The position numbers were made by a program, and so were the translations under genes. From NCBI GenBank assembly GCA_947645355.1, contig CANSCI010000004.1, positions 1 through 64,000 of the forward strand: a stretch of 64,000 nucleotides of DNA, written 5' to 3'. Below, in pieces: positions 1 through 64,000 of this stretch (the first letter of the stretch is position 1; every line of letters begins with the position of its first letter). The notes beneath the pieces are model-generated. The model worked only from the letters and a program-made list of their open reading frames with translations. It did not search any database and was not told the DNA's origin. The DNA is from an uncultured Dorea sp. Lineage in GTDB: Bacteria; Bacillota; Clostridia; Lachnospirales; Lachnospiraceae.

Positions 1-302
1 TCCTCATACATGAACTTGATACGGAGCTTCATGTCTTCATATTGCTTTTTCTCTGTCTCCTCTGCCACCTTCAGGTCTTCCGTCGTCTTGATGACCTCTT
101 CCCCTTTGGCAACCAGATCCTCCTCGATCTGATTCAGATCCTGTATTACCTTTTTTAACTGCGCCTGCAGCGAATTCACTTCGCTCTGGGCTGCTGCTTT
201 GCTCTCCTTCAATTGATCTACTGACGGCGCTGCCATAACCGGCGTTACAATCATAGAACTTGTCACAACTGCTGCCAGTAATCTTATTCTAAATTTCTTC
301 AT
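1..302 (-). CDS. Secreted coiled-coil protein, N-terminal part (PcsB/NlpC-type, partial)
   Basis: Too short for the ORF track and cut by the window edge. The minus strand from an ATG at 302 reads MKKFRIRLLAAVVTSS followed by a VMA-AP signal-peptidase site, so this is a secreted protein. About 75 residues follow, rich in Glu, Lys, Gln and Leu with heptad spacing (VNSLQAQLKKVIQDLNQIEEDL), which is coiled coil. This start is typical of PcsB-like peptidoglycan hydrolases of clostridia, which carry a C-terminal NlpC/P60, CHAP or M23 domain. The catalytic domain would lie outside the window, so the enzyme class is inference. The 120 bases upstream (303-422) hold only AT-rich promoter-like sequence. 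Confidence 0.7.
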   Translation of the reverse strand, partial: MKKFRIRLLAAVVTSSMIVTPVMAAPSVDQLKESKAAAQSEVNSLQAQLKKVIQDLNQIEEDLVAKGEEVIKTTEDLKVAEETEKKQYEDMKLRIKFMYE

Positions 303-422
303 TTTATCATCCTTTTCCATGTTTTTTGACACAGTAAGTCCTTATCAAGAATGATTATACTCCACTAACAATATTTTTGCAACATCTTTTAACATTTTCG
401 TAATAGTTTTCGCAATATACTG

Positions 423-1388
423 TTACACTGGTTCTCCATCTGTATTTTCGGCAGTTTCCGGCCTCTCTTCTATCCGCTGGATCAGCACGAACATGGTCGA
501 AGCGGCAGCCGCACAGGCCACTGTAATCCCTCCGATCCGCAGAGGTTCCTCCAGCAGCCATTCAAACCATTGATAGTGTGTTCCCATGACTGATACAAAA
601 TTTGCCGTCATATGTGCCGCCACAGGCGCTTTCACAGAGCCGTACTTTTCATAGACATAGGCAAACACCAGGCCGAGCAGAAATCCATAGATCATCTGCA
701 CCAGATTCATATGCATCAGCCCGAATACAAGCGCTGAATGAAATGCCGCCTGCATAAATGTAGTTCTTTCCCGCAGTCTCTGGAAAATCAGCCCCCGGAA
801 TACCATCTCCTCACAGACAGGTACAAGTACCACAAGGGAAGCCGCCTGAACTGCAAGAGGCGCAGAGTACAGGATCTCCATAATCTCCTGGTACTCCTCC
901 CCCATCGTAGAAAGATTGCCTAGAATCATCAGATTATTAACGCCGATACAAAGCGCCGCACCCATAATGATCACAGCCCCATATTTCCACAGGGCGGCTT
1001 TCTTGTTGGGCACAAAGCCTCTTAAACGCTCTTTCACCCTGTCCCTGTGAAACATCACACACAAAACGGGAATCGTAGCCAAAGCTGTAATCCCCTCAAT
1101 AAGGGCAGCATATTTATAATATTCCAGACTCATCTCCCTTGTAAGGTCCATATATTCTCTCAGAAACCTCTGGGAGATAATCTCCAGCTGCTTACTGTCA
1201 TTGAGCACCTCCTGGGTAATGCCGTAATGCCGAAAAATATAGATAATCCCAAAGACAGTGCCTACCGCCAGCGAGACCAGAAGCCCAATTCCGATCTTGA
1301 CAATAAGGGGGCTCCAGACATACCAGAATTGTCTGCCCGGACTCTCCGGATACACCGTCGGAGGAATCTGCCTGTTCTGTTGTTCCAT
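423..1388 (-). CDS. CPBP family intramembrane metalloprotease
   Basis: A 321-residue multi-pass membrane protein. Hydrophobic segments lie around residues 28-50, 92-112, 135-155 and 178-197 and in the C-terminal half. The CPBP (CAAX protease / bacteriocin-processing, Abi) motifs are present: EEMVFRG with Glu193-Glu194 and Arg198, then a conserved His near 226 in FGLMHMN. These residues form the catalytic site inside the membrane in the family. Bacterial members often act in bacteriocin self-immunity or processing of membrane proteins, but no bacteriocin gene is adjacent, so the substrate is unknown. It lies 33 bases downstream of the tRNA-editing gene on the same strand and is probably co-transcribed with it. 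Confidence 0.85.
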   Translation of the reverse strand: MEQQNRQIPPTVYPESPGRQFWYVWSPLIVKIGIGLLVSLAVGTVFGIIYIFRHYGITQEVLNDSKQLEIISQRFLREYMDLTREMSLEYYKYAALIEGITALATIPVLCVMFHRDRVKERLRGFVPNKKAALWKYGAVIIMGAALCIGVNNLMILGNLSTMGEEYQEIMEILYSAPLAVQAASLVVLVPVCEEMVFRGLIFQRLRERTTFMQAAFHSALVFGLMHMNLVQMIYGFLLGLVFAYVYEKYGSVKAPVAAHMTANFVSVMGTHYQWFEWLLEEPLRIGGITVACAAAASTMFVLIQRIEERPETAENTDGEPV

Positions 1389-1421
1389 ACGATCCTTCCT
1401 TCACTCCACCATCTTCAACTG

Positions 1422-1913
1422 CTATAAACGCACCTTCACTACATCTACATCCAGATCCCATAAGAATTTATCCAGATCCTTAAAGGACAAAAACACGGTT
1501 GCCGTATTCTCAAGCGGATGAATCCCAAGGCTCTTGCATTTGCTCAGATCCTTATCAATAAAAAACTCCACCGCATGGTCGGCATCATTCATAAGCCCGA
1601 ACGGAGACACGCTCCCCTGCTTAAGCCCCAGATATTTTTCCAGACGGTCCTCAGAGGCAAAGCTTAAGTTCCCGCCCCCCAGCTGGCGCCCAAGAGACTT
1701 GAGGTCTACTTTTTTGTTCTCGTCACAGGTCACCAGAAAGTGCCGCTTTCCCTTAGAATCCCGCAAAAAGAGATTCTTGCACAGCGTCCCCTTTGCCGGG
1801 AGACCCAGCCTGTCCATATCCTCCATCGTGTGCACCGGCTCGTGCTCTACAACTTCATACTTAATCTTTAATTTATCAAGTGCATCATATACCCTCTGCT
1901 TCTGATCCTCCAT
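1422..1913 (-). CDS. Prolyl-tRNA editing protein (YbaK/ProX-type deacylase)
   Basis: A 163-residue single-domain protein of the YbaK/aminoacyl-tRNA deacylase family. Visible signatures are VVEHEPVHTMEDM near the N-terminus, KNLFLRDSKGKRHFLV, the conserved Lys of DENKKVDLKSL, and the GSVSPFGL segment near residue 100 that lines the active site. Family members hydrolyse mischarged Ala-tRNA(Pro) or Cys-tRNA(Pro) in trans, which protects proline codons. Length and motif order match stand-alone ProXp-ala/PrdX proteins rather than the insertion domain of ProRS. Which mischarged tRNA it edits cannot be decided from sequence alone. Confidence 0.88.
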   Translation of the reverse strand: MEDQKQRVYDALDKLKIKYEVVEHEPVHTMEDMDRLGLPAKGTLCKNLFLRDSKGKRHFLVTCDENKKVDLKSLGRQLGGGNLSFASEDRLEKYLGLKQGSVSPFGLMNDADHAVEFFIDKDLSKCKSLGIHPLENTATVFLSFKDLDKFLWDLDVDVVKVRL

Positions 1914-1994
1914 ACTACCGTCTCCTTTCTGTCATCTGTCATCTGTCCACAGAACCTTTGTTTATTATATTGCATCCCCGCCTTAAAGTAAAGC

Positions 1995-2945
1995 TTAGAG
2001 TTCCGAAGAAGCTGCCCATGAGAACAATTCCTCCACGGCTTTCTGATAATCTCCGTGTTTTTCGGCCTTTTTTATTTTTTTCGCCAGCTTTTTATTCTCC
2101 GGAAATAATTTCATCATATAGGTCCAGATTTCTTTCATTTTAAACAGCGCCGGGAGATCGCCGCTGCTGATCTGCCGGTAGCCATGGTATACCTGGTCGT
2201 GAAACCCGAAAAGCCTCTCCCACATTACCTCTCTATGCTTAAGGAGGCCCTCTGTACGTCCGGTCAAAAACGGATCTGCAATCACCCCGCGTCCTGCCAT
2301 AACTCTGGAGACTTCGGGGAATCTCCGGCAGATATTTTCACAATCCCGGGCTGTAAAAATATCTCCGTTATAGCACAGTGGATGCCTGCTCTCCTTCACA
2401 GCATATGCAAACATCTCAAGATTCGGTATATTGCCGTAAAAATCCTTCTGTGTCCTCGGATGGATGATCAGCTCCTCCAGCGGATATTGATTATAGATCT
2501 CAAGCAGCCGGTAAAACTCTTCCGGCTCATCCCGGCCGATTCTGGTCTTTACAGATATCCTGGCCCGCGTCCCTTTAAATACCTGGTCAAGGAACCGGTC
2601 AAGTTCCTCCGGCTTTGCAAGGAACCCGGAGCCTCTGTATTTGGACACTACTGTTTTAGACGGGCACCCGAAGTTCAGATTTACCTCCTCATAGCCGTAC
2701 TGCTCCAGTTTTCGAACCGTGTTTAACGTATCCTGCGCATGATTGCTCAAGATCTGAGGCACAAGACATAAGCCCCGGTTGTTTTCCGGGGCTATCTCTC
2801 TGACCTCTTTCTCACTGAACCCTTTCTTGCTGTGGGGAACAAGAAAGGGAGTAAAATATTTGTCCATCGGCCGAAAATACTTATGGTACGCATTCCGGTA
2901 AATGTGTGTCGTAATCCCCTCCATGGGGGCAAGATAGTATTCCAT
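1995..2945 (-). CDS. tRNA-dihydrouridine synthase (Dus family)
   Basis: FMN-dependent TIM-barrel enzyme that reduces uridine in the tRNA D-loop. The N-terminal APMEGIT motif starts the barrel, and LNFGCPSKTV carries the catalytic Cys. KTRIG and the late MAGRGV segment bind FMN phosphate. I start at the ATG at 2945 rather than the ORF-track start at 2993: AGGAG sits just upstream, and homologues begin directly at MEYYLAPMEG. This gives 316 residues, the usual size. It follows the glucosidase gene by 22 bases on the same strand, so it may be read through from that promoter. Subfamily (A, B or C) is not assigned. Confidence 0.88.
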   Translation of the reverse strand: MEYYLAPMEGITTHIYRNAYHKYFRPMDKYFTPFLVPHSKKGFSEKEVREIAPENNRGLCLVPQILSNHAQDTLNTVRKLEQYGYEEVNLNFGCPSKTVVSKYRGSGFLAKPEELDRFLDQVFKGTRARISVKTRIGRDEPEEFYRLLEIYNQYPLEELIIHPRTQKDFYGNIPNLEMFAYAVKESRHPLCYNGDIFTARDCENICRRFPEVSRVMAGRGVIADPFLTGRTEGLLKHREVMWERLFGFHDQVYHGYRQISSGDLPALFKMKEIWTYMMKLFPENKKLAKKIKKAEKHGDYQKAVEELFSWAASSEL

Positions 2946-2967
2946 AGCAGTCTCCTGATTCTTTCTG

Positions 2968-4623
2968 TCAGTATAACACAACTCTGGCCTCATATGGCTG
3001 CAAAATGCCAGTTTTATGGAATTTATAATTCGATATTAATTCTTCGCCGCCTTCCTGCTCAAACAAACTGCACGCAGCCTCATGTTCACTGAAATTACAT
3101 GCCACAAGCATCCGCTTTTCATCCAGCGTCCGCTCATAGGCATAGATATTTTCATCCTCCTCAAGGAGTCCTTTAAAGATACCGTCCACAACGATCTCAT
3201 ACTCCTTCCGCATCCGGATCAGTTTCTGATAGTAATAAAATACACTGTCCGGATCTTCAAGCGCCGCTTTCACATTGATCATCGGATAATTCGGATTTAC
3301 ACGGATCCACGGAGTCCCGGCCGTAAACCCTGCATGCCTGCTGTCATCCCACTGCATCGGCGTGCGGGCATTGTCACGGCTGACAGCCTGCAGGCAGTAT
3401 ATCATCTCTTCTTCATCTATAAGACCCTTTTCTGTATAATCCCGAAATGCATTCAAGCTCTCAATGTCCCTGTAATCCTCGATCCTCTTGAAGTACGCAT
3501 TGGTCATCCCGATCTCCTCGCCCTGATAAATATACGGGGTTCCCTTCATCATGTGCAGGCAGGTCGCAAGCATCTTGGCAGAACGCTCCCTGTAAAGAGG
3601 AGCATCATTGCCGAACCTTGAGACTGCCCGGGGCTGATCATGATTATCCCAGTACAGGCTGTTCCACGCCTTCCCTTCAAGCTCCGTCTGCCATTTATTC
3701 AGGACAGCGCGCAGCTTCTTAAGCTCCATGCGCTCCGTTGTCCATTTGCCGTGCTTTCCTCCTGTAATATCTGTGTGCTCGAACTGGAACACCATATTTA
3801 ACTCCGTGTCATCCAGATTGGCATATTTCTTAGCCTCCTCGATGGTCACGCCAGAGGCCTCACCTACCGTGACCAGATTGTATCTGGACAGCACCTCGCG
3901 GTTCATCTCCTGCAGGTATTCATGGACATGGGGACCGTTGCATACATACGGGGACATGTTTCCGTACAGCCCGTTGTCCGCCTCACCGTCCGGATAAGCA
4001 GAATCCTTGGAAATCATGCTGATCACATCCATGCGGAAGCCGTCCACCCCTTTGTCGCACCACCAGGTCATCATGTCAAACACTTCCCGGCGCACCTTCT
4101 CATTCTCCCAGTTCAGGTCCGGCTGCTTTTTTGAGAAACAATGGAGGTAGTACATGTCTGTTTCCCTGTCATATTCCCACGCAGAACCTCCGAAGCATGC
4201 ACCCCAGTTATTAGGCTCTCTGCCGTCCTTTCCTTCTTTCCAGATATAATAATCCCGGTAATCATTGTCCCTGGATTTCTTGCTTTCCATAAACCAGCGG
4301 TGCTCGTCGGAGGTGTGGTTCACCACCAGATCCATCACAAGCTTAAGACCCCTCTCATGCATAGCCGCAAGCATACGGTCAAAATCCTCCATTGTGCCGA
4401 ACTCCTCCATGATCTCCTGATAATCGGAAATGTCATATCCATTGTCGTCATTGGGAGACTGGTACACCGGAGACAGCCAGATAATGTCTGCCCCCAGTTC
4501 CTTAATATAATCCAGATGCTCCGTAATTCCGTTAATATCCCCGATACCGTCTCCGCTGCTGTCCGCGAAGCTCCTCGGATAGATCTGATAGATCACACTG
4601 TTTTTCCACCATGCTTTATTCAT
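2968..4623 (-). CDS. Alpha-glucosidase, GH13 (oligo-1,6-glucosidase type)
   Basis: A 551-residue cytoplasmic glycoside hydrolase of family GH13. The four conserved regions are visible: DLVVNHTSDEH (residue ~98), GFRMDV with nucleophile Asp199, VGEASG with acid/base Glu255, and NHDQPR with Asp329. The residue after the nucleophile is Val200. In this subfamily Val at that position goes with alpha-1,6 (isomaltose, panose, dextran oligosaccharides) and Thr with alpha-1,4 preference, so an isomaltase is inferred. Trehalose-6-phosphate hydrolases are close relatives and cannot be fully excluded, but no trehalose PTS is nearby. It is divergent from an AraC-type regulator, the likely controller, across a 151-base gap. 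Confidence 0.9.
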   Translation of the reverse strand: MNKAWWKNSVIYQIYPRSFADSSGDGIGDINGITEHLDYIKELGADIIWLSPVYQSPNDDNGYDISDYQEIMEEFGTMEDFDRMLAAMHERGLKLVMDLVVNHTSDEHRWFMESKKSRDNDYRDYYIWKEGKDGREPNNWGACFGGSAWEYDRETDMYYLHCFSKKQPDLNWENEKVRREVFDMMTWWCDKGVDGFRMDVISMISKDSAYPDGEADNGLYGNMSPYVCNGPHVHEYLQEMNREVLSRYNLVTVGEASGVTIEEAKKYANLDDTELNMVFQFEHTDITGGKHGKWTTERMELKKLRAVLNKWQTELEGKAWNSLYWDNHDQPRAVSRFGNDAPLYRERSAKMLATCLHMMKGTPYIYQGEEIGMTNAYFKRIEDYRDIESLNAFRDYTEKGLIDEEEMIYCLQAVSRDNARTPMQWDDSRHAGFTAGTPWIRVNPNYPMINVKAALEDPDSVFYYYQKLIRMRKEYEIVVDGIFKGLLEEDENIYAYERTLDEKRMLVACNFSEHEAACSLFEQEGGEELISNYKFHKTGILQPYEARVVLY

Positions 4624-4774
4624 TACTGTTTCTCCTTTTCCTTTCTATGCCGCCGTCCGCAGGCAGCAGTTCCAACGTTATTTCCTGACTCCTATCATAA
4701 AAAAATTCTTTCCTTCGCGCTTGCAATATGTTATCTTAGTCTTGCACTATATTCACTTTATGAAAGGTACAATT

Positions 4775-5695
4775 ATGAGTATAACCCATTTACAGGAAAA
4801 CCAGCACTCCCTGGGGGAAAAGGAGGAAGCCCACGGCACTCCCTACTTTCCGTTCCAGGCATACTCCCAGGAGGATACAGGCGGGCAGTTCTTCGCCCCC
4901 TACCACTGGCATGATGAGGCAGAATTCATCTACGTGACAAGCGGAACCCTGCAATTAAAGACAGAAACCTCCACCCACATTTTAAAGGCCGGCCATGTGT
5001 ACTTTATTAACCCGGGAACCATGCACGGGATCTTCGGGGACAGCATGTCCTCCCACCATTTTGCGCTGGTTTTTGACCTGAAGCTTCTAAGCTTCTCCCA
5101 ATATGATGTGTGCCAGAATCTCTTTCTGACCCCTCTCCTGTCCGGAAATCTCAGCTTCCCGGACGGTGAAAGCTTATCCTCCGAAGCTGCAGAGGCTGTT
5201 GGGCAGCTCATAAAAAAAACGGCTCTTCTCTACCAGAAAAAGGATCTGCAGACTGGTACCTCCTCTCTTGCTATAAAGATCGCGCTGCTGCAGATTCTTG
5301 AGATTTTATTTCGTGAACATGCCATTACTGCCCGCAAAAAAAAGGAACGGCAGGATGAGTTCCCGCTAAAGCCGGTATTTTCCTACATAGAGGCAAACTA
5401 TTCCGACCGGATCACCCTGGCCTCACTTTCCTCTGTGGTCCACATGAACAAAAACTATTTCTGCAAATTTTTCAAAGAAAAGACCGGAAAAACTCCGTTC
5501 GTTTACCTGAATGAATACCGTATCAACCAGGCGGCAGCCCAGCTTCTGATGTCAGACGCACCCATCACGGAAATCGCCCTGAACACCGGGTTTGACAATA
5601 TGAGCTATTTTATCCGCCAGTTCAAGCACTGTAAGGGCTGCACACCGTCGGCCTTCCGCTCTATGGAGCATCCGAAGTCCCTCCCGGTGCTGTGA
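4775..5695 (+). CDS. AraC family transcriptional regulator
   Basis: A 306-residue regulator with an N-terminal cupin-like sensing domain (HWHDEAEFIYVTSG around residues 38-55, then KAGHVYFINPGTMHG) and a C-terminal double helix-turn-helix (SYIEANYSDRITLASLSSVV, then the FKEKTGKTPFVYLNEYRI and FDNMSYFIRQFK signatures). I use the ATG at 4775, which has a GAAAGG ribosome site 8 bases upstream; the longer ORF start has none. It is transcribed away from the GH13 glucosidase and probably controls that gene in response to a sugar. This assignment is from arrangement only. Confidence 0.88.
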   Translation: MSITHLQENQHSLGEKEEAHGTPYFPFQAYSQEDTGGQFFAPYHWHDEAEFIYVTSGTLQLKTETSTHILKAGHVYFINPGTMHGIFGDSMSSHHFALVFDLKLLSFSQYDVCQNLFLTPLLSGNLSFPDGESLSSEAAEAVGQLIKKTALLYQKKDLQTGTSSLAIKIALLQILEILFREHAITARKKKERQDEFPLKPVFSYIEANYSDRITLASLSSVVHMNKNYFCKFFKEKTGKTPFVYLNEYRINQAAAQLLMSDAPITEIALNTGFDNMSYFIRQFKHCKGCTPSAFRSMEHPKSLPVL

Positions 5696-5719
5696 GAACG
5701 ACAGAAAGGATCAGAATTT

Positions 5720-6949
5720 ATGGATTATGAAGCACTCCTGCATGAAATCTTAAATATCGGCGAGGCCATGCTCAAAAGCGGCGCCGAGGTTGACCGCGCC
5801 GAGAACAGTATGTACCGTATGTGTCAGAGTTATGACCTTACAGGCTGCGAGATCTTTGCCATCCAGAGCAATATTCAGGCAACCATTCGTCCAAAAGGCG
5901 GGCATTACCTGACGCAGATCCGGAGGGTCAAAGGGACCAGCCTGAACTATGACCGGCTGGACTACCTGAACAACCTGTCCAGATATATCTGCCAGAATAC
6001 CCCGGACCCGGAAACAATCCACGAGAAATATCTGGAGGTCCTAAACCGGAAACCCCAGCCAAAGCTTCTCTCCCACCTGGCCGCCGTCATGGGCGGAGCC
6101 GGGTTCGGCGTCTATTTCGGCTGCGATCTTCAGGACGCGCTGGCGGCTGCCCTCGTCTGCTCCATTGTCATCGTATGGATCGGAGACTGGCTGGCCAGGC
6201 GGGAAAGCAACCTTGTCGTCTACAATATGGTTCTTTCCTTCTTATCCGCAGTATCCATCCTGCTTATGGCAAGGCTTGGCCTTTGCAGTCATCCGGACCG
6301 CGTCATTCTGGGCGTATCCATGGTGCTGATCAGCGGCCTTAGCACCACGAACGGAATCCGCGATGTACTGAACCATGACATTATTGCAGGAATACTGAAC
6401 ATTGCCAACTCTTTCTTAGGTGCGATTGCCATTGCCTGCGGGATCGGGCTGTCCATGATCTTGTTAAAAGGCGCTATGTATGAGATGTACATAGCCCCCA
6501 ACATGCTTGTACAATTAATTTCCTGCGGCCTTGCAAGTATGGGATTTGCCCTGTTCTTCAAGGCAGCCCCGAAACAGTCTGCCTTTGCAGGCATCGGCGG
6601 CCTCATCAACTGCGCCTGCTATACCCTCGTCTACCAGGCGGCCGCAAGTAATTTTGCCGCCACACTGGCCGGCGCTGTCTTCGTGGCAGGATACGCCTAC
6701 GTGATGTCCCGGGTACACCGCGCCCCCGCTACCATCTTCCTCACCACCTCCGTCATGCCCATCATCCCGGGAGCCACATTGTTTTACATGATGCACGGGT
6801 TCGTACAGGCTGACTATACCTTTGCCCTGCAGCAGACGCTGAAGCTGTTTCAGACCTGTCTTGCTATTGCATTCGGCTTCATCATTATCGAGATCATCAC
6901 GCGGTATATTTCATTTTTTGCAAAGATACTTCACCACCGGCAAGAATAA
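5720..6949 (+). CDS. Threonine/serine exporter family protein (fused ThrE type)
   Basis: A 409-residue integral membrane protein. The first ~115 residues form the soluble N-terminal domain (LNIGEAMLKSGAEVDRAENSM, a hallmark of the DUF1212/ThrE family). About ten hydrophobic helices follow, covering both the ThrE domain and the DUF3815-like second half (ATIFLTTSVMPIIPGATLFYMMHG). Many Firmicutes split the two halves into separate genes; here they are one chain. The family exports threonine, serine and small peptides by proton exchange. It starts 24 bases after the AraC gene on the same strand with an AGAAAGGA ribosome site. Confidence 0.87.
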   Translation: MDYEALLHEILNIGEAMLKSGAEVDRAENSMYRMCQSYDLTGCEIFAIQSNIQATIRPKGGHYLTQIRRVKGTSLNYDRLDYLNNLSRYICQNTPDPETIHEKYLEVLNRKPQPKLLSHLAAVMGGAGFGVYFGCDLQDALAAALVCSIVIVWIGDWLARRESNLVVYNMVLSFLSAVSILLMARLGLCSHPDRVILGVSMVLISGLSTTNGIRDVLNHDIIAGILNIANSFLGAIAIACGIGLSMILLKGAMYEMYIAPNMLVQLISCGLASMGFALFFKAAPKQSAFAGIGGLINCACYTLVYQAAASNFAATLAGAVFVAGYAYVMSRVHRAPATIFLTTSVMPIIPGATLFYMMHGFVQADYTFALQQTLKLFQTCLAIAFGFIIIEIITRYISFFAKILHHRQE

Positions 6950-6991
6950 GTATTGTCACTTCGGATACACTGACGGCCTCTGGTTCTCCGC

Positions 6992-7036
6992 AAAAACAAA
7001 AATAACTGCGGACAGGTGACATATCACCTGTCTGCA
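6992..7036 (-). terminator. Rho-independent terminator of yjfB-like gene
   Basis: A 13-pair stem with a CATA loop (TGCGGACAGGTGA / TCACCTGTCTGCA, one G:T-type mismatch) lies between the convergent ThrE and YjfB genes. Read on the minus strand it is followed by a T-rich tract (the CAAAAACAAAAAT complement), so it mainly ends the YjfB transcript. It may also stop read-through from ThrE. Confidence 0.75.
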
Positions 7037-7054
7037 GCCGTCATAACCTTCTGC

Positions 7055-7234
7055 CTAAGCACGTACATCTATGATATTTTCACTTGGAACCATCTGATCT
7101 ATGGCCTCCAACATCTCTGTAATTGCCTGCGCATTAATCTCTGCTGACTCCATAACCTTCTGCGTAACAGAGGCGCCCACCTCCATACCGATCTTGAAAC
7201 TTGCCAGGCTCATACTTGTTGCCGCTATATCCAT
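7055..7234 (-). CDS. YjfB-like putative motility protein
   Basis: A 59-residue protein beginning MDIAATSMSLASFKIG and ending with a short acidic tail. The MDIAA start, the small-residue-rich amphipathic middle and the length match the YjfB family (named for Bacillus subtilis YjfB, which is expressed from the motility sigma factor). I prefer the ATG at 7234 because family members start MDIAA. An ATG two codons earlier (7240) is closer to the AAAGGGAAG ribosome site and could be used instead. It is transcribed away from the FliD-like pair at 7.5-10 kb. Function in the family is unknown. Confidence 0.72.
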   Translation of the reverse strand: MDIAATSMSLASFKIGMEVGASVTQKVMESAEINAQAITEMLEAIDQMVPSENIIDVRA

Positions 7235-7554
7235 AATCATCCACTTCCCTTTCTTTATAAAATCCCCCGCTGCAGGTCCCATCTATGTACATCTGATCAG
7301 ATATGCCCGTACAGGACTTCTGGATCCCGCCCCGGCAATATCTGCACTGCAGTATAGAGTTCTATTTTAATTATCGGACGTATTCCCAAAAACATAAGCA
7401 TCCCGCTGCAGATAACTTAGAAAAAATTCCCCTCCACCCTCTTTCATTTTTTTCCATTTGTGCCGATATATAATATATGAAAGAAACGTTAATACTGCGA
7501 ATATGACTCATTCGCCGCATCAGGAGTAGAGATATTCCGGAAAGGAGTGTTGTT
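7235..7554. promoter_or_regulatory. Divergent promoter region, yjfB-like / 7555 operon
   Basis: A 320-base gene-free stretch. On the plus strand GCCGATATATAATATATGAAAG at 7462-7483 resembles a sigma-28 -10 element (GCCGATAT), but no TAAA is seen 14-16 bases upstream. On the minus strand CCGATAATTAAAAT near 7360-7375 is a similar but weaker match facing the YjfB gene. The assignment is inference from motif resemblance. Confidence 0.35.
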
Positions 7555-8607
7555 ATGCGGGTTAACAGTCAGACATCGGCATTGCCGATCTTGTCTTCGC
7601 CGCAGGCCTCTGCATCTTCGAAAGCCGCGTCCCCGGGAGCACAGCCTTCAAGTACAGAGAAACTTATGAACGAATTAAAAAACAAATACCAGCATATTCA
7701 TTTTGATTTTATATCCTTTGAAAATGATGACCAGCTCAAACAATATGTTTCTTCCAAACGTGGACTGAACAATGTGGCCATTGACCCGGCTCTTCTGGAA
7801 AAAATGGCAAATGACGACACTGTCCGGACCCGGGTGGAAAGCGTCCTGAGCATGCTTAACAATTACCGGTTTTCTTCCCAGGTACAGGCTCAGCTTATGG
7901 ATAAGAGACTGACCGGCATGGGACTGGTGCTGGACGCTGACGGCGACGTATCCAAATGGACGGTCATGGAAGAGACCGAAAAGCCTTTTTATTATTCAAC
8001 CCTCAACCAGGATGACCACAGATGGAGCCAGTTCTACCAGAAGCGGAAAAACCCGAAAATGACTACGTACAAATACTCTCACAGCCGGAGCATGGCAAGC
8101 CTCGCAAGCGCTAAGAGCGTTTCATCCGTAAGAGGGCTGATCGCGTCCAAGAACCGGGAGATCCAAACGGTAAAGCTTCGGGTGTCTGACCCGGCAGAAG
8201 CCGCATCCATCATCCGGCAGATCCGGTCTGTCATCCGAAACGGCAACATTAAGATCGCCAGGCTCCACAAGGAGGAGAGGCTCTATCAGGAACAGAAAAT
8301 AGCCGCAAAAAAAATGAAGGTCAAGCTGGAAAAGCAGCTCGCAGAAGAACTGAGGAGAAAACGGACTGCACGCAAAGCGCAGGAACGCTGCCAGACAGCC
8401 TGCATGGAAGATATATTCAGCAAACCTTCTGTAAATGATTACCGCTACAAAGAGATCTGCGAACAATATGCAGAGACTATGTCCGGCCTGACAGGCGCCG
8501 CCCCGGGAACTTCCGCGGCAGGCACCCCCGCTGTCTCAGCAGAGGCTGCCGCTTCGGCCGTACAGATAACGGTCACCTCTGTGGCCAGCATCGACTGCTC
8601 TGCATAA
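7555..8607 (+). CDS. Uncharacterised protein next to FliD-like gene (possibly DUF6033)
   Basis: A 350-residue soluble protein with no signal peptide or membrane segment. The first ~30 residues are Ser/Ala/Pro-rich and probably disordered. Residues 40-160 form a folded domain (HIHFDFISFENDDQLKQYV, then VSKWTVMEETEKPFYYS). Residues 205-290 are a long Lys/Arg/Glu-rich helix (EERLYQEQKIAAKKMKVKLEKQ) likely to be coiled coil. The tail is Ala/Thr-rich. I recall similar Lachnospiraceae proteins under DUF6033 but could not check. A strong AAAGGAG ribosome site sets the start. It precedes the FliD-like gene, so a role with that surface system is plausible. Confidence 0.6.
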   Translation: MRVNSQTSALPILSSPQASASSKAASPGAQPSSTEKLMNELKNKYQHIHFDFISFENDDQLKQYVSSKRGLNNVAIDPALLEKMANDDTVRTRVESVLSMLNNYRFSSQVQAQLMDKRLTGMGLVLDADGDVSKWTVMEETEKPFYYSTLNQDDHRWSQFYQKRKNPKMTTYKYSHSRSMASLASAKSVSSVRGLIASKNREIQTVKLRVSDPAEAASIIRQIRSVIRNGNIKIARLHKEERLYQEQKIAAKKMKVKLEKQLAEELRRKRTARKAQERCQTACMEDIFSKPSVNDYRYKEICEQYAETMSGLTGAAPGTSAAGTPAVSAEAAASAVQITVTSVASIDCSA

Positions 8608-8720
8608 CCATTAAAAATATATTCCTAAACTATTTCCGGCAGCCGCTTAATATTTATGTCCGAATGGTCGAAAAACTATATGAGGATTTATAAATATTAC
8701 TCAGGAAAGGAGGAGAAACT

Positions 8721-10001
8721 ATGGCAATCAACGGAATTAATTCTTACGGTATGGGATATTATAACTATCAATCCTCGATCAATAATATCCGACTTGCTCA
8801 GGCTTTATCCAAAAATACGAGATATATGCAGTCTGCTGCATCGGTAAACGCACCGGTGACAGGACCTCTGAAGTCAAGTATGACCTTTATGAGGCAGTAC
8901 AACTCCAGCATGTCCGACCTGATGAGCGCAGCAAACTCACTGAAGGGAAGCAACAGTTCAGGGATTATCAGCAATCTGTCTGTATCAAGCTCTAACGAAG
9001 CTGTGGCAACTGCCACAAAGAAATTCGGGCTCAGCCAGGCAAAAGACATTACTCTGGATGTTACTCAGCTTGCACAGGCACAGACAAATGTAAGTGCCGG
9101 CGTAAAAGGCTCAGATGCTGCAGCATCCGACATGAACTTCACAGTCGGGAACGGTATCAAGTCTGTAAGCGTTAATGTAAGTGCACTCAACAGTGACGGC
9201 ACTTCCAAGACAAACGTTCAGATGCTCAGGGAGGCGGCAGATCAGATCAATGGAGGCTCCGCTAATGTACGGGCAACTCTCGTTCAGAAGGACGGCGTTG
9301 CTTCTCTGGAATTAACCGGAACATATACCGGAGCTTACAATGGCTTCGAAGTTAGCGGCGAACTTGGGGCTGCCAAGGGTCTGGACACTGTCAAGACCGA
9401 GGCTGCCGATTCCAAATATTCGGTAACGATAGACGGAAAGACAACCAAGTATGAGTCCTACAGCAATGATATCTCTGTTGATTCTACCAGAATCGGTGTT
9501 TCGCTCAAGAGCACAGGCAAGACTACCATCAGCGCAGGGCTTGATTTCAAGAAAACGGCAGACGGCATCAGCAATCTGGTTGACGCGTATAATTCGTCAT
9601 TAAAGCTTCTTAATGACAATTATGACCGCGGAACCGGTGTCGATAAGCAGCTCCGCAATCTTGTTGCAGGACTTGGCTCTGAAAAGTCCCTGAAAGAGCT
9701 CGGAATTACCGTAAACAAAGACGCGACTTTGAAGTTTGACAAGAGTGTCCTTGAAAAGAACATGAAGAAAAGTCCTTCCTTAACGAGGGATCTGATCTCA
9801 AGCGTTGCAAACAAGGCATTCAACAAAGGGTCTGCTGGTATGCGCGTAAATTCCAGTACATTGATCAACAACGATATAGAGGCTGCTCAGGCAGATGCTA
9901 TGAGCAATCCGTATCAGGCGTTCAATATGTACTCAAAGACAGGCGCTTATACACTGAACAATTATTATGCACTCGGCATGATGATGAATTATCTGGTATA
10001 G
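8721..10001 (+). CDS. FliD-like flagellar hook-associated / filament-cap protein
   Basis: A 426-residue protein. The N-terminus has the FliD-like layout of a short helix-forming lead (residues ~50-75) followed by LSVSSSNEAVATATKKFGL and ALDVTQLAQAQTN-type strands. The middle is beta-rich. The C-terminal FliD domain is recognisable: GISNLVDAYNSSLKLLNDNY, then SLKELGITVNKDATLKFDKSVLEKNM. FliD caps the growing flagellar filament and is secreted by the flagellar export apparatus, so no signal peptide is expected and none is seen. No flagellin, hook, basal-body or export gene is in the window. The gene is short of the usual C-terminal coiled coil and ends in a hydrophobic YYALGMMMNYLV. An orphan or repurposed cap is possible. 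Confidence 0.68.
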   Translation: MAINGINSYGMGYYNYQSSINNIRLAQALSKNTRYMQSAASVNAPVTGPLKSSMTFMRQYNSSMSDLMSAANSLKGSNSSGIISNLSVSSSNEAVATATKKFGLSQAKDITLDVTQLAQAQTNVSAGVKGSDAAASDMNFTVGNGIKSVSVNVSALNSDGTSKTNVQMLREAADQINGGSANVRATLVQKDGVASLELTGTYTGAYNGFEVSGELGAAKGLDTVKTEAADSKYSVTIDGKTTKYESYSNDISVDSTRIGVSLKSTGKTTISAGLDFKKTADGISNLVDAYNSSLKLLNDNYDRGTGVDKQLRNLVAGLGSEKSLKELGITVNKDATLKFDKSVLEKNMKKSPSLTRDLISSVANKAFNKGSAGMRVNSSTLINNDIEAAQADAMSNPYQAFNMYSKTGAYTLNNYYALGMMMNYLV

Positions 10002-10022
10002 GATATCCTTTTCAATGTTTAC

Positions 10023-10063
10023 AAAAACACCGCAAAAGCATTTACCGCTTTTGCGGTGTTTTT
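10023..10063. terminator. Bidirectional terminator shared by fliD-like and kinase genes
   Basis: A perfect 17-pair inverted repeat (AAAAACACCGCAAAAGC / its complement) with the 7-base loop ATTTACC. T-runs flank it on both strands, so it can end both convergent transcripts. The kinase stop codon TAA (10042-10044, minus strand) lies in the loop, so one stem arm is also the last kinase codons. Confidence 0.9.
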
Positions 10064-10629
10064 GTTATATCACATTTACTTTCAACGCAGAACGTTGTAA
10101 AATATTTTTCTTCAAGCGGTATCCATCGTTCCATGAACTCCTCCACTCGCCTTTTTCCGTTCCGCTTTTCTATCCGCCGGAACTGTTCTTTCCTGTCCAC
10201 GGACAGAAAGACCGTCAGGTTCCAATATTCCAGGAATTCGGGATGGCAGGAATAAGCTCCCTCCACGATCACAACCGGCGCTTGCCTGACACTTACAGAG
10301 CCGCCAAAATCCATCGTCCGGCAGTCAAAGATCCGGTAGGAGAAATCCTCCCCTGCACGCAGCGGCCTTATCACTTCCTCCCGGAACCGTTCCCTGTCTA
10401 TATTCCCTCCCGGCTCATTAAGACGTTCTCTGGTTCGCTGCCCCGGCTGCAAAAAGAAATGGTCCATATGTATGACGCTGCACGAAAGATGCGCGGCCAG
10501 ACGCTCTGCAAGCGTCGTCTTGCCTGATGCACATCTTCCGTCTATGGCAATCGTGTAAGGGCGTTCTCTGCTTTCTATATCCTCTTCCCTTAATTTATTT
10601 AGTATCACCGCCAGCAATTCTTCTTTCAT
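10042..10629 (-). CDS. P-loop nucleoside/uridine-kinase-like protein
   Basis: A 195-residue P-loop kinase. The Walker A motif is GRCASGKTT at about residues 30-38, followed by HMDHFFLQPGQRT (a DxxF-type substrate motif), VVIVEGAYS (Walker B/lid region) and the lid helix RIEKRNGKRRVEEF. This is the uridine kinase / phosphoribulokinase-like fold, but it is more divergent than Udk, so the substrate (nucleoside, pantothenate or another small alcohol) is open. It is coupled to the ECF S-component gene: TGA and ATG are separated by a single base, suggesting the kinase traps the vitamin or nucleoside imported by that transporter. Its 3' end forms one arm of the terminator. Confidence 0.75.
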   Translation of the reverse strand: MKEELLAVILNKLREEDIESRERPYTIAIDGRCASGKTTLAERLAAHLSCSVIHMDHFFLQPGQRTRERLNEPGGNIDRERFREEVIRPLRAGEDFSYRIFDCRTMDFGGSVSVRQAPVVIVEGAYSCHPEFLEYWNLTVFLSVDRKEQFRRIEKRNGKRRVEEFMERWIPLEEKYFTTFCVESKCDITKTPQKR

Positions 10630-10630
10630 A

Positions 10631-11203
10631 TCAGTTCTCCATATACGCAGACTCCCCTTCCGGCGCTCCTTTATGAAACCTCACCAGACCGGTTCTGTGC
10701 AGCGCAGCCATGATTGCCGGTATAAACACAAGCTGAAGGATAATCCCAGGAACGGCATTCAAAAGCGCCCCCGATATGAACATCTGCCATGTGAACGCAT
10801 TTCCCCCTATGCCAAGCAGAATGACCTGCGCGATCCCCCAGACAATCCTCCCGCACAGCATCGCAGCAAGCAGCGACCGGTACAGGGCAATCATACACTG
10901 CCAACGAGAACGGCCATAGAGGAATCCTGAAGTAAAGCCATATGCGGCAAGCTCAAAAGCCATTGCCAGGGCAATCGGATAAAGCGGCGGCATCCCAAAA
11001 GTAAAAGAACGCAGCAAAGGCAGTACAAGCCCCACCGCCAGGCCATAAGGCCATCCACAGATCAGGCCGCACAAAAATACCGGGATATGCATTGGAAGCA
11101 TCATATTGCCGATCTGCGGGATCTGACCGGTGAAAAACGGCAGCACCAGTCCAATTGCTGTAAATATTGCCGACAAGGTCAGTTTTTGTGTTGTATTCCT
11201 CAT
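10631..11203 (-). CDS. ECF transporter S component (substrate unknown)
   Basis: A 190-residue membrane protein with about six hydrophobic helices. The start MRNTTQKLTLSAIFTAIGLVLP is typical of ECF S components (substrate-binding subunits that dock on a shared EcfA-A'-T energising module). I moved the start from 11347 to the ATG at 11203, which has AAGGAGAAC directly upstream; the extra N-terminal residues of the longer ORF are not family-like. No energising genes are in the window, so it must use a module encoded elsewhere. The coupled kinase downstream suggests a phosphorylatable substrate such as a vitamin or nucleoside. Confidence 0.82.
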   Translation of the reverse strand: MRNTTQKLTLSAIFTAIGLVLPFFTGQIPQIGNMMLPMHIPVFLCGLICGWPYGLAVGLVLPLLRSFTFGMPPLYPIALAMAFELAAYGFTSGFLYGRSRWQCMIALYRSLLAAMLCGRIVWGIAQVILLGIGGNAFTWQMFISGALLNAVPGIILQLVFIPAIMAALHRTGLVRFHKGAPEGESAYMEN

Positions 11204-11361
11204 ATTGTTCTCCTTTTTTATATTATCCAGACAATCATAACACATGTCACTGGATATTAGCCAGAAAAAAATTCCATGGATATTCGGATATACGGAAATT
11301 TGGGGATATCTGAGGAAGGATAAATGAGTATAGATTGACAGTTTCATTATAATGATCTGAC

Positions 11362-11390
11362 TTGTCAGATATTATTATATGTCGTATAAT
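11362..11390 (+). promoter_or_regulatory. Sigma-70-type promoter of the XpaC-VWA-TelA operon
   Basis: TTGTCA and a perfect TATAAT separated by 17 bases, 38 bases before the first gene of the operon (11429). No competing start signal lies between. The rest of the 225-base divergent gap (11204-11428) is AT-rich; a TGTTATGAT on the minus strand near 11236 could serve the ECF gene. Confidence 0.7.
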
Positions 11391-11428
11391 GTAAAATAAC
11401 GAATATACTTTAGGCAGGAGGAGATAAA

Positions 11429-12160
11429 TTGAAAAAATACATAAAATTAATTGCCGCCAATCTGTGCATCGTGATCACGGCAGTGATTCTGTATTCACCG
11501 GGGCTTGTATGCCTCAGGATCTCGGATTACAGTATATTCCGGGCCGGGATGTCCATCATTGCCGCTCTTGCACTGATCGCAGCTTTCTTCCTGGTCAACC
11601 TCAGGCTCCTTAAGGACCCCGACCGAAAGCCTGTGACACTTCAGGATGTCCCGGACCTTGACAGAGCCAAGGATATCCTGAGAAGGCACTGGGACAGCAA
11701 ATATTTTGGCAGAATGGCAAAAACCGCTTCTGAACAGCTTGACCGGATCTTAAAATGCCGCCTGCGTCTGTCAGACATCCTGGAACAAAAATTCACAAAA
11801 GGAACCATGAGCTTCGACAAGTTCAACAGTGTGGTTGAAGCTGCTGAAGCCTCCGCTATAAAAAACGTTGTTGCGATGGCAAACCGAATACGGCTTTTTG
11901 ACGAAAAGGAATATGCAAGGCTGCAGCACTACCGCGAGGACGACATCCCCGACGACATCCAGGAGGAACAGCTGAAGCTGTATCAGAAGAATTTGGACAA
12001 TGTCAGATCAACGATCTCTCTCAACGAAAAGATCCTGTTAAAGCTGGATGCACTGGCTATGGAAATCTCCTCTTCTGCCTCAGGCGAGGACACAGAACTC
12101 AACAACGATCTGTTAAATGAGATCAGCCGTCTCATAGACGAAACTAAATATTATCAGTAA
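11429..12160 (+). CDS. XpaC-like membrane protein
   Basis: A 243-residue protein with two N-terminal membrane helices (about residues 7-27 and 38-60) and a cytoplasmic helical domain. It resembles the XpaC family (5-bromo-4-chloroindolyl phosphate hydrolysis protein, a historical name that does not prove phosphatase activity). In many Firmicutes, xpaC-like genes sit beside telA, as here. The TTG start at 11429 has an ideal GGAGGAGATAAA leader. It is the first gene of a three-gene operon with 20- and 13-base gaps. The family's molecular role is unknown. Confidence 0.7.
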   Translation: MKKYIKLIAANLCIVITAVILYSPGLVCLRISDYSIFRAGMSIIAALALIAAFFLVNLRLLKDPDRKPVTLQDVPDLDRAKDILRRHWDSKYFGRMAKTASEQLDRILKCRLRLSDILEQKFTKGTMSFDKFNSVVEAAEASAIKNVVAMANRIRLFDEKEYARLQHYREDDIPDDIQEEQLKLYQKNLDNVRSTISLNEKILLKLDALAMEISSSASGEDTELNNDLLNEISRLIDETKYYQ

Positions 12161-12180
12161 ACTTACCGGAGGAACAAGCT

Positions 12181-13866
12181 ATGAACAAAAAAACTATGGG
12201 AATACTGGCCGGCATTATCGTCATTGTATGTGCCGCCGTATTCGGAGGAATCTATGCAACACGCAATATCGGCAAATCAGAACGGGTCATCTCGGAAGAA
12301 AATGCTGAGAAACGCCTGGCCAAAATGGTAGATGTCATCAATCCCGGCACCGGTACTCCCGTCAAATCACCGATCGAATATGACTCCTTCGAGGATGAAG
12401 CGGCGGAACTCCCGGAGATCGACACTTGTCCGGTAGAGGTAGAGGCAGGCACCCAACTGTATGCCGAGATCTTCTCCTCCCCGGAAAAAGCTGGTTCCGG
12501 CACCGACGGATGGCTCTGCGAAATGGCCAGAGAATTCAACAGCAAAGGATATCAGGTTGACGGACAGAATGTATCCGTCCAGGTGCGGAAGGTCAACAGC
12601 GGACAGGCCCTCGACTATATTGCTTCCGGCAAAGCCGTGCCGGAAGGCTTTGCACCTTCCAGTATGCTCTGGGTAAACATGCTCAACGCAAAAGGCGTCT
12701 CCACAGAGACCATAGCCGAGAGCCTGGTGGGCAATGTGGCCGGTATCCTGCTCTCCCCTGAGACTTATGACCAGATCGTAGGAAAATACGGCGCCGTAGA
12801 CCTGAAAGCAATTACAGAGGCCACAGAGGCCGGTGAACTGGCAATGGGTTATACCAATCCTTTTGCCAGCAGCGCAGGACTTAATTTCCTCATCTGCACC
12901 CTCGAGAGGTATGACCTGCAGAATCCATTGTCCGAGACGGCTGCGGCAGGATTTCAGAAATTCCAGAAAAACGTTCCTTTTGTAGCCCTGACTACCATGC
13001 AGATGCGCGAGGCAGCAGAAAATGGTTCTCTGGACGGGTTCATCATGGAATATCAGTCCTATGTAAACGACACGGTACTGTCCAAAAATTACAAGTTTAC
13101 CCCCTACGGCTATCGTCACGATAATCCTCTGGTGACTGTAGAATCCGCCAGTCCACAGCAAAAAGAGATCTTAAATCTTTTTGCACAGTATTGTACCACA
13201 GAGAAAGCCTCCGCCAGAGCCGGCGAATATGGCTTCAACGGCATGAGTGATTATGTCTGTGAATATGAAGCTGTTCCCGGAGAGGTTCTCACAGCAGCCC
13301 AGAAGCTGTATAAAACCAACAAAGACAATGGCCGCCCGGTCATCGGTGTATTTGTCACAGACGTGTCTGGAAGCATGAACGGCGAGCCTTTGATCGCCCT
13401 TCAGACCTCCCTGATTAACAGTATGAAATATATCAATGCCGAGAATCTCATCGGGCTTGTGAGTTATTCCGACCGGGTAACCATAGAGCTTCCGATCCAA
13501 AAATTTGATATGGAACAGCAGACCTACTTTAAAGGAACTGTAGAAAACTTAAGCGCTATGGGCGGAACCGCCACCTTTGATGCAATCTGCGTCGCACTGA
13601 ATATGATTAACGAAAAAATGGAAGAATATCCGGATGCAAAGCCGATGCTGTTCGTCCTAAGCGACGGAGAAACCAACTCGGGCTATGGCCTTAATGATAT
13701 CCGGGATGTACTGGGCGGGCTTAAAGTCCCCGTATACACCATAGGCTACAACGCCGATCTGTCGGCGCTCCAGAGCATCAGTTCCATCAACGAGGCAGCA
13801 AGCATCGACGCATCTACCGATGACGTTATTTACCAGCTTAAGACACTGTTTAACGCAAATATGTAA
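12181..13866 (+). CDS. Membrane-anchored solute-binding-like / VWA domain protein
   Basis: A 561-residue protein. Residues 7-27 are an uncleaved-looking membrane anchor (GILAGIIVIVCAAVFGGIYA), so the rest is outside the cell. Residues ~75-370 resemble a type-2 periplasmic binding fold (EMAREFNSKGYQVDG, then MAMGYTNPFASSAGLNFL). Residues ~388-561 are a von Willebrand A domain with an intact metal-ion-dependent adhesion site: DVSGSMN, the Thr of GGTATFD, and LSDGETN. VWA domains with this site bind a divalent metal and a protein partner. The combination suggests an extracytoplasmic sensor or assembly scaffold for the XpaC/TelA partners. Function is inferred only. Confidence 0.8.
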   Translation: MNKKTMGILAGIIVIVCAAVFGGIYATRNIGKSERVISEENAEKRLAKMVDVINPGTGTPVKSPIEYDSFEDEAAELPEIDTCPVEVEAGTQLYAEIFSSPEKAGSGTDGWLCEMAREFNSKGYQVDGQNVSVQVRKVNSGQALDYIASGKAVPEGFAPSSMLWVNMLNAKGVSTETIAESLVGNVAGILLSPETYDQIVGKYGAVDLKAITEATEAGELAMGYTNPFASSAGLNFLICTLERYDLQNPLSETAAAGFQKFQKNVPFVALTTMQMREAAENGSLDGFIMEYQSYVNDTVLSKNYKFTPYGYRHDNPLVTVESASPQQKEILNLFAQYCTTEKASARAGEYGFNGMSDYVCEYEAVPGEVLTAAQKLYKTNKDNGRPVIGVFVTDVSGSMNGEPLIALQTSLINSMKYINAENLIGLVSYSDRVTIELPIQKFDMEQQTYFKGTVENLSAMGGTATFDAICVALNMINEKMEEYPDAKPMLFVLSDGETNSGYGLNDIRDVLGGLKVPVYTIGYNADLSALQSISSINEAASIDASTDDVIYQLKTLFNANM

Positions 13867-13879
13867 GAGGAGAACGCTT

Positions 13880-15022
13880 ATGAGTGGATTTACATTGGAT
13901 TTACCTAATACAGATGAGATTAAGAAAGAAGTGGCCGCAGAACTGGCTCCGACCGTCGAGGAAAAGACGGTCATAACAAATGCGGTTCAGGACAAAGCCG
14001 ACCAGATTATGGCCGTAGACCTTAATTCCCTTGCACAGCGCCGGGAATTTATCCAGGTAGTTGAAACCTTCGGCGCAGAGATCGTAAAGCAGTCCCAGTC
14101 TAAAAACAACATTCTTCAAAAACGCATGGGTGAATTCAGCCGTGCCGGAGGAGAATCCGGAGAGGTTGCAAAGGGATTGGAAGACCTGTCAATCAAAATG
14201 CGGGATTTGGATCCGTCCGGGCTGGATTTTACCAAGACCGGAGTCCTCGGAAAGGTATTCAACCCTATCCGCCGGTATTTTGAACGGTTTAAAACTGCCG
14301 ATGCAGAGATTGCCGGCATTGTAAAAAGCCTGGAAAAAGGGCGATCTATCCTAAAAAACGACAATACAACGCTGGAAATCGAACAGGCTTCCATGCGGGA
14401 CCTGACCAAACAGCTGACACAGAAAATCGAACTCGGCACACAGCTTGACAGCTACCTGGCAAACGCAGTGGAAAACGCCAGGATTTCCGGGGATTCCGAA
14501 GAACGTATCAAATTCGTGGAGGAAGAGATCCTATTCCCGCTCAGGCAGCGTCTCATGGATTTCCAGCAGCTTCTCGTCGTGAACCAGCAAGGTATCATTG
14601 CCATGGAAGTGATACGAAAAAACAATCTGGAACTGATCCGGGCAGTAGACCGCGCACAGACTGTAACCGTCGCTGCACTGCGGGTAGCCGTTACTGTTGC
14701 AGGCGCGCTGTATAACCAGAAGATCGTCCTTGAGAAGGTACAGATGTTAAATGAAACGACAAATACCATGATAAGCGCCACCTCTAAAATGCTGAAAGAG
14801 CAGGGAACTGCCGTCCAGAGGGAAGCCGTGGAGGCCAGCATATCTCCCGACACCTTAAAGCAGGCCTTTGCCGACACTCTTTCTGCGCTGGATGATATCA
14901 GCATATACAAGGAAAAAGCACTGCCCCAGATGGCACAAACCATCCAGGATTTCCGGATGATCGCAGAGGAGGGGGAGCGTCAGCTTACCAAAATGGAAAA
15001 AGGAAAAGCATTGGAATTTTAG
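13880..15022 (+). CDS. TelA-like toxic anion resistance family protein
   Basis: A 380-residue, almost wholly helical cytoplasmic protein. The ATG at 13880, after a GAGGAGAAC ribosome site, replaces the longer ORF start. Family signatures are FNPIRRYFERFKTAD, the long helices LQKRMGEFSRAG and NNTTLEIEQASMRDL, and the late VAALRVAVTVAGALYNQKIVLEKV. Named for tellurite resistance, the family is widespread and its normal role is thought to be in envelope stress. It ends the XpaC-VWA-TelA operon; close spacing of all three genes suggests one complex. Confidence 0.85.
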   Translation: MSGFTLDLPNTDEIKKEVAAELAPTVEEKTVITNAVQDKADQIMAVDLNSLAQRREFIQVVETFGAEIVKQSQSKNNILQKRMGEFSRAGGESGEVAKGLEDLSIKMRDLDPSGLDFTKTGVLGKVFNPIRRYFERFKTADAEIAGIVKSLEKGRSILKNDNTTLEIEQASMRDLTKQLTQKIELGTQLDSYLANAVENARISGDSEERIKFVEEEILFPLRQRLMDFQQLLVVNQQGIIAMEVIRKNNLELIRAVDRAQTVTVAALRVAVTVAGALYNQKIVLEKVQMLNETTNTMISATSKMLKEQGTAVQREAVEASISPDTLKQAFADTLSALDDISIYKEKALPQMAQTIQDFRMIAEEGERQLTKMEKGKALEF

Positions 15023-15057
15023 AACATTTTCATTTTCTCACTGTTCATAGTACAGCA

Positions 15058-15089
15058 GAGCCGGGAACCTGTTTTCAGGTCCCCGGCTC
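15058..15089 (+). terminator. Hairpin after TelA gene
   Basis: A 14-base inverted repeat (GAGCCGGGAACCTG / CAGGTCCCCGGCTC) with a TTTT loop, 36 bases after the TelA stop. No strong T-run follows, so it is a likely but not ideal terminator. It lies between convergent genes. Confidence 0.55.
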
Positions 15090-15154
15090 ATATATTCTCG
15101 CCGCCGTTTATATCATTCGCATCTTCAAACTATCCTGTCCGCCGCCGTCTATAT

Positions 15155-17263
15155 TTAATACGGACGCGGATGCCTCCGGACAAGTCTGATGACATTCAGC
15201 TGCTGCTTTCTCTCCAGAGCAATCATAACTGCCAGGAAACATAAAGCTATTGCTGTATAGAAGCCTACAGGAGCAATATCACCTGTGCGCAGCGCGTTGC
15301 TCCGCGCTTGGTTCGACGCACCGCTGCCGGTACTTAAGTTAGTTCCCGAAGCAGTTCCTCCTGCTGTTGTACCTCCGGTTGAAGTATTTCCGCCTGCTGC
15401 GGCTCTTCCGGTATTTGTATTATTACCGCCTGCAGAACTGCCGGTGCCCGTATTGCCGCCTGCTGCGGGAGTATTGTTATTATTGTTGCTGCCGTTATTA
15501 TTGTTATTATTGTTATTATCGTTATTATTGTTATTGTCGTCTGATTTTTCAGTGTCTCCGTAAACCAGTGCATACGTGGAAAAGCGATCCGTATCTATGG
15601 TAATTGTATCCTCATTATCATCAATGTCATATAACACAGTGGCTTCTTTATCATGCACCCGGATCATCCGGAACGTTCTTTCCTTGGTATCATCTGTATT
15701 TTTCAGATCGGCCGGTATCTGGATTACGAGCCGGATGCTTCCTCCCGGCACTTCCTCGACCTGATAGGTATCTGCCCCGATAATCTTGGCCAGACTGATA
15801 TCAAAGTATTCTCCCACCTGATAGCCGTCGAGTTTTTCCTCGATCAACTCTTTATCCTTCTCACTTACAGTGTCTTTTGCATTCTCCACTGTAAGACGTA
15901 TTGTGATGTCCGCGCCTTTCTCTGCCATCTCCCTCTCTGAAGCTGTCAGGACAACGCTTTGCAGACCCTCTGTCGATGTAGCAATACTGATACTTGGAAC
16001 TTCGCCTTTTTTGTTGACTTCCTTATCGATGACGCCCGGGTTTACAATGACCGGAATCTCCTCTGTACGCGTCACATAACCGCACACACGGCACTTATAG
16101 GTCATAAGTCCGGTCTCGGTCTCTGTCGGCTCCTCCGTCACTGTCCCGCCGTCTTCCTCATGCTCTGCTTCGTTTGCCTTAGTTCCGCAGGCCTCGCACT
16201 CACGCCAATGGTTCTTGTCATCCGTCTGCCATTCCTGTTTATAGTCATGGGCAGCAGAGGTCGCAGAAAATTGTGTCATATAACATGCATAATCCTTCCA
16301 CTGGCTCTCTGCCTTGTATACATCAATGCTGTCTCCGGGTACAACAAGCCCCCGCCTGCCATCAATCATAAACTTGCAGCTGTCAAACATCCCTGCTGAA
16401 ATCAGCGGGGGTGTCTTCCCTCGCAGATACACCGCATCAATTCCCTCGCACTGTTCAAATGCCGCCCCCGGGATCTCTGTGACACTTTCCTTAATCTCGA
16501 CTGTTTTCACACGGGCTCTCTCGTCCTCTGTGGCATTATTGCTCCAGTCATGCATTCCGTCCTGGCTGGATATCGTCAGACGTCCTGCGCTGTCCAGTGA
16601 CCAGTCCTGCCAGGAAGCATATGCGATCTTCACCGAAGTAATCAGCGCTGAAAAATCAAATTCTGTATTGCCCTTATCCGAAGTCACCCACCTTTGAAAG
16701 ACATAGCCTGATTTCGTGGGAGAGGCCGGCTCCGGCAATACTGAATTCTCCCTGTAATATGCAGAACTAAGCAGCCGATCCCCGTCTACAAAATAGCACC
16801 CATAGCGGTCCGCAGTAAAGGTAGCATCCGTCGTCCCAGAAACAGACATTGAAGAGGCCAGATTTTCACCGGTAAACCGATAGATAAAATTCGTGATATT
16901 TTTCGGTACGGCAACCGTATACCTTACCGTCACATAGCCGTCGGTATCCCAGACAGATTCATCGCACTCCTTACTGTTGGAATTAAACGACGTTGTGGTG
17001 CCGTCAATCTGCAGGATCAAGTTATTGGCGCCCATATAAGCCCTCGCCGCTCTTTTCGCATTATCGCCAAAAGCTGTGTCACCGACAAACCGAACCTCCA
17101 TTGTCACAGTTTTCGTGTCGTCCTCTGCCAGAACCTTCAGCGCTCCCATTCCCTCAGCCAGCCCCACAAGAAGCGCGGCTGAACAGAACACGGCGACAGC
17201 TTTCTTTAACCAGTTCTTCTTCAACCGGTCTTTTTTTCTTTTTGGATTCCTTGTTTTCAACAT
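15155..17263 (-). CDS. Cell-surface protein with InlB-like repeat and sortase-like C-terminus (paralogue 1)
   Basis: A 702-residue secreted protein. It has a signal peptide (hydrophobic AVAVFCSAALLVGLAEG, cleavage near residue 46), a KSGYVFQRWVT segment like an InlB B-repeat near 190, and a BspA-like stretch (VTEIPGAAFEQCEGIDAVYLRG) near 255-275. A His/Cys segment (EWQTDDKNHWRECEACG ... HEEDGG ... YKCRVCGY) lies near 345-400. Two Pro/Val-rich beta regions follow, then an Asn- and Gly/Thr-rich low-complexity linker (~570-640). The end reads ALRTGD, a hydrophobic helix and a basic tail, which is the order of a sortase signal but with a non-standard motif. It is 29 bases downstream of a paralogue with the same plan. 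Confidence 0.78.
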   Translation of the reverse strand: MLKTRNPKRKKDRLKKNWLKKAVAVFCSAALLVGLAEGMGALKVLAEDDTKTVTMEVRFVGDTAFGDNAKRAARAYMGANNLILQIDGTTTSFNSNSKECDESVWDTDGYVTVRYTVAVPKNITNFIYRFTGENLASSMSVSGTTDATFTADRYGCYFVDGDRLLSSAYYRENSVLPEPASPTKSGYVFQRWVTSDKGNTEFDFSALITSVKIAYASWQDWSLDSAGRLTISSQDGMHDWSNNATEDERARVKTVEIKESVTEIPGAAFEQCEGIDAVYLRGKTPPLISAGMFDSCKFMIDGRRGLVVPGDSIDVYKAESQWKDYACYMTQFSATSAAHDYKQEWQTDDKNHWRECEACGTKANEAEHEEDGGTVTEEPTETETGLMTYKCRVCGYVTRTEEIPVIVNPGVIDKEVNKKGEVPSISIATSTEGLQSVVLTASEREMAEKGADITIRLTVENAKDTVSEKDKELIEEKLDGYQVGEYFDISLAKIIGADTYQVEEVPGGSIRLVIQIPADLKNTDDTKERTFRMIRVHDKEATVLYDIDDNEDTITIDTDRFSTYALVYGDTEKSDDNNNNNDNNNNNNNNGSNNNNNTPAAGGNTGTGSSAGGNNTNTGRAAAGGNTSTGGTTAGGTASGTNLSTGSGASNQARSNALRTGDIAPVGFYTAIALCFLAVMIALERKQQLNVIRLVRRHPRPY
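15471..15543. repeat. Trinucleotide microsatellite encoding poly-Asn
   Basis: An array of GTT and ATT triplets on the plus strand, read as AAC/AAT (Asn) in the minus-strand surface protein gene. It encodes the NNNN tracts of the wall-spanning linker. Slippage here would change linker length by whole codons without breaking the frame. Confidence 0.8.
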
Positions 17264-17292
17264 AAGTCCCCCATTTCACACTTAACATATCC

Positions 17293-19410
17293 TTAATATG
17301 GCCGCGGCATCCTCCGGACAAGCCTGATACCATTCAACTGCTGCTTTCTCTCAAGCACGATCATGATCCCTAAGAAACACAGGGCGATCATGGTATAGAA
17401 CCCTACCGGAGCGATATCACCGGTCCTTAAGGCATTGCCTCTTGTCTGATTAGATATCCCGGTGTTCGTAGTTCCAGCAGTTCCAGTAGTTCCTGCAGCA
17501 GTGCTCCCGGCAGCGGGATTGGTCCCTGTACCCGTCGTTCCGCCCGCAGCAGTTCTTGTGTTGGTATTTCCGGTATTTGTACTTCCGCCCGTGTTATTCC
17601 CGGTGTTTGTACTCCCGCCTGTATTAGTGTTTCCGGGGGGTGTATTATTGTTGTTATTGTTATTATCATCACCAGGTGTATTGTTATCATCGGTATCTGT
17701 TCTTTCAACATCCTGATATGCCAGAGCATATGTAGAAAAACGATCCGTCTCTATCGTTACCGTATTCTCGTTATCATCCATATCTTCCAGGGCCTTCGCT
17801 GTTCCGTCATGCACCCTGATGACCTTGAATTTTCTCACTTTAGTCGGATCCGTATTCTTGAGGTTATCCGGAACCTGGAACACAAGCTGGACACTGCCGT
17901 TCGGCATTTTCACAACCTGAATCTCGTCGGCTCCGATCTTCTTCAGCATACTGATGTCAAGGTACTTCCCTACTTTATACCCGTCAAGCCTGGCATCGAT
18001 CAGTTCTTTATCCTCATCACTTACACTGTCGTCTGCATTCTTCACAGTTACACGAATCGTAACAGCAGCGCCGTTCTCTGCCTTCTCCATCTCCTCCTCT
18101 GTCAGAGCCGCCTCACCCAGGGTCTCTGCAGAGGTAACGACATCTGTCCTTGGAACCTCACCTACGGTTCTCACCTCTTTGTCAATATCTGCGGAAGGTG
18201 TGATAACAGGGATCGCTTCTGTCCGCATCTCATAAGCACACACGCTGCAGCGGTATGTCATAACTCCTTCCTGTGTCTCTGTGGGCTGCTGGGTCACTGT
18301 CCCGCCATCCTCGGTATGAGCCGCCGAATCTGTCTTGATTCCGCATGCGGCACACTCACGCCAGTGTTCTTTATCGTCAGATTCCCAGTCGCTTCCGTAA
18401 TCATGGGCATCCTCTGCTGCCGAAGACTCTGTAATATAGCATGCATACCCCGGCCACTCTGTCTTATATGTATCGGCGCCGCCGGCTGGAACACGGATCC
18501 CCCTCTTCCCATCACGTATGAATTTACAATCATCGAAGGTTGTATTACCGATTCTCGGTGCTGTTCCTAACACATACACGTTCTCGAGATCAGTGCAATT
18601 CCGAAAGGCATCCGCAGGAATCTCTGTTATACTAGGGTGAACCACAACACTCTTCACTTTATCCGCATTGGACGCCACCCCATTTGTACTCCAGTCATTC
18701 ATCCCGTCCTGGCTCGAAATTGTCAAATTGCCGGTAGAATCAATCGACCAGTCCTGCCAGGAGGCATAGATCTTTGTCACACCTCTAATTTTTTGATTAA
18801 AATCAAAACTTTGATCACCGTCTTTCGCCGTAACCCATCCTTTAAATACATAACCGGATTTGTAAGGGTCCGGCTGCTTTTTCACCATTTGATCCCTCAA
18901 CAGATATTGAGAGCTCAAAAGGTTATCGCCATCTAAAAAATAACACCCATAACGTTGACTGCTTAAGTTCAGTATATGACTTTCCTGATTGAACTGCTGA
19001 TGTTCAATATTCTCATCACTACACTTATAAGTGAAGTTTTTTATATTCTGTGGTACCGTAAAAGTATATCTCAGCATCACATAACGACTGGACTCCAACG
19101 CACTATCATCGCAATGTTTATTCGTGCTGGTATATATTGTACCGGTATAACTGTCTGTCAGAGTCATATCATTCGCATCCATAAAAGCATTTGCCGCTTT
19201 TCTTGCATCTTCAGCATAATTTTTATCACATAGGAAATCATAACCTACAAGCATTTCTTTCGTATCCCCTGCCGCCCGCACACTAAGCGAATCAGCCCCT
19301 TCGGCAAGCCCCACAAGAAGCGCCGCCGAACACAGAGCGGCAGCGGCTTTCTTCAACCATTTTTCCTTCCTTCTCTTCAATTTCCTTTCTCTCAACCGGA
19401 TTCTTTTCAA
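17293..19410 (-). CDS. Cell-surface protein with InlB-like repeat and sortase-like C-terminus (paralogue 2)
   Basis: A 705-residue secreted protein collinear with the downstream paralogue: signal peptide (AAAALCSAALLVGLAEG), KSGYVFKGWVTAKDG (InlB-like), BspA-like FRNCTDLENVYVLGT, the HWRECAACG ... YRCSVCAYE His/Cys segment, beta region, Asn and Thr-Gly-Gly-Ser linker, then ALRTGD, a hydrophobic helix and basic RRMPRPY. It starts with TTG after GGGGGACTCAAA; the sister gene has GGGGGACTTATG at the same place, which supports both starts. The pair is a tandem duplication that has since diverged. An attachment or carbohydrate-binding role is plausible; no enzyme motif is seen. Confidence 0.78.
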   Translation of the reverse strand: MKRIRLRERKLKRRKEKWLKKAAAALCSAALLVGLAEGADSLSVRAAGDTKEMLVGYDFLCDKNYAEDARKAANAFMDANDMTLTDSYTGTIYTSTNKHCDDSALESSRYVMLRYTFTVPQNIKNFTYKCSDENIEHQQFNQESHILNLSSQRYGCYFLDGDNLLSSQYLLRDQMVKKQPDPYKSGYVFKGWVTAKDGDQSFDFNQKIRGVTKIYASWQDWSIDSTGNLTISSQDGMNDWSTNGVASNADKVKSVVVHPSITEIPADAFRNCTDLENVYVLGTAPRIGNTTFDDCKFIRDGKRGIRVPAGGADTYKTEWPGYACYITESSAAEDAHDYGSDWESDDKEHWRECAACGIKTDSAAHTEDGGTVTQQPTETQEGVMTYRCSVCAYEMRTEAIPVITPSADIDKEVRTVGEVPRTDVVTSAETLGEAALTEEEMEKAENGAAVTIRVTVKNADDSVSDEDKELIDARLDGYKVGKYLDISMLKKIGADEIQVVKMPNGSVQLVFQVPDNLKNTDPTKVRKFKVIRVHDGTAKALEDMDDNENTVTIETDRFSTYALAYQDVERTDTDDNNTPGDDNNNNNNNTPPGNTNTGGSTNTGNNTGGSTNTGNTNTRTAAGGTTGTGTNPAAGSTAAGTTGTAGTTNTGISNQTRGNALRTGDIAPVGFYTMIALCFLGIMIVLERKQQLNGIRLVRRMPRPY
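17560..17697. repeat. Low-complexity repeats encoding Asn and Gly-Ser-Thr-Asn-Thr-Gly linker
   Basis: Two repeat types lie side by side inside the surface protein gene. At 17560-17640 imperfect ~30-base units encode NTGGSTNTGNN-type repeats. At 17640-17697 GTT/ATT triplets encode Asn runs. Both form the linker before the sortase-like signal. The repeats differ in length from those of the sister gene. Confidence 0.7.
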
Positions 19411-19720
19411 TTTGAGTCCCCCATTCTTTGCAGTTCTCTTATATTTATTTCATAATCTTATAGCGGCCCGCGCCAAACATCAGAAGGAAGGCTGCCCGCA
19501 CCTGAATTGCTGCTGACATCCTGCCCCGCCAAAAGATTTTTTAAATATAAAACATCTCTCTTATGATTATCGTCATAAACCGCTGTCCACATAAGTATCT
19601 TTCCTTCTATGAATTACTTTATTATCCATAATTGACAGCTGGATTGCCAAAAGTAATTTCATAAAAAGAAATATCATATTTATTGTATCACGAATCCACA
19701 GGTTCAACAACCGCATCTTG
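19411..19720. other. Intergenic region upstream of the surface-protein pair
   Basis: A 310-base stretch with no convincing gene; the 66-residue ORF at 19573-19773 lacks a ribosome site and overlaps the terminator at its 5' end. It must hold the promoter for the two surface proteins and a ~100-base or longer leader. The part at 19460-19540 is GC-richer than the rest and could fold, but I recognise no riboswitch class in it. Confidence 0.4.
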
Positions 19721-19764
19721 CAAAAAAGCTGCCGGTACTCCTTAACACCAGAAGTACCGGCAGT
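19721..19764 (-). terminator. Terminator of the amidohydrolase/GATase-like unit
   Basis: A perfect 11-pair stem (CTGCCGGTACT / AGTACCGGCAG) followed on the minus strand by CTTTTTTG. It sits 22 bases after the GATase-like stop codon and closes the long minus-strand transporter operon. Confidence 0.9.
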
Positions 19765-19785
19765 TTTAACCACATTTACACTTCT

Positions 19786-20544
19786 TTAGTTCTCTTTTGC
19801 CAGCCATCGGAACATCTGATCCCACAGTGTCCCATAATGCTCCCACTCATACATCTGGGGCGGCGCCCAGTGGGGGGCGCAGTCAGTCGTGTAGGCAATG
19901 GTACGCCCTTCTCCGTACTGCCCCAGGGCAATAATCGGATCCCCGTTGTATTCCATAATGACCTCACTGTCTTCTTTGGCCTCCGTCTTATTGTAACCGA
20001 GAATATACGGCCACTCCTCCGGGAGCCCGGCAAGGATCGGATGTGAGTTTCCTTTCGTACAAAGGTCCGCCCCCTGGGGCACCTCTACCCGGTCGTCATT
20101 ACCCTGAAGCCTTACCGGCAGGAGCTCCTCGATCACGGTATCCTTGTATTTTGCCTTTCCTTCGATACCGGAAAATGACATGTAACCGCCGATCATAAGA
20201 AATCCTCCGCCCTCTTTTACAAACTGTGCAATCTGGTCAAGCTTATTCGCCGTCCGCTTACAGAAGCGGGACGTATCCGGGTGCAGAAGCAGCGTACTCG
20301 CGCCCACGTCACTGAGCACTATGATATCATAACTCTTCAGTTCTTCTATCGTCCCCGGGAAATCCAGATGCACCCTGTGGCTTGGAATGTGACATACTGC
20401 ATGCCCGCAGCCTTCAAATAAATCCTTCATAATCAGGGCAAACTCATTGTATCGCGTACCGCTGAAATGATCTGTGCCCTTGTACTCTGTGGTGTGTACC
20501 ATACATGACTCACCGATAAATAAAATGTTTAATTTCCTGTGCAT
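19786..20544 (-). CDS. GATase1-like protein (class I glutamine amidotransferase fold)
   Basis: A 252-residue cytoplasmic protein of the glutamine-amidotransferase-like/ThuA-like flavodoxin fold. Visible are LNILFIGESCMVHTTEYKG at the start, YDIIVLSDVGAST, VKEGGGFLMIGGYMSFSG (the nucleophile-elbow region) and ALGQYGEGRTIAYTTDCAPHW. The classical GATase nucleophile Cys is not present in the G-x-G loop (GGYMS), so hydrolysis of glutamine is unlikely. It overlaps the end of the amidohydrolase gene by 16 bases, so the two are translationally coupled and probably work in one pathway. The exact role is unknown. Confidence 0.65.
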   Translation of the reverse strand: MHRKLNILFIGESCMVHTTEYKGTDHFSGTRYNEFALIMKDLFEGCGHAVCHIPSHRVHLDFPGTIEELKSYDIIVLSDVGASTLLLHPDTSRFCKRTANKLDQIAQFVKEGGGFLMIGGYMSFSGIEGKAKYKDTVIEELLPVRLQGNDDRVEVPQGADLCTKGNSHPILAGLPEEWPYILGYNKTEAKEDSEVIMEYNGDPIIALGQYGEGRTIAYTTDCAPHWAPPQMYEWEHYGTLWDQMFRWLAKEN

Positions 20545-21779
20545 AGATCCTCCCGAATAACCTCGCCTTGTTTCATCACAAAAGCAGCCTTTTCTAAATG
20601 GTCAATCCTCTCAAGAGGATTTCCCGGCAAACTGATTATATCCGCATATTTCCCCGGCTCCACGGTACCGGTCTCGTCCAGAATGCCGCAGCAATCCGCA
20701 CCGTTCCTTGTACATGCCAGAACAGCCTCCATGGGGGACGCGCCGATCTCTTCCACGAAATACTTCGCCTCCAGCCAGAGACCGCCGTGATTCAGGTCTG
20801 TCGCCAGGGCAAATTTTACGCCGTCCCTCAGCGCTTTTCCCATCACACGTTTTGTATTCTCTCTTGCCCGGTACACCTTCTCATGCCACCAGTCAGGCAG
20901 TTCTTCCCACACCCAGGACTTGTTATGTGGACTTTCAAACCCTTTCACCGGATCAAAGAACAGATGAAGGTTCGGGTCACTGATGTACGTACCGTGTTCC
21001 AGAAAATACGGGATATCCTCTTCCTCAATAAGGTTTGCATGCTCCATAGAATCAATGCCGGCCTCGATGCCCCATCGGATTGCCTTTCCGCCGATACAGT
21101 GGGCCGCCACCTTTTTCCCGGCGCGGTGTGCCTCCTGGGCCGCAACTGCCATCTCTTCCTTCGTATACGCCGCGATCTTTGTCAAGTCCCCTTTCAGATA
21201 GTCTAAGAAGGTATCTCCGTTAGAAATATTAGACGTAAAAAGCTTGATCACGTCTGCGCCATGGTAAATAGCCTGGCGCACCCGCTTCCTGACCTCGTCC
21301 ACTCCGTCTGCCCCCTGGCACTGCGCGATCTCCGGCGCGGTCCCGTGGGAAGGCCTGACCGGAAGGCAGCACACCAAAAGCCTTGGACCTGTAAGCTCCC
21401 CTGCTTCGATAGCATCCCTTAAGATCTTGTCCACAAACCCGCCTCCGTCTCCCAAAAGCCGCACGGTCGTAACTCCGCACTCCAGGTCATTGCGAAGAGA
21501 AACATACCCGCGCAGAGCCCTTAACGGATCCGGCTTTAAATGCTGCTCACTGACGGACTCCGCCCGCTTTGAATCCTCCCCCGCATGGCTGTGGGAATCA
21601 ATGAGTCCGGGCATCAGGACGTCTCTGCCCCGGTCAATGACAACGGCTCCCTCTGGAATCTTGACTGTATCTATTGTCCCAACCTTAGATATCCTCCTGC
21701 CTTCTATTGCGATCACAGGATCTTTTACCGGCTCCCGCCCTGTTCCGTCAATCAAAAGTGCAGCTTTTATATATTTCAT
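20529..21779 (-). CDS. Amidohydrolase family protein (imidazolonepropionase-like)
   Basis: A 416-residue metal-dependent hydrolase. The HSHAG motif after VLMPGLIDS supplies the first metal ligands. Later ligands appear in VAAHCIGGKAI and DSMEHANLI, and a late Asp in LATDLNHGG. The C-terminus TVEPGKYADIISLPGNPL is typical of the imidazolonepropionase-like/prolidase-like amidohydrolase group. I start at the ATG at 21779 with AAGGAG 8 bases upstream, not at the upstream GTG. Members cleave cyclic amides, dipeptides or purine derivatives. Being downstream of a BMP-type transporter, it may act on the imported compound. Confidence 0.8.
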   Translation of the reverse strand: MKYIKAALLIDGTGREPVKDPVIAIEGRRISKVGTIDTVKIPEGAVVIDRGRDVLMPGLIDSHSHAGEDSKRAESVSEQHLKPDPLRALRGYVSLRNDLECGVTTVRLLGDGGGFVDKILRDAIEAGELTGPRLLVCCLPVRPSHGTAPEIAQCQGADGVDEVRKRVRQAIYHGADVIKLFTSNISNGDTFLDYLKGDLTKIAAYTKEEMAVAAQEAHRAGKKVAAHCIGGKAIRWGIEAGIDSMEHANLIEEEDIPYFLEHGTYISDPNLHLFFDPVKGFESPHNKSWVWEELPDWWHEKVYRARENTKRVMGKALRDGVKFALATDLNHGGLWLEAKYFVEEIGASPMEAVLACTRNGADCCGILDETGTVEPGKYADIISLPGNPLERIDHLEKAAFVMKQGEVIREDLCTGN

Positions 21780-21796
21780 ACTAACCACTCCTTATC

Positions 21797-22690
21797 TTAT
21801 ATTTTTTTATGCTTATACATCTCCGGCAGCAGCATAAGGATCGTCAATATATACGGGATCATGTCCACAAACTGGGTCGGCATGCCAAGCCCCTGCAACT
21901 GGATCGCAACCGCATTTGCAATCCCGAACACAATGCTTGCCAGAGCCGCCAGGGGAATATATGCCCCGCTGAAGCCCACAGCCGCCACTGCTATAAACCC
22001 TCTCCCCGCCGTCATATTTTCGGTAAACATGGTCAATCCTCCGATGGAGAGATACGCCCCCGCCAAACCGCAGCACACACCCACCAGCATTTCCACCAGA
22101 TAAGCATATTTTAAAGCACTCAGGCCATTGGTGGATATCGCGTCCTTATTTTCCCCCAGGGCCCGCATCTTATATCCTGGCGCCGTTTTGTACAACAGCA
22201 GATACAGGACAATGACAGAAGCCCACCCCAGGTACACTAAGATGTTATGCCCGCTCAGGCACCGAAGTACCGGAATCTGCCCCACCACCGGAATGTCGAT
22301 TGCCTTTAGTGATGGAATGGACGGATCGTAGAAAGATCCCTTCCCGCCGAATACCGGTTCCAGAAGCCACCCTGTGATCGCAATGGCAAACATATTAAAG
22401 CCAAAACCCAGGATCACCTCATGGGCTTTAAACTGGAGCAAAAACAGTCCGTACAGCATAGACGCCGCCAAAGAGGCTGCAACAGCCAGAAGCACGCCTG
22501 CCAGCGGGCTTTTGAAAAAGTAGCTTCCCACTACCCCGAAAAATGCCCCGATCAGCATAAATCCTTCCAGCGCAATATTAAAATTCCCCGCCTTGCTGCA
22601 TATAGAACCCCCGAGGGCACAGAAAAGCAGCGGAGTAGCCAGACCAAGGCCTGTAATCAATGTATGTTCACTAAAAATGATATCCAGCAT
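21797..22690 (-). CDS. ABC transporter permease, BMP/nucleoside type (NupQ-like)
   Basis: A 297-residue inner-membrane permease of the BPD_transp_2 family with about eight helices. The GGSICSKAGNFNIALEGFMLIGAFFG segment and the late SGAYIPLAALASIVFG are family signatures of the second permease in nucleoside (guanosine/riboside) ABC transporters. It follows the other permease by three bases and is the last subunit gene of the transporter. Substrate is inferred from family and neighbours. Confidence 0.87.
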   Translation of the reverse strand: MLDIIFSEHTLITGLGLATPLLFCALGGSICSKAGNFNIALEGFMLIGAFFGVVGSYFFKSPLAGVLLAVAASLAASMLYGLFLLQFKAHEVILGFGFNMFAIAITGWLLEPVFGGKGSFYDPSIPSLKAIDIPVVGQIPVLRCLSGHNILVYLGWASVIVLYLLLYKTAPGYKMRALGENKDAISTNGLSALKYAYLVEMLVGVCCGLAGAYLSIGGLTMFTENMTAGRGFIAVAAVGFSGAYIPLAALASIVFGIANAVAIQLQGLGMPTQFVDMIPYILTILMLLPEMYKHKKI

Positions 22691-22693
22691 CCT

Positions 22694-23752
22694 TTAATCC
22701 CCCTCCCGCATTTTCTTTTTTATTTTCAATACTTCATACAGTCCTTCGGCTGTAATACAGATCACCACGACCGATATGAGGATACGGACGGTATCCAGGG
22801 ACACATTCGTATTTCTGGACATTGCCCTGGCTCCGTTCTGGACCGCCCCCATGAATACCCCGGCTGCAGGGACACCAAAGGGACTGAGCCTTCCCATCAG
22901 GGACACCAGGATTCCATTTGCGCCCATATCGAGGCCGAAACCATGTACATACCTGTAATGGACACCCAGGATCTCCATGGCACCTGTCAATGCCCCAAGG
23001 ATCCCGCTGAACAGCAGGGAATAATACTGCATCCTCTTTACATTTACGCCTCCGTATTCTGCGAATTTCGGCGCCATCCCGAGCATCTTCTGCTCATATC
23101 CCATCTTCGTGCGGTTTGCAAACAAGTAATACAATACGCACAGGCCAATGGCGATCAGAAAACTTGTATTCAGCTGGTACGGCGGCACAAGCTGCGACAG
23201 CTTCGCACTCTCCATGATCTCCGGCGTACGCACCTGCTGGACAGCGCTTGTGATATCCTCCTCCTTCTGGAATACCTCCGACGCAAGGAACTGGCACAGA
23301 AGCACTGCAATATAACTCATCATCCACGTCATAATGACTTCGTTTACTCCATGGTACGCCTTCAGCCTTGACGGCAGATACATCCAGACAGCACCAACAA
23401 GCATAGCGGCCAACAGGCACAGCCCGATATGCAGGACGGACGGAAGACCTTTCGTGTAAGCGCCCACAATGCCCGCCGCCAGGCCGCCAAGATAAATACA
23501 CCCCTCAAGTCCCATATTGAACATCCCCGCGCGGATCGCCACCGCGGACGCAAGGCCGGCCATAATATAAGGAACAGACCAGCGCAGTGTCGTTAAGATA
23601 TTCAGTTTCCCCACGAAGGCGCCCTGCAGCATTGCTGCATATGCCTCCATCGGATTCTCGCCTGCACACAGAATGAAAATACTGCTGACGATGAGCCCGA
23701 TTGCGAGGGCGATCACTAATCTCAAAATAGATTGTATCATTTCCTTTTTCAT
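22694..23752 (-). CDS. ABC transporter permease, BMP/nucleoside type (NupP-like)
   Basis: A 352-residue permease partner of the NupQ-like protein. AIRAGMFNMGLEGCIYLGGLAAG is the BPD_transp_2 signature; MTWMMSYIAVLL and LDMGANGILVSLMGRLSPFG follow. The start overlaps the ATPase stop in an ATGA arrangement, indicating coupled translation and a fixed subunit ratio. Confidence 0.87.
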   Translation of the reverse strand: MKKEMIQSILRLVIALAIGLIVSSIFILCAGENPMEAYAAMLQGAFVGKLNILTTLRWSVPYIMAGLASAVAIRAGMFNMGLEGCIYLGGLAAGIVGAYTKGLPSVLHIGLCLLAAMLVGAVWMYLPSRLKAYHGVNEVIMTWMMSYIAVLLCQFLASEVFQKEEDITSAVQQVRTPEIMESAKLSQLVPPYQLNTSFLIAIGLCVLYYLFANRTKMGYEQKMLGMAPKFAEYGGVNVKRMQYYSLLFSGILGALTGAMEILGVHYRYVHGFGLDMGANGILVSLMGRLSPFGVPAAGVFMGAVQNGARAMSRNTNVSLDTVRILISVVVICITAEGLYEVLKIKKKMREGD

Positions 23753-25314
23753 TCTCTGTCACCTCGATCTGCCTTCCCGACACCGGCCATATACAGGCCG
23801 ATCTTCTTCTCTACATCCGGTTCCTCCGGATCCACCTCTCCAATGATCCTTCCGGCATTCATCACAAGGATCCTGCTGCTTAAGGAAAGCACCTCATCAA
23901 GGTCTGTGGAAACGAGGAGTACCCCGTACCCGCGCCCTGCTTTTTGAAGCAGCTGATTGTGGATAAATTCAATCGAGCCGATATCCACACCCCTGGTAGG
24001 TTCTTCTGCGATGATCAGATCCTCCGCCAGGCTGAGCTCTCTGGCAAGGATACACTTCTGCACATTTCCCCCGGAAAGATTCATGATCGGCGTCGTGACA
24101 GAGCTTGTCTTGATGTTGAATTCCTGGACCAGCTCCCGGATCCACGCCCGCAGTTTCTTAAGCCTAAGGAACATGCCGGAGGAATACTCCTCCTTCCGGT
24201 GAAATCCCATGACCATATTGTCGTAGATATCTGACTGGGAGCTGACGCCTCTGATATAGCGTTCGCCGGTAATGTGGGCAATTCCTATGCTGCGCATAGT
24301 CCCCGGAGACAGCTTGTGTATCTCCTCACCTCTGTAAAGGACCCTTCCCTGCTTAAGCCTCCGAAAAAGTCCGGCAGCCACCTCCACAATCAATTCCTGT
24401 CCGTTTCCTCCGATGCCTGCGATGCCGATGATTTCACCCTCTTTCACATCAAGAGTAACATCCTTAAGGCTCATCCCGGATATATTTTCCTCCGTGGATA
24501 TATGTTCCATTCTAAGCACCGACTTCCTGTCTTTTTCCGGTCCTCCCGTGTTTTTCATCTTTCTCACGGTTACATCGATCTTCTTCCCGATCATCTTCCC
24601 GGCAAGTTCTTCCATGGATGTCCCGCTGATCTTTACAGCGTCAATGACTTTTCCCTTGCGCATAATGGTAGCACGGTCTGCTGCCGCCATAACTTCTTTC
24701 AGCTTGTGGGTAATAAATATAATGGATTTTCCCGCCTTCTTAAGAGCGTCAAATGCCTTAAAAAGCTCCGCCGACTCCTGCGGTGTAAGCACCGCCGTAG
24801 GCTCGTCAAAGATCAGGATCTTTGCCCCATGGAACAATATTTTCAATATCTCCACCCGCTGCTGCATACTGAGCGTGCACTCGCGGATCTTTTTCTTTGG
24901 ATCCACATACAGCCCGTACGTCTCCGACAACTCAGAAGCTATTTTTTCCGCTTCCTTGAGATCTACAAAAATCCCCTTTTTCGGTTCATAGGTGAATACC
25001 AGGTTCTCCGCCACACTGAAAGACGGAACCAGCATAAAATGCTGGTGAACCATCCCGATCCCATGTGCGATGGCATCTCTTGGGTTTTTGAAGGCAACTC
25101 TTTCCCCTTCCAGAGTGATGGTTCCCTCATCCGGCAGAAGCATCCCATACAGAATATTCATCAGGGTACTCTTGCCCGTTCCATTTTCACCTACCAGCGC
25201 ATGCACTTCTCCTTGTCTCAGTTCAAAAGAAACATCATCGTTTGCCACTACAGGTTTTTCTGGATGCGGAAATACTTTTGTGATATGATTTAATTGTAGT
25301 ACGATATTTTCCAT
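23749..25314 (-). CDS. ABC transporter ATP-binding protein, duplicated domains (NupO-like)
   Basis: A 521-residue protein with two ABC domains in one chain. The first has Walker A GENGTGKST (~residue 42), a CTLSMQQRVEI signature and ILIFDEPTAVLT. The second has a degenerate Walker A (GIGGNGQEL near 297), NLSGGNVQKCILAREL and LIIAEEPTRGVD. This duplicated RbsA-like layout is standard for BMP-family nucleoside and sugar importers. The LSGGQ of domain 1 is changed to LSMQQ, a common variant in this group. It energises the two downstream permeases. Confidence 0.9.
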   Translation of the reverse strand: MENIVLQLNHITKVFPHPEKPVVANDDVSFELRQGEVHALVGENGTGKSTLMNILYGMLLPDEGTITLEGERVAFKNPRDAIAHGIGMVHQHFMLVPSFSVAENLVFTYEPKKGIFVDLKEAEKIASELSETYGLYVDPKKKIRECTLSMQQRVEILKILFHGAKILIFDEPTAVLTPQESAELFKAFDALKKAGKSIIFITHKLKEVMAAADRATIMRKGKVIDAVKISGTSMEELAGKMIGKKIDVTVRKMKNTGGPEKDRKSVLRMEHISTEENISGMSLKDVTLDVKEGEIIGIAGIGGNGQELIVEVAAGLFRRLKQGRVLYRGEEIHKLSPGTMRSIGIAHITGERYIRGVSSQSDIYDNMVMGFHRKEEYSSGMFLRLKKLRAWIRELVQEFNIKTSSVTTPIMNLSGGNVQKCILARELSLAEDLIIAEEPTRGVDIGSIEFIHNQLLQKAGRGYGVLLVSTDLDEVLSLSSRILVMNAGRIIGEVDPEEPDVEKKIGLYMAGVGKADRGDRE

Positions 25315-25328
25315 ATTTTCACCACGCT

Positions 25329-25404
25329 AATATAAGGGAAACCTTATATTATATACATTAATACCTTATCGGGCGTTGAGAAAGCCTGGCCGCTTTCTCA
25401 ACGC
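25329..25404 (-). promoter_or_regulatory. Twin hairpins between the binding-protein and ATPase genes
   Basis: Two perfect inverted repeats lie in the 99-base gap. The upstream one on the transcript is GCGTTGAGAAAGC with a 6-base loop (25373-25404). The next is AATATAAGG with a GAAA tetraloop (25329-25350). Neither has a T-run. Such structures usually protect the 3' end of the binding-protein message and let it accumulate over the downstream subunits. Confidence 0.65.
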
Positions 25405-25413
25405 AATCTGCCG

Positions 25414-26445
25414 TTACTTTGTTTCTGTCGTTTTCGGAATCTCAATTTCTCCTGCAGCGATCTTCTCTTCGATCTCCTTTAATTGCTCCCGTACATCCTC
25501 TGGTACGATCTTTTCATTGATAGCGGCTACCGGGGATCCTTCCTGGAGTCCATAGTATACCTGTTCATTTGAGAATTCTCCTTCAAATGCCTTTGAGATC
25601 GAGTCATAGGTTGCAAATCCATGGTCAAGAAGGCAGGATGCAATAATATTGTCCGGCGCCAGATCTGACTGGTCTACATCCACACCGATGGCATATTTCC
25701 CGGCTTCCTTCGCAGCGTCGAATACGCCCAGGCCCGTCTGGTTAGCTGACTGGAAGATCACGTCCACACCCCTGGAATACAGGCTTGCGGCAAGCTCCTT
25801 GCCTTTGAGCGGATCATCAAAGGTATTTGCCCAGGATACGACAAGTTCACAGTCCGGGTTCACATACTTGATCCCTGCCTCATACCCTGCAAGGAAGGTT
25901 ATGATCCCGGGGTTGATGCCGCCGCCTAAAAATGCCACCTGATCTGTCTCTGTCATCATGGCTGCCGTTGCGCCGCAGATAAACGCACCCTGCTCCGGGC
26001 GGAAGAACAGCGGCTTCAGATTCTCAAGTTCATCCCCTTTTGGAAGATCGATCCACAGCCCGATATACTTCGTATCCGGGTACATAGGCGCCAGTTCCTT
26101 TGCGGCCTCCAGGAAATTATCATAGATAAAGTAGACCACATCATACCCTTCCTCACTGACTGCCTGCATCTGCTCCTTGTACTCTGCAATCTCCACACAT
26201 TCCACGATCTTACAGTTGATGCCGAGTTCGTCCTTTAACCGGTCGATTCCTTCCAGTGTATTCAGATCCGCCGGCGTCGTCATCTTTCTCATGGTGAGAA
26301 CTGCGACCTTATAATCCTCGGCGCTTTTAGAAGCCTCTTTTTCTTCACCCTGCTTTTCTTCCTTTCCCCCGCAGCCTGCTGCGAGCAAAGCAATCAGCAG
26401 AACTGAAACCAACATTGCAACCACTCTTTTTGTCCTTTTGTTCAT
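25414..26445 (-). CDS. BMP family substrate-binding lipoprotein
   Basis: A 343-residue lipoprotein. The signal peptide ends in the lipobox LLAAGC (Cys25), so it is tethered outside the membrane. The BMP/Med fold is recognised by YKVAVLTMRKMTTPADLN, GYDVVYFIYDNFLEAAKELAPMYP, FICGATAAMMTETDQVAFLGG and YAIGVDVDQSDLAPDNIIAS. BmpA-type proteins bind nucleosides, and relatives bind other small heterocycles or autoinducers. It is the first gene of the transporter operon, under a LacI-family gene and followed by ATPase and permeases. Confidence 0.87.
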   Translation of the reverse strand: MNKRTKRVVAMLVSVLLIALLAAGCGGKEEKQGEEKEASKSAEDYKVAVLTMRKMTTPADLNTLEGIDRLKDELGINCKIVECVEIAEYKEQMQAVSEEGYDVVYFIYDNFLEAAKELAPMYPDTKYIGLWIDLPKGDELENLKPLFFRPEQGAFICGATAAMMTETDQVAFLGGGINPGIITFLAGYEAGIKYVNPDCELVVSWANTFDDPLKGKELAASLYSRGVDVIFQSANQTGLGVFDAAKEAGKYAIGVDVDQSDLAPDNIIASCLLDHGFATYDSISKAFEGEFSNEQVYYGLQEGSPVAAINEKIVPEDVREQLKEIEEKIAAGEIEIPKTTETK

Positions 26446-26537
26446 ACGCTTTTCTCCTTTTTTGTTTTATTTCTAACGGCCTCGAGGTTTCCGTCAGTTT
26501 CACTGATACTATCATTCTCTCCCTGAATCCGGGAAAT

Positions 26538-27554
26538 TTACTCCCTTCTGTGGGAATCTCTGAAAATAATCTTAGGTGTAAGCACTACTTTTTCCGAATA
26601 GGTCTCATCCTCCAGCATCCGGTGCAGCATCTGTGCACCGATCCTGCCCATCTCGTACGGCTCCTGACAAACGGTAGTAAGCCGCGGAGAACAGATCTCC
26701 ATCCACTCATAATTTTCAAATCCGATCACCGCCACGTCTTTGGGCACCCGGATATTCTTTTCCTTCAGATATCTCAGCACACCGATTGCCTGCACATCAT
26801 TGGAGACATAGACGGCATCTGCCTGATTTTCAATAAGCCTCTCTGCCGCCTCATATCCGTTGGCCGCTGTATGTAATTCCGAGATCCCGACCAGCGCCTC
26901 ATCATATTTAAGACCGCAGGCACTAAGCCCCTCTTTATACCCCTTCCATCTGTCAAATCCGGTAAAAGACTCCAGACTCCCCCCGATATAACCGATCCGC
27001 CTTCTTCCTTCCTGGTACAATACATCCACCACATCCCGGGAGATCTTGATAGTGTCATTGTAGACACAGGGACAGGCAAGATCCTTCACTGCCCGGTCAA
27101 GCAATACGATCGGGTTATTGTTGTCAAGGATATTTTTAACAATGGCTGTCTTCTTCTTGTTGGGCACCACCAGGAATCCGTCAATCCACTGATCCCTCAA
27201 TACCTTCAGATTCCGCAGGTCGCCCTCGTCACTTTCGTCTTCCTCCGAGTAGGTAGCAATAATCAGATTAAATCCCACCAACTGGAGATAATCTTTGGCC
27301 CCGCTCAGCACATCCATGAAAAAAATATTGGTGGGCATCCCCTGCCTGACATTGGGGATCAGCATGGCAACGGTGTCAGACCTTCTTGTCCTCAGCATAC
27401 GCGCTGCATAATTAGGCTTATATCCCGTCTCCTTAATGGCATCCATCACTAACGCCTTGCTTTTGTCGGATACCTTTCTCGTTCCGTTGATGACATGTGA
27501 TACGGTAGCTATCGATAAACCGGTCCGTTCTGCGATCTCTTTGATACTTGCCAT
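26538..27554 (-). CDS. LacI family transcriptional regulator
   Basis: A 338-residue repressor. The N-terminal helix-turn-helix reads IKEIAERTGLSIATVSHVING with the hinge helix TGYKPNYAARMLR. The rest is a periplasmic-binding-like effector domain (VAMLIPNVRQ, GFLVVPNKKK, YVSNDVQAIGVLRYL). It lies just upstream of the BMP transporter on the same strand and probably controls it and itself through the palindrome at 27583-27595. The effector is likely a nucleoside or sugar derivative. Confidence 0.9.
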   Translation of the reverse strand: MASIKEIAERTGLSIATVSHVINGTRKVSDKSKALVMDAIKETGYKPNYAARMLRTRRSDTVAMLIPNVRQGMPTNIFFMDVLSGAKDYLQLVGFNLIIATYSEEDESDEGDLRNLKVLRDQWIDGFLVVPNKKKTAIVKNILDNNNPIVLLDRAVKDLACPCVYNDTIKISRDVVDVLYQEGRRRIGYIGGSLESFTGFDRWKGYKEGLSACGLKYDEALVGISELHTAANGYEAAERLIENQADAVYVSNDVQAIGVLRYLKEKNIRVPKDVAVIGFENYEWMEICSPRLTTVCQEPYEMGRIGAQMLHRMLEDETYSEKVVLTPKIIFRDSHRRE

Positions 27555-27582
27555 AATTTCCTCCTATGTTAAACGATTACAC

Positions 27583-27595
27583 GTAAACGTTTAAC
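27583..27595. promoter_or_regulatory. Putative LacI-family operator
   Basis: GTAAACGTTTAAC is a near-perfect palindrome centred on the CG of AAACGTTT, the usual core of LacI/PurR-type operators. A half-matching TTAAACG lies just beside it. It is 29 bases upstream of the LacI-family start codon, which suggests autoregulation. No second copy was seen in the gap before the binding-protein gene. Confidence 0.6.
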
Positions 27596-27691
27596 TTTTT
27601 CTTAATTATATATTTTGTATACGCAATTGTCAACATATTTCCGCAAAAAAACAGAATCAGGAATATTTTTCCAGATTCTGCTCTCTTTATA

Positions 27692-28609
27692 TTACTTCTC
27701 ACTCCACTGCTCCATTTTCTCGTTTGCCCATACGACCCTGTTCTTGCCGAACCTTTTTGCATCATACAGCATCGTATCTGCGATTTTTAAATAAGCGTCG
27801 TAGGAATTCGTCCTGTCAGGGAACACAGTAACGCCTCCCACACTGACTGTGACCCAGTTGGCAACCGCCGGATCATGCCGCATATGAAGGTTCTCGACTG
27901 CCCGGCGGATGATCTTCAGGTGTTCAAATACTTCTTTCGCAGTGCCTCCGAGAACAAACGCCACAAATTCCTCACCTCCGTAGCGGGCCACAAAATCCGT
28001 GCTGCGCTGCATAAAAGAAGAGATCGTCCTGGCCACACCTGCAATCACCTTATCTCCGGCCGGATGCCCGAACGTGTCATTGTACGCCTTGAAGTTGTCA
28101 ATGTCAAACATACAGATCGACAAAGGAACCTGAAGACGGGCCGCCTCCTTCCACTTGACAATGCTGTAATGGTCGTGCTCCCGTCTGTTGGCAATACCGG
28201 TCAGCTGATCAGTCTTCGACTGTTCCTCCACCTGCCTTCTGTAACTGTAGAGCTTAATGTGTGTATTGACCCTCGCCCTTACAATCAGAGGATTCAGAGG
28301 CTTTGTAATATAGTCCACCGCGCCCAGGATCAGCCCCCGCTCCTCGCTCTCCACGTCAGAAAGGCTGGTGATCAAGATCACCGGAATGCTCCGGGTAACG
28401 ATCTCTTCCTGCAATTTCTTAAGCAGTGTGAACCCGTCCATCCCGGGCATAACAACATCCAGCAGGATCAAGGAGAACGTCTGTCTGTTTACATAGCCGA
28501 GCCCGTCCTCCGCTGTCTGCGCTATCGTAATGTCATAATCACTCTCCAAAATAGTTTTTAACTGGGCTGCCTGTACAAAGCTATCATCAATAATAAGTAT
28601 TTTTTCCAT
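27692..28609 (-). CDS. Response regulator with GGDEF (diguanylate cyclase) output
   Basis: A 305-residue two-domain protein. Residues 1-125 are a receiver domain with phosphoacceptor Asp in LILLDVVMPGMDG and a late Lys in YITKPLNPL. Residues ~140-300 are a GGDEF domain with an intact ARYGGEEF active site, so it should make cyclic di-GMP when phosphorylated. I start at the ATG at 28609; the upstream GTG abuts the ribosome site. No histidine kinase or cyclic di-GMP effector is adjacent. It follows the deaminase gene by 38 bases and may be on that transcript. Confidence 0.87.
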   Translation of the reverse strand: MEKILIIDDSFVQAAQLKTILESDYDITIAQTAEDGLGYVNRQTFSLILLDVVMPGMDGFTLLKKLQEEIVTRSIPVILITSLSDVESEERGLILGAVDYITKPLNPLIVRARVNTHIKLYSYRRQVEEQSKTDQLTGIANRREHDHYSIVKWKEAARLQVPLSICMFDIDNFKAYNDTFGHPAGDKVIAGVARTISSFMQRSTDFVARYGGEEFVAFVLGGTAKEVFEHLKIIRRAVENLHMRHDPAVANWVTVSVGGVTVFPDRTNSYDAYLKIADTMLYDAKRFGKNRVVWANEKMEQWSEK

Positions 28610-28647
28610 CTTCCCTTCCACTCCTTATTTATTATTATAACTGTCTG

Positions 28648-29655
28648 TTAAGCAATACCACTTTCGTCAATTTTCTTTTTTACTATTTTTTTCGTACTCT
28701 CCTGTGCAAAAGAGACATCCATGGAACGCTTCATCAGTTCCGCTGCCTCCCCTGAAGTAAGATTAAAATGTTCCTGCAAAAGCTTAAGCTCCGTCGTCAC
28801 CGTCGTATTTGTCACTGTCCGGTTATCTGTATTGACAGAGACATTCACTCCTCTGTCCAGGAAATCCCGGAACGGATACTCTTCCCATCCCGTCACGGCC
28901 TTTGTCTGGAGGTTGCTGCTTGGACACATCTCCACGCCGATGCCGGATGCGGCAATCTTCTCCTGAAGTCTTACGTCCCCCTTCATGGCAATGCCGTGTC
29001 CGATCCGTCCTGCACCATATGACACTGCCAGTTCTATATTTTCCTTTCTCCCGCATTCCCCCGAATGTACGGTGAAGGGAATATCCTCCCGGGACGCCCT
29101 GCGAAAATACTCCTGAAATGCTTCATTGGGAAACGCGGACTCGTCCCCCGCAAGATCCAGCCCGCATACACCGCGGTCTAAATATTGCTTTGCCAGCTTA
29201 AGCGTGCGGAAGTTCTCAGCCTCCTTAAAATGACGCATCCCGCAGAGAATAAAAGCTGCATGTATCCCCTGTTCAAGCGCCGCCTTCTCAAGTCCTGCAG
29301 CAGCCGCCTCTATGATACTTTCCGCTGGAAGCTTTGAAGTCTCCGACAAAAGGGGCGCAAAACGAAGTTCCAGATAACAGACACCCTCTTTTGCCGCATT
29401 TGCCGCAGTCTCATAAGAAGCCGTAAAAAACGCTTCTTCTGTCCTGAGACACTGAAGCGGCAGGTCAAAAGCCCTTAGGTATTCCGTCAGGCTCCCGCAG
29501 TCCTCCCCTGCTTCTATGAGTTTCCGAAATTCTGCATCATCTCCCGGGATTGCCACATTCCCTGCAAGGCAGAGCCTTTTCAATACCGGAACCGGAACAG
29601 ACCCGTCCAGGTGGCAGTGCAGTTCCACCTTCGGCAATCTTTCTATCCACATCAT
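28648..29655 (-). CDS. add: Adenosine deaminase
   Basis: A 335-residue zinc enzyme that converts adenosine (or deoxyadenosine) to inosine. The metal and catalytic motifs are in order: LHCHLDGS near residue 14, HSGECG around 195, GHGIAMKGD, CPSSNLQTK and the late NTDNRTVTNTT. Length is normal. It is downstream of the GPH transporter and near the BMP-type nucleoside transporter, which fits purine nucleoside salvage. Related adenine deaminases are a less likely alternative. Confidence 0.88.
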   Translation of the reverse strand: MMWIERLPKVELHCHLDGSVPVPVLKRLCLAGNVAIPGDDAEFRKLIEAGEDCGSLTEYLRAFDLPLQCLRTEEAFFTASYETAANAAKEGVCYLELRFAPLLSETSKLPAESIIEAAAAGLEKAALEQGIHAAFILCGMRHFKEAENFRTLKLAKQYLDRGVCGLDLAGDESAFPNEAFQEYFRRASREDIPFTVHSGECGRKENIELAVSYGAGRIGHGIAMKGDVRLQEKIAASGIGVEMCPSSNLQTKAVTGWEEYPFRDFLDRGVNVSVNTDNRTVTNTTVTTELKLLQEHFNLTSGEAAELMKRSMDVSFAQESTKKIVKKKIDESGIA

Positions 29656-29698
29656 TTGCCGCCCCTCCTTCTATGTCCCATTTTCTATCTTGCATTTT

Positions 29699-31123
29699 CT
29701 ATCTCTCATTTTCCCTCGCCAGATCTTCAAATCCTTCCAGAGAATATTCCTCGCCGCAGCGTTTCTCATCCAATGCCTGGCGCAGCAATTCCATCTTTTT
29801 ATCTTTTAAGGGCGTAAGCATAATCATCCCCCCGGCAATCAAGACACAGATCCCGGGCAGGATCGTGAACATTGCCCCGATCACTTTAAGAGCTCCTCCA
29901 TTCTGCACCGCAATTGCCGCATCAAACCCCTTTTTCTCAAGGAGAAAGCCCTGCAGGGCAGCCGCACCTGCACCTCCTGCTTTCAGCAGGAAGGAATAGC
30001 CTGACACGATCATTCCGTCCCGCATACACCCCGTGTTAAATTCATCATAATCCGCCACATCGTACAAAAAATTAAAAATGCACAGCCAAAAGGCACATGT
30101 CCCGATCCCGGACAGCGCCGCATAGATGCATCCTGACTCAATACTTTTAAGCGGAAGAAACCCTGCGGCCATCATAACGATCCCGCTGAAAGCCACGCAT
30201 ACGGCAAATACTCTTCCTTTCGTAAATTTTTCTACAGCCATCACAATAAACGGGACAAATACGATGGATACAACGTTCATCACTGTAAGCATCATGGCAG
30301 CCTGCCGCTCCCCCAATCCCATATTATAGCTTACATAATATAACAGGCTTGAGTTGTACAGCGTCAAGCCGGCATTCATAAAGACTCCGCAGAGTATTAC
30401 CAGTATGTACGGCTTCATCTTAAGCAAACCTGCCATATTGCGCAGAAAGCCTTTACGCACCGCCCTTCCGGCAATAGCTCTTCCTCTAAACCGTTCCTTT
30501 CCTCCGGTACATCCCCACATTATAAATATCATGATCACCGCGATCACCGCCACAACTACACCTGCTGCGGCCCAGGCCCCTTCACTGCCTGCTCCTGTGT
30601 TCAGGAGCTTTCCCACAATAAACGTAGGGACGGAACTTGCACAAAAGATCCCCACATACCCCAGAACCTCCCGGTAAGCGGCCAGTTTAACTCTTTCGCT
30701 GTCTACATTGGTCAATACAACACCAAAGGAATAGTAAGGGATATTAAATGCCGTGTAGGATGCCCAAAAAACAAATACAAGCACCAGATAGTAAATATTC
30801 TTCTGTGCCTGAGGCAGATCTATATTCAAAAACATCAGCACAAGAGATGCACCCATGGGAATCAGTGACTTCAGGATCCAGGGCCTTCGTTTTCCGTTTT
30901 TATTTCCGGAACGGTCCAGCAGGTATCCTGCAATGGGATCTGTAACCATATCCCATATCATCGCAGCCGAAATAATCGTTCCGGCCATTGCCGGACTAAT
31001 CCCGGCAACTGTCGTCAGGAAAAACGAAAAATATGACATAACGAAGTTATATGCCGTGGAATCCCCCACGGAGCCAATGGCATACGCTAAGATACCTTTT
31101 ATTTTCAATCTGCTTCCTATCAC
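29699..31123 (-). CDS. GPH-family (glycoside/pentoside/hexuronide) cation symporter
   Basis: A 474-residue membrane protein with twelve hydrophobic segments. GSVGDSTAYNFVMSYFSFFLT at the N-terminus and WDMVTDPIAGYLLDRSG (the conserved Asp pair) are signatures of the MFS_2/GPH group, as in MelB and XynT. The start is a GTG with GGGGGAAC upstream. The substrate is likely a sugar or glycoside; a nucleoside is possible given the adenosine deaminase gene 43 bases downstream. Confidence 0.85.
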   Translation of the reverse strand: MIGSRLKIKGILAYAIGSVGDSTAYNFVMSYFSFFLTTVAGISPAMAGTIISAAMIWDMVTDPIAGYLLDRSGNKNGKRRPWILKSLIPMGASLVLMFLNIDLPQAQKNIYYLVLVFVFWASYTAFNIPYYSFGVVLTNVDSERVKLAAYREVLGYVGIFCASSVPTFIVGKLLNTGAGSEGAWAAAGVVVAVIAVIMIFIMWGCTGGKERFRGRAIAGRAVRKGFLRNMAGLLKMKPYILVILCGVFMNAGLTLYNSSLLYYVSYNMGLGERQAAMMLTVMNVVSIVFVPFIVMAVEKFTKGRVFAVCVAFSGIVMMAAGFLPLKSIESGCIYAALSGIGTCAFWLCIFNFLYDVADYDEFNTGCMRDGMIVSGYSFLLKAGGAGAAALQGFLLEKKGFDAAIAVQNGGALKVIGAMFTILPGICVLIAGGMIMLTPLKDKKMELLRQALDEKRCGEEYSLEGFEDLARENER

Positions 31124-31273
31124 AATATGTTCCCCCTGCGTGCCTCAGTAAATCTTAGACAACACTTATTATACTATAACACAAGAGGAGCCCGCCGGCA
31201 AAAAAAAAGAAATTGCGTAGCACAAAAATTTTATTTGGAGGGACGGACCATCCGGCTTTACAATTATTTTATT

Positions 31274-32038
31274 TTAAATACAGGTGTACCCTCCGTCAAC
31301 AACCAGGTCTGTTCCCGTCGTATACCCGGACGCAGGGCTGACCAGATATAAAACAGCAGGAAGCAGTTCCTCCGGCTCCCCCATCCGATGCATAGGCATC
31401 AGCGGTTCCCACGCGTCCTTCAATTCCTGCGGCACATCTGCCGACATAGGAGTGGCAATATAGCCCGGACTCAGGCTGTTTACACGGATGCCGTATCCGA
31501 CCCACTCCGCCGCCAGAGACCTGGTCATGTGAATGACTCCTGCCTTGGATGCATTGTAGGAGGCCTGCCACTGTGGAATATTTACGATGGTACCCGACAT
31601 GGATGCCATATTCACGATAGAACCTTTGATCCCTTTTTCAATCATTATCCGCCCCACTGCCCGCGACATAATATATTCTCCGGTCAGATTAATATCTATA
31701 ACGCTCCTCCACTCCTCAACAGACGCCTCCAGCGTATCTTTATGGATGCAGACACCCGCGTTGTTAAAGAGAATATCAATCTTCCCGGAACGCTTCATGA
31801 TCTCGGCAAGGGCGGCGTCTACTTCTTCTTCCTTTGTCACATCAGCCCGAAGATCATAGGCTTTGCCGCCATCCTCTGTAATCATGCGCACGGTTTCTTC
31901 TGCCCCGCTTCTGCTGATAATCACAATCTCGGCCCCCGCCTTTGCAAGCCCCGCTGCGATTACCTGTCCGATCCCTCTGCCGGCTCCTGTGATTACCGCC
32001 GTCCTGCCCCTTAACCCGAACATTTCTTCCAAATACAT
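31274..32038 (-). CDS. SDR family NAD(P)-dependent oxidoreductase
   Basis: A 254-residue classical short-chain dehydrogenase. It has the TGAGRGIG cofactor loop, NNAGV, catalytic Ser in NMASMSG, the YNASK catalytic Tyr/Lys pair, and the C-terminal DLVVDGGYTCI. No Asp ends the second strand (IISRSG), which favours NADP over NAD. This sequence type covers sugar alcohol, gluconate and ketoacid reductases. It lies between the GPH symporter and a ROK regulator, suggesting a carbohydrate derivative. Confidence 0.85.
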   Translation of the reverse strand: MYLEEMFGLRGRTAVITGAGRGIGQVIAAGLAKAGAEIVIISRSGAEETVRMITEDGGKAYDLRADVTKEEEVDAALAEIMKRSGKIDILFNNAGVCIHKDTLEASVEEWRSVIDINLTGEYIMSRAVGRIMIEKGIKGSIVNMASMSGTIVNIPQWQASYNASKAGVIHMTRSLAAEWVGYGIRVNSLSPGYIATPMSADVPQELKDAWEPLMPMHRMGEPEELLPAVLYLVSPASGYTTGTDLVVDGGYTCI

Positions 32039-32149
32039 AATAGCAACTCCTTTCCTGACCTATCATCAGCAATACTTAATTAAGTAGTTTTATTATGTAT
32101 TTAATTTATAGGATCCAGGCAGTTTTGTCAATAGATTTTGAAGCTTATA

Positions 32150-32178
32150 TTCCAGAAACGGTGCCTCCGTTTTTGGAA
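32150..32178 (-). terminator. Hairpin between ROK regulator and SDR gene
   Basis: A 12-base imperfect inverted repeat (TTCCAGAAACGG / CCGTTTTTGGAA) 19 bases after the ROK stop codon. No clear T-run follows on the minus strand. It may be a weak terminator that separates the ROK gene from the SDR transcript. Confidence 0.45.
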
Positions 32179-32196
32179 TTTCTTCCATCTGACTGG

Positions 32197-33324
32197 CTAA
32201 ATGGTCTCAATAAATCTTTCTGCCACACTCAGAGCCGCACCTAATGCCGCCGCCTCAAACTTGAAGGTACAGGGCTTTACAAACGCAGCCCTTTTTTCAA
32301 AAATATTCCTTTCTGCCGCCTTCCTGCATACATCCTGTATATTTTCACCAATACAGCCGCCCACATACCCGCCGACTACGATATCACAATCCAGGACCAT
32401 ACGAATATTGTCAAGTGCCACTGCCAGATAGGAAGTATACGTATCCCAGGCATTTACAAAATCAGGCCTGCCCTCCTTCAGACACTGGAAAAATCCTTCC
32501 AGGCTTCCCTCTGCCATTTCCGACAGGCGTGCTGCCGAACAGTAAACATCCAGGCAGCCCTTTTTGCCGCAATAGCAGGGAGCGCCGTCCGGTACGACCG
32601 TCATATGCCCCACCTCACCGCAGCGGTATTCCTGCCCCTGTACCAGCCCGGTTCCGTCATAGATCCCGCCCCCTACGGTACTGCTTAGAGACAGATAAAA
32701 GAAACGTCCGGCATACTCCTGGCTGCTTCCTTCCGCATAAGCCCCGGCATTTGCATCATTCAGAAAATAGCACGGAAATGAAAAATAGCTGCTGAAAAAC
32801 GAAAGGGGAACCTTCTCTACCCTGAGAACATGCGAGTAAGAGAGCTCCCCCCTCTCAAGATTGACAATACCAGGGATGGATATGCCGATACCGAGAATCC
32901 TTTCCCGCTCCACCTTACCGGCATCTATAAATTTTTCCAGCAGGCTGTTTACCTTCTGATAAAAATGAGCACTATGTTCAAACGGCAGAAATATTCTGTC
33001 GCTTTTCAAAAGCCGTCCTTTCAGATCTGCCATCACAAGGCTTATATGGTTTCTTGTAATATCCAGCCCTACAGACAGCTTATAATCAGCCGCTGCAGCC
33101 AACGCCGCCGCCCGCTTTCCGCCGGTAGACTTAAGCTTGCCTGTCTCCCTCACCAACCCCTTTTCTATAAGCTCTCTTGTATTCTGTGTTGCCGTCGGCA
33201 GGCTGATCTTCAGGTCATAGGAGATCTCCGGATTCGATGTTACGTCCGTCCTGAGGATATAACGGTAGATATTATTACGGTTATTCTTTTTTACTTCTAT
33301 ATTTGTTGCTTTTTTATTTGCCAT
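32197..33324 (-). CDS. ROK family transcriptional regulator
   Basis: A 375-residue ROK protein with an N-terminal DNA-binding region (IYRYILRTDVTSNPEISYDLKIS-type winged helix) and a sugar-kinase-like body. The ROK zinc motif CYCGKKGCLDVYC is intact, and a DxGxx-type loop is visible (GLDITRNHISL). Kinase relatives have no HTH; this one does, so it is a NagC/XylR-type repressor. It stands upstream of the SDR and symporter on the same strand and probably controls that block. A divergent chemoreceptor starts 152 bases away. Confidence 0.87.
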   Translation of the reverse strand: MANKKATNIEVKKNNRNNIYRYILRTDVTSNPEISYDLKISLPTATQNTRELIEKGLVRETGKLKSTGGKRAAALAAAADYKLSVGLDITRNHISLVMADLKGRLLKSDRIFLPFEHSAHFYQKVNSLLEKFIDAGKVERERILGIGISIPGIVNLERGELSYSHVLRVEKVPLSFFSSYFSFPCYFLNDANAGAYAEGSSQEYAGRFFYLSLSSTVGGGIYDGTGLVQGQEYRCGEVGHMTVVPDGAPCYCGKKGCLDVYCSAARLSEMAEGSLEGFFQCLKEGRPDFVNAWDTYTSYLAVALDNIRMVLDCDIVVGGYVGGCIGENIQDVCRKAAERNIFEKRAAFVKPCTFKFEAAALGAALSVAERFIETI

Positions 33325-33476
33325 AATTCCCTCTGTATTTTATGAAATTTTTTTAAGTTTAACACTTTCATCTGCGCTTATCAACTGCTGTCTCTATGTC
33401 GATATATACAAAGTGTCGTTTAATTGTTACGTACAACGTACATAAGAAAGAACCGAGACGAAAGGAGACATATGAC

Positions 33477-35192
33477 ATGAAAAAGAAAATCAAAAATATA
33501 AAAATCAGCTTCAAGCTCTATATCCTTGTTGGGGTTGCGCTGGCCGGCATGCTCATCATCGGAGGCATATCCTTCTTTTTGATGGGCAGATTAAACGATA
33601 TGACAAATGACATTTCAAACAGCTGGCTCCCCAGCATTAACACGGCAAGAGATATGGAAACTACGATTTCCAATATCCGTCTTAATGAGCTGGGATACCT
33701 CACCGCTCTTTCTGATGAAACAGCTGACATGAGCCTTCAATATATTGAACAGGAAAAATCTGAGATGAACAATCTTCTCGCCAAATATGAAAATCTGATA
33801 GACGAAGATGAAAAAAGCACCTATGAGAATGTGATGAATTACTGGAAGCAATATGACAAAGCAGACAGCAATCTAGTCTCACTGGCTAAACAGGGCAGCA
33901 TTGATGAAGCGCGCGCGATCCTGGATGGAGAATGTGTAGAGCTTTATAACTCCCTGAACAGCGCCTGCGGTGACATTATTACTTATAATGAACAGGGAAG
34001 TGAAGCCGCCGCCGCTGAAAGCCTGAAGCTTTACCACAATGCTCTTATTTTTCTGTCTGTAATTATCCTTGTGATCATTGTGATCGGGGTAATGTTCTCC
34101 GTTGTGATCATACGAGGGATCAAGCTCCCTGTCTTCGAGATCGAGAAAGCCGCCTCCAAGATGGCACAGGGGGACCTGGATATAGAGATTTCCTACACCT
34201 CCAAAGATGAGCTCGGTGTTCTGGCCGACCAGGTACGCGAACTGATCCGTAAGCTCAAGACGATTATTGACGATGAAAATAAGTTCCTGGCCCGCATGGC
34301 CTCCGGTGACTTTACCGTAGATACTACATGCGAGGAAGAATATATCGGCGGTTTCCGCCCGCTCCTCATCTCCTTCCGGAAGATCGCAGATAAGCTCAAC
34401 CAGACGATCCTGCAGATCAGTGAAAGTTCCGCCCAGGTAGCAAGCGGTTCTGACCAGGTATCTAACGGCGCCCAGGCGCTGTCCCAGGGCGCTACGGAAC
34501 AGGCCAGCTCTGTACAGGAACTCGCTGCTACGATCAACGACATCTCTGAGAAAGTAAAACAAAACGCCGAGCACGCCAATAATGCAAGTAATATGGCAGA
34601 TACCGTGGGAAATGAGATGCATACAAGCAACCAGAAAATGCAGGATATGATTCATGCTATGAATAATATCAGCAATTGCTCCGATGAGATCGGAAAGATT
34701 ATTAAAACAATTGAAGATATTGCTTTCCAGACTAATATTCTTGCACTGAATGCAGCCGTTGAAGCGGCACGTGCCGGAGAGGCAGGCAAAGGCTTTGCCG
34801 TTGTAGCAGATGAGGTCCGCAACCTGGCAGGCAAGAGCGCAGAAGCCTCTAAGAATACATCCCAGTTAATTGAAAATACATTAAAAGCTGTTGAAAATGG
34901 TACTGCAATTGCTGACGAGACGGCAGCATCCTTACGTCAGGCGGTAAAAGACGTTGAAGAAGTTACCAATATTATCAGCAACATCTCTGAGGCGAGCACG
35001 AATCAGGCAGAAGCAATTGCACAGGTTACTATGGGGATCGACCAGATCTCCAGCGTCGTACAGACTAACTCGGCAACCGCAGAGGAAAGTGCCGCTGCAA
35101 GCCAGGAGTTGTCCAGCCAGTCTCAGATTATGAAAGATCTTGTGGGAAGGTTCCGGTTAAAGGGCGGTGCATTCAACCGTTCAAGACCATAG
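33477..35192 (+). CDS. Methyl-accepting chemotaxis protein
   Basis: A 571-residue transmembrane receptor. Helix 1 (about 14-36) and helix 2 (about 180-205, [21 protein letters not shown]) bracket an extracellular four-helix-bundle ligand domain. A HAMP region follows ([21 protein letters not shown]). The cytoplasmic hairpin tip [21 protein letters not shown] and [13 protein letters not shown] are the signature for CheA/CheW contact. The ATG at 33477 has AAAGGAG 8 bases upstream. No CheA, CheW or CheY gene is in the window, so the receptor must signal to proteins encoded elsewhere. Confidence 0.92.
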
Positions 35193-35208
35193 CGCAATGA
35201 ATCTAGAA

Positions 35209-35288
35209 GAGGCTGCCGCAATAACTATGGATCTCACGGCCAGACAGGCAGTGAGATCTGCAGTTTTTGCAGCAGCCTCCTTATTTTA
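35209..35288 (+). terminator. Nested-hairpin terminator after the chemoreceptor gene
   Basis: An outer stem GAGGCTGC/GCAGCCTC (35209-35216, 35272-35279) encloses an inner stem GATCTCAC/GTGAGATC (35230-35237, 35251-35258) followed by a T5 run. The outer stem is also followed by a T-rich tail. It separates convergent genes and may work on both strands. Confidence 0.7.
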
Positions 35289-35296
35289 ACTATTCA

Positions 35297-36583
35297 TTAT
35301 TTTTCTAAAGCCGCTCTAAATGAATGATATACTGCGTCCCGGTCAATATGTTCTGTTCGGATCAAACCGGCCATCCATGGGGACTTGGCAGCCTGTTCCT
35401 GATAGCTGTCAATCAGGGAATCCAGGGAATCCATAATCTTTTCTATAAACGGATCAAAAGAACTCTTTAATATCTCGAACAATCTGTCACTGATACCCGC
35501 TTTTTCAACATCTCCCTCCAAAGTCTGATATTGTTCTGCAAGATGTCTGCCTAATGCACTGTCACTCCCATCAACATCCCAATCTGGTTTCTTAAGCTTC
35601 TGAGAAAGTGATTTTGCATACATTCCGGCATACTCCAGATCCTTCTGGCTATATGGAGACTGCTGCACATGAACAGCCTGAGACAGCCCTGAAACCTCAG
35701 AATATTTTTCACGCAGCTGAGCCGCCATATATGCATCATCCTGTTTCAGCCACTGTTTCTCAGAAGCAGTTATATTAGAGTAAATATCGTTTTGCCCAAG
35801 ACAGGCAATATAAGCGTCCGCTTTTTTGTCCAGCACTTCCAAAACACTTTGTCTCATATCATCGGCTGTACCTGACTGTCCGAGACTTTCGTAAAAACCG
35901 CCTATACTGTCTGCGTAGGCGGCTGCCATTTCTTCTTTTGCCTCTGCATAGATCTGCTCCAGCTTCTGCAATTCACCTTCTTGCTTTTCTCCGGTGAACT
36001 GGTTCTGAATACGCTCTTTTAAAACAGCATACCGGGACGCAAGGTAATCCGCTTTCTGGTCAAACCTTTCCAGATTCCAAAATCCTACTCCGATCTGGAC
36101 AAAATCCCCCTTGACTCCGCGCCAGTCAATCTCTGCCCCAAGCCCTTTCTCCTCTAACTCTTTTTGGAAATTCTCCAGATCAGATTGGGAGATATGGTCT
36201 TTTAAAATAAGCTTTACCGGTTCGGAAGAATTCGAAACAAATGTATCTCCGTCTATATATCCGTCAATACGGGACTGCTTCATGTACTGGTTAATAAGTG
36301 CATCTTCCTCTGTATATTCTCCGCATTCGGAAGGAGGCAGAAGTTCCCTCTTTAATCTTTCATCCGGCTCAAGATAAGTATAGGAAACAGCCGGGAGTGC
36401 CTGCATCTGGCTTCCGTTTGGACGATAGATACCACTCTCATTGTTCTGCCGATATGATGAACCGAATTCCAGGCGGTCCTGAAGAACTGCCCGTCCTTTA
36501 GATGGAACATACGGTATGCCCGCCCATTTTCCATTGGCACCCATATTATGATATGGATTTGTACCTATTTTTCCAATAAACAT
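35297..36583 (-). CDS. Uncharacterised 428-residue protein
   Basis: I do not recognise a family. The protein is hydrophilic with no signal peptide or membrane helix. The N-terminal ~60 residues are Gly/Asn/Pro-rich (FIGKIGTNPYHNMGANGKW) and look like an exported or disordered lead. Residues ~135-190 hold an alternating region (KDHISQSDLENFQKEL, then IDWRGVKGDFVQIGVG). The C-terminal two thirds are helical and Glu/Lys/Gln-rich. The start has AGAGGTGA upstream. The Gly/Asn-rich lead without a signal peptide recalls the FliD-like and 7555 proteins here, and the gene neighbours a chemoreceptor, so a link to that surface system is possible but unproven. Confidence 0.6.
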   Translation of the reverse strand: MFIGKIGTNPYHNMGANGKWAGIPYVPSKGRAVLQDRLEFGSSYRQNNESGIYRPNGSQMQALPAVSYTYLEPDERLKRELLPPSECGEYTEEDALINQYMKQSRIDGYIDGDTFVSNSSEPVKLILKDHISQSDLENFQKELEEKGLGAEIDWRGVKGDFVQIGVGFWNLERFDQKADYLASRYAVLKERIQNQFTGEKQEGELQKLEQIYAEAKEEMAAAYADSIGGFYESLGQSGTADDMRQSVLEVLDKKADAYIACLGQNDIYSNITASEKQWLKQDDAYMAAQLREKYSEVSGLSQAVHVQQSPYSQKDLEYAGMYAKSLSQKLKKPDWDVDGSDSALGRHLAEQYQTLEGDVEKAGISDRLFEILKSSFDPFIEKIMDSLDSLIDSYQEQAAKSPWMAGLIRTEHIDRDAVYHSFRAALEK

Positions 36584-36642
36584 TTTTAATCACCTCTTTT
36601 TAATATATCGTCTGATAACTCTTAATACATAAGCAAGTATAA

Positions 36643-36671
36643 AATATAATGTTGACCGGTGATTTTCACAA
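36643..36671 (-). promoter_or_regulatory. Promoter of the 428-residue protein gene
   Basis: TTGTGA and TATATT separated by 17 bases on the minus strand, 60 bases upstream of the start codon. A second element, ACGATATATTAAAAAG near 36603-36618, resembles the sigma-28-like motif seen elsewhere in the window. Confidence 0.5.
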
Positions 36672-36680
36672 AATTAACCC

Positions 36681-36709
36681 TGTCTTTTATGGACAATATA
36701 GGGTATAAT
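36681..36709 (+). promoter_or_regulatory. Promoter of the rubredoxin gene
   Basis: A perfect TATAAT with TGTCTT 17 bases upstream, 61 bases before the rubredoxin start. The -35 match is weak (TGTCTT against TTGACA). It is divergent from the promoter at 36643-36671. Confidence 0.5.
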
Positions 36710-36770
36710 ATGTTTGATGCATGGCAGATACGTCTGCCGGAAAATAAATTTGCAGAAAAGGAGAATAACC

Positions 36771-36926
36771 ATGAAATATGTATGTGATGTATGTGCCTGG
36801 GAATATGATGAGGAGGCTGGATATCCGGACGGAGGAATCGCACCGGGAACAAAGTGGGAAGATGTGCCGGATGATTTTGAATGTCCGCTCTGCTCAGTAG
36901 GAAAAGATCAGTTTTCCGAGGTGTAG
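36771..36926 (+). CDS. Rubredoxin
   Basis: A 51-residue electron carrier holding one iron on four cysteines: CDVC near the N-terminus and CPLC near the C-terminus, with the aromatic and acidic residues of the fold ([20 protein letters not shown]). Rubredoxins pass electrons to rubrerythrin, superoxide reductase or flavodiiron proteins in anaerobes, often for oxygen and peroxide removal. None of these partners is adjacent. AAAGGAG upstream fixes the start at 36771; the longer ORF-track start is not used. A terminator hairpin follows directly. Confidence 0.93.
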
Positions 36927-36949
36927 GCTTTAATTTCAGGATGAAAATC

Positions 36950-37003
36950 GGGGCTGTCCTATTTAAGTATCACAAGGTACGTTTTAAGGCAGCCCCAATT
37001 TTA
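36950..37003. terminator. Bidirectional terminator after rubredoxin
   Basis: An inverted repeat (GGGGCTGTCCT / AAGGCAGCCCC, one mismatch) with a 25-base loop and AATTTTATT after it on the plus strand; the minus strand reads into CGATTTTCAT. One arm overlaps the last codons of the decayed permease gene. Confidence 0.75.
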
Positions 37004-37880
37004 TTCTCTCACACAATATTTCCGGAACGGCCACGCAGACCGCCGCCAGTGCGCCGACCATTGCAAGCATCCACCCTGCCGGATAATGGAATGTAAAATA
37101 CGAAAGCTGCCTCTCCATATAGACGCAGATGAGTCTAAGGATCCCGCTCCCGACAGTCACCGTCAGCGCCGCAGCGATCAGGCAGTAATACAGCCCTTCC
37201 GCCGCCACAAGCCTTCTTTTCTGCCTTCTGGTCAAACCGATACTCTCCATGATCTCAAACTCTTTCTTTCTGGATAAGATCCCAGTAACCATAATGTTAA
37301 AATAATTAGTCAATCCCGCGAAGAGAAGCGCCGCGCTGATACTTCCCAGGATCACACGGTTTCCCCGGATATACCCTTCAGACTCCGCAAGTAGATCCGT
37401 CCTGCTGATCACAAAAATCCCCGCTTCACCCTTCTCGTCCTCTGCCGTCCCGGGCAATTCTTCACGTCTTTGGTTCTCCTTAAGTATGATATTCTGAACC
37501 TGCCGTTTTACCTCCGGCTCTTTTGCATCCACTGCGTCCAATTCCATATAGAGGGTCTTTTTCTCCGTCGGAAGCTTTGCAAAACCTTTTTCACTGATCA
37601 GGTAATAGGCCAGCCCTTCCGAACCATGCCAGGTCTGCCGGATCGCCGGGAATCCTTCCGACCGGTTATCCAAATATCCGCACAGAGAAAATTCCTCCGA
37701 CCGCTTCCTGCCTGCTTCCCACACTTCCACTGCGGCCGCTCTCTCATCTTCTGCCATCTGGTTGAAAGAAATCCATTGTTCCTCCGACCACATCGCGGTA
37801 AAATATACCGGCTCACCGACACTTTCCTTTGCCGCCTTTTCCTGCTGCAAAGACAGCTTATGGTCATGAAGGATCATCAC
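36984..37880 (-). pseudogene. FtsX-like ABC permease, C-terminal remnant
   Basis: Only the C-terminal part of an FtsX/MacB-type permease remains: an extracellular segment (residues ~1-170) followed by three membrane helices near 180-205, 225-250 and 265-285. The GTG and ATG at the 5' end have no ribosome site and lie inside the remnant ATPase reading frame. The frame continues open upstream of the nominal start (read as ENGTGVMILHD), so the true N-terminus is missing. Together with the adjacent ATPase stub this is the scar of one internal deletion. Confidence 0.75.
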
Positions 37881-38029
37881 ACCGGTGCCGTTTTCCCGCT
37901 CCCTGAAGTGCCCACGATGGCCAAAAATTCCCTGTCCTCGACAGACAGGGTCACATCATCCAGAGCACGAACCTCATATGCATCCGTACTATAATATTTT
38001 TTCAGGCCGACTGCTTTTAAGATCTCCAT
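37877..38029 (-). pseudogene. ABC transporter ATPase, N-terminal stub
   Basis: A 50-codon frame, missing from the ORF track, with a good ribosome site (GGAGGCATT). It reads MEILKAVGLKKYYS, then VRALDDVTLSVEDREFLAIVGTSGSGKT and stops three codons later. This is the start of a MacB/LolD-type ATPase up to the Walker A motif. The rest of the ATPase and most of the permease have been lost, and the stub runs directly into the permease remnant. Confidence 0.85.
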
Positions 38030-38145
38030 AATGCCTCCTACAGATGGTAGTCACTGAAAAAACGCCCCAGACGTTCCGTCTTCCCGATATGGAGCAGCAA
38101 CGCACATGCCCATATCCCATCAAGATTGTTTTTTTATCGGTCACT

Positions 38146-38556
38146 TTATTTCCCCGCACATCCATGCTTATCCTCGCCGCAATGATGATCCCCGCCGCAG
38201 TGATGGCCTTCTCCGTGATGGTCATGGCGGCTGCAGCGAGCCTCCGGATCAAAGTTCAGGTTTCCCGCAAGCAAAGCATTAACCGCCTCATCCGTATTAC
38301 CGGATACTCCGCCGTAAAGCCTGATCCCGGCTTCTGCAAGAGCAGCCTGGGCGCCTGCGCCGATCCCGCCGCAGATCAATGTGTCCACCTTCTGCTCAGA
38401 CAACATCCCTGCAAGAGCACCGTGTCCGCTCCCTGAAGTGCCGATCACCTGAGTGTCCGCGATCTTTCCATCCTCAATGTTATAAACCTTAAACTGCTGC
38501 GTATGCCCAAAATGAGGGAATACATCTCCATTTTCATAAGTGACTGCAATCTTCAT
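38146..38556 (-). CDS. NifB/NifX-family (dinitrogenase Fe-Mo cofactor-like) protein with His/Cys tail
   Basis: A 136-residue protein. Residues 1-105 are the NifX/NifB C-terminal-like fold (MKIAVTYENGDVFPHFGHTQQFKVY, then VDTLICGGIGAGAQAALAEAGI). Family members bind Fe-S or Fe-Mo cluster precursors; this type is common in non-nitrogen-fixing clostridia, so nitrogenase is not implied. The last ~25 residues are rich in His and Cys (HDHHGEGHHCGGDHHC), a probable metal-binding tail. It is transcribed away from a ferredoxin gene 205 bases off. Confidence 0.85.
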   Translation of the reverse strand: MKIAVTYENGDVFPHFGHTQQFKVYNIEDGKIADTQVIGTSGSGHGALAGMLSEQKVDTLICGGIGAGAQAALAEAGIRLYGGVSGNTDEAVNALLAGNLNFDPEARCSRHDHHGEGHHCGGDHHCGEDKHGCAGK

Positions 38557-38761
38557 ATTTTACGCTTCCTTTCTATGTGTACAATCTAAGTTCCGACCCT
38601 GCAGACCGCGCTGCTTTACTTTCCGGCACCGCGGCCTCATGCAGAACTTCTACAAAATCTATTATAACCAAAAGAAATATATGAATCAAGTAACTGTGAC
38701 TTTGTCACTGAACAAAAAAACAACTTCCATTATACTTTATATAAAACAAAGAAGGAGACAC

Positions 38762-38962
38762 ATGATGATAAAAAGAAAAGCAATCGTCAGCATCCGGGAA
38801 TGTGTAGCCTGTGGGTGCTGCGTAAAGGTATGCCCGCGGAATGCAATCGCGATTCCCAAAGGCATCTATGCAGAAATTGACAAAGACCTGTGCGTGGGAT
38901 GCGGGAAATGTGCTAAAGAATGCCCCGCAAGTATCATTACATTGGAGGTGGCCGAAGCATGA
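38762..38962 (+). CDS. Ferredoxin-type protein with two 4Fe-4S motifs
   Basis: A 66-residue protein with two CxxCxxCxxxC motifs: CVACGCCVKVCP and CVGCGKCAKECP. It carries electrons in the cytoplasm. Two adjacent ATG codons (38762, 38765) follow AAGGAGACAC; either could start. Its TGA overlaps the ATG of the membrane Fe-S protein, so the two are translated together and probably act as one electron path. Confidence 0.9.
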   Translation: MMIKRKAIVSIRECVACGCCVKVCPRNAIAIPKGIYAEIDKDLCVGCGKCAKECPASIITLEVAEA

Positions 38963-39549
38963 AACAGAAAAAGAAATGGTATGATTATCTCTGGATCGCC
39001 TCGCTCACATACCTGATCCTCGGTTTTTTCAATATCCTTTTTGCATGGCTCGGGCTTCTTTGCTTCTTTATTCCGCTGATCATATCAATTGTGAAGGGCA
39101 ATAAAGCCTATTGCAACAAATACTGCGGCAGAGGACAGTTATTTTCCCTTGCAGGCGGCAGGTTCGGGCTGTCAAGGAAAAAGGATATTCCCGGATGGAT
39201 GAAGTCCTCATATTTCAGATATGGATTTTTAATCTTCTTTTTTGCGATGTTCTTCCTGATGCTGTGGAACACATACCTGGTGTTTGCCGGGGCAAAAGAA
39301 CTGCGTACGGTCGTGACCCTGCTGTGGACACTGAAGCTTCCCTGGCACTGGGCTTATCACGGAACTCTGTTTTCCTCCGGCGCCGCACAATTTGCCTTTG
39401 GTTTTTACAGCGTCATGCTCACATCCACCGTCCTCGGGTTTGTCACCATGATCCTATTCAAACCCCGCTCCTGGTGCGTATACTGCCCCATGGGGACAAT
39501 GACCCAGCTCATATGTAAAGCAAAAAACTCAGGCTCATCACAGCCCTGA
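38959..39549 (+). CDS. Membrane 4Fe-4S-binding protein (NapH/NosR-like)
   Basis: A 196-residue membrane protein with about four helices. Cysteine clusters lie on the cytoplasmic side: NKAYCNKYCGRGQLF near residue 50 and SWCVYCPMGTM near 180. These half-motifs are seen in NapH/NosR/CcoG-type electron-transfer proteins. I moved the start from 38920 to the ATG at 38959, which overlaps the ferredoxin stop. The likely role is transfer of electrons from ferredoxin across or along the membrane to an unknown acceptor. Confidence 0.8.
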   Translation: MKQKKKWYDYLWIASLTYLILGFFNILFAWLGLLCFFIPLIISIVKGNKAYCNKYCGRGQLFSLAGGRFGLSRKKDIPGWMKSSYFRYGFLIFFFAMFFLMLWNTYLVFAGAKELRTVVTLLWTLKLPWHWAYHGTLFSSGAAQFAFGFYSVMLTSTVLGFVTMILFKPRSWCVYCPMGTMTQLICKAKNSGSSQP

Positions 39550-40224
39550 TCATAAGGCCAATCTGCGGAGGCGCTTCTTGTCAAGGATCTTGATATCCTT
39601 GCGGGAAACCTCCACGATCCCTTCACCTGCAAAATATTTCAGCATCCGAGACACCACCTCACGGGCAGATCCCATATAACGGGCGATCTGCCCGTGAGTC
39701 AGCGTGATGGTATCAGATCCTGTCCTTGAAGATTCATCAGACAGGAAGATGGCCAGCCTTTTATCCATACTCATAAAGAGGATCTGCTGCATCACCCACA
39801 TCACATCCGAAAAACGGCCCACCGCAGTCTCAAGGGCAAAGATCTTAATGTCTGGATTGCGCTCTGAGACTGCCGCAAACGCAGGGCCGCTGATTACATA
39901 ACACTCGCTGTCCTCCTCCGCGTCCACAAACACGTCAAAGGTAATGGCATCCAGCACACAGGATGCAGACAACATACACATATCTCCCCTGTGCAGCCGG
40001 TACAGCGTAATATCCCTGCCCTCCTCCGACATCATATAAAGTCTCAGACTTCCCGACCGTACAAGAATGACGCCGGAGCATTCATCCCCTCCATGGATAT
40101 TCTTGCCTTTGGGATAAGCCAAAGCATACGAATTCTGACAAATAAATTCCCGGTCCCCCTGCGAGATCTCTCTCCAGAAGGGAAACACCTCCTGGTACAC
40201 TGTTTCAAATTCCTTACACGACAT
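39550..40224 (-). CDS. Crp/Fnr family transcriptional regulator
   Basis: A 224-residue regulator with a cyclic-nucleotide-binding-like beta roll (SYALAYPKGKNIHGGDECSGVILVRSGSLRLY) and a C-terminal winged helix (THGQIARYMGSAREVVSRMLKYFAGEG). It lacks the clustered N-terminal Cys residues of Fnr but has Cys at 3 and 72 plus Cys111 and Cys116 in MLSASCVLDA-type regions. Start is the ATG at 40224 after GGGAGG. It is convergent with the Fe-S membrane protein and could respond to redox state. An 11-base overlap couples it to the gene upstream. Confidence 0.85.
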   Translation of the reverse strand: MSCKEFETVYQEVFPFWREISQGDREFICQNSYALAYPKGKNIHGGDECSGVILVRSGSLRLYMMSEEGRDITLYRLHRGDMCMLSASCVLDAITFDVFVDAEEDSECYVISGPAFAAVSERNPDIKIFALETAVGRFSDVMWVMQQILFMSMDKRLAIFLSDESSRTGSDTITLTHGQIARYMGSAREVVSRMLKYFAGEGIVEVSRKDIKILDKKRLRRLAL

Positions 40225-40585
40225 ATGCCGCGCCTCCCTCCCTTTCTGATTCCAGACATTCTCTGGCCTTCTGATCCGGAACGGATGCATAGAATTCTGC
40301 GATCCACTGTTCAGGAATCTGCATGCCGTCCTCATCTTCCAGGTACTCCAGATACTGAAGGTGATTCCCGATCAACTGCTCCACCTCCTTAAAACGGCTC
40401 TTGAACCTCTGTGAAAACTGATTCCAGATCTCCAGGCTCAAAAGCTGAAACCCCAGATACTCCGTAAGATAAATCAGCCTGTCAAAATCCTCGAACCTCA
40501 TCCGCTCTTTTCCTGACAGTATATCACGATCCCTCTGTCCACATAAATACAAAAATGCAAATTTTTCAAGATATTTCTGCTGCAT
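40214..40585 (-). CDS. Uncharacterised small protein coupled to Crp/Fnr gene
   Basis: A 123-residue acidic, helical protein that I do not recognise. It has no membrane segment or cysteine-rich motif; a LEYLEDEDGMQIPEQW stretch stands out. The ATG at 40585 has GAAAGGGAG upstream. Its stop lies 11 bases inside the Crp/Fnr gene, a strong sign of shared translation and perhaps of physical partnership. Confidence 0.6.
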   Translation of the reverse strand: MQQKYLEKFAFLYLCGQRDRDILSGKERMRFEDFDRLIYLTEYLGFQLLSLEIWNQFSQRFKSRFKEVEQLIGNHLQYLEYLEDEDGMQIPEQWIAEFYASVPDQKARECLESEREGGAAYVV

Positions 40586-40632
40586 AATTCTCTCCCTTTC
40601 CGGCAATTATTTGTTATTGCGAAACATTATAA

Positions 40633-40709
40633 TTTGTCTCACTTTTACAACCGATTTTACATGGTTATATTAGTAAAATCAAGAAGGATGGTTCAAAAAA
40701 TGAGACAAA
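40633..40709. promoter_or_regulatory. Nested inverted repeats in the XRE / Crp divergent region
   Basis: TTTGTCTCA (40633-40641) and its exact complement TGAGACAAA (40701-40709) bracket a second pair, ATTTTAC (40654-40660) and GTAAAAT (40673-40679). The two palindromes are nearly concentric. This is the pattern of an operator region for a dimeric regulator, probably the XRE protein starting at 40741 or the Crp/Fnr protein. A minus-strand TATAAT (~40628-40633) overlaps it. Confidence 0.45.
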
Positions 40710-40740
40710 CAGTAATAAAAAGCGAAGGAGGGGATATGTC

Positions 40741-41016
40741 ATGCCAAAACCAAGGGCACAGACTGGAGAGAAAAACCTGATCAGCCGGCAATTAATCGAA
40801 CTTCGGCGGAAAAATGATTATTCCCAGCGGGATCTTGCCTACCGGCTTCAGCTTGCCGGATATGATATGGATAAAAATGTTATCACAAGGATTGAAACGA
40901 ATAAGAGATACGTCACTGACCTGGAATTAAAAGCTCTGTCAGAGATCTTTCACGTATCCTATGACTATCTCATAAATGGGGACGTTGAAGCGGAGGATAA
41001 AAATACTGCAACATAA
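40741..41016 (+). CDS. XRE family transcriptional regulator
   Basis: A 91-residue DNA-binding protein made almost only of one helix-turn-helix (LRRKNDYSQRDLAYRLQLAGYDMDKNVITRIETNKR). The tail contains LSEIFHVSYDYLING. It lacks a separate ligand domain. GGAGGGG upstream sets the start. It is divergent from the Crp/Fnr unit and convergent with the large ABC permease. Confidence 0.88.
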   Translation: MPKPRAQTGEKNLISRQLIELRRKNDYSQRDLAYRLQLAGYDMDKNVITRIETNKRYVTDLELKALSEIFHVSYDYLINGDVEAEDKNTAT

Positions 41017-41073
41017 CTCTGCGCGTCTATAATGCAAGTAAGTAATCGGCCGCATTACATCAGCATTGCAAAA

Positions 41074-41119
41074 GAAAAACAGGCATCAGCCGAAAGACTG
41101 ACACCTGTTTTCTTTTTTC
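41074..41119. terminator. Bidirectional terminator between XRE and FtsX-permease genes
   Basis: An imperfect inverted repeat (GAAAAACAGG...CCTGTTTTC with an inner TCAG/CTGA pair) with a T6 run on the plus strand and T-rich sequence on the minus strand. Confidence 0.8.
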
Positions 41120-41153
41120 TGTACACTTTTCAGACACTCCGGTACTTTTATCT

Positions 41154-43796
41154 CTATATCACACTGACAATATCAGATTTTCCGATCTTTCTTGCAGGAA
41201 TGACGACCGCCGCAGCCGCGATCAAAATATTCAGTATCATAATACCGGCCATGATCCCGCCTGGAATCCCGGATGTTAAATGCAGAAACTGCACTACATG
41301 AGACATATAATAATCCATGAATCTCCGAAGCACTATATGATAGATCAGAAATATAAATACATCTGCCAGCACTCCATACATGATTCCTGTCCCAAGAATC
41401 ATCCGGTAGAATCCTGTATCTGTAATACCCATGGCCCGGATAATCCCGTATTCCCTTCTGCGGGAGAGGATCGAATAATTCATACTGTTCATAATATGGA
41501 ACAGGCTGATAATCAGCAGGACCACGGCAATTGCAGAAAAGAAAAACTGCTGCTGCTTCAGATACTTCTTCTGGTTCTCAATGGCAGATGTATAATCCTT
41601 AAGAACCGCTCTTGGAACATCCCGGATACGCTCGAGCATCTCTCCTGCAGCCTGTTCTCTGTCCGCGCCGTCTATGGCCGACGCATTTACAAAACTGTAA
41701 TCCCGAATCCCGTATACTCCACGCATCTGCTCATTGGACATAATAATGCTCTCGGCATTGCTCCAGGAATTTACGTTGAGGTATGCATCCTCCTGAGCCA
41801 GTGCACGGCTTACAATCGCGCCAATCTCAAACTCTTTCACAATATAATTTTCCTCCGGACTTTGGAATTTCAGCACTTCCTCCAGACAATCCAGTTGTTT
41901 TGGCACACGCAGAGTAATAGTGTCACCGGGATGCTTTCCATAAAAATTATAATTGCCCTGGCCGTCCATATTTGCCACCGCGATAACCTGATCCCCTTGC
42001 GTAAGTCCCTCCGGATCTGCCTCACCCTCGAGGACAAATCCGCCAAGCTGCTCCAGCATACCTTCGTCATATCCGTAAACATCGTATTTAATCCCGCAGG
42101 TTCCATCACCTCTGTCTACACAGATTCCTCCATACCGTTCAAGGAACAGGCTGTCCTTATTCCGTTCGTCAAAATACTCGTCCCATTCCAGTTCCTGTTC
42201 CCGTATTATCAACTCACCCAGCACGTATTTTGTCCCGTAAACCTGCCCAAGTTCCGGCATCTTTCGGATCTCATCCACAACTGCCTCCGGGATCGTATCC
42301 GACAGCGTATCGGATTTTACAGAGACCCTGTACTCAGACCCCAGCCCGTCATCCGACTTCATGGACATCTCTGCATGTACTTTCAGATTCTCTGTCATAT
42401 AGGTTGTACAGAGGAAAATACACCCTCCGATGGACAGAGATAAAAGGATTCCGATCACTCGTTTCTTATTGGAAAACATAAACTTTCCTGCCGTCACACT
42501 CACCAGGCTTCGGTTCCTTCTGCTGTAGATCCTTCGCCGTCCTTTCAAAAAGGAGGCATCACCGCCCATGGCCTGCCGGATTGACTTCTTCTGCATGGAA
42601 TGTACGGTAAGCCAACCGACAAAAGCCAATGCCGCAAACAAGAAGAAAAAGCCAGCCGCCATAGGCCCGAACGCCACATAAAAATCCGATGTCCCGCCGC
42701 TCCCCAGGATCTGATCTGCTCCTGGAAGAACGCTCTGTCCCTTTCCGGCTGTGCCGGCGGAAAACACATTGCCAAACTTCCTGTAGAACAGCTGCAAGAC
42801 ACCGTTCCCCAGCAGGCACCCCGTCGGATAGCCCGCAAGAAAGAGCGTCCACAGTTCCAGAATCAACGTACCGCCTATTGCTGCTCCGCTGATCCCAAGT
42901 GTCTGCATCATCCCATACTCCGCCGCTCTTCTGGAAACCGAGATCTGAAAGATACTATAGATAATAAACAGGCTGAATATGCCAAGCAGCAGAATCATCC
43001 CATAAAAAGCCAGGTGATATTCACTTTGCAGTTTTAATATGATATAGGTAAAATTACCTCTTTCGTCGGTCAGCGCAAACTTCACGATATCATAGATGCT
43101 GTCCGGCCTCTCCCCGTCCAGATATCTGGTCACTTCATCATTTGCCGTCACCGAGTCCCAGGAGATCCCATATTGGCGGCAGAAAGCCTCCAGCTGTTTG
43201 TACAGCTTTTCTCCCTCATCAAACCTCAGGTACAGCAAGGGATGACTTTCCTGTCCCTGGAACCTTTCCCCCACGAAAACTACCATCTCATCCGAACCGG
43301 CCGCCCAGGCGCTTTTCACGATTCCTGTAAGTGTATATTCCTTTCCGCCCAGACAAAGCACATCTCCCACACCGCCTGAAAATCCAAGATTTCCCAAGGT
43401 ATAGCGATCCACCGCAATCTCGTCGGCTCCTGACGGATATATGCCCTCCACAAGTTCACGGTGTGTCATTTTCCGGAAGGACTCATCTGCATCCACGAAA
43501 TAGATCTTATAAGGTTCTGACACCATATCTCTGACCGTAAGCCTGCCGCACTGCTCAACAGTAAATCCTTCTTCCTGCTGCCCGGCACGCACGGAGCTTA
43601 AAGCTTCCTCCCCAGCGTCGAGATAATAATGCCAGTTTCCATAAACAAACTTATTATTTTCCAGATCATTCCTCTGGCTGCTGTACATCAGAGAACTGAC
43701 GCCGGACAAAAGGGCCGCCGTCAAAATCATACTTGCCAGAATGGCAAAGGTCTGGCTCTTGTAATATCTCATATACTGACATGCAAGCTTTAACAT
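41154..43796 (-). CDS. FtsX-like ABC transporter permease (880 aa)
   Basis: A large permease with an N-terminal helix (16-36), a first extracellular domain to ~250, three helices (~265-410), a second long extracellular domain (~460-740), and three final helices. It thus has the duplicated FtsX plan of MacB/YknZ-type and peptide-resistance exporters. The middle LVSVTAGKFMFSNKKRVIGILLSLSIG is the start of the second FtsX half. At 880 residues it is longer than BceB (about 650) and lacks its exact layout. With the ATPase and TCS it forms a likely detection-and-export system for antimicrobial peptides. Confidence 0.85.
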   Translation of the reverse strand: MLKLACQYMRYYKSQTFAILASMILTAALLSGVSSLMYSSQRNDLENNKFVYGNWHYYLDAGEEALSSVRAGQQEEGFTVEQCGRLTVRDMVSEPYKIYFVDADESFRKMTHRELVEGIYPSGADEIAVDRYTLGNLGFSGGVGDVLCLGGKEYTLTGIVKSAWAAGSDEMVVFVGERFQGQESHPLLYLRFDEGEKLYKQLEAFCRQYGISWDSVTANDEVTRYLDGERPDSIYDIVKFALTDERGNFTYIILKLQSEYHLAFYGMILLLGIFSLFIIYSIFQISVSRRAAEYGMMQTLGISGAAIGGTLILELWTLFLAGYPTGCLLGNGVLQLFYRKFGNVFSAGTAGKGQSVLPGADQILGSGGTSDFYVAFGPMAAGFFFLFAALAFVGWLTVHSMQKKSIRQAMGGDASFLKGRRRIYSRRNRSLVSVTAGKFMFSNKKRVIGILLSLSIGGCIFLCTTYMTENLKVHAEMSMKSDDGLGSEYRVSVKSDTLSDTIPEAVVDEIRKMPELGQVYGTKYVLGELIIREQELEWDEYFDERNKDSLFLERYGGICVDRGDGTCGIKYDVYGYDEGMLEQLGGFVLEGEADPEGLTQGDQVIAVANMDGQGNYNFYGKHPGDTITLRVPKQLDCLEEVLKFQSPEENYIVKEFEIGAIVSRALAQEDAYLNVNSWSNAESIIMSNEQMRGVYGIRDYSFVNASAIDGADREQAAGEMLERIRDVPRAVLKDYTSAIENQKKYLKQQQFFFSAIAVVLLIISLFHIMNSMNYSILSRRREYGIIRAMGITDTGFYRMILGTGIMYGVLADVFIFLIYHIVLRRFMDYYMSHVVQFLHLTSGIPGGIMAGIMILNILIAAAAVVIPARKIGKSDIVSVI

Positions 43797-44503
43797 GCGC
43801 CATCACCGCCCTTTTCCTGGAATAGGCGCGCTCCCGCCGTCACCCTGCCGTCCTCAATATGGATGATCCTGTCGCAGGTCTGTGCGATGGCCTCATTGTG
43901 GGTCACCATCAATATGGTCTGGTTATACTTCCGGCAGCTTGCCTTTAACAGGCCGATCACCTCCACGGTTGTGCCGGAATCCAGATTCCCTGTCGGCTCG
44001 TCCGCAAGGAGGATCGCCGGCTTGTTCACCAGCGCCCTGGCTATGGCAACCCTTTGCTGCTGCCCGCCGGACAGTTCACTGGGGTATTTCTTGCGTTTCT
44101 CCCAGATCCCAAGCTCCCGCAGCAGTTCCTCAATATACTTGTGGCTGATATGGCTTCCCCTGTCGAAGGTCACCGGAAGGGCAACATTGTCATACACATT
44201 GAGGACAGGCATCAGGCTGTAGTTCTGAAACACGAACCCGATATTCCTCCGCCGGAAAATCGTCAGTTCCTTTCTTGTGAGGGAACCAATCTCCCGGCCT
44301 TTTATATAGATCCTGCCACCTGTAGGCGTATCCAGGCCGCCTGCAAGATTCAAGAGCGTGGATTTCCCTGATCCCGAGGTGCCCACAATAGCGGCAAATT
44401 CTCCTTCCTTTACCTGCATGTCAATATTTTTTAATGCTTCTACCTGATTTTCCTTTTCACCATAGATCTTCTGCACATGGCGTAATTCCAAAATATACTT
44501 CAT
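43790..44503 (-). CDS. ABC transporter ATP-binding protein (MacB/LolD type)
   Basis: A 237-residue ATPase with Walker A GTSGSGKST (~42), a LSGGQQQRVAIARAL signature, Walker B ILLADEPTGNLD and the switch His in MVTHNEAIA. It closely matches ATPases paired with FtsX-like permeases. The stop codon overlaps the permease start by 7 bases, so the two subunits are coupled. Confidence 0.9.
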   Translation of the reverse strand: MKYILELRHVQKIYGEKENQVEALKNIDMQVKEGEFAAIVGTSGSGKSTLLNLAGGLDTPTGGRIYIKGREIGSLTRKELTIFRRRNIGFVFQNYSLMPVLNVYDNVALPVTFDRGSHISHKYIEELLRELGIWEKRKKYPSELSGGQQQRVAIARALVNKPAILLADEPTGNLDSGTTVEVIGLLKASCRKYNQTILMVTHNEAIAQTCDRIIHIEDGRVTAGARLFQEKGGDGAC

Positions 44504-44578
44504 CTGTCATTGCCCCTTTACTGTTAAGATACTAACAGTATACCCTCTGGTTCTTGCAGGTTCTTTACATCCTGGGAT

Positions 44579-45484
44579 TTAGTTCTTACAGTTTTGTAAG
44601 AACACAGAAAAACAACTCCCCACTCCATATACTGACTTTACTGTCATATATCCCTTCTCCTTCTCCAGAATCAGCCCAGACAAATAAAGCCCTATGCCGG
44701 AGCCCTCTATATGCTCCACTTCCCGGCCTCTGTAAAACTGCCTGAAGATATCTGGGATCTCGTCTTCCCGGATGCCGCAGCCATTGTCTGCCACCTGAAT
44801 CTCGGTATAGATCTCATAGGGACAGACACGGATCTGTATGACTCCCCCCGATTCCGTATACTTGACGGCATTTTCCAGCACGTTTACCAGAACCTCGGCG
44901 GTCCACTTCCGGTTGTGGAACAGCAGCAGATCCTCATACTCCGCGACTGCCAGCAGGATCCCTTTCTTTTCTGCCTTTTCATATACGGCGTCCACTGCGT
45001 CCGCAATAGTCTCCCGGATCCGGCTTGGCCCCGCCTCAAACACAATCACATCCTGCTCCAGTTTCACCATCTTAGTCAGAGAACCGATGATCCAGTCAAG
45101 CTTATCAATCTGCTTCCTAAGCTTCCCGGCAATCTCCTTTTTCTGGTCTGCATCTAATTCCTGTCCGCTTAGTATATCCGTATAAATAGAAAGATTGGCA
45201 AGAGGCGTCTTCAATTGATGGGACATATTCGAGACAAGACTTTTTACCTGCTCTTTCTCCTCCCTGGCGGCGTCCACCTGCCTGCCCAGTACCTCCTGGA
45301 TCCGGCCGGCCTTATTGGCCAGCGCCGACAATTCCCCCTCCCTGACGTCAGAGGCTTCGATTTTCTCCTGACTCAGCACACAGCTTAGCAGCCGGTCAAT
45401 GGTGCGGTATGTTTTTCTGACCTGATAAACACTGCCGGCAGCTGCTATACACAGAAGCGCCGCAAAAATCACATAAATTGCCAT
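44579..45484 (-). CDS. Sensor histidine kinase
   Basis: A 301-residue kinase with one short N-terminal membrane helix (3-18), almost no extracellular loop, and a coiled-coil linker. The phosphoacceptor His is in SNMSHQLKTPLANL. The ATPase domain has the N box (NVLENAVKYTES), G1 (DNGCGI) and G2 (GSGIGLYLS). Such a small sensor usually reads its signal through the partner ABC transporter, as in BceS-type kinases. The response regulator gene ends one base before it. Confidence 0.9.
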   Translation of the reverse strand: MAIYVIFAALLCIAAAGSVYQVRKTYRTIDRLLSCVLSQEKIEASDVREGELSALANKAGRIQEVLGRQVDAAREEKEQVKSLVSNMSHQLKTPLANLSIYTDILSGQELDADQKKEIAGKLRKQIDKLDWIIGSLTKMVKLEQDVIVFEAGPSRIRETIADAVDAVYEKAEKKGILLAVAEYEDLLLFHNRKWTAEVLVNVLENAVKYTESGGVIQIRVCPYEIYTEIQVADNGCGIREDEIPDIFRQFYRGREVEHIEGSGIGLYLSGLILEKEKGYMTVKSVYGVGSCFSVFLQNCKN

Positions 45485-45485
45485 T

Positions 45486-46163
45486 TTATACTTCCTTCCA
45501 GATATATCCGACCCCGTGAACCGTCTTTATATATTCCGGACCGGACGCATCATTTTCTATTTTTGCCCGCAGCCTGCTGATATTGACGGAAACAGTATTA
45601 TCATCTACATACTTCCCTTCACTGTCCCAGATCCTGGCAAGGATCTGCTCTTTTGACAATACATGGTTCTTATTTTCCATCAGATAGACAAGCAGCCGGT
45701 ATTCCTGCTTTCCCAGGAAAATTTCATTACCGTCTCTGTACACTTTACATGCCCCTTTGTCAACCGCAATGCTTCCCGAGGTTATGACCGCTGCCTCTGT
45801 ACGTCCGTGCAGCAGCTTTTTCATCCTTGCCTTGAGCACGCCGAGAGAAAATGGTTTTGACAGATAGTCATCCGCCCCCAATTCCAGCGCCTTGATCTCA
45901 TCCATCTCTGTATCCCGGGCCGTCAGCATAATAACAGGAACCGCGCTGAACTTCCGCACTTCTTTGCACAGTTCAAATCCGGTTCCGTCCGGGAGATTAC
46001 AGTCCAGAAGCACAAGATCATAACCGCCCTTTTGGATCTCTTTCAGTCCCTCTCTCCTGGTTCCTGCATCCGCGACCTCGTACCCGTCCCCGACAAAGGA
46101 AAAATGCAGCCCTTCCCGCAGATCGGCATCATCCTCCACAATCAATAGTTTTTTTCCCTGCAT
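45486..46163 (-). CDS. Response regulator, OmpR family
   Basis: A 225-residue regulator. The receiver domain has acidic LIVEDDADLR and phosphoacceptor Asp in LVLLDCNLPDG, and the late Lys in YLSKPFSLG. The winged helix in the C-terminal half includes LSKEQILARIWDSEG and DNTVSVNISRLRAKI. The start is the ATG at 46163 with GGAGGTGGAG upstream; the longer ORF start has no ribosome site. It probably drives the ABC transporter genes downstream. Confidence 0.9.
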   Translation of the reverse strand: MQGKKLLIVEDDADLREGLHFSFVGDGYEVADAGTRREGLKEIQKGGYDLVLLDCNLPDGTGFELCKEVRKFSAVPVIMLTARDTEMDEIKALELGADDYLSKPFSLGVLKARMKKLLHGRTEAAVITSGSIAVDKGACKVYRDGNEIFLGKQEYRLLVYLMENKNHVLSKEQILARIWDSEGKYVDDNTVSVNISRLRAKIENDASGPEYIKTVHGVGYIWKEV

Positions 46164-46480
46164 GGCTCCACCTCCGGATATTTCTTGTTTTTCCAATACC
46201 ACCATTTCAGCTTTTCCGGTTCGTGCTGCTCATGTTCCGCAAAATACACTGCACACCGGTATACGTAAAGCGCGCATCGATCCTCCTGGAACCCTTTTTT
46301 CAGACAGTCCAGATGATACAATTCCTCTGGATCCCTCCCCACAAGGTCTTCCACACACCGGATTCCAATATGATTCATATGGCGCTCTATATTGGCGCCC
46401 ACGCCCGGGATCCTCTGCAAGTCACTCACCATGTCTTTGTCTGAAAACGTATTTTGAACTGTATCTGTCTTTTTCCGCAT
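46142..46480 (-). CDS. Helix-hairpin-helix protein (Cdd1-like pathogenicity locus family)
   Basis: A 112-residue protein with a helix-hairpin-helix motif (VSDLQRIPGVGANIERHMNHIGI) and a C-terminal CRCALYVYRCAVYFAEHE-type segment matching the small 'pathogenicity locus' family. Such proteins are predicted to bind nucleic acid without sequence specificity. Its 3' end overlaps the response regulator start by 22 bases. The link to the TCS/ABC system is by position only. Confidence 0.8.
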   Translation of the reverse strand: MRKKTDTVQNTFSDKDMVSDLQRIPGVGANIERHMNHIGIRCVEDLVGRDPEELYHLDCLKKGFQEDRCALYVYRCAVYFAEHEQHEPEKLKWWYWKNKKYPEVEPCREKNY

Positions 46481-46704
46481 TTTAAGCCCTCCATCCGTTT
46501 GATCCCCAGCATTACAGACAAGTATCTCCCCTTATCCACTGAGGCTGTTGATTATCAGTATAACACGGAACAGACAGATTCACCACTATTGCACATCATG
46601 AATCCGCATACAAAATAATGGCCGCGCAGTCCGTTCTGTTGAACCAATCACGCAGCCCTGTTGTAATATTATATTTCCAATAAACCGGAATTTGCACTTT
46701 CCTG

Positions 46705-47073
46705 TTACGATGTCTCTGTCAGTTTCATGACAGCATCCTCCTTGGATGCCACAAAAAAGAAGTCTTTCCCTTTGTTTGATTCGTATATAAAATCTTTCAG
46801 CGGCTTGCTGGTATAGCGTGAATAATCGCCATAAACAGCTATCTTAACCTGATAATTCAGGTATTTTTGAAGGATCTCGCCTGCAATTCCTGTACTGAGG
46901 ATGAAAAAATCCTCACAGATCAGATCCTTGCTGATCACGATCTTTGCCGCACCTGTCTCATACTTTACGGTCATTGCCAGATCCAGCGCCGTCTGCGTAT
47001 CAATGATTACTTTCTCATCATTGGAAACAACTGCAATATCTGTTCCATTCATCTTCAAACATTCTATATTCAT
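46705..47073 (-). CDS. DUF4180 family protein
   Basis: A 122-residue soluble protein. NDEKVIIDTQTALDLAMTVKYETGAAKIVISKD and the late YGDYSRYTSKPLKDFIYESNKGKDFFFV match DUF4180, an uncharacterised family that resembles STAS-like folds. The role is unknown. It follows the esterase gene by 31 bases on the same strand, so the two may share a message. The 224-base gap downstream (46481-46704) holds no gene. Confidence 0.82.
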   Translation of the reverse strand: MNIECLKMNGTDIAVVSNDEKVIIDTQTALDLAMTVKYETGAAKIVISKDLICEDFFILSTGIAGEILQKYLNYQVKIAVYGDYSRYTSKPLKDFIYESNKGKDFFFVASKEDAVMKLTETS

Positions 47074-47104
47074 AATGTATTTTCCTCCTGTATGCTAAAT
47101 TCCA

Positions 47105-48139
47105 TCACCTACTTAATTTCACACCGCATCTATCCAGAAATTCTGCCACCCGCTCCATATTTTCCTCTGTCTCAAAAGCCTCATCCACATGCCCTGCACC
47201 CTCGAAAATATCAAGTCTCGCCTTATCTTCTCCTGCCGTCTGAACCATGATCTCGTAGAGCCTGCGGGAGTGTTCAACGGGGCAGACCGTGTCTGCATCA
47301 CCGTGCTGAATCAACACCGGCGGCATATCCTCTGTGACATACCGGGCAGGACTTGCTTTCTCTAAGGTCTCCGGACTGATCTCGGACATCTCCATCCCTG
47401 TATAACGCTCAACCGCATCCATCATGTATTCCACACTGAAACCATTATATTCTCCCGCCAGAGCGCTCTTCATAATTGCCGCCAGGTCTGAGGCCGGATA
47501 CCAGGCTGCCACACAAGCTGCCTCCGAGGTCTGCTCCGGATTTCCCCGCGACAGGTCTTCAAAATCAGCATTCCCCGAAGTAAGTCCCACCATCAGGGCA
47601 TAATGTCCGCCGGCTGAGTCTCCGGCTACCGCAACACGGTCAGCCTTAACATGGTATTCGTCCGCATGCGCTTTCAGATAACGGAGGGCTGTCTTACAGT
47701 CTATGATCCCGGAAGGGTGCGGAGCCTCCCCGCTGAGCCTGTAGTTAATGCTTGCCACAGCATATCCCTTTTCCCTCAGCGTCACCCATGCCCGTTCCTG
47801 TCCGTCTGCCTTGTCCCCGGCAGACCAGCCGCCTCCATGAATGAACATAATCAGCGGAAATGGGCCTTCCCCAGTCTCAGGAAGATACAAATCCAACTTC
47901 TGCGACTGCGACAAGGTATCATAAGCTATGTCGTAATATTCCCTTGCCTGTATGCCTGGTTCTGTTTTATCCTTCATTTCGTCTTCTCCTTGGGCCTCCT
48001 CTGGTATTCCCACACTGTCCTGCTGCTTCATCTCCGGCTTCTCCGCGCAGGCGGTAATGAGGGCTATTACCAGGCAGAAAATAAAAACGGCAGCCCCTCC
48101 TTTCCTGTTTATTGATTTGATTGCTTTCCAATTTCTCAT
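47105..48139 (-). CDS. Alpha/beta-hydrolase esterase lipoprotein
   Basis: A 344-residue lipoprotein with lipobox ALITAC after the signal peptide. The BD-FAE/HSL-like esterase signatures are present: oxyanion HGGGWSAG, nucleophile elbow GDSAGGH, catalytic Asp in HGDADTVCPVEH and His in EGAGHVDE. Likely substrates are carbohydrate acetyl or feruloyl esters. I begin at the ATG at 48139 after TGGAGGGATG. Anchoring outside the membrane fits digestion of incoming polymers. Confidence 0.85.
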   Translation of the reverse strand: MRNWKAIKSINRKGGAAVFIFCLVIALITACAEKPEMKQQDSVGIPEEAQGEDEMKDKTEPGIQAREYYDIAYDTLSQSQKLDLYLPETGEGPFPLIMFIHGGGWSAGDKADGQERAWVTLREKGYAVASINYRLSGEAPHPSGIIDCKTALRYLKAHADEYHVKADRVAVAGDSAGGHYALMVGLTSGNADFEDLSRGNPEQTSEAACVAAWYPASDLAAIMKSALAGEYNGFSVEYMMDAVERYTGMEMSEISPETLEKASPARYVTEDMPPVLIQHGDADTVCPVEHSRRLYEIMVQTAGEDKARLDIFEGAGHVDEAFETEENMERVAEFLDRCGVKLSR

Positions 48140-48274
48140 AACATCCCTCCACACTTTTGTTTTCATTTGAAAATGTATCAACTACGCAATAGAAAAGGGG
48201 CTAAGATACATTTTATCTCATACCCCTTATAATAATTTCACTTTTTTATATATTTCCAGCAATTTACAACACGC

Positions 48275-49180
48275 CTATTCTTCGTGCTTTCCTGATAATG
48301 TCAATTCGGCTTTTGTCTTTGACGTATTGTAAGAAAAACTGCCATAGTCTATGGTACCAAACATATCACTGCCTGCACTCTCTGTCAGCGAACTTATAAT
48401 ATCACCTGCAGAATCGTATGTACTATCAGGCGTAAAGCCTGCAGCACAGCAAAACCACTCTCCGATAATCTGTTTTACATCCAACAGAAGCCAGCCCTTT
48501 TTATACCACATAAAAGACTCTATATTATATCTGCAATCAATTTCCTGGCCGGAAGCTCCATTAAATGTTATACTTGCCCCTGTACCGGTTTTAATTTGAT
48601 TGTCTGCCATCTGACTCGGATCAAGCTTAACAATAACTACATTTTGCTTCTCTCTGATAATATCAGCCATCTGATTATATCTTTCAACAAATTGATTCAA
48701 TGAAAATTCCCCATTTTCAATAGAATCAACCAATTCTGCGCTGTCCTGAAAATCCTGTTCCGCCAACGGCCGGAAATATTCCAAAGCTCCGGGATAATCA
48801 CCTTCATTATATAACTGTTCTGCAATTTTATACTCACAAAACTTCTTTTGCTCATCACTGTCTTTATAATTTTTATTTTTCAACGCCGTGAAAATTTCCA
48901 GCGCTTCTAAATATTTTCCCTCCTCAAAAAAAGATGATGCCATATGATAACTACATTTAAAAATCCTTTCATATGAATCTTTATAATCCCCCAGCTGTTC
49001 AAACTCCTGTATCGCCTCATAGTATTGTGCATTATCCATCATTTTCTTGGCATTATTATATACTCTCAAATTTCCTGTTCCCAGATACACAATGACAGAA
49101 ATAGCGATCACCAACACAACCCCGGCACATCCGATTATTATTTTATTCCTTTTTCCATTTGTCGTTTTTTTCTCTTCCAT
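48275..49180 (-). CDS. Membrane-anchored TPR-like protein of unknown function
   Basis: A 301-residue protein with a single N-terminal membrane helix (about 13-33) and an extracellular remainder. Residues ~45-155 contain three tetratricopeptide-like repeats (YNNAKKMMDNAQYYEAIQEFEQLGDYKDS, EEGKYLEALEIFTALKNKNYKDS, NEGDYPGALEYFRPLAEQDFQDS). The C-terminal half is beta-rich and unrecognised. This layout is common in Lachnospiraceae surface proteins. Start at the ATG 49180, after GGAGGG. Confidence 0.75.
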   Translation of the reverse strand: MEEKKTTNGKRNKIIIGCAGVVLVIAISVIVYLGTGNLRVYNNAKKMMDNAQYYEAIQEFEQLGDYKDSYERIFKCSYHMASSFFEEGKYLEALEIFTALKNKNYKDSDEQKKFCEYKIAEQLYNEGDYPGALEYFRPLAEQDFQDSAELVDSIENGEFSLNQFVERYNQMADIIREKQNVVIVKLDPSQMADNQIKTGTGASITFNGASGQEIDCRYNIESFMWYKKGWLLLDVKQIIGEWFCCAAGFTPDSTYDSAGDIISSLTESAGSDMFGTIDYGSFSYNTSKTKAELTLSGKHEE

Positions 49181-49313
49181 ATCTTTTGTCCCTCCGCAAC
49201 ATAGTGTAACTCTCATTTTTTCTATTTTATCATATTGAATTATACTTTTATATACACTCTCTGTTCCGTTTAGGAACCATATGGATAGGAAGCTGTGAAA
49301 AATTTTTTACCTC

Positions 49314-49430
49314 TTATGTATCCAAAGAAATCTCATCCCACTCGTCAATCTCACTGATCAGCCATTCCATCCCTGGCAATTTGCGCTCTTTATTCACAAT
49401 TCTTCGAGCTGCAGATATTTTCCCTTCCCC
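49314..49430 (-). other. Orphan open frame, possible gene remnant
   Basis: Between two annotated genes, the minus strand holds a 38-codon stretch without a start codon that reads like protein (SAARRIVNKERKLPGMEW, then EIDEWDEISLDT) up to a TAA. It follows directly the stop of the 49437 gene and one more in-frame TGA. It may be the tail of a deleted gene. The remaining gap bases to 49274 look AT-rich and empty. Confidence 0.3.
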
Positions 49431-49436
49431 TCATAT

Positions 49437-50093
49437 TCATGTCTGCCCTTTCTCCAGTTCCGCTAAAAAAGCCTTATATTTTTCTATGGCCGTGTCATAA
49501 CAAAAATACCCGGTCTCCTTTGGCCAGCGGTCACTGACATTTCCGGCCATAACCTGATTAAGGAACATACTTCCTTCTGTCTCAAAGCTTTCATTTCCCT
49601 CGCAGGGATACAATTCGCAAAACATCATAACCGTATTTTGTAATTTTTCCGCTGTCTCATCTGTGTTATCCAGCGAAAGACAAGGATATCTAAAAGAAGT
49701 AACCTTACTGCATTGCTCCTTGTTAGTTATCATAAGGCTTGCCTCCTCGATGCAATACAGAAAAACTTTCCGCGAATAATTATCCTGATAAGTCCAGCCT
49801 CCGCCCTCCATTGGATAAGCATATGCAAAACACATAATCTTACCGTTTTCTTTATCCTGCAGTTTTACCGCGGGACATTCCAATTTCCTCTGCGTGTCCG
49901 GTTCCCCATCTGTATATGCAATATAAGTAAACTTCTCTATGATTTCAAATTCTTTACCATACACCCTTTCCATGTATGCCAGTAATTCAGCACTGCCGGG
50001 TCTGCTGATTTTTAATAATAAGACAAACCCGCCTGTCATACACAGTATAACGAGAACCAATACAGCAGGCAGCAGTTTTGATCTTTTCTGCAT
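49437..50093 (-). CDS. Uncharacterised membrane-anchored protein
   Basis: A 218-residue protein with an N-terminal hydrophobic segment (6-27, LLPAVLVLVILCMTGGFVLLL) and an extracellular remainder rich in Glu, Tyr and Cys. I do not recognise the family. The start is the ATG at 50093 with an ideal AGGAGGTGC ribosome site; the longer ORF lead is discarded. Its size and layout resemble small exported proteins scattered through Lachnospiraceae genomes. Confidence 0.6.
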   Translation of the reverse strand: MQKRSKLLPAVLVLVILCMTGGFVLLLKISRPGSAELLAYMERVYGKEFEIIEKFTYIAYTDGEPDTQRKLECPAVKLQDKENGKIMCFAYAYPMEGGGWTYQDNYSRKVFLYCIEEASLMITNKEQCSKVTSFRYPCLSLDNTDETAEKLQNTVMMFCELYPCEGNESFETEGSMFLNQVMAGNVSDRWPKETGYFCYDTAIEKYKAFLAELEKGQT

Positions 50094-50165
50094 TTTGCAC
50101 CTCCTGTACAGCTTGTTTCTTAAGTATTTTATATCATCTACTGCGGCATCGTCAATGCATCCTTT

Positions 50166-50195
50166 CAAATATTATGGTTTCAAATATTACGGTTT
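50166..50195. repeat. 15-bp tandem duplication
   Basis: CAAATATTATGGTTT is followed directly by CAAATATTACGGTTT (one difference). It lies in the gap upstream of the 49437 gene and may be a recent slippage duplication. Confidence 0.75.
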
Positions 50196-50219
50196 TCTCC
50201 TGACTACAGCAAACCGCCC

Positions 50220-50248
50220 GGAGCCAGGCGATTTAAAACGCTGGCTCC
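50220..50248 (-). terminator. Hairpin after hsp20 gene
   Basis: An inverted repeat (GGAGCCAGGCG / CGCTGGCTCC, one bulge) with an AT-rich loop, 32 bases after the Hsp20 stop. Only a weak T-run (GGTTTG) follows on the minus strand. Confidence 0.55.
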
Positions 50249-50279
50249 AGGCTCGCTGCCTTACGGGTTCAGAAAGAGA

Positions 50280-50759
50280 TTATTCTCCTTCAATTGCAAT
50301 ATATTTCTTCTCTTCCACCTGCGGCTTTCTCTCCTCCGGCTTCGGGATACTCAACTTCAGTACCCCGCTTTCGTACCTTGCACGAATATCCTCCTGCTTC
50401 ATGGCTTTACCGACATAGAAGGATCTGCTCATGCTGCCTGCATAACGCTCCCGGCGGACAAATCTGCCGGTCTTTTCTTCCGTCTCCTCCTTATCAAACC
50501 TTTTTGCCGCACTGATGATCAGATAACCGTCCTTCAGTTCCAGGGACAACTCCTCTTTTTTGAAGCCGGGCAGGTCTATATCCACCTCATAACGGTCATT
50601 ATGTTCCTGCACATCTGTCTTCATCATGTTCATCCCATGGCGGCCATACAACTTTCTCTGCGCTTTCTGCACAGCCCTGTCATCAAATACAGGAAAATCA
50701 AAAAAGTCATCAAATAAATCATCAAATAAATTTTCTCCAAAAATGCCAGGTGTCATCAT
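50280..50759 (-). CDS. Hsp20/alpha-crystallin small heat-shock protein
   Basis: A 159-residue ATP-independent chaperone that holds unfolding proteins in large oligomers. The alpha-crystallin domain spans ~45-140 (DRYEVDIDLPGFKKEELSLELKDGYLIISA, then AGSMSRSFYVG and ARYESGVLKLSIPK). The N-terminal lead (FDDLFDDFFDFPVF) is hydrophobic and acidic. No IxI tail is seen; the end is KKYIAIEGE. AAAGGAG precedes the start. It is controlled by HrcA through the CIRCE element upstream. Confidence 0.93.
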   Translation of the reverse strand: MMTPGIFGENLFDDLFDDFFDFPVFDDRAVQKAQRKLYGRHGMNMMKTDVQEHNDRYEVDIDLPGFKKEELSLELKDGYLIISAAKRFDKEETEEKTGRFVRRERYAGSMSRSFYVGKAMKQEDIRARYESGVLKLSIPKPEERKPQVEEKKYIAIEGE

Positions 50760-50796
50760 AAGTCATCGGCTCCTTTCTTTTTCTTGTTCTATTTGT

Positions 50797-50825
50797 GTTA
50801 TAACATATATATTAGCACTCGTCAA
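50797..50825 (-). promoter_or_regulatory. Sigma-70-type promoter of hsp20
   Basis: TTGACG and TATAAC separated by exactly 17 bases on the minus strand. The -35 box lies in the spacer of the CIRCE element and the next arm overlaps the promoter spacer, so HrcA binding would block RNA polymerase. Confidence 0.8.
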
Positions 50826-50838
50826 TAGGGAGTGCTGA
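50812..50838. promoter_or_regulatory. CIRCE operator (HrcA site)
   Basis: TTAGCACTC, nine bases, then GAGTGCTGA: one mismatch from the CIRCE consensus inverted repeat TTAGCACTC-N9-GAGTGCTAA. It is the binding site of the heat-shock repressor HrcA. HrcA itself is not in the window. In most Firmicutes CIRCE controls groESL and dnaK; use for an hsp20 gene is less common. Confidence 0.93.
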
Positions 50839-51009
50839 CATTTTTTGTGAACTTTTTGTGTCCTCCGGATTTTATCTGCCTTTTTGCAGGATTTCTAATA
50901 AATATTATGGTTTCCCCCATCCGGCCGATATATAATGAAAGGTCTGTTTTACACCTTTTCCGACAGTTTTATGAAACGCTTGATTTTTATGACAAAGAGG
51001 ATGACGAAA

Positions 51010-53115
51010 ATGAAAGAAGAAATAAAAGAAAACAGCACAAAAATAACGGCTCTTAACCTTCCCCGCACTATCCATCTGGTTCCCATGGATCATATTGACG
51101 GTTTCGACGTCCGTCCTGGATTTTATGAAACCAATGGGGCTACTGCTATCCCCGGAGGTGTTAATTTTACAGTCTGTTCCCAAAATGCTGCCTCCATTGA
51201 ACTGCTTCTATTTAAGCGAGAAGCGCAGGAGCCTTTTGCAGTGCTTCCTTTCCCGGCACATTACCGGATCGGAAATGTATATTCTATGATCGTTTTCAAA
51301 CTGAATATTGAAGAGTTCGAGTATGCCTACCGCGTAGACGGACCATACGAACCCAAGAAAGGACTAATCTTCAACAAGCACAAATATCTTCTGGATCCTT
51401 ATGCCAAGGCCGTTACCGGTCAGAGCCGGTGGGGCTGTACTCTCCCGCGGAGCCAGCATTATAAGGCCCGGGTCGTTAAGGATGATTTTGACTGGGAGGA
51501 TATGCGGCCGCCGCTTCTTCCCATGGAGGACCTGATCATATATGAGCTCCATGTCCGTGGATTTACCATGCACGGCTCTTCTGCTGTTGCAAAACCCGGA
51601 ACCTTCGCGGGACTCATGGAAAAGCTTCCTTACCTGCTTAAGCTGGGAGTCAATGTGGTAGAACTGATGCCGATCTTTGAATTTGACGAAATGCAGGATT
51701 ACCGGGAAGTAAACGGGCAGAAGCTTTATAATTACTGGGGTTATAACACCGTCAGCTTCTTTTCCCCAAATACCAGCTACACAGCCAGCACTGAATATAA
51801 CCGGGAAGGAAATGAACTGAAAAATCTCATCCGAACCTTCAACCAGCATGGAATTGAAGTATTCCTGGATGTTGTCTTTAATCATACCGCGGAAGGCAAT
51901 GAACAGGGCCCCTTCTTTTCCTTTAAAGGTTTTGACAATAATATTTACTACATGCTGTCACCGGACGGCAAGTATCATAATTTCAGCGGCTGCGGAAATT
52001 CTCTGAACTGCAATCACCCCATTGTAAGGCAGATGATCTTAAACTGCCTGCGCTACTGGGTTACTGCCTACCGTGTCAACGGTTTCCGTTTTGACCTTGC
52101 TTCCATACTGGGCAGAAACGAGGACGGTTCCCCGATGTCGGAGCCGCCTCTGCTGCAATCTCTTGCGTTCGATCCGATTCTCGCAGATGTCAAGCTGATT
52201 GCCGAGGCATGGGATGCCGGCGGGCTGTATCAGGTAGGCTCATTTCCGGCCTGGAACCGCTGGGCAGAATGGAACGGAAGATACCGCGACGACATGCGGC
52301 GCTACCTGAAGGGCGATGCCGGCCTGGCTCAGGCTGCTGCCCTCCGCATTGCCGGTTCCGGAGACATTTATGAGGCTCATTCCCGCAAAAATGCTTCTGT
52401 AAATTTTATCACGTGTCATGACGGTTTTACCTTATATGACCTCTTCTCCTACAACGAGAAACACAATGAGTCGAACGGATGGAATAATACAGACGGCGCC
52501 AATGATAATAACAGTTGGAACTGCGGTGTGGAAGGCGACACAGACGCCCCGGAGATCCTCACCCTTAGAAAACGCATGATTAAAAATTCCTTTGCCCTTC
52601 TTATGTGCAGCAGAGGAATTCCTATGTTTCTTGCAGGAGATGAATTCTGCAACACACAATTTGGCAATAACAATGCTTACTGCCACGACAGCATCATATC
52701 CTGGCTTGACTGGGACAGATTAGAGCAATACCACGATATCTTCGATTTCTTCCGATATATGATACGATTCCGCAAAGAACACCATGTGCTTCGCACCAAC
52801 ATCAGCGACGGCGTCTGCGGACTTCCGGATGTGAGTTTCCACGGCACCAGGCCCTGGTGCTCACAGTTTGCAGAGTATGACAGATATGTCGGAGTCATGT
52901 TTGCCGGTCAGGCATCCGGCACAGGACCGGAGGTCATCTATGTTGCCTCTAACGCTTACTGGGAAGATCTGGAAGTAAAACTTCCAAAGCTTCCGGCATC
53001 CATGTGGTGGGAAATTGCCGTAGATACATGGAAGGAAGAGCAGAAACATGCTCCGATAAATGGAGAGTCGATCCTGATACATGCAAGAAGTGTTATGGTT
53101 CTGGTCGGGAAATAG
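51010..53115 (+). CDS. Glycogen debranching enzyme (GlgX/isoamylase-like, GH13)
   Basis: A 701-residue enzyme that cuts alpha-1,6 branches of glycogen or starch. The N-terminal CBM48-like domain covers ~30-130 (GGVNFTVCSQNAASIELLLF, VDGPYEPKKG). The GH13 barrel has DVVFNHTAEG, nucleophile Asp in GFRFDLASIL, acid/base Glu in LIAEAWDAGG and the CHDGFTLYDLFSYNEKHN signature of GlgX/TreX. The ATG at 51010 has GAGG nine bases upstream; earlier ATGs are possible. Upstream 50924-50936 carries GCCGATATATAAT, the same motif as upstream of 7555. It is convergent with the NCS1 permease. Confidence 0.9.
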   Translation: MKEEIKENSTKITALNLPRTIHLVPMDHIDGFDVRPGFYETNGATAIPGGVNFTVCSQNAASIELLLFKREAQEPFAVLPFPAHYRIGNVYSMIVFKLNIEEFEYAYRVDGPYEPKKGLIFNKHKYLLDPYAKAVTGQSRWGCTLPRSQHYKARVVKDDFDWEDMRPPLLPMEDLIIYELHVRGFTMHGSSAVAKPGTFAGLMEKLPYLLKLGVNVVELMPIFEFDEMQDYREVNGQKLYNYWGYNTVSFFSPNTSYTASTEYNREGNELKNLIRTFNQHGIEVFLDVVFNHTAEGNEQGPFFSFKGFDNNIYYMLSPDGKYHNFSGCGNSLNCNHPIVRQMILNCLRYWVTAYRVNGFRFDLASILGRNEDGSPMSEPPLLQSLAFDPILADVKLIAEAWDAGGLYQVGSFPAWNRWAEWNGRYRDDMRRYLKGDAGLAQAAALRIAGSGDIYEAHSRKNASVNFITCHDGFTLYDLFSYNEKHNESNGWNNTDGANDNNSWNCGVEGDTDAPEILTLRKRMIKNSFALLMCSRGIPMFLAGDEFCNTQFGNNNAYCHDSIISWLDWDRLEQYHDIFDFFRYMIRFRKEHHVLRTNISDGVCGLPDVSFHGTRPWCSQFAEYDRYVGVMFAGQASGTGPEVIYVASNAYWEDLEVKLPKLPASMWWEIAVDTWKEEQKHAPINGESILIHARSVMVLVGK

Positions 53116-53409
53116 ATTGGGGCAGCAGACAGACAAGCAATCCTCCGTTAATTGCTGCTTTAAACTTATTCATTTCTAAAGATATGAGGAAAAGTGACGG
53201 CTTACACATCAACAGCTGCCTTGTGGGAAAATCAAAAATTTGGGATTTTCCCACAAGAGTATAAAACACTTCTCTTCCTTCTGCCTGTATCGCTGGATTT
53301 TTTTAGATTTTTCCAGCGCAAAAGCTTCTTCTAGCTGCTCTTTCCTAACACCGGCCAGAATACAAAGTGATAAGGCACTATTTTTCCAAATATATACTGT
53401 TCACAAACA
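53116..53409. other. Convergent intergenic region with long hairpin
   Basis: No complete gene. A perfect 14-pair inverted repeat (CTTGTGGGAAAATC / GATTTTCCCACAAG, 53220-53257) with a 10-base loop is the likely stop for one or both converging transcripts, although no T-run follows. On the minus strand an open frame of ~60 codons without a start (KEQLEEAFALEKSKKIQRYRQKEEK) runs from 53406 to 53218; I do not recognise it and it may be a gene remnant. Confidence 0.45.
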
Positions 53410-53504
53410 TTACTCTTCCGTTACTTCTCCGATCACTCCTACCTTATTCTTTCCCAAAGTATACATAAGGATCAGATATACGAAAAATCCGGCCAACAAT
53501 GAAT
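53410..53504 (-). other. Out-of-frame C-terminal tail of the NCS1 permease gene
   Basis: Just after the permease TGA, shifting the frame by one base gives LNSLLAGFFVYLILMYTLGKNK and then VGVIGEVTEE before a TAA at 53410. This is a membrane helix and a cytoplasmic tail of the kind that ends CodB-type permeases. One base appears to be missing in the run GCTTTCTGAATT near 53508. Confidence 0.75.
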
Positions 53505-54707
53505 TCAGAAAGCCCCAATTACCCAGGCCACGAAAGCCAGCACATTGCATTTACAGTATACCGTTCCTCTCCCAAATTCATAATGACGTCTTCTTACAAA
53601 ATAATAATCTGCAATAAGAACTCCTGCTGATGGCGGAAGTGCAACGCCTAAAACAGACAGCCAGCGGCTAAAATGATTCGAAATACCTAATACTCCCAAA
53701 ATTGTTGCTGCAATACCTGTCACCAGAACAATATATCTCTTTTTGCCTTTGATAATATTTGAAAATCCCAGAGAAGCAGAATACAAATTGTTATCATTAG
53801 TTGTCCATTGTGCTGCTATGAGCACTAAAAGTGCCGGGAAGCCAAGTCCCATCTGGATCATTGCAGCAGGCATATTATCATTTCCTGTTGCCAAACAGGT
53901 AATAAACCCTGCAATAATAATAAATGTATTTCCTCCTAAATATCCTAATATTGTACTGGTTACGGCAATGCGGGGAGTTTTTGCATACCGTGTAATATCT
54001 GCTTGTGCACATCCCGCTGTTGCAATAGAACCCACTACCATCACAATAGCTGCACTGATACTCAATGGCGCTTTCGGCTGCATTGCCGTAAGAACACTCA
54101 ATCCTCCTGCACGGCTTGTCCCTGCAATTACCGCTGCAATAGAAAGCAGGATAATGAGAGGTACTGCAATCGTACTTAAAATAGAAAGGCCTTTATATCC
54201 TACATATGCGGTGATCATCATTAAAATACCACCCCAGAATGCTGCCACCGAAACTTTGGTGATAAAACCGCCGCCTGGGAATAGAGCATGCAGGGTTTCT
54301 CCAAAAAAACCTACCTGCACCGAATACCAGCCCAGCATTACGATCGCAATGACAAAACTAACAATGAAAGACCCATAGCGCCCAAAAGAATGCCTCATCA
54401 ACATAGAAGTGGACACCCTTTCTTTTGCACCAATATACCCTACAGCACATGCATAAGCCACTACGATACAGTTTCCGAAAAATGAAACCAGAAGCCCTTG
54501 TACAAGAGTAAGCCCAAATGCCAATGCGGAACCTGTAAAAAGTCCAGAGACACAAATACAATATCCGGCGCTTACAAAGGCCAAGTTCAAAAATCCCCGA
54601 CTTTCGCTGTCTGGAACACGCTGTGTAGCATTATCATTACTATACACGGCCATCTTATCTTCCTGTGTACTGCCTGAAAAATCTTTTTGATTGTCACTAT
54701 AACTCAT
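53505..54707 (-). CDS. NCS1-family cytosine/purine permease (CodB-like), C-terminally frameshifted
   Basis: A 400-residue membrane protein with about eleven helices. Family signatures include SAGYCICVSGLFTGSALAFGL at the N-terminus, GWYSVQVGFFGETL, SIATAGCAQADITRYAK and the late WLSVLGVALPPSAGVLIADYYFVRRRHYE. CodB-like proteins import cytosine, hydantoins or other nucleobases with a cation. The frame ends in WVIGAF-TGA, while homologues continue with a last helix; that helix is present one frame over (53410-53504). So the gene has a single-base deletion, or the sequence has an error. DUF917 and PucR neighbours suggest nucleobase or hydantoin use. Confidence 0.85.
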   Translation of the reverse strand: MSYSDNQKDFSGSTQEDKMAVYSNDNATQRVPDSESRGFLNLAFVSAGYCICVSGLFTGSALAFGLTLVQGLLVSFFGNCIVVAYACAVGYIGAKERVSTSMLMRHSFGRYGSFIVSFVIAIVMLGWYSVQVGFFGETLHALFPGGGFITKVSVAAFWGGILMMITAYVGYKGLSILSTIAVPLIILLSIAAVIAGTSRAGGLSVLTAMQPKAPLSISAAIVMVVGSIATAGCAQADITRYAKTPRIAVTSTILGYLGGNTFIIIAGFITCLATGNDNMPAAMIQMGLGFPALLVLIAAQWTTNDNNLYSASLGFSNIIKGKKRYIVLVTGIAATILGVLGISNHFSRWLSVLGVALPPSAGVLIADYYFVRRRHYEFGRGTVYCKCNVLAFVAWVIGAF

Positions 54708-54807
54708 AGTTCACCTCCTCTTTTAGTATAAGAACCATGTAACCCTTCGATTACATAAATGAAGGAAATGCAAAACAATACTTATTGTCTGCCCTTACGA
54801 TCCTTAA

Positions 54808-55932
54808 TTATCCCATCAGATCCTCAATCGGAACATAATCATAATCATAGCCAAAATATCTGGCACTTAGAATGGAAAGCCCTTTTTCTGTCCTAAACTG
54901 AGCGTTTCCTTTCATTCCAAGGACTGCAACATGATTTCCTTCTCGAATATCGGTATTTGTAATAGGTTCCGCCGTCTTTGCATCTACTACCTCAATTAAA
55001 TCAGGGCTGCATACATACGGCTTTCCATCCAACCACGAAACATGATTTTCATTTTTATACCAGAACTTAAAGGTATGTCCCTCAAATTTTCCGGTTCCTT
55101 TGATAGTACAATCTCCAATCAAATATCCCGCAGAATCAATCCAACTCTTTCCAGAAACAATGCCCTCAAATAACTGCCATGCATCTGCCGCCTCCATTGC
55201 CGCCTTCACCGGATCATCTCCCGCTTCCCTTGCCTGTCGGATAGCTCGTCCAAGATTTAAACACTTAGTCAATGTTCCTGGAATAATTGCTTTTTTCATA
55301 TCCTTTCCTTTGATCACAAGACCGCTCTCTGCACAGATCACCATAGCATTTGTACTGAATCCCTTACCAAATACCTCTACCATCTGACTGTTTACCGAGT
55401 TTTCAATCGTTAGTACATTGCCCCACCGGTCACAGCTTACTACCGGCGTCAGGTTAAAATCGTACAACATGGGGGAAGCCTGCGGCATTTCCGGCAAAGC
55501 GCGTCCGCTGTAGTCTCCGTCTACTACATGCATCTTCAACCGCGCAGCTGCATCAACCGGCGCCGGTGTATTGATGCCTCCCAGTTCAAAAGGAACTAAT
55601 GCGTCAAATTTTTCTACGCCCATTCTGGCTGCCAATCCTTCAATTGAAGCTGCCATTTCCCGCTCTACCGTCTCTTTACACAGCCCTTTTTCAGCCATTT
55701 CTTTCTTTATTTCTGGTTTTGCCGGTGCAATTGATCCCATAAAAAGCGACATACAAGTCAAAGCGTCATCTGGAATACTCATAGGGTCTATCCAACCCAG
55801 TTCCAGCCCATCTTCCAGATCTTCCAGCAGATATCGAAGGCCCACATCCTGTGGGCCGCCTCCCCCAGTACCCATAAATGTACATCCCCGTACAAAATCC
55901 CTTGCATCCGTTTCTGTTTTGATCGTAATCAT
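54808..55932 (-). CDS. DUF917 family protein (S-methyl thiohydantoin desulfurase-like)
   Basis: A 374-residue soluble protein. The GTGGGGPQDVGLRYL motif near residue 22 is the DUF917 signature. FELGGINTPAPVDAAARLKM and VVDGDYSGRALPEMPQ follow. Members in the hydantoinase neighbourhood remove sulfur from methyl-thiohydantoins or are tied to hydantoin breakdown; most are uncharacterised. It lies upstream of the permease on the same strand, so both are likely one operon under PucR control. No hydantoinase gene is in the window. Confidence 0.85.
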   Translation of the reverse strand: MITIKTETDARDFVRGCTFMGTGGGGPQDVGLRYLLEDLEDGLELGWIDPMSIPDDALTCMSLFMGSIAPAKPEIKKEMAEKGLCKETVEREMAASIEGLAARMGVEKFDALVPFELGGINTPAPVDAAARLKMHVVDGDYSGRALPEMPQASPMLYDFNLTPVVSCDRWGNVLTIENSVNSQMVEVFGKGFSTNAMVICAESGLVIKGKDMKKAIIPGTLTKCLNLGRAIRQAREAGDDPVKAAMEAADAWQLFEGIVSGKSWIDSAGYLIGDCTIKGTGKFEGHTFKFWYKNENHVSWLDGKPYVCSPDLIEVVDAKTAEPITNTDIREGNHVAVLGMKGNAQFRTEKGLSILSARYFGYDYDYVPIEDLMG

Positions 55933-56074
55933 ACGCTCTCCTCCTTATATTATAATTCTACTTCTATTATGATTATATATTCTGTATTTTCTTGCATATA
56001 GTTTTTATAGTACAAAAATTTTATATATATTTTGTTTATTTAGACAATTCATTTCACTTTTATGTGAAATCAGT

Positions 56075-56206
56075 TTAAACTGCTTTAAACTGCCTTACTA
56101 TAATGAAAAAGTGATTTTCAACCTGTAATATAATAAAGCCCAGCATACGCTGGGCGGGATTTTCTCTTTCCTTGTCGATGCGATGGAAGATCTCACTCTC
56201 TGCCAT
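56075..56206 (-). CDS. Possible small protein or remnant (43 codons)
   Basis: Below the ORF-track cutoff. An ATG frame reads MAESEIFHRIDKERENPAQR and continues to a TAA with a hydrophobic stretch (MLGFIILQVENHFFIIV). The start has only a G-run (GGGGGA) close by, not a normal ribosome site, and the PucR terminator hairpin lies inside it. It reads like protein but may be a fragment. Confidence 0.25.
   Translation of the reverse strand: MAESEIFHRIDKERENPAQRMLGFIILQVENHFFIIVRQFKAV
56138..56155 (-). terminator. Terminator of the PucR-type regulator gene
   Basis: A perfect 7-pair stem GCCCAGC/GCTGGGC with an ATAC loop, followed on the minus strand by TTTATTATATT. Confidence 0.7.
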
Positions 56207-56243
56207 TCCCCCAAAATCCTCATGGATACATCATTGGAAAGTT

Positions 56244-57848
56244 TTAATTATTTAAATTTAAAATACGATGAATAGCTAATGCCAAATAAAGATAATGATT
56301 TCCGCGAAATTCGAAATACTCGTTCCCTAAAGCAAGACGGGCTTTTCGAATTCTATATTTGATAGTATTGACATGGACAAACATTTTTTCTGCTGTTTTA
56401 GAAATATTTCCGTCAGTGTCCAAGAAAAAAATTTCCAGAGTTTTAATTATTTCATCTCTGTCTTTGATCCTGTTAAGCGGAGCTAAAACCAATAGGTTAA
56501 ATTCCATTTTCTGAGAATTATTTGAAATAATACGCTTACAATCTTCTGCAATACGTATAGAAAGCATATCAAATACTGACCGCAGAGGATTAATACGCAC
56601 CATAAAATCCCAACAGCTGCATATGGATAAATAAATATCCTTAATAAATGTAAGAGAATCCATCTGCATATATGCCAATTTAACAGAAAATGACTTCTCG
56701 TTCAGGATTGCATATAAGGAGGACGCCAGTTCCTTTAAATCACTAAATGTCAGATTCTCTAAAAGCAATACGATCACGGCCTCTTCTGATATATCCAGTA
56801 AAGAAGAAAACTTCTGTGAATCAAAAAAGGCGGCAGTCTCCCTGCCAAGGCGCTGTAATTGAATTTCCCTTGCGCGAACAGACTCACTGCTCAACCGGAG
56901 ATAGAAAAGCGTTCCCGATTCTTTTTCATAGTCAGAGATATTTTTAGCGTTCGACGTTTCATCATGAAACGTACCGGATAGTAAAGTTCGAAGAAGCGTA
57001 GAATGCTGTTTTTCTTTAAATCCCAAATGCCAGACATCATCCGCAATCGAAAGAATTTCGGACGCCTGACGCAGCAACAGGGGATCCATTTTCCTGCTGG
57101 ATGTTATACAAAAAAGAAATAACGGCGGAAAGACGCGGGATGCTGCATCTTGAAAATGTAAATACAGAGTCCTGTTCCCAACCGTTTGAGAAACGGGAGA
57201 GAACTTGCTGATAATTAATTCATCCAAACTGATATCTACCAGAAAATCTTTCATTGTTATATTAGGAAGGGAAGGAGGGCACCACTCGGAAATGTATGTT
57301 AAGTCTGAACGATACAAGAACAAATGACTTTCAATATTCTGTCCGATCAATTCCAAAAGTTTTGTGACAGTACGCCGGGATTTAGGAAGAACAGAAAAAC
57401 GATAGAGAACCTTGTCAAAAAAGCGGCACTCGGAAGATCTTTTCAAGTATAAGGACTCCATGATATCCTGGATCATTTCACTGTAGCTGACATCCTGATT
57501 AGAAAAAATGACAAGCAAAGGATAATCCAGTTGATCAGCCAAAGCTATAAGTGCCCCGTCTACATCAGGCATGACAATTCCAATATGAAACAAAACCAGT
57601 GCTGCAGTCCCGAGTTTTTGGAGTTGACGGAGGGTAGAACATTGAGCGCTGACATCATTTTTTTTGCTGTAGAAAGAAGTAATGACGATATCACCTTCTC
57701 CAAAAAAGGGTGACCGGAACATTTCCTTGTCAGACCATTCGAGAACAGTACAAGAACGCACAGGACGGGACAATCCTTTCTTCCCGCCTACTACTTTGGC
57801 TTTGGAAAAAGAAGCCATACTCAAACAGTCCTTTACCGTTAAATCCAT
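56244..57848 (-). CDS. PucR family transcriptional regulator
   Basis: A 534-residue regulator. The N-terminal PucR-like domain (LTVKDCLSMASFSKAKVVGGKKGLSRPVRSCTVLEW) covers ~1-125 and is thought to sense purine-pathway compounds. The middle is a GGDEF-like-fold linker without catalytic motifs. The C-terminus has the PucR HTH (KTLEIFFLDTDGNISKTAEKMFVHVNTIKYRIRKARLALG). In Bacillus, PucR controls purine breakdown. Its place beside a nucleobase-type permease and DUF917 fits that role here. Confidence 0.9.
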   Translation of the reverse strand: MDLTVKDCLSMASFSKAKVVGGKKGLSRPVRSCTVLEWSDKEMFRSPFFGEGDIVITSFYSKKNDVSAQCSTLRQLQKLGTAALVLFHIGIVMPDVDGALIALADQLDYPLLVIFSNQDVSYSEMIQDIMESLYLKRSSECRFFDKVLYRFSVLPKSRRTVTKLLELIGQNIESHLFLYRSDLTYISEWCPPSLPNITMKDFLVDISLDELIISKFSPVSQTVGNRTLYLHFQDAASRVFPPLFLFCITSSRKMDPLLLRQASEILSIADDVWHLGFKEKQHSTLLRTLLSGTFHDETSNAKNISDYEKESGTLFYLRLSSESVRAREIQLQRLGRETAAFFDSQKFSSLLDISEEAVIVLLLENLTFSDLKELASSLYAILNEKSFSVKLAYMQMDSLTFIKDIYLSICSCWDFMVRINPLRSVFDMLSIRIAEDCKRIISNNSQKMEFNLLVLAPLNRIKDRDEIIKTLEIFFLDTDGNISKTAEKMFVHVNTIKYRIRKARLALGNEYFEFRGNHYLYLALAIHRILNLNN

Positions 57849-57939
57849 TAAATCACCTTCTACGCCCTCGTTTTATAAATGACTATATTGTATCATACGC
57901 ATATTATGAATGCAATCATTTTGCAGACCGTTATGACCA

Positions 57940-58842
57940 TTATGAAGACCACTTTTCAGATGCTGCCTGAATCCCAGCGACCGCGCCGTCTGCAACTGCC
58001 GTAGCCACTTGTCTTATCTTCTTTACGCAGATATCTCCTGCCGCAAATACTCCCGGAATCTGCGTCTGCATGGAATGATCAACCGGAATATATCCGTCTT
58101 CCAGCTTCAATTCCGTATACATCTGGGTATTGGCAACAATTCCCGCATATACAAACACTCCGCACTCTGCATCCTTTACAATCTGCTTCTTTCCCGTTCT
58201 GTTATCTGTAAACTCAAGCTGTTCTGCCGCCCCGTCTCCGTATACCGCAGTGAGGCTCGAATGCGGCATGACCTCTATAGAATCACAGACAGCAGCCTTA
58301 TCCTTGAATTCCTGAATACATGCCAGTTCATCCTCCACGCAGACAATCGTAACCTTTCCCGCTATTTGGGCAAGATACAGTGCTTCCTTCACCGCCCCGT
58401 CCGCTCCGCCGATAACATAGACATTCTTTCCTTTATAATCCGGCCCGTCTTTCGGTGCATTTAATCTGACACCCTTAAGGTCTTCCCCCGGAATTCCCAG
58501 CATACGTCCGGAACCGCCGTTTGCAAGAATTAAAGCTTTCGATTCATAACTCCCTTTATCCGTAATGACTTTTTTTATTTCGCCGGCAAGCTTTGTCTGC
58601 ATCACATTTTCATAGCGGATCTCCACACCGGCTCCAAGCGCCTGCTCTTTCATCCGTTCGGCAAACGTATGGCCGGATTCTCCCTGAACAATTGCTGTAT
58701 AGTGTGTAACTGTGGACACGGTTCCGATCAAACCGCCCACCTGCTTCTTTTCCAGCACCAAAACACTTTTCCCTCTGCTTTTTCCATAGACAGCCGCACT
58801 AATCCCGGCCGGGCCGGCGCCGATCACAATGATGTCATACAT
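57940..58842 (-). CDS. Thioredoxin-reductase-like flavoprotein without redox cysteines
   Basis: A 300-residue FAD/NAD(P)-binding protein. The FAD motif is IGAGPAGISAAVYGKS at the N-terminus; the second dinucleotide motif is VIGGADGAVKEALYLA; the FAD closing motif AAGDICVKKIRQVATAVADG is present. The CxxC disulfide expected between them is absent: that region reads LNAPKDGPDYKGKNV. It therefore cannot reduce thioredoxin and may pass NAD(P)H electrons to a ferredoxin or flavoprotein. Start at the ATG 58842 with GGGGAGGAT upstream. It ends the Etf operon; a hairpin separates it from the isomerase gene. Confidence 0.85.
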   Translation of the reverse strand: MYDIIVIGAGPAGISAAVYGKSRGKSVLVLEKKQVGGLIGTVSTVTHYTAIVQGESGHTFAERMKEQALGAGVEIRYENVMQTKLAGEIKKVITDKGSYESKALILANGGSGRMLGIPGEDLKGVRLNAPKDGPDYKGKNVYVIGGADGAVKEALYLAQIAGKVTIVCVEDELACIQEFKDKAAVCDSIEVMPHSSLTAVYGDGAAEQLEFTDNRTGKKQIVKDAECGVFVYAGIVANTQMYTELKLEDGYIPVDHSMQTQIPGVFAAGDICVKKIRQVATAVADGAVAGIQAASEKWSS

Positions 58843-58968
58843 TTTTGTATCCTCCCCATACATAAAAAATAGCAGGCAATAATTAATCTCCCGGCTTTTC
58901 CCGGCTATTAACATATGCCTGTTATCCATTGTTCCCTGTCCATTCAGACATTATTCGAAGCATTCTGC

Positions 58969-58998
58969 AAAGGGCTGACAAAAAACTGACAGCCCTTT
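58969..58998 (-). terminator. Hairpin between isomerase-like and TrxR-like genes
   Basis: An inverted repeat AAAGGGCTG / CAGCCCTTT with an inner TCAG/CTGA pair, 24 bases after the isomerase-like stop. It lacks a T-run on the minus strand and is more likely an attenuator than a full stop. Confidence 0.5.
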
Positions 58999-59022
58999 TA
59001 TTGTATTTCAAATCATATCGTA

Positions 59023-59844
59023 CTATTTCACGCCGCAGTCCTTTAGGAATATGGCTGTTTTTCCGGCATCCTCCTCCGGCGCTTTGCTCTCAGCATCACA
59101 TTCTACCGCCAGCTCTATCTTTTTATCACTTTCCTGCAGCAATCCTAGAATAGGCTTAAAATCTATAAGTCCTTTATCAAGAGAGCAGAACCTGCCTTTT
59201 TCATCCACACCCTTCAGGTGAAAATATTGAATCCGCCCAATGTATTTTTTCGCTACATCATAAGGGTTCCCTCCCCCTAATGCCACATGTCCGCAATCCG
59301 GGCAGAGCCATACTTTTGTATGCTCCATCACCTTATCAAGCTGTTCCGGGCTTTCTACCAGTGAACCCATATGAGGGTGGAAACTTGTTATAAGGCCAAT
59401 TTCCCCGGCCCTGTCAGAGATCCCATCCAACGCTTTCCCCAGTTTTTCATAATCAGATTCCCGGATACCCCGGCAGCGGACTGCGCCTCCTCCCAGTACC
59501 AGATGCCTGGCGCCCAGTTTCCTGGCAAGCCGGGCCGTACGCATGATCTTGGCGTACTCCTCTTCAAGTATTTCATCATAAATAAAATTAGCGGCACTAT
59601 ATACAGCCTTAAGGGACACCTGGCATCTTTCCAGAAGAATCTGTAGTCTCCCCGGATCATCCTCATATGCAAGCAGGTTCCCATCAAACATTTCAACACT
59701 TTCATAGCCGGCCTTTGCAATCCCCCTGACTGCATCCTCATCACTTCCTGTGGCTACATAATATGCATAATTTACATTATTCGAACCACAGCAATGGGTA
59801 GTAACTTTTCCCCATGCATTCGTACTGTACGCAACATCCATCAT
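59023..59844 (-). CDS. Xylose-isomerase-like TIM-barrel protein (sugar phosphate isomerase/epimerase family)
   Basis: A 273-residue AP endonuclease 2-like TIM barrel. Metal-binding positions of the fold are visible: Glu in YESVEMFDG, His in ITSFHPHMG, Asp/His in CPDCGHVALGGG, His in RIQYFHLKG and Glu in KIELAVECDAE. Family members isomerise or epimerise sugars, and some cleave C-glycosides or dehydrate inositols. The ATG overlaps the EtfA stop (ATGA), which is striking: a sugar-type enzyme is coupled to an electron-transfer flavoprotein. Substrate is unknown. Confidence 0.82.
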   Translation of the reverse strand: MMDVAYSTNAWGKVTTHCCGSNNVNYAYYVATGSDEDAVRGIAKAGYESVEMFDGNLLAYEDDPGRLQILLERCQVSLKAVYSAANFIYDEILEEEYAKIMRTARLARKLGARHLVLGGGAVRCRGIRESDYEKLGKALDGISDRAGEIGLITSFHPHMGSLVESPEQLDKVMEHTKVWLCPDCGHVALGGGNPYDVAKKYIGRIQYFHLKGVDEKGRFCSLDKGLIDFKPILGLLQESDKKIELAVECDAESKAPEEDAGKTAIFLKDCGVK

Positions 59845-61037
59845 CTTCCCTCCTGACTATCCAGCATCCGTCCCATCTGCTCGGCAATTTCTACGCATTC
59901 TCCAAGAATTGCCTCATCACACATGGAAAATATAGGAGCAGCCGGATCATTATTAACTGCAATCACATGTCCTGCATTCCGAATTCCAATGGTATGCTGC
60001 AGTGCCCCGGAAACTCCAAAGCTTATATACAGATCCGGTGCAATGGTCTTTCCGGTCTGCCCCACCTGGATATCAAAAGGAGCCCATCCTTCATCCACCA
60101 CCTTGCGGGTAGCTCCAAGAGCCGCACCCATCTTTACCGCCAGACGCTCTATCTTCTTAAAGTTTTCCTCACTCCCCACACCGTATCCGGCTACGATCAC
60201 CACATCCGATTCCGCCACATTTTTGTATGAATTAGGATTTTCCCCAAGATAAGTACGCCTTGTCCTTTTTGAATTCACATCCAGATCAAAATCCATCTCC
60301 GTTATCTGTGCCCTTTTCCCTGCGCTGCATTCCCTGACCGTAAATACATTCGGTCTGACGGACGCCATCTGAGGCCGGCACCCTGGCGTGATAATAGACG
60401 CCATAATATTTCCTCCATAGGTAGGACGGATCTGTACCAGATTCCGATCCTTATCTACGTCAAATCCTGTGCAGTCTGCAGTAAGTCCTGTCTTAAGCTT
60501 CGCTGATACCCTGGGCGCCAGATCTCTTCCGGTCTCTGTTGCCGGCATAAAAAGAACGGATGGACAGCGCTTTTGACAGATTTTTTGAATCAGATCTGCA
60601 TAAATATCTGTATTATACTCTCTAAGAATCTCGTCTTTCACTACGATCACTTCATCACACCCGCAGGCTCCTGCCTGCTCCGGCAGCCCTTCCGGAATGC
60701 TCCCACATAACAACAGAAGTCTGAGTTTCTCTCCCAGCTCGTCCGCAATCCGCCGTCCCTCTGCAAGAAGTTCTAAGGTAACTTTCCTTAGTCTTCCTGT
60801 CACAGGTTCCAGCTCGGCTGCTATATATACGTCCTTATATCTGTCTATATCTTCTTTGTCCACTTCCTTTTCTTCTTTGAGTATCGCTGCCTCGGGGCAG
60901 ACGTCTGCACACACGCCGCAATTCTGGCAGGTATCCATCACAAGCACCGTCCCATGTTCTGCCTTGAGTGCACCAAAAGGACAACTTTCCACACAGATGC
61001 CGCACCCTATGCATTTTTCTTCATCTATCCTGACCAT
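59841..61037 (-). CDS. Electron transfer flavoprotein alpha subunit with N-terminal 2[4Fe-4S] ferredoxin domain
   Basis: A 398-residue protein. Residues 1-65 are a ferredoxin domain with two cluster motifs, CIGCGICVESCP and CQNCGVCADVCP. The EtfA body follows, and the FAD-binding end is clear: GYGVGSEENFKKIE, TRKVVDEGWAPFDIQVGQTGK, APDLYISFGVSGALQHTIGI and NNDPAAPIFSMCDEAI. With EtfB it forms a heterodimer that accepts electrons from a dehydrogenase flavoprotein. The fused ferredoxin suggests direct exchange with ferredoxins. Whether it bifurcates electrons cannot be told here. Confidence 0.92.
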   Translation of the reverse strand: MVRIDEEKCIGCGICVESCPFGALKAEHGTVLVMDTCQNCGVCADVCPEAAILKEEKEVDKEDIDRYKDVYIAAELEPVTGRLRKVTLELLAEGRRIADELGEKLRLLLLCGSIPEGLPEQAGACGCDEVIVVKDEILREYNTDIYADLIQKICQKRCPSVLFMPATETGRDLAPRVSAKLKTGLTADCTGFDVDKDRNLVQIRPTYGGNIMASIITPGCRPQMASVRPNVFTVRECSAGKRAQITEMDFDLDVNSKRTRRTYLGENPNSYKNVAESDVVIVAGYGVGSEENFKKIERLAVKMGAALGATRKVVDEGWAPFDIQVGQTGKTIAPDLYISFGVSGALQHTIGIRNAGHVIAVNNDPAAPIFSMCDEAILGECVEIAEQMGRMLDSQEGR

Positions 61038-61066
61038 ATTCCTTCTCCTTTCTTTCCGTCCCTTAT

Positions 61067-61918
61067 CTATGGCAGTACCTTCGACATCTCCGGAATGCTC
61101 AATATCTTTTGCGCCAGGGATTCGGCAGAACCGCGCATAAATTCTACCTGTGCCTTCTGTTCGATTCCCCCGTTGATAATCATCTGAATCCGCTCTCTTG
61201 CAGGCAGGGTATCATCAATCACTACATAACTCTTCTGCCTTGAATCCGACATCTGAATTTTCACTACTCTGGTGGGAGATCCTGCACTCCCAACACGATC
61301 CGGGTTCAGTCCCTCTACAGCGCCAGCTCCTACTTTCTCAGGTGTACGCCCGCAAGACTTACCTTCTCTTGGAACAGCACTCTGCCTCATAACACAGACA
61401 AGTATCTTCTGCTCTGTCTCATGCTGCTCCATATATTTTCCGACGCTTCTTGTGATTTTCCATTTTTTCCCTTCGCGCGCAATACCATTTACGTAAGTAA
61501 ACTGTGCAATATTCAGATTTTCTGCTATGATGGGGCCTACCTGTCCGGTGCTTCCGTCAATGGCCTCCGCACCGCATACGATCAGGTCATATTCAAGACC
61601 GCCAATAAACTGAGACAGTAAATATCCGGTCGCAAGTGTATCTGAACCTGCGAACGTCCGGTCCGAAAGCAGGTATGCCTCATCTGCCCCCATATCCAGG
61701 GCCTGCTGCAAAACCTCCTCTGCCTGGCCTGGCCCCATAGATACAACTGTCACCTTCCCTCCGTAGTTCTCCTTCAGCCGCAGAGATAATTCCACACCTG
61801 CTTCATCAAAAGGATTCATAATTGAAGGGACTCCCTCTCTTACCAGGTTATTTGTCTCTTTATTGATCTGTACCTCATTCGTATCGGGAACTTGCTTTAT
61901 ACATACAACTATATTCAT
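61067..61918 (-). CDS. Electron transfer flavoprotein beta subunit
   Basis: A 283-residue EtfB. Signatures are MNIVVCIKQVPDTNEVQ at the start, NPFDEAGVELSLRLKE, VTVVSMGPGQAEEVLQQALDMGADEAYLLSD and YDLIVCGAEAIDGSTGQVGP. It lies just upstream of the EtfA gene (29-base gap) and just after the flavoprotein gene (12-base gap). The order flavoenzyme-EtfB-EtfA is that of a dedicated electron-transfer unit. Confidence 0.92.
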   Translation of the reverse strand: MNIVVCIKQVPDTNEVQINKETNNLVREGVPSIMNPFDEAGVELSLRLKENYGGKVTVVSMGPGQAEEVLQQALDMGADEAYLLSDRTFAGSDTLATGYLLSQFIGGLEYDLIVCGAEAIDGSTGQVGPIIAENLNIAQFTYVNGIAREGKKWKITRSVGKYMEQHETEQKILVCVMRQSAVPREGKSCGRTPEKVGAGAVEGLNPDRVGSAGSPTRVVKIQMSDSRQKSYVVIDDTLPARERIQMIINGGIEQKAQVEFMRGSAESLAQKILSIPEMSKVLP

Positions 61919-61930
61919 CAGATGTCCTCC

Positions 61931-63901
61931 TTATATCCCTCTTCCTGCCAGTTCTGCATCAAAGATTACCTGCTCGATGGCTCGCGGCGCAACACAGTCC
62001 CCCACTGCACGGATATCTTTGCCCGCCGCCTTGAGTTCTTTATACAGCTGATTGTCTGAACTGCTCTGCGCCGCTATAATGACAGTGTCATATCCTCCAA
62101 GTACCCTCTCGGCCTGGCTGTATACATTACGGATGGTCACTTTATCACCTTTAATCTCCGAAATAGTGTGAGAAGCGATAATCTCTGCCCCTCTCTCATA
62201 GAGCCGCTTCAGCAGCAGGGTATTGTTCGTTCCTTCTATATCACATCCAAGAAAATTACTGGTGGTGACAATAGTTGTATCCGCTCCCAGCGCAGTCACA
62301 TAGTCTGCCGTTCCGCCGGCCTGATAATATCCAATATCATCAAAAATCAATACCTTCTGCCCGATAAGTTCCAGATGCCTCATGGCCTGACGGCAGTCGA
62401 TCACCCGTATCCCTGCCTCATCCATTTTGATATAATCAGGGATTACCGGAACGGAACCTGTCGCGGCAATGATAACATCCGGCGCTTCCTGCTCCACCAG
62501 TTGTCTATCTACCCTGGTGTTCAGGTGAATATCTACGCCGTGCCGCTTCAACTGATATTTCAGATAGCGGTATACTTCCCCCACCTCTGCGCGGTACGGC
62601 ATCTTCTCGATCAACAGGACCTGACCTCCAAGCTTGTCACTCTGTTCATACAACGATACGCTGTGTCCTCGTTTTGCGGCTATTTCTGCTGCTTTCATGC
62701 CGCTGATCCCTCCTCCGATCACCAGCACCTTCTTACCTGCTTCCGCCGGTGTAAGAGTCCCGATTCCAAAATACTTTTCTCTTCCTGCCCCTGGATTCTG
62801 TACACATTCCACATCGATGCCGTCATTTCCCAGACAGCCCTCATTACAAGCTATACAGTGGCGAATATCATCCAGCTCTCCCCTCATCGTCTTGTTCGGG
62901 GTCTCCGGGTCGCAGATCAGCTGCCGGCACATACCTACAAGATCCGCACAGTTTTCACTAAGCAGCATTTCTGCCTGTACAGGATCATTGATACGCCCAA
63001 AAGCAATAACCGGAATGTCTACTGTCTTTTTCAGTTCAGCGCTCATATAGAGGGCAAATCCAAGAGGAACTACTGCCGGAGGGATCTCCATATAAAAAGA
63101 GCTGAAGGAGCCTGCATCTGTACTAAGATAATCTACTCCCGCTTCCTCCAACCGCCGGGCCACCTTCAGGCCATATTCCATGGAATATCCTCCCTCTATG
63201 AATTCATCGACGCAAAGTCTGATTCCAATCGGATAATCCGGCCCCACAGCTTTACGGATAGCCTCTATAATTTCCAGCGGATAACGCATCATGTTCTCAA
63301 AACTGCCGCCATATTCATCCTCTCTTTTATTAAACAAAGGTGAAATAAAAGTTCTCAGCAGACCATCGTGAGCGATCTTAAGTTCCACCGCATCCCATCC
63401 CACGCCTTGCTGAAGCACCGCGGCTTTGACATAATAATCTTTGATCTGCTCCATTTCCTCTTTTTCCAGTTCTTTTGTATTAAAATGACAGGATGGCTCC
63501 GGCATCTGGGACGGCGCCACAAGAATCTGCGGCGGATTCTTCAGTGTATTATGTCCTCCATGGTTAAGCTGCGTAATGCATCTGCATCCGTATTTATGTA
63601 CCTCCTCTGCCAGCCTTCTGAAATTCTCCCTGTTTCTCGGGTCGCTCCCTACGGGATATTCATCTGACATCATGCTGTGGGGATCCACGTTCTGGCTTAC
63701 GGTTACCGCCGCAGCCCCGCCCTTGGCCCGCTCCACATAGTGCTGGATATTCCGCTCCGAGAACAGGCCGCAGTCCATCCAACCTTCGTCAATGGCATAT
63801 CCGGTCAGGTGGGGTAAAAATATAAATCGATTTTTCAGTTCCATCTTTCCTATTTTGAATGGGGACAATAATTTCGTAAATTTCTGATTTGTACCTTCCA
63901 T
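61931..63901 (-). CDS. TMADH / 2,4-dienoyl-CoA-reductase-like flavoprotein (FMN, 4Fe-4S, FAD)
   Basis: A 656-residue three-part enzyme. Residues ~8-345 are an old-yellow-enzyme FMN barrel (LLSPFKIGKMELKNRF, QLNHGGHNT, RTFISPLFNKREDEYGGSFENM). A 4Fe-4S motif follows: CIACNEGCLGNDGIDVEC. Then come FAD and NAD-type folds (VLVIGGGISGMKAAEIA, KVLIFDDIG, AVGDCVAPRAIEQVIFDA). This is the family of trimethylamine dehydrogenase, dienoyl-CoA reductase and BaiCD/BaiH. TMADH's FMN-linking Cys is replaced by Leu (LPHLTG), so FMN is not covalently held that way. With EtfBA downstream, the enzyme probably oxidises or reduces an unknown substrate through Etf. The start codon has a weak ribosome site. Confidence 0.87.
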   Translation of the reverse strand: MEGTNQKFTKLLSPFKIGKMELKNRFIFLPHLTGYAIDEGWMDCGLFSERNIQHYVERAKGGAAAVTVSQNVDPHSMMSDEYPVGSDPRNRENFRRLAEEVHKYGCRCITQLNHGGHNTLKNPPQILVAPSQMPEPSCHFNTKELEKEEMEQIKDYYVKAAVLQQGVGWDAVELKIAHDGLLRTFISPLFNKREDEYGGSFENMMRYPLEIIEAIRKAVGPDYPIGIRLCVDEFIEGGYSMEYGLKVARRLEEAGVDYLSTDAGSFSSFYMEIPPAVVPLGFALYMSAELKKTVDIPVIAFGRINDPVQAEMLLSENCADLVGMCRQLICDPETPNKTMRGELDDIRHCIACNEGCLGNDGIDVECVQNPGAGREKYFGIGTLTPAEAGKKVLVIGGGISGMKAAEIAAKRGHSVSLYEQSDKLGGQVLLIEKMPYRAEVGEVYRYLKYQLKRHGVDIHLNTRVDRQLVEQEAPDVIIAATGSVPVIPDYIKMDEAGIRVIDCRQAMRHLELIGQKVLIFDDIGYYQAGGTADYVTALGADTTIVTTSNFLGCDIEGTNNTLLLKRLYERGAEIIASHTISEIKGDKVTIRNVYSQAERVLGGYDTVIIAAQSSSDNQLYKELKAAGKDIRAVGDCVAPRAIEQVIFDAELAGRGI

Positions 63902-63931
63902 ATTGTATAATCTGCATTGTGTCCTTTTCTG

Positions 63932-64000
63932 TCACAATGCCCTCCTTTCTTCTATCGATTTCTGTGCGAAGCCCCGGAAAACATCCGCCATATCATGACT
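63932..64000 (-). CDS. C-terminal end of an upstream gene (partial)
   Basis: The window edge holds 22 codons in an open minus-strand frame (SHDMADVFRGFAQKSIEER, then stop TGA at 63934-63932). A strong AAAGGAGGG lies inside its last codons, directed at a GTG overlapping the stop. The product is unknown. Confidence 0.4.
   Translation of the reverse strand, partial: SHDMADVFRGFAQKSIEERRAL

Follow-up and report, generated by a model that had tools for sequence, protein, structure and literature searches.

A conserved gene pair for a two-helix membrane protein and an SBP-VWA protein, with optional TelA, as a possible envelope-stress module

Overview

Three closely spaced genes form an operon in the window, by which is meant the whole 64,000-nucleotide stretch of DNA analysed here, from an uncultured Dorea species. 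The conserved unit within it is a pair of genes, one for a two-helix membrane protein and one for a protein that joins a solute-binding protein (SBP) domain to a VWA domain; that these two are almost always found together, in bacteria and in some archaea, is well supported. The pair suggests an undescribed system that senses or handles damage to the cell envelope. The operon as a whole may be a transmembrane envelope-stress module, with the SBP-VWA protein as outer receptor, a membrane coupler, and TelA or PspA as exchangeable output, a reading that we favour tentatively and regard as not quite probable.

Organization of the operon

Gene 1 (11429-12160, + strand; 243 aa, TTG start) encodes a two-helix membrane protein with a helical bundle, gene 2 (12181-13866, +; 561 aa) the SBP-VWA protein, and gene 3 (13880-15022, +; 380 aa) a TelA protein of a diverged, operon-specific clade. 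The genes share one strand, are separated by gaps of 20 bases (gene 1 to gene 2) and 13 bases (gene 2 to telA), and are each preceded by a ribosome-binding site, which for gene 1 is an AGGAGG read directly at 11416-11421 (+). For telA the ATG at 13880, with its ribosome-binding site, was taken as the start and is preferable to position 13820, which the mechanical list of open reading frames gives. A predicted sigma-70-type promoter, TTGTCA-17-TATAAT (11362-11390, +), matches the consensus at 11 of 12 positions and is the top scorer among 7 sites in the region, where 5.4 would be expected by chance. The first-pass annotation had described a three-gene operon with these gaps under a single good promoter; the coordinates, spacing, three ribosome-binding sites and rank of the promoter all agree with it, operon membership being judged from spacing. 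A strong hairpin without a long T run lies 3' of telA (15058-15089, +; -26.2 kcal/mol, z -5.63) and is a possible terminator.

The neighbouring genes are unrelated to the operon: on its 5' side stand genes for a kinase-like P-loop protein and a component of an ECF transporter, and on its 3' side genes for two surface proteins that contain repeats, with no MoxR-type AAA+ ATPase gene beside the VWA gene and no TerC or TerD gene among the flanking genes scanned. The surface-type proteins (15158-19410, - strand) are similar to each other, arranged in tandem and 700 aa long; they carry a Listeria-Bacteroides repeat as well as a low-complexity tail of Asn, Thr and Gly. Further upstream, a DUF6033 gene and a FliD-N-like gene that scored slightly below the cut-off (7555-9998) suggest a flagellar neighbourhood.

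The SBP-VWA protein

The product of gene 2 begins with a hydrophobic helix (residues 3-27; 12187-12261, +), a membrane anchor that is present in the structure model (pLDDT 88.4), which was built from 73 sequences. It is followed by a solute-binding domain (residues 105-352; 12493-13236, +) that matches SBP_bac_11 (PF13531, E=4e-11) and, by Foldseek, the structures of ModA-like, sulfate-, thiamine- and ferric-binding proteins (TMt 0.61-0.69). The top match is a molybdate-type binding domain (4kd5), and thiamine-, iron- and dinucleotide-binding proteins are nearly as good structural matches as the ModA-like ones. The VWA domain (residues 390-538; 13348-13794, +) matches PF00092 (E=3e-14) and the VWA structures of ITIH proteins and integrins. 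It carries a complete metal site (MIDAS), with the motif DVSGS at D394-S398 (13360-13374, +), T463 at 13567-13569 and D495 at 13663-13665; across the 73 sequences D394, S396, S398 and D495 are invariant and T463 is conserved in at least 90%. The SBP half is likewise strongly conserved in these sequences, with many invariant positions, and its pocket-like residues are kept. These results bear out the earlier description of the middle protein as membrane-anchored, with an apparent solute-binding fold joined to a VWA domain whose metal site is complete; structure prediction of the 561-residue protein, in which the lack of a binding-protein fold had been named as a way to refute the proposed envelope complex, gave a periplasmic-binding fold in agreement with the Pfam match.

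A subgroup of relatives has a clear lipobox (LTGC, LAGC and similar) in place of the helix, a strict rule recognising it in 13 of 80 among the matches listed. Because relatives carry such lipoprotein signals, the SBP-VWA protein is placed on the outer side of the membrane, and the gene 2 protein is thus predicted to be membrane-anchored and to face outwards.

The protein shares its fold and its conserved pocket-like segments with the ModA-like solute-binding proteins of ABC transporters, but is fused to a VWA domain. Permease and ATPase genes are absent next to the window operon, so that gene 2 does not have the context of an ABC-transporter component, and in only a few relatives do ABC ATPase genes occur within a few kb, at scattered positions. 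A VWA domain with an intact metal site is also a feature of the MoxR-vWA ternary systems; the VWA domain of the window differs in its predicted extracytoplasmic location and in having no MoxR ATPase encoded beside it.

The two-helix partner

The model of the gene 1 protein (pLDDT 90.3) has helices at residues 2-22 and 36-61 that form a transmembrane hairpin, followed by a helical bundle, and both termini of the hairpin protein are predicted to lie inside. This N-terminal hairpin with a helical cytosolic domain is the layout of XpaC, the name given to gene 1 in the first-pass annotation, but in a predicted structure a shared layout would be no proof of kinship. PF10112 (XpaC) gave no match to the window protein or to any of its 15 orthologues, 16 members in all, although the same Pfam model recognised a positive control, the genuine XpaC of locus L167, at E=5e-34. 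Profiles of genuine XpaC proteins, built from XpaC-TelA pairs elsewhere in the same genomes, aligned with gene 1 in hhalign at probabilities of 1.8% and 4.5%, and with a profile that included compact two-helix XpaCs the hydrophobic hairpin alone aligned (66%). A search of the gene 1 model against the PDB found no fold match, no hit having an E-value below 0.69. Membership of gene 1 in the XpaC family was rejected on the Pfam result and the three profile comparisons, and the name appears to fit the layout of gene 1 and not its kinship. The gene 1 protein also evolves fast, with a median identity of 29% as against 51% for SBP-VWA.

Conservation of the gene pair

Full-length SBP-VWA proteins were found in 17 of 200 genomes of the family. 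A profile recognised a gene 1 homologue directly upstream in 15 of the 16 relatives, and in the sixteenth this place is taken by the gene for a protein of 187 aa whose N-terminus includes a hydrophobic stretch. Among the 200 genomes a strong gene 1 match without SBP-VWA was met once (G146), which on follow-up was set aside as an orphan case, and the co-occurrence of the two genes is significant at p=9e-18. The database survey gave 80 loci among the matches listed, ranked by similarity, and 71 of the 78 with enough upstream DNA have gene 1 upstream of SBP-VWA. The seven remaining loci include L104, from an Atopobiaceae genome, in which SBP-VWA is duplicated in tandem behind gene 1 inside the operon (L104:7660-11192), and L102 and L117, where unlabelled genes with hydrophobic N-termini precede SBP-VWA. 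In a sample drawn from across the class gene 1 is present at 14 of 16 loci, and at L215 the ORF picker did not resolve it. The hosts range over Paenibacillus, Cohnella, Bacillus, Enterococcus, Ruminococcus, Atopobiaceae and Methanotrichaceae. Distance correlations (r=0.88 between gene 1 and SBP-VWA, 0.76-0.77 with TelA) ignore species kinship and are not counted as evidence.

No conserved fourth gene was found downstream, where two-component and ABC genes are the commonest neighbours, at scattered positions. A small gene for a helical-looking protein of about 140-180 aa often stands directly before gene 1 (L039, L041, L108, L118, L121, L128, L133, L216 and L217), mostly in the lipoprotein subgroup, and is a possible fourth component. 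At two loci that lack TelA, a sigma-70-type gene directly follows SBP-VWA, recognised by Pfam in one (L114:7474-8070) and by the appearance of its sequence in the other (L037:8636-9226).

Recruitment of TelA

Gene 3 belongs to the TelA family (PF05816, E=1.5e-67; 228.5 bits against a curated cut-off of 30). TelA adjoins 43 of 76 database loci among the matches listed, a set biased to near relatives, and five genomes have the gene pair and no TelA anywhere. The survey of gene neighbourhoods that had been proposed earlier is divided in its result, with a near-universal pairing of gene 1 and SBP-VWA and with TelA next to only 2 of 16 class-wide loci. TelA is not an obligatory part of the SBP-VWA unit; since most loci of the class-wide sample, and five complete genomes with the pair, lack it, the output of the unit may need neither TelA nor PspA. 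In several Paenibacillaceae, the TelA of the operon is the sole TelA of the genome.

Within the family sample, TelA of the operon type occurs only with SBP-VWA (6 versus 0, p=1.5e-7). In the TelA tree the downstream operon TelAs (29 rows, two displaced ones included) form a clade apart from the ordinary TelAs, and where telA precedes gene 1 (L042, L102, L120, L124 and L130) its product falls, with the TelAs of the sister operon described below, on the ordinary side. A further TelA (G189) that lies outside the operon clade was followed up and rejected as an orphan case. The separation of the downstream TelAs from the upstream-placed and sister-operon TelAs argues that TelA joined SBP-VWA more than once, at least twice independently and in different gene orders, the exact number being unsure because some long branches meet in the tree.

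Two TelA-like fragments were also noted. In Bacillus sp. FJAT-27225 telA is succeeded by a tubulin/FtsZ-like gene (L155:2703-3812; PF00091, 2e-14), beyond which lies a TelA-like fragment, and the genome of the window itself has a short C-terminal TelA piece elsewhere (G000 C84:9918-10061), probably a remnant or a contig-edge fragment.

PspA substitution and a sister operon

In three Lachnospiraceae loci among the matches listed, all related to one another, a PspA/IM30 gene (E 2e-40 to 3e-36) directly follows SBP-VWA in the place of TelA (L110:9488-10183, L111:6616-7305 and L122:9579-10256). The window operon has no PspA/IM30 gene, and a survey of PSP systems mentions neither VWA nor TelA (PMC11237479).

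A second arrangement, termed the type II operon, is found in seven Lachnospiraceae genomes (L166, L167 and L198-L202), with the order SBP-VWA lipoprotein, genuine XpaC (PF10112), membrane-anchored SBP-type protein and TelA. Six of these genomes have the TelA gene, which is broken in one of the six, and the SBP-type protein, which has no Pfam match, was recognised in six of the seven. The SBP-VWA proteins of the two operons are distantly related yet homologous over both domains (98.8%, E=5e-17), and the SBP half also has a relative in the extra SBP-type protein (97.1%). The type II operon has the SBP-VWA fusion, a two-helix protein and TelA in common with the window operon, and differs in gene order, in its genuine XpaC, in the extra SBP-type protein and in a TelA of the ordinary clade. 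The PspA substitution and this sister operon support the idea of a role in the envelope.

A possible mechanism

The known xpaC-telA (yaaN) pair of envelope-stress genes (PF10112 and PF05816) likewise sets TelA beside a membrane protein that has two helices and a helical part in the cytosol; it differs from the window operon, where no homology of gene 1 to XpaC is detectable, the SBP-VWA gene intervenes and TelA is of a separate clade. In several relatives an ordinary pair is present elsewhere in the genome as well. The ordinary pair belongs to the sigma-W regulon in B. subtilis (PMC3498285), is induced as llmg_1115/1116 by overproduction of membrane proteins in L. lactis (PMC3139573), and has its xpaC under LiaR in E. 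faecium (PMC10269926); a Listeria telA mutant is cited as more sensitive to nisin (as reported in PMC12791056). The link of the window operon to envelope stress is borrowed by analogy from these pairs, and the PspA substitution points in the same direction as their regulons.

In the preferred reading, a transmembrane helix, or in some relatives a lipid, would anchor the SBP-VWA protein to the cytoplasmic membrane on its outer face. What the SBP cleft and the metal-dependent VWA site recognise there may be a small ligand, a peptide that has become exposed or a component of the envelope that is damaged. The hairpin protein would be the constant partner and would relay the receptor's state to the inside by way of its helical bundle in the cytosol, which in turn may recruit or control a membrane-associated helical protein of the cytosol, namely TelA here and PspA in a few relatives, and this protein would stabilise or reshape the membrane. 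Of the envelope complex originally proposed, with ligand sensing by the outer protein and signalling to XpaC and TelA inside, the partnership of an outer SBP-VWA with inner helical proteins has gained from the near-universal pairing, the independent joining of TelA, the sister XpaC-TelA operon and the PspA substitution; the identity of gene 1 as XpaC and an obligatory TelA have fallen away. We infer the sensing and the inward signalling, and the physical complex, its ligand, the protective output and any phenotype are likewise put forward conditionally.

Alternative explanations

The same genes could encode an envelope chaperone or assembly module, unlikely as we think this, in which the VWA domain captures exposed peptides, the SBP half has a structural role or binds peptides as a second lobe, and the protein, together with the hairpin protein, assembles or guards an envelope complex with no inward signal. 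VWA domains of MoxR-vWA systems have been proposed as peptide captors (PMC7159879), the metal site is strictly conserved, and the gene pair often lacks an adjoining output gene; the immediate neighbours, however, include no MoxR ATPase gene, and a cytosolic output is suggested by the fact that TelA or PspA was added repeatedly. An oxyanion function, with the ModA-like half binding tellurite-like or other oxyanions and TelA giving resistance, is decidedly improbable. The molybdate-type best match, the naming of TelA for toxic-anion resistance, and the tellurite sensitivity that accompanied loss of the orf53-telABC locus in L. cremoris (PMC13109727) speak for it, but the near-equal matches to other binding proteins, the scarcity of TelA across the class, the ill-suited PspA in its slot and the missing ABC genes speak against it.

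An anti-phage or conflict system seems very improbable. Its distribution would fit, being patchy and with movement between phyla that includes archaea, as would distant SBP-VWA relatives on cyanobacterial plasmids (L161-L163; about 32% identity), which lie near genes for membrane proteins and for SPFH/prohibitin, CHAT or caspase proteins, and the proposal that TelA and TerF-vWA form sub-membrane barriers (PMC7824862). Membership in a defence system was nevertheless rejected, as PADLOC gave no credible match and no relatives were found among 50,697 phage records, and no nuclease- or toxin-like effector gene lies directly beside the window operon. That the genes are chance neighbours under one promoter is barely credible: TelA is present at part of the loci only, as this would predict, but the pair persists in hosts as far apart as Lachnospiraceae, Paenibacillus, Atopobiaceae and Methanotrichaceae, with the co-occurrence given above, and this reading is already contradicted.

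Implications

TelA and XpaC are common stress-induced proteins without a known mechanism. A conserved outward-facing receptor whose gene is linked with that of TelA, in the sister operon with that of genuine XpaC, and at a few loci with that of PspA, offers a testable route to the role of TelA, and the link suggests related membrane jobs for TelA and PspA. The wider proposition, that SBP-VWA and its two-helix partner are a widespread, undescribed envelope-stress receptor of bacteria and some archaea with TelA and PspA as interchangeable cytosolic outputs, is rather unlikely as a whole. If it were true, TelA would gain a function: it would protect the membrane much as PspA does, and would do so under control from outside.

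Follow-up and report, generated by a model that had tools for sequence, protein, structure and literature searches.

The closest described systems are of two kinds, sugar pathways that use 3-keto chemistry and flavoproteins that exchange electrons with an Etf. Among the former, the levoglucosan pathway LgdA-LgdB1-LgdB2-LgdC of Bacillus smithii (PMC7676230) combines a LacI regulator, a substrate-binding protein, an ATPase, two permeases, a Gfo/Idh/MocA protein, and two PF01261 TIM barrels, all of which have counterparts at the locus studied here. The C-glycoside deglycosylation systems DgpABC and DfgEAB (PMC8563793) likewise share with it a Gfo/Idh/MocA protein for 3-oxidation followed by a TIM-barrel enzyme. 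Among the latter, TMADH and histamine dehydrogenase (HADH) use Etf as electron partner, and the mycofactocin FadH/OYE family oxidoreductase 2 (TIGR03997) occurs with Etf, a FixC-like protein, and ferredoxin. In the caffeyl-CoA reductase-Etf complex CarCDE (PDB 6fah) and in Ldh-EtfAB (PDB 7qh2), the partner is an acyl-CoA dehydrogenase or a lactate dehydrogenase.

In the window (the whole 64,000-nucleotide stretch analyzed), an operon sharing much of the levoglucosan-pathway gene plan additionally encodes an Etf-linked OYE/TMADH-family flavoprotein, EtfBA with a fused ferredoxin, and a TrxR-like protein. The original prediction held that this gene mix matches no known pathway. Indeed, we found no described pathway with the whole set, but most of the genes lie close to the levoglucosan and C-glycoside 3-keto pathways. 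The Anaerostipes myo-inositol-to-propionate route, which consists of IolGEDBCJ with an acyl-CoA dehydrogenase-Etf, was rejected as a different gene set.

Operon layout and sugar-type enzymes

ORF calls confirm the predicted run of five minus-strand genes, with gaps of 12 and 29 bases and with the EtfA and TIM2 genes overlapping by the four bases ATGA. They encode an Etf-linked flavoenzyme of 656 residues with FMN, 4Fe-4S, and FAD-type domains (61931..63901), EtfB (61067..61918), EtfA with an N-terminal ferredoxin domain (59841..61037), the TIM barrel TIM2 (59023..59844), and a TrxR-like flavoprotein (57940..58929). The domains of all five proteins far exceed the Pfam cut-offs. The 3' end of a second ABC permease gene follows at 63952..64000 on the same strand, and from there the operon extends further upstream along the contig. 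We read this region as L009 7953-15981 (window position = L009 position + 55999). The window's five genes are the tail of an 11-gene operon, about 6.7 kb of which lies past the window, in the order Gfo/Idh/MocA, TIM1, a four-gene sugar ABC importer (substrate-binding protein, ATPase, two permeases), OYE, EtfB, ferredoxin-EtfA, TIM2, and TrxR-like. A LacI regulator is divergent from the operon, and the upstream genes, LacI included, reach contig position ~71980. The importer is of monosaccharide type (rhamnose, allose, ribose). Together with Gfo and TIM1, it supports the earlier idea that a sugar-containing compound is processed. The 11 genes include no kinase and a single Gfo, with no second one corresponding to LgdC.

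Against the curated LgdA model NF052479, the operon's Gfo scores 185.2 bits, far below the cut-off of 650, and so does not qualify as a levoglucosan dehydrogenase. TIM2 has the position and size of LgdB1, the 3-keto-levoglucosan beta-eliminase. It shares 43-47% identity with the TIM barrels that occupy the LgdB1 position in operons of Klebsiella and Metabacillus, where the dehydrogenase passes the same LgdA cut-off (749 and 758 bits) and is a genuine levoglucosan dehydrogenase. The nearest curated model to TIM2 is the inosose dehydratase IolE, under its cut-off, rather than the xylose isomerase of its initial label; an AlphaFold model from one sequence has a pLDDT of 39. TIM1 appears to be of the LgdB2-like class. 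It contains the DPSHF..Q..DY motif found in the 2-hydroxy-3-keto-glucal hydratase (PDB 8ro4) and in proteins at the LgdB2 position, with weak overall similarity. Taken together, the operon neighbors point to 3-keto-glycoside chemistry. In the TrxR-like protein, which also lacks the HRRxxxR NADPH motif, "gvrlnapkdg" stands at the site of thioredoxin reductase's "gvsycavcdg", bearing out the predicted lack of CxxC. It is possibly a ferredoxin or NADH oxidoreductase, and its true start may lie at 58860.

In a C-deglycosylation cluster of E. raffinosus, a TIM1 relative (53% identity) adjoins CGDB, the C-glycoside deglycosidase beta subunit, and a ROK kinase. Some gut OYE-type enzymes reduce polyphenols. 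It is thus conceivable, if rather improbable, that the OYE-ETF pair acts, rather than on the sugar, on an aglycone (e.g., a flavonoid or other enone) freed by the operon's own 3-oxidation and elimination. The monosaccharide type of the importer speaks against such a target, as does CGDB (PF19906), which is absent from the operon and was not found in the same genome by a search that had no positive control. Further, no aromatic genes are recognized in the related operons of two other Bacillota, G815 and G928, described below. C-glycosides, proposed earlier as candidate substrates, fit the general pathway type but not the missing beta subunit.

The flavoenzyme and its ETF

Alignment shows that the GxGxxG NAD(P)H motif of the second Rossmann domain is lost from the window OYE, with a 2-residue insertion. 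The same loss is seen in TMADH, HADH, and mycofactocin OYEs, whereas the motif is kept in the NAD(P)H/NADH-type enzymes DCR, G181, and two OYE homologs of the same genome (C28 and C100). With etfBA adjoining its gene, the enzyme looks built to trade electrons with Etf, in keeping with the predicted exchange involving ferredoxin. Its closest OYE family is mycofactocin OYE 2 (TIGR03997), with which it shares the Etf-linked architecture, but it scores below the cut-off (595.6 bits against 793), its ETF is of another class, and its neighbors are sugar genes. No protein of the same genome exceeds the mftC family cut-off (best score, 79.6 bits against 265). Bile acids, also raised in the original prediction, are disfavored by a score of 399.3 bits against the BaiCD model NF041087 (cut-off, 825). 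Assignment to the bilirubin family was also rejected, the score falling under the curated cut-off.

The window OYE resembles TMADH and histamine dehydrogenase in domain architecture, in the missing NAD(P)H motif, in its 4Fe-4S cluster, and in having a putative Etf partner, and could be an amine dehydrogenase like them, with an amino sugar or a cyclitol amine as substrate. We consider this highly improbable. The cysteine that carries 6-S-cysteinyl-FMN in TMADH (Cys30) is leucine in the window OYE (PHLTG versus PHCIG), tryptophan in the relatives S_OYE and G458, and phenylalanine in Sh_OYE, a difference that also counts against the N-methyl and betaine substrates once proposed. Further, the TMADH active-site tyrosine and tryptophan are replaced by lysine and phenylalanine, and TMADH and HADH lie on a distant branch of the tree. 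The ETF classes also differ; the ETF of TMADH matches the window EtfB with 47.5 bits.

The best five PDB matches of EtfB (5ol2, 4kpu, 7koe, 6fah, and 7qh2; 148-177 bits) are all bifurcating or confurcating ETFs, compared with 38-69 bits for the other matches. EtfB aligns with CarD across most of its length, and ferredoxin-EtfA can be aligned over its full length with CarE, its best match (PDB 6fah; 303 bits). EtfA contains the CxxCxxCxxxC motif twice in full, at residues 9 and 37, which confirms the fused two-cluster ferredoxin. By sequence class, EtfBA thus falls within the electron-bifurcating (group 2), ferredoxin-fused ETFs. The usual partner of a bifurcating ETF is an acyl-CoA dehydrogenase. 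Our literature search found no OYE paired with an electron-bifurcating ETF, nor did we find a description of a ferredoxin-carrying ETF of this class with an OYE partner.

The same flavoenzyme clade in other genomes

As a GTDB genome scan with the OYE alone gave only one close relative, neighborhoods were traced via TIM1, TIM2, and plasmid records. The window OYE and its relatives form a single branch (support 100/98), and six genomes have a member of this clade in a sugar-transport operon. Three Lachnospiraceae pair it with a ferredoxin-fused ETF of the electron-bifurcating class. G815 and G928 have a FixABCX-type set instead, which leads to quinone, and these loci comprise LacI, an ABC importer, the OYE, EtfA-FixC-FixX-EtfB, a Gfo similar to that of the operon studied here, a DPSH hydratase-type TIM barrel, and a ROK glucokinase-like kinase. 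A TIM barrel of the hydratase type accompanies the OYE in the operons of Scatomonas, G815, G928, and the genome studied here; in G458 it is encoded on a separate contig. TIM2 is less constant, and neither L013 nor G815 has it in the operon. A Shinella relative is accompanied by TIMa and an SDR, with no Gfo or hydratase recognized in the stretch seen.

The sister operon L013 also lacks the TrxR-like gene. Such absences, and small spacing that could arise by chance neighborhood, would fit a transcript with two functions, a sugar-uptake operon joined to an unrelated redox cassette. We regard this as distinctly improbable, given that importer and OYE are kept together in L013, L022 (G458), G815, and G928, which span two families.

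A possible route through 3-keto intermediates

Our best reading is that the OYE-ETF pair acts across C1-C2 of a 3-keto sugar, either making the enone that TIM1 would hydrate, which we favor, or reducing an enone. We tentatively propose, as plausible but short of probable, that the LacI-controlled operon imports a glycoside, an anhydrosugar, or a 1,5-anhydrohexitol and degrades it via 3-keto intermediates. After uptake by the ABC importer, Gfo would oxidize the C3 hydroxyl, and the OYE would remove two hydrogens from C1-C2 beside the ketone, giving a 2-hydroxy-3-keto-glycal. From their families, TIM1 would hydrate this enone to a 3-keto-sugar, and TIM2 could generate the same enone by beta-elimination from a substrate with a leaving group. 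Electrons would pass from the OYE through bifurcating-type EtfBA and its fused ferredoxin and end on NAD+, on the model of Ldh-EtfAB; in other bacteria with the same OYE, they would go to a FixABCX-type set and quinone instead.

A 3-keto route is favored because Gfo, TIM1, the four importer genes, and LacI lie beyond the window, because TIM2 resembles the TIM barrels that neighbor true levoglucosan dehydrogenases, and because TIM1 carries the hydratase motif and has its relative beside CGDB. The proposal is further supported by the motif loss within one well-supported clade, by the sugar-gene neighbors of the G815 and G928 members, by the hydratase-type TIM barrel that goes with the OYE, and by RnfC in the same genome. 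Against it, TIM2 could form the enone without the OYE, Gfo falls under the levoglucosan dehydrogenase cut-off in an operon with neither LgdC nor kinase, the Shinella relative lacks recognizable Gfo and hydratase, and ferredoxin-EtfA is closest to CarE, part of a reductive bifurcating enzyme (PMC9232219).

The last point, together with the putative beta-eliminase type of TIM2, would also suit the opposite direction, in which TIM2 converts a 3-keto-glycoside to the enone by beta-elimination and OYE-EtfBA-ferredoxin reduces the enone with NADH while co-reducing ferredoxin. This would be an energy-conserving electron sink, with a deoxy or anhydro sugar as product. The ETF is of the bifurcating class with two clusters, like that of caffeyl-CoA reductase, ene-reduction is the classical activity of OYE enzymes, and the genome has Rnf, which could use the reduced ferredoxin. 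We nevertheless judge reduction unlikely. The same clade is tied elsewhere to FixC/FixX, quinone, and glucokinase, which fits oxidation; the putative hydratase TIM1 would compete for the enone; and the L013 and G815 operons have no TIM2.

Within the favored oxidative reading, a more specific and more doubtful possibility is a new catabolic route in which the OYE desaturates a 3-keto-1,5-anhydro sugar (e.g., from 1,5-anhydroglucitol) and passes electrons to the ferredoxin-fused, bifurcating-type ETF, with a quinone-linked, FixABCX-type version elsewhere. A literature search on anhydroglucitol catabolism returned nothing relevant. If true, this would be the first OYE-partnered bifurcating or confurcating ETF, as far as we have found. 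For gut anaerobes, bifurcating ETFs are a main means of saving energy, and few of their partners are known; one from the OYE/TMADH family, encoded in a sugar operon, would extend the range of reactions that these ETFs can drive. A clean comparison is also on offer, as one enzyme clade works with a ferredoxin-ETF in fermenting bacteria and with a FixABCX-type set in other members of the Bacillota, and the operon would add a redox step to the 3-keto-glycal route, a recently recognized way of breaking glycosides.

Layout and extent of the operon

The original prediction described a five-gene minus-strand run, and its content and spacing hold: an OYE/TMADH-family flavoenzyme (OYE; 61931-63901), EtfB (61067-61918), ferredoxin-EtfA (59841-61037), a TIM barrel (TIM2; 59023-59844), and a TrxR-like flavoprotein (57940-58929), with gaps of 12 and 29 bases and one 4-base overlap. 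The Pfam domains of all five score well over cut-off. The window covers the first 64,000 bases of a 73,796-base contig from a draft genome that is 87.9% complete and is assigned to the same family as a Lachnospiraceae MAG. Which genes join the set beyond base 64000 is answered by an ABC sugar importer (two RbsC-type permeases, an RbsA-type ATPase, and a periplasmic sugar-binding protein), a second TIM barrel (TIM1), and a Gfo/Idh/MocA dehydrogenase (Gfo), all upstream of OYE on the same strand, with a divergent LacI gene adjoining the run at Gfo. Intergenic gaps in this eleven-gene run range from -14 to +93 bases. By consensus scan only, the strongest sigma-70-like match on this strand falls between LacI and Gfo, and the run contains no convincing terminator.

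The TrxR-like protein indeed has no CxxC; it also lacks the usual HRRxxxR NADPH motif, with CVEDELACIQ in that place. Immediately downstream on the same strand (53505-57848), an NCS1 cytosine/purine-type permease, a DUF917/S-methylthiohydantoin-desulfurase-like protein, and a PucR-type regulator look like a separate hydantoin-type operon.

The flavoenzyme and its ETF

Alignment shows that the second nucleotide-binding GxGxxG is retained in 2,4-dienoyl-CoA reductase and the NADH-type OYE paralogues (C28 and C100 of this genome, and G181) and lost, with a two-residue insertion, in the window OYE, TMADH, histamine dehydrogenase, and mycofactocin OYEs. This loss suggests that Etf, not NAD(P)H, probably feeds or drains OYE. 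In the same alignment, Leu occupies the TMADH Cys30 position and Lys replaces the Tyr preceding the conserved His, which makes an amine dehydrogenase very unlikely. A KIAHDG motif is common to the OYEs of the window, Candidatus Scatomonas pullistercoris, G458, and Shinella. In a 31-protein tree, six OYEs from sugar-transport operons form a single branch (support 100/98), whose next relative is a haloarchaeal mycofactocin OYE. Elsewhere in this genome (contig C28, locus L010, 5488-10652), a second OYE, with the NAD(P)H motif, lies beside a shikimate-dehydrogenase-like gene, a TIM barrel, and an MFS transporter, in what may be a reductive quinate/shikimate cluster.

EtfB scores 148 to 177 bits against the five bifurcating/confurcating PDB ETFs and 38 to 69 against the remaining ones. 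EtfA aligns end to end with CarE (303 bits), retaining both ferredoxin clusters; CarE has two and the lactate dehydrogenase EtfA one (PMC9232219). Comparable EtfAs occur in 54 of 399 genomes of the phylum; besides the window's own, none of 29 loci has an adjoining OYE, and the gene preceding EtfB, identified by reading the sequence, is an acyl-CoA dehydrogenase in 8 of 10 loci inspected. In another uncharacterised OYE-Etf setting (G829, locus L088, 8978-17063), EtfB and EtfA accompany a pair of OYE-type flavoenzymes, next to hydantoinase-like and isochorismatase-like genes.

Sugar enzymes

The nearest curated model to the operon's Gfo is levoglucosan dehydrogenase, yet the score is 185 bits against a cut-off of 650. 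TIM2 shares 46.8% and 43.4% identity with TIM barrels in plasmid clusters of Metabacillus and Klebsiella, respectively, and the curated model identifies the Gfo of both clusters as a levoglucosan dehydrogenase (758 and 749 bits). The gene make-up recurs in the published levoglucosan cluster (LacI, SBP, ATPase, two permeases, lgdA, lgdB1, lgdB2, and lgdC), in which LgdB1 is the 3-keto-levoglucosan beta-eliminase and LgdB2 a hydratase (PMC7676230). A DPSHF..Q..DY segment is common to TIM1, the 2-hydroxy-3-keto-glucal hydratase (PDB 8ro4), and LgdB2-position proteins of Klebsiella and Agrobacterium. Enterococcus raffinosus has a TIM1 relative (53%) whose cluster also encodes Gfo, a TIM barrel, a C-glycoside deglycosidase beta subunit (PF19906), and a ROK kinase. 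From these family relations, with TIM1 and TIM2 compared via LgdB-position proteins of related clusters, the sugar part of the operon therefore looks, at family level, like 3-keto-glycoside chemistry.

The E. raffinosus genes lie on a megaplasmid (L061, 8326-13862) in the order Gfo, TIM barrel, beta subunit, Gfo, TIM1 relative, ROK kinase, a C-glycoside deglycosylation-type cluster. On two Klebsiella pneumoniae plasmids (L058, IncR/IncU conjugative; L063, IncR), a levoglucosan-type operon whose dehydrogenase scores over the curated cut-off lies downstream of IS5 elements.

Related operons and direction of the reaction

The pathway is rare, with one close relative in the GTDB scan and three among 397 genomes of the family. 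The Scatomonas (Lachnospiraceae) operon comprises LacI, Zn-dehydrogenase, SBP, ATPase, permease, TIMa (a TIM barrel), Gfo, TIM1 (57%), OYE (55%), EtfB, and ferredoxin-EtfA. Adjoining it (L013, 14313-21954) are TetR, a further TIM barrel, a trimethylamine-methyltransferase-like protein, MFS and SSF transporters, and a hydantoinase-like gene. Genome G458 has the importer, TIMa, OYE, EtfB, and ferredoxin-EtfA, with TIM1 (62%) at the edge of another contig. Genomes G815 and G928 belong to a different family. There, LacI, TIMa or TIM2, and the importer accompany OYE (47%), EtfA, FixC, a FixX-like ferredoxin, and EtfB, together with Gfo (45% to that of the window), a DPSH-type TIM barrel, and a ROK glucokinase-like kinase. 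Common to all these operons are the importer and OYE with ETF; wherever sufficient sequence is available, and with the exception of Shinella, so are Gfo and a TIM barrel of the hydratase type. The eliminase type, TIM2, is present in some of them only. In an EtfA tree with several long, weak branches, gut OYE-ETFs group with ferredoxin-EtfA and the G815/G928 EtfA falls elsewhere. Gene contexts and tree thus indicate that the association of OYE with the sugar pathway is kept, whereas the partner ETF varies by lineage.

We infer every reaction of this pathway, the sequence itself giving the genes, families, motifs, and context. In our favoured reading, OYE-ETF would make an enone from a 3-keto sugar. 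In a fermenter, OYE electrons would then have to be passed to NAD+, assisted by reduced ferredoxin, by the logic of the lactate dehydrogenase-Etf complex (PMC9232219). The main rival runs OYE-ETF in reverse, coupling enone reduction to ferredoxin reduction as in the caffeyl-CoA reductase-Etf complex, CarCDE; however, the quinone-linked form in G815 and G928 and the kinase fit oxidation by OYE. RnfC, encoded in the genome, could handle ferredoxin in either direction.

The operon departs from BaiCD, mycofactocin OYE 2, TMADH, levoglucosan LgdA, and C-glycoside deglycosylation (Dgp) systems, membership of each being rejected on a defining test. A text search of open-licence papers found none that brings together old yellow enzyme, electron bifurcation, and Etf. 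By sequence, each enzyme is assigned to a known family.
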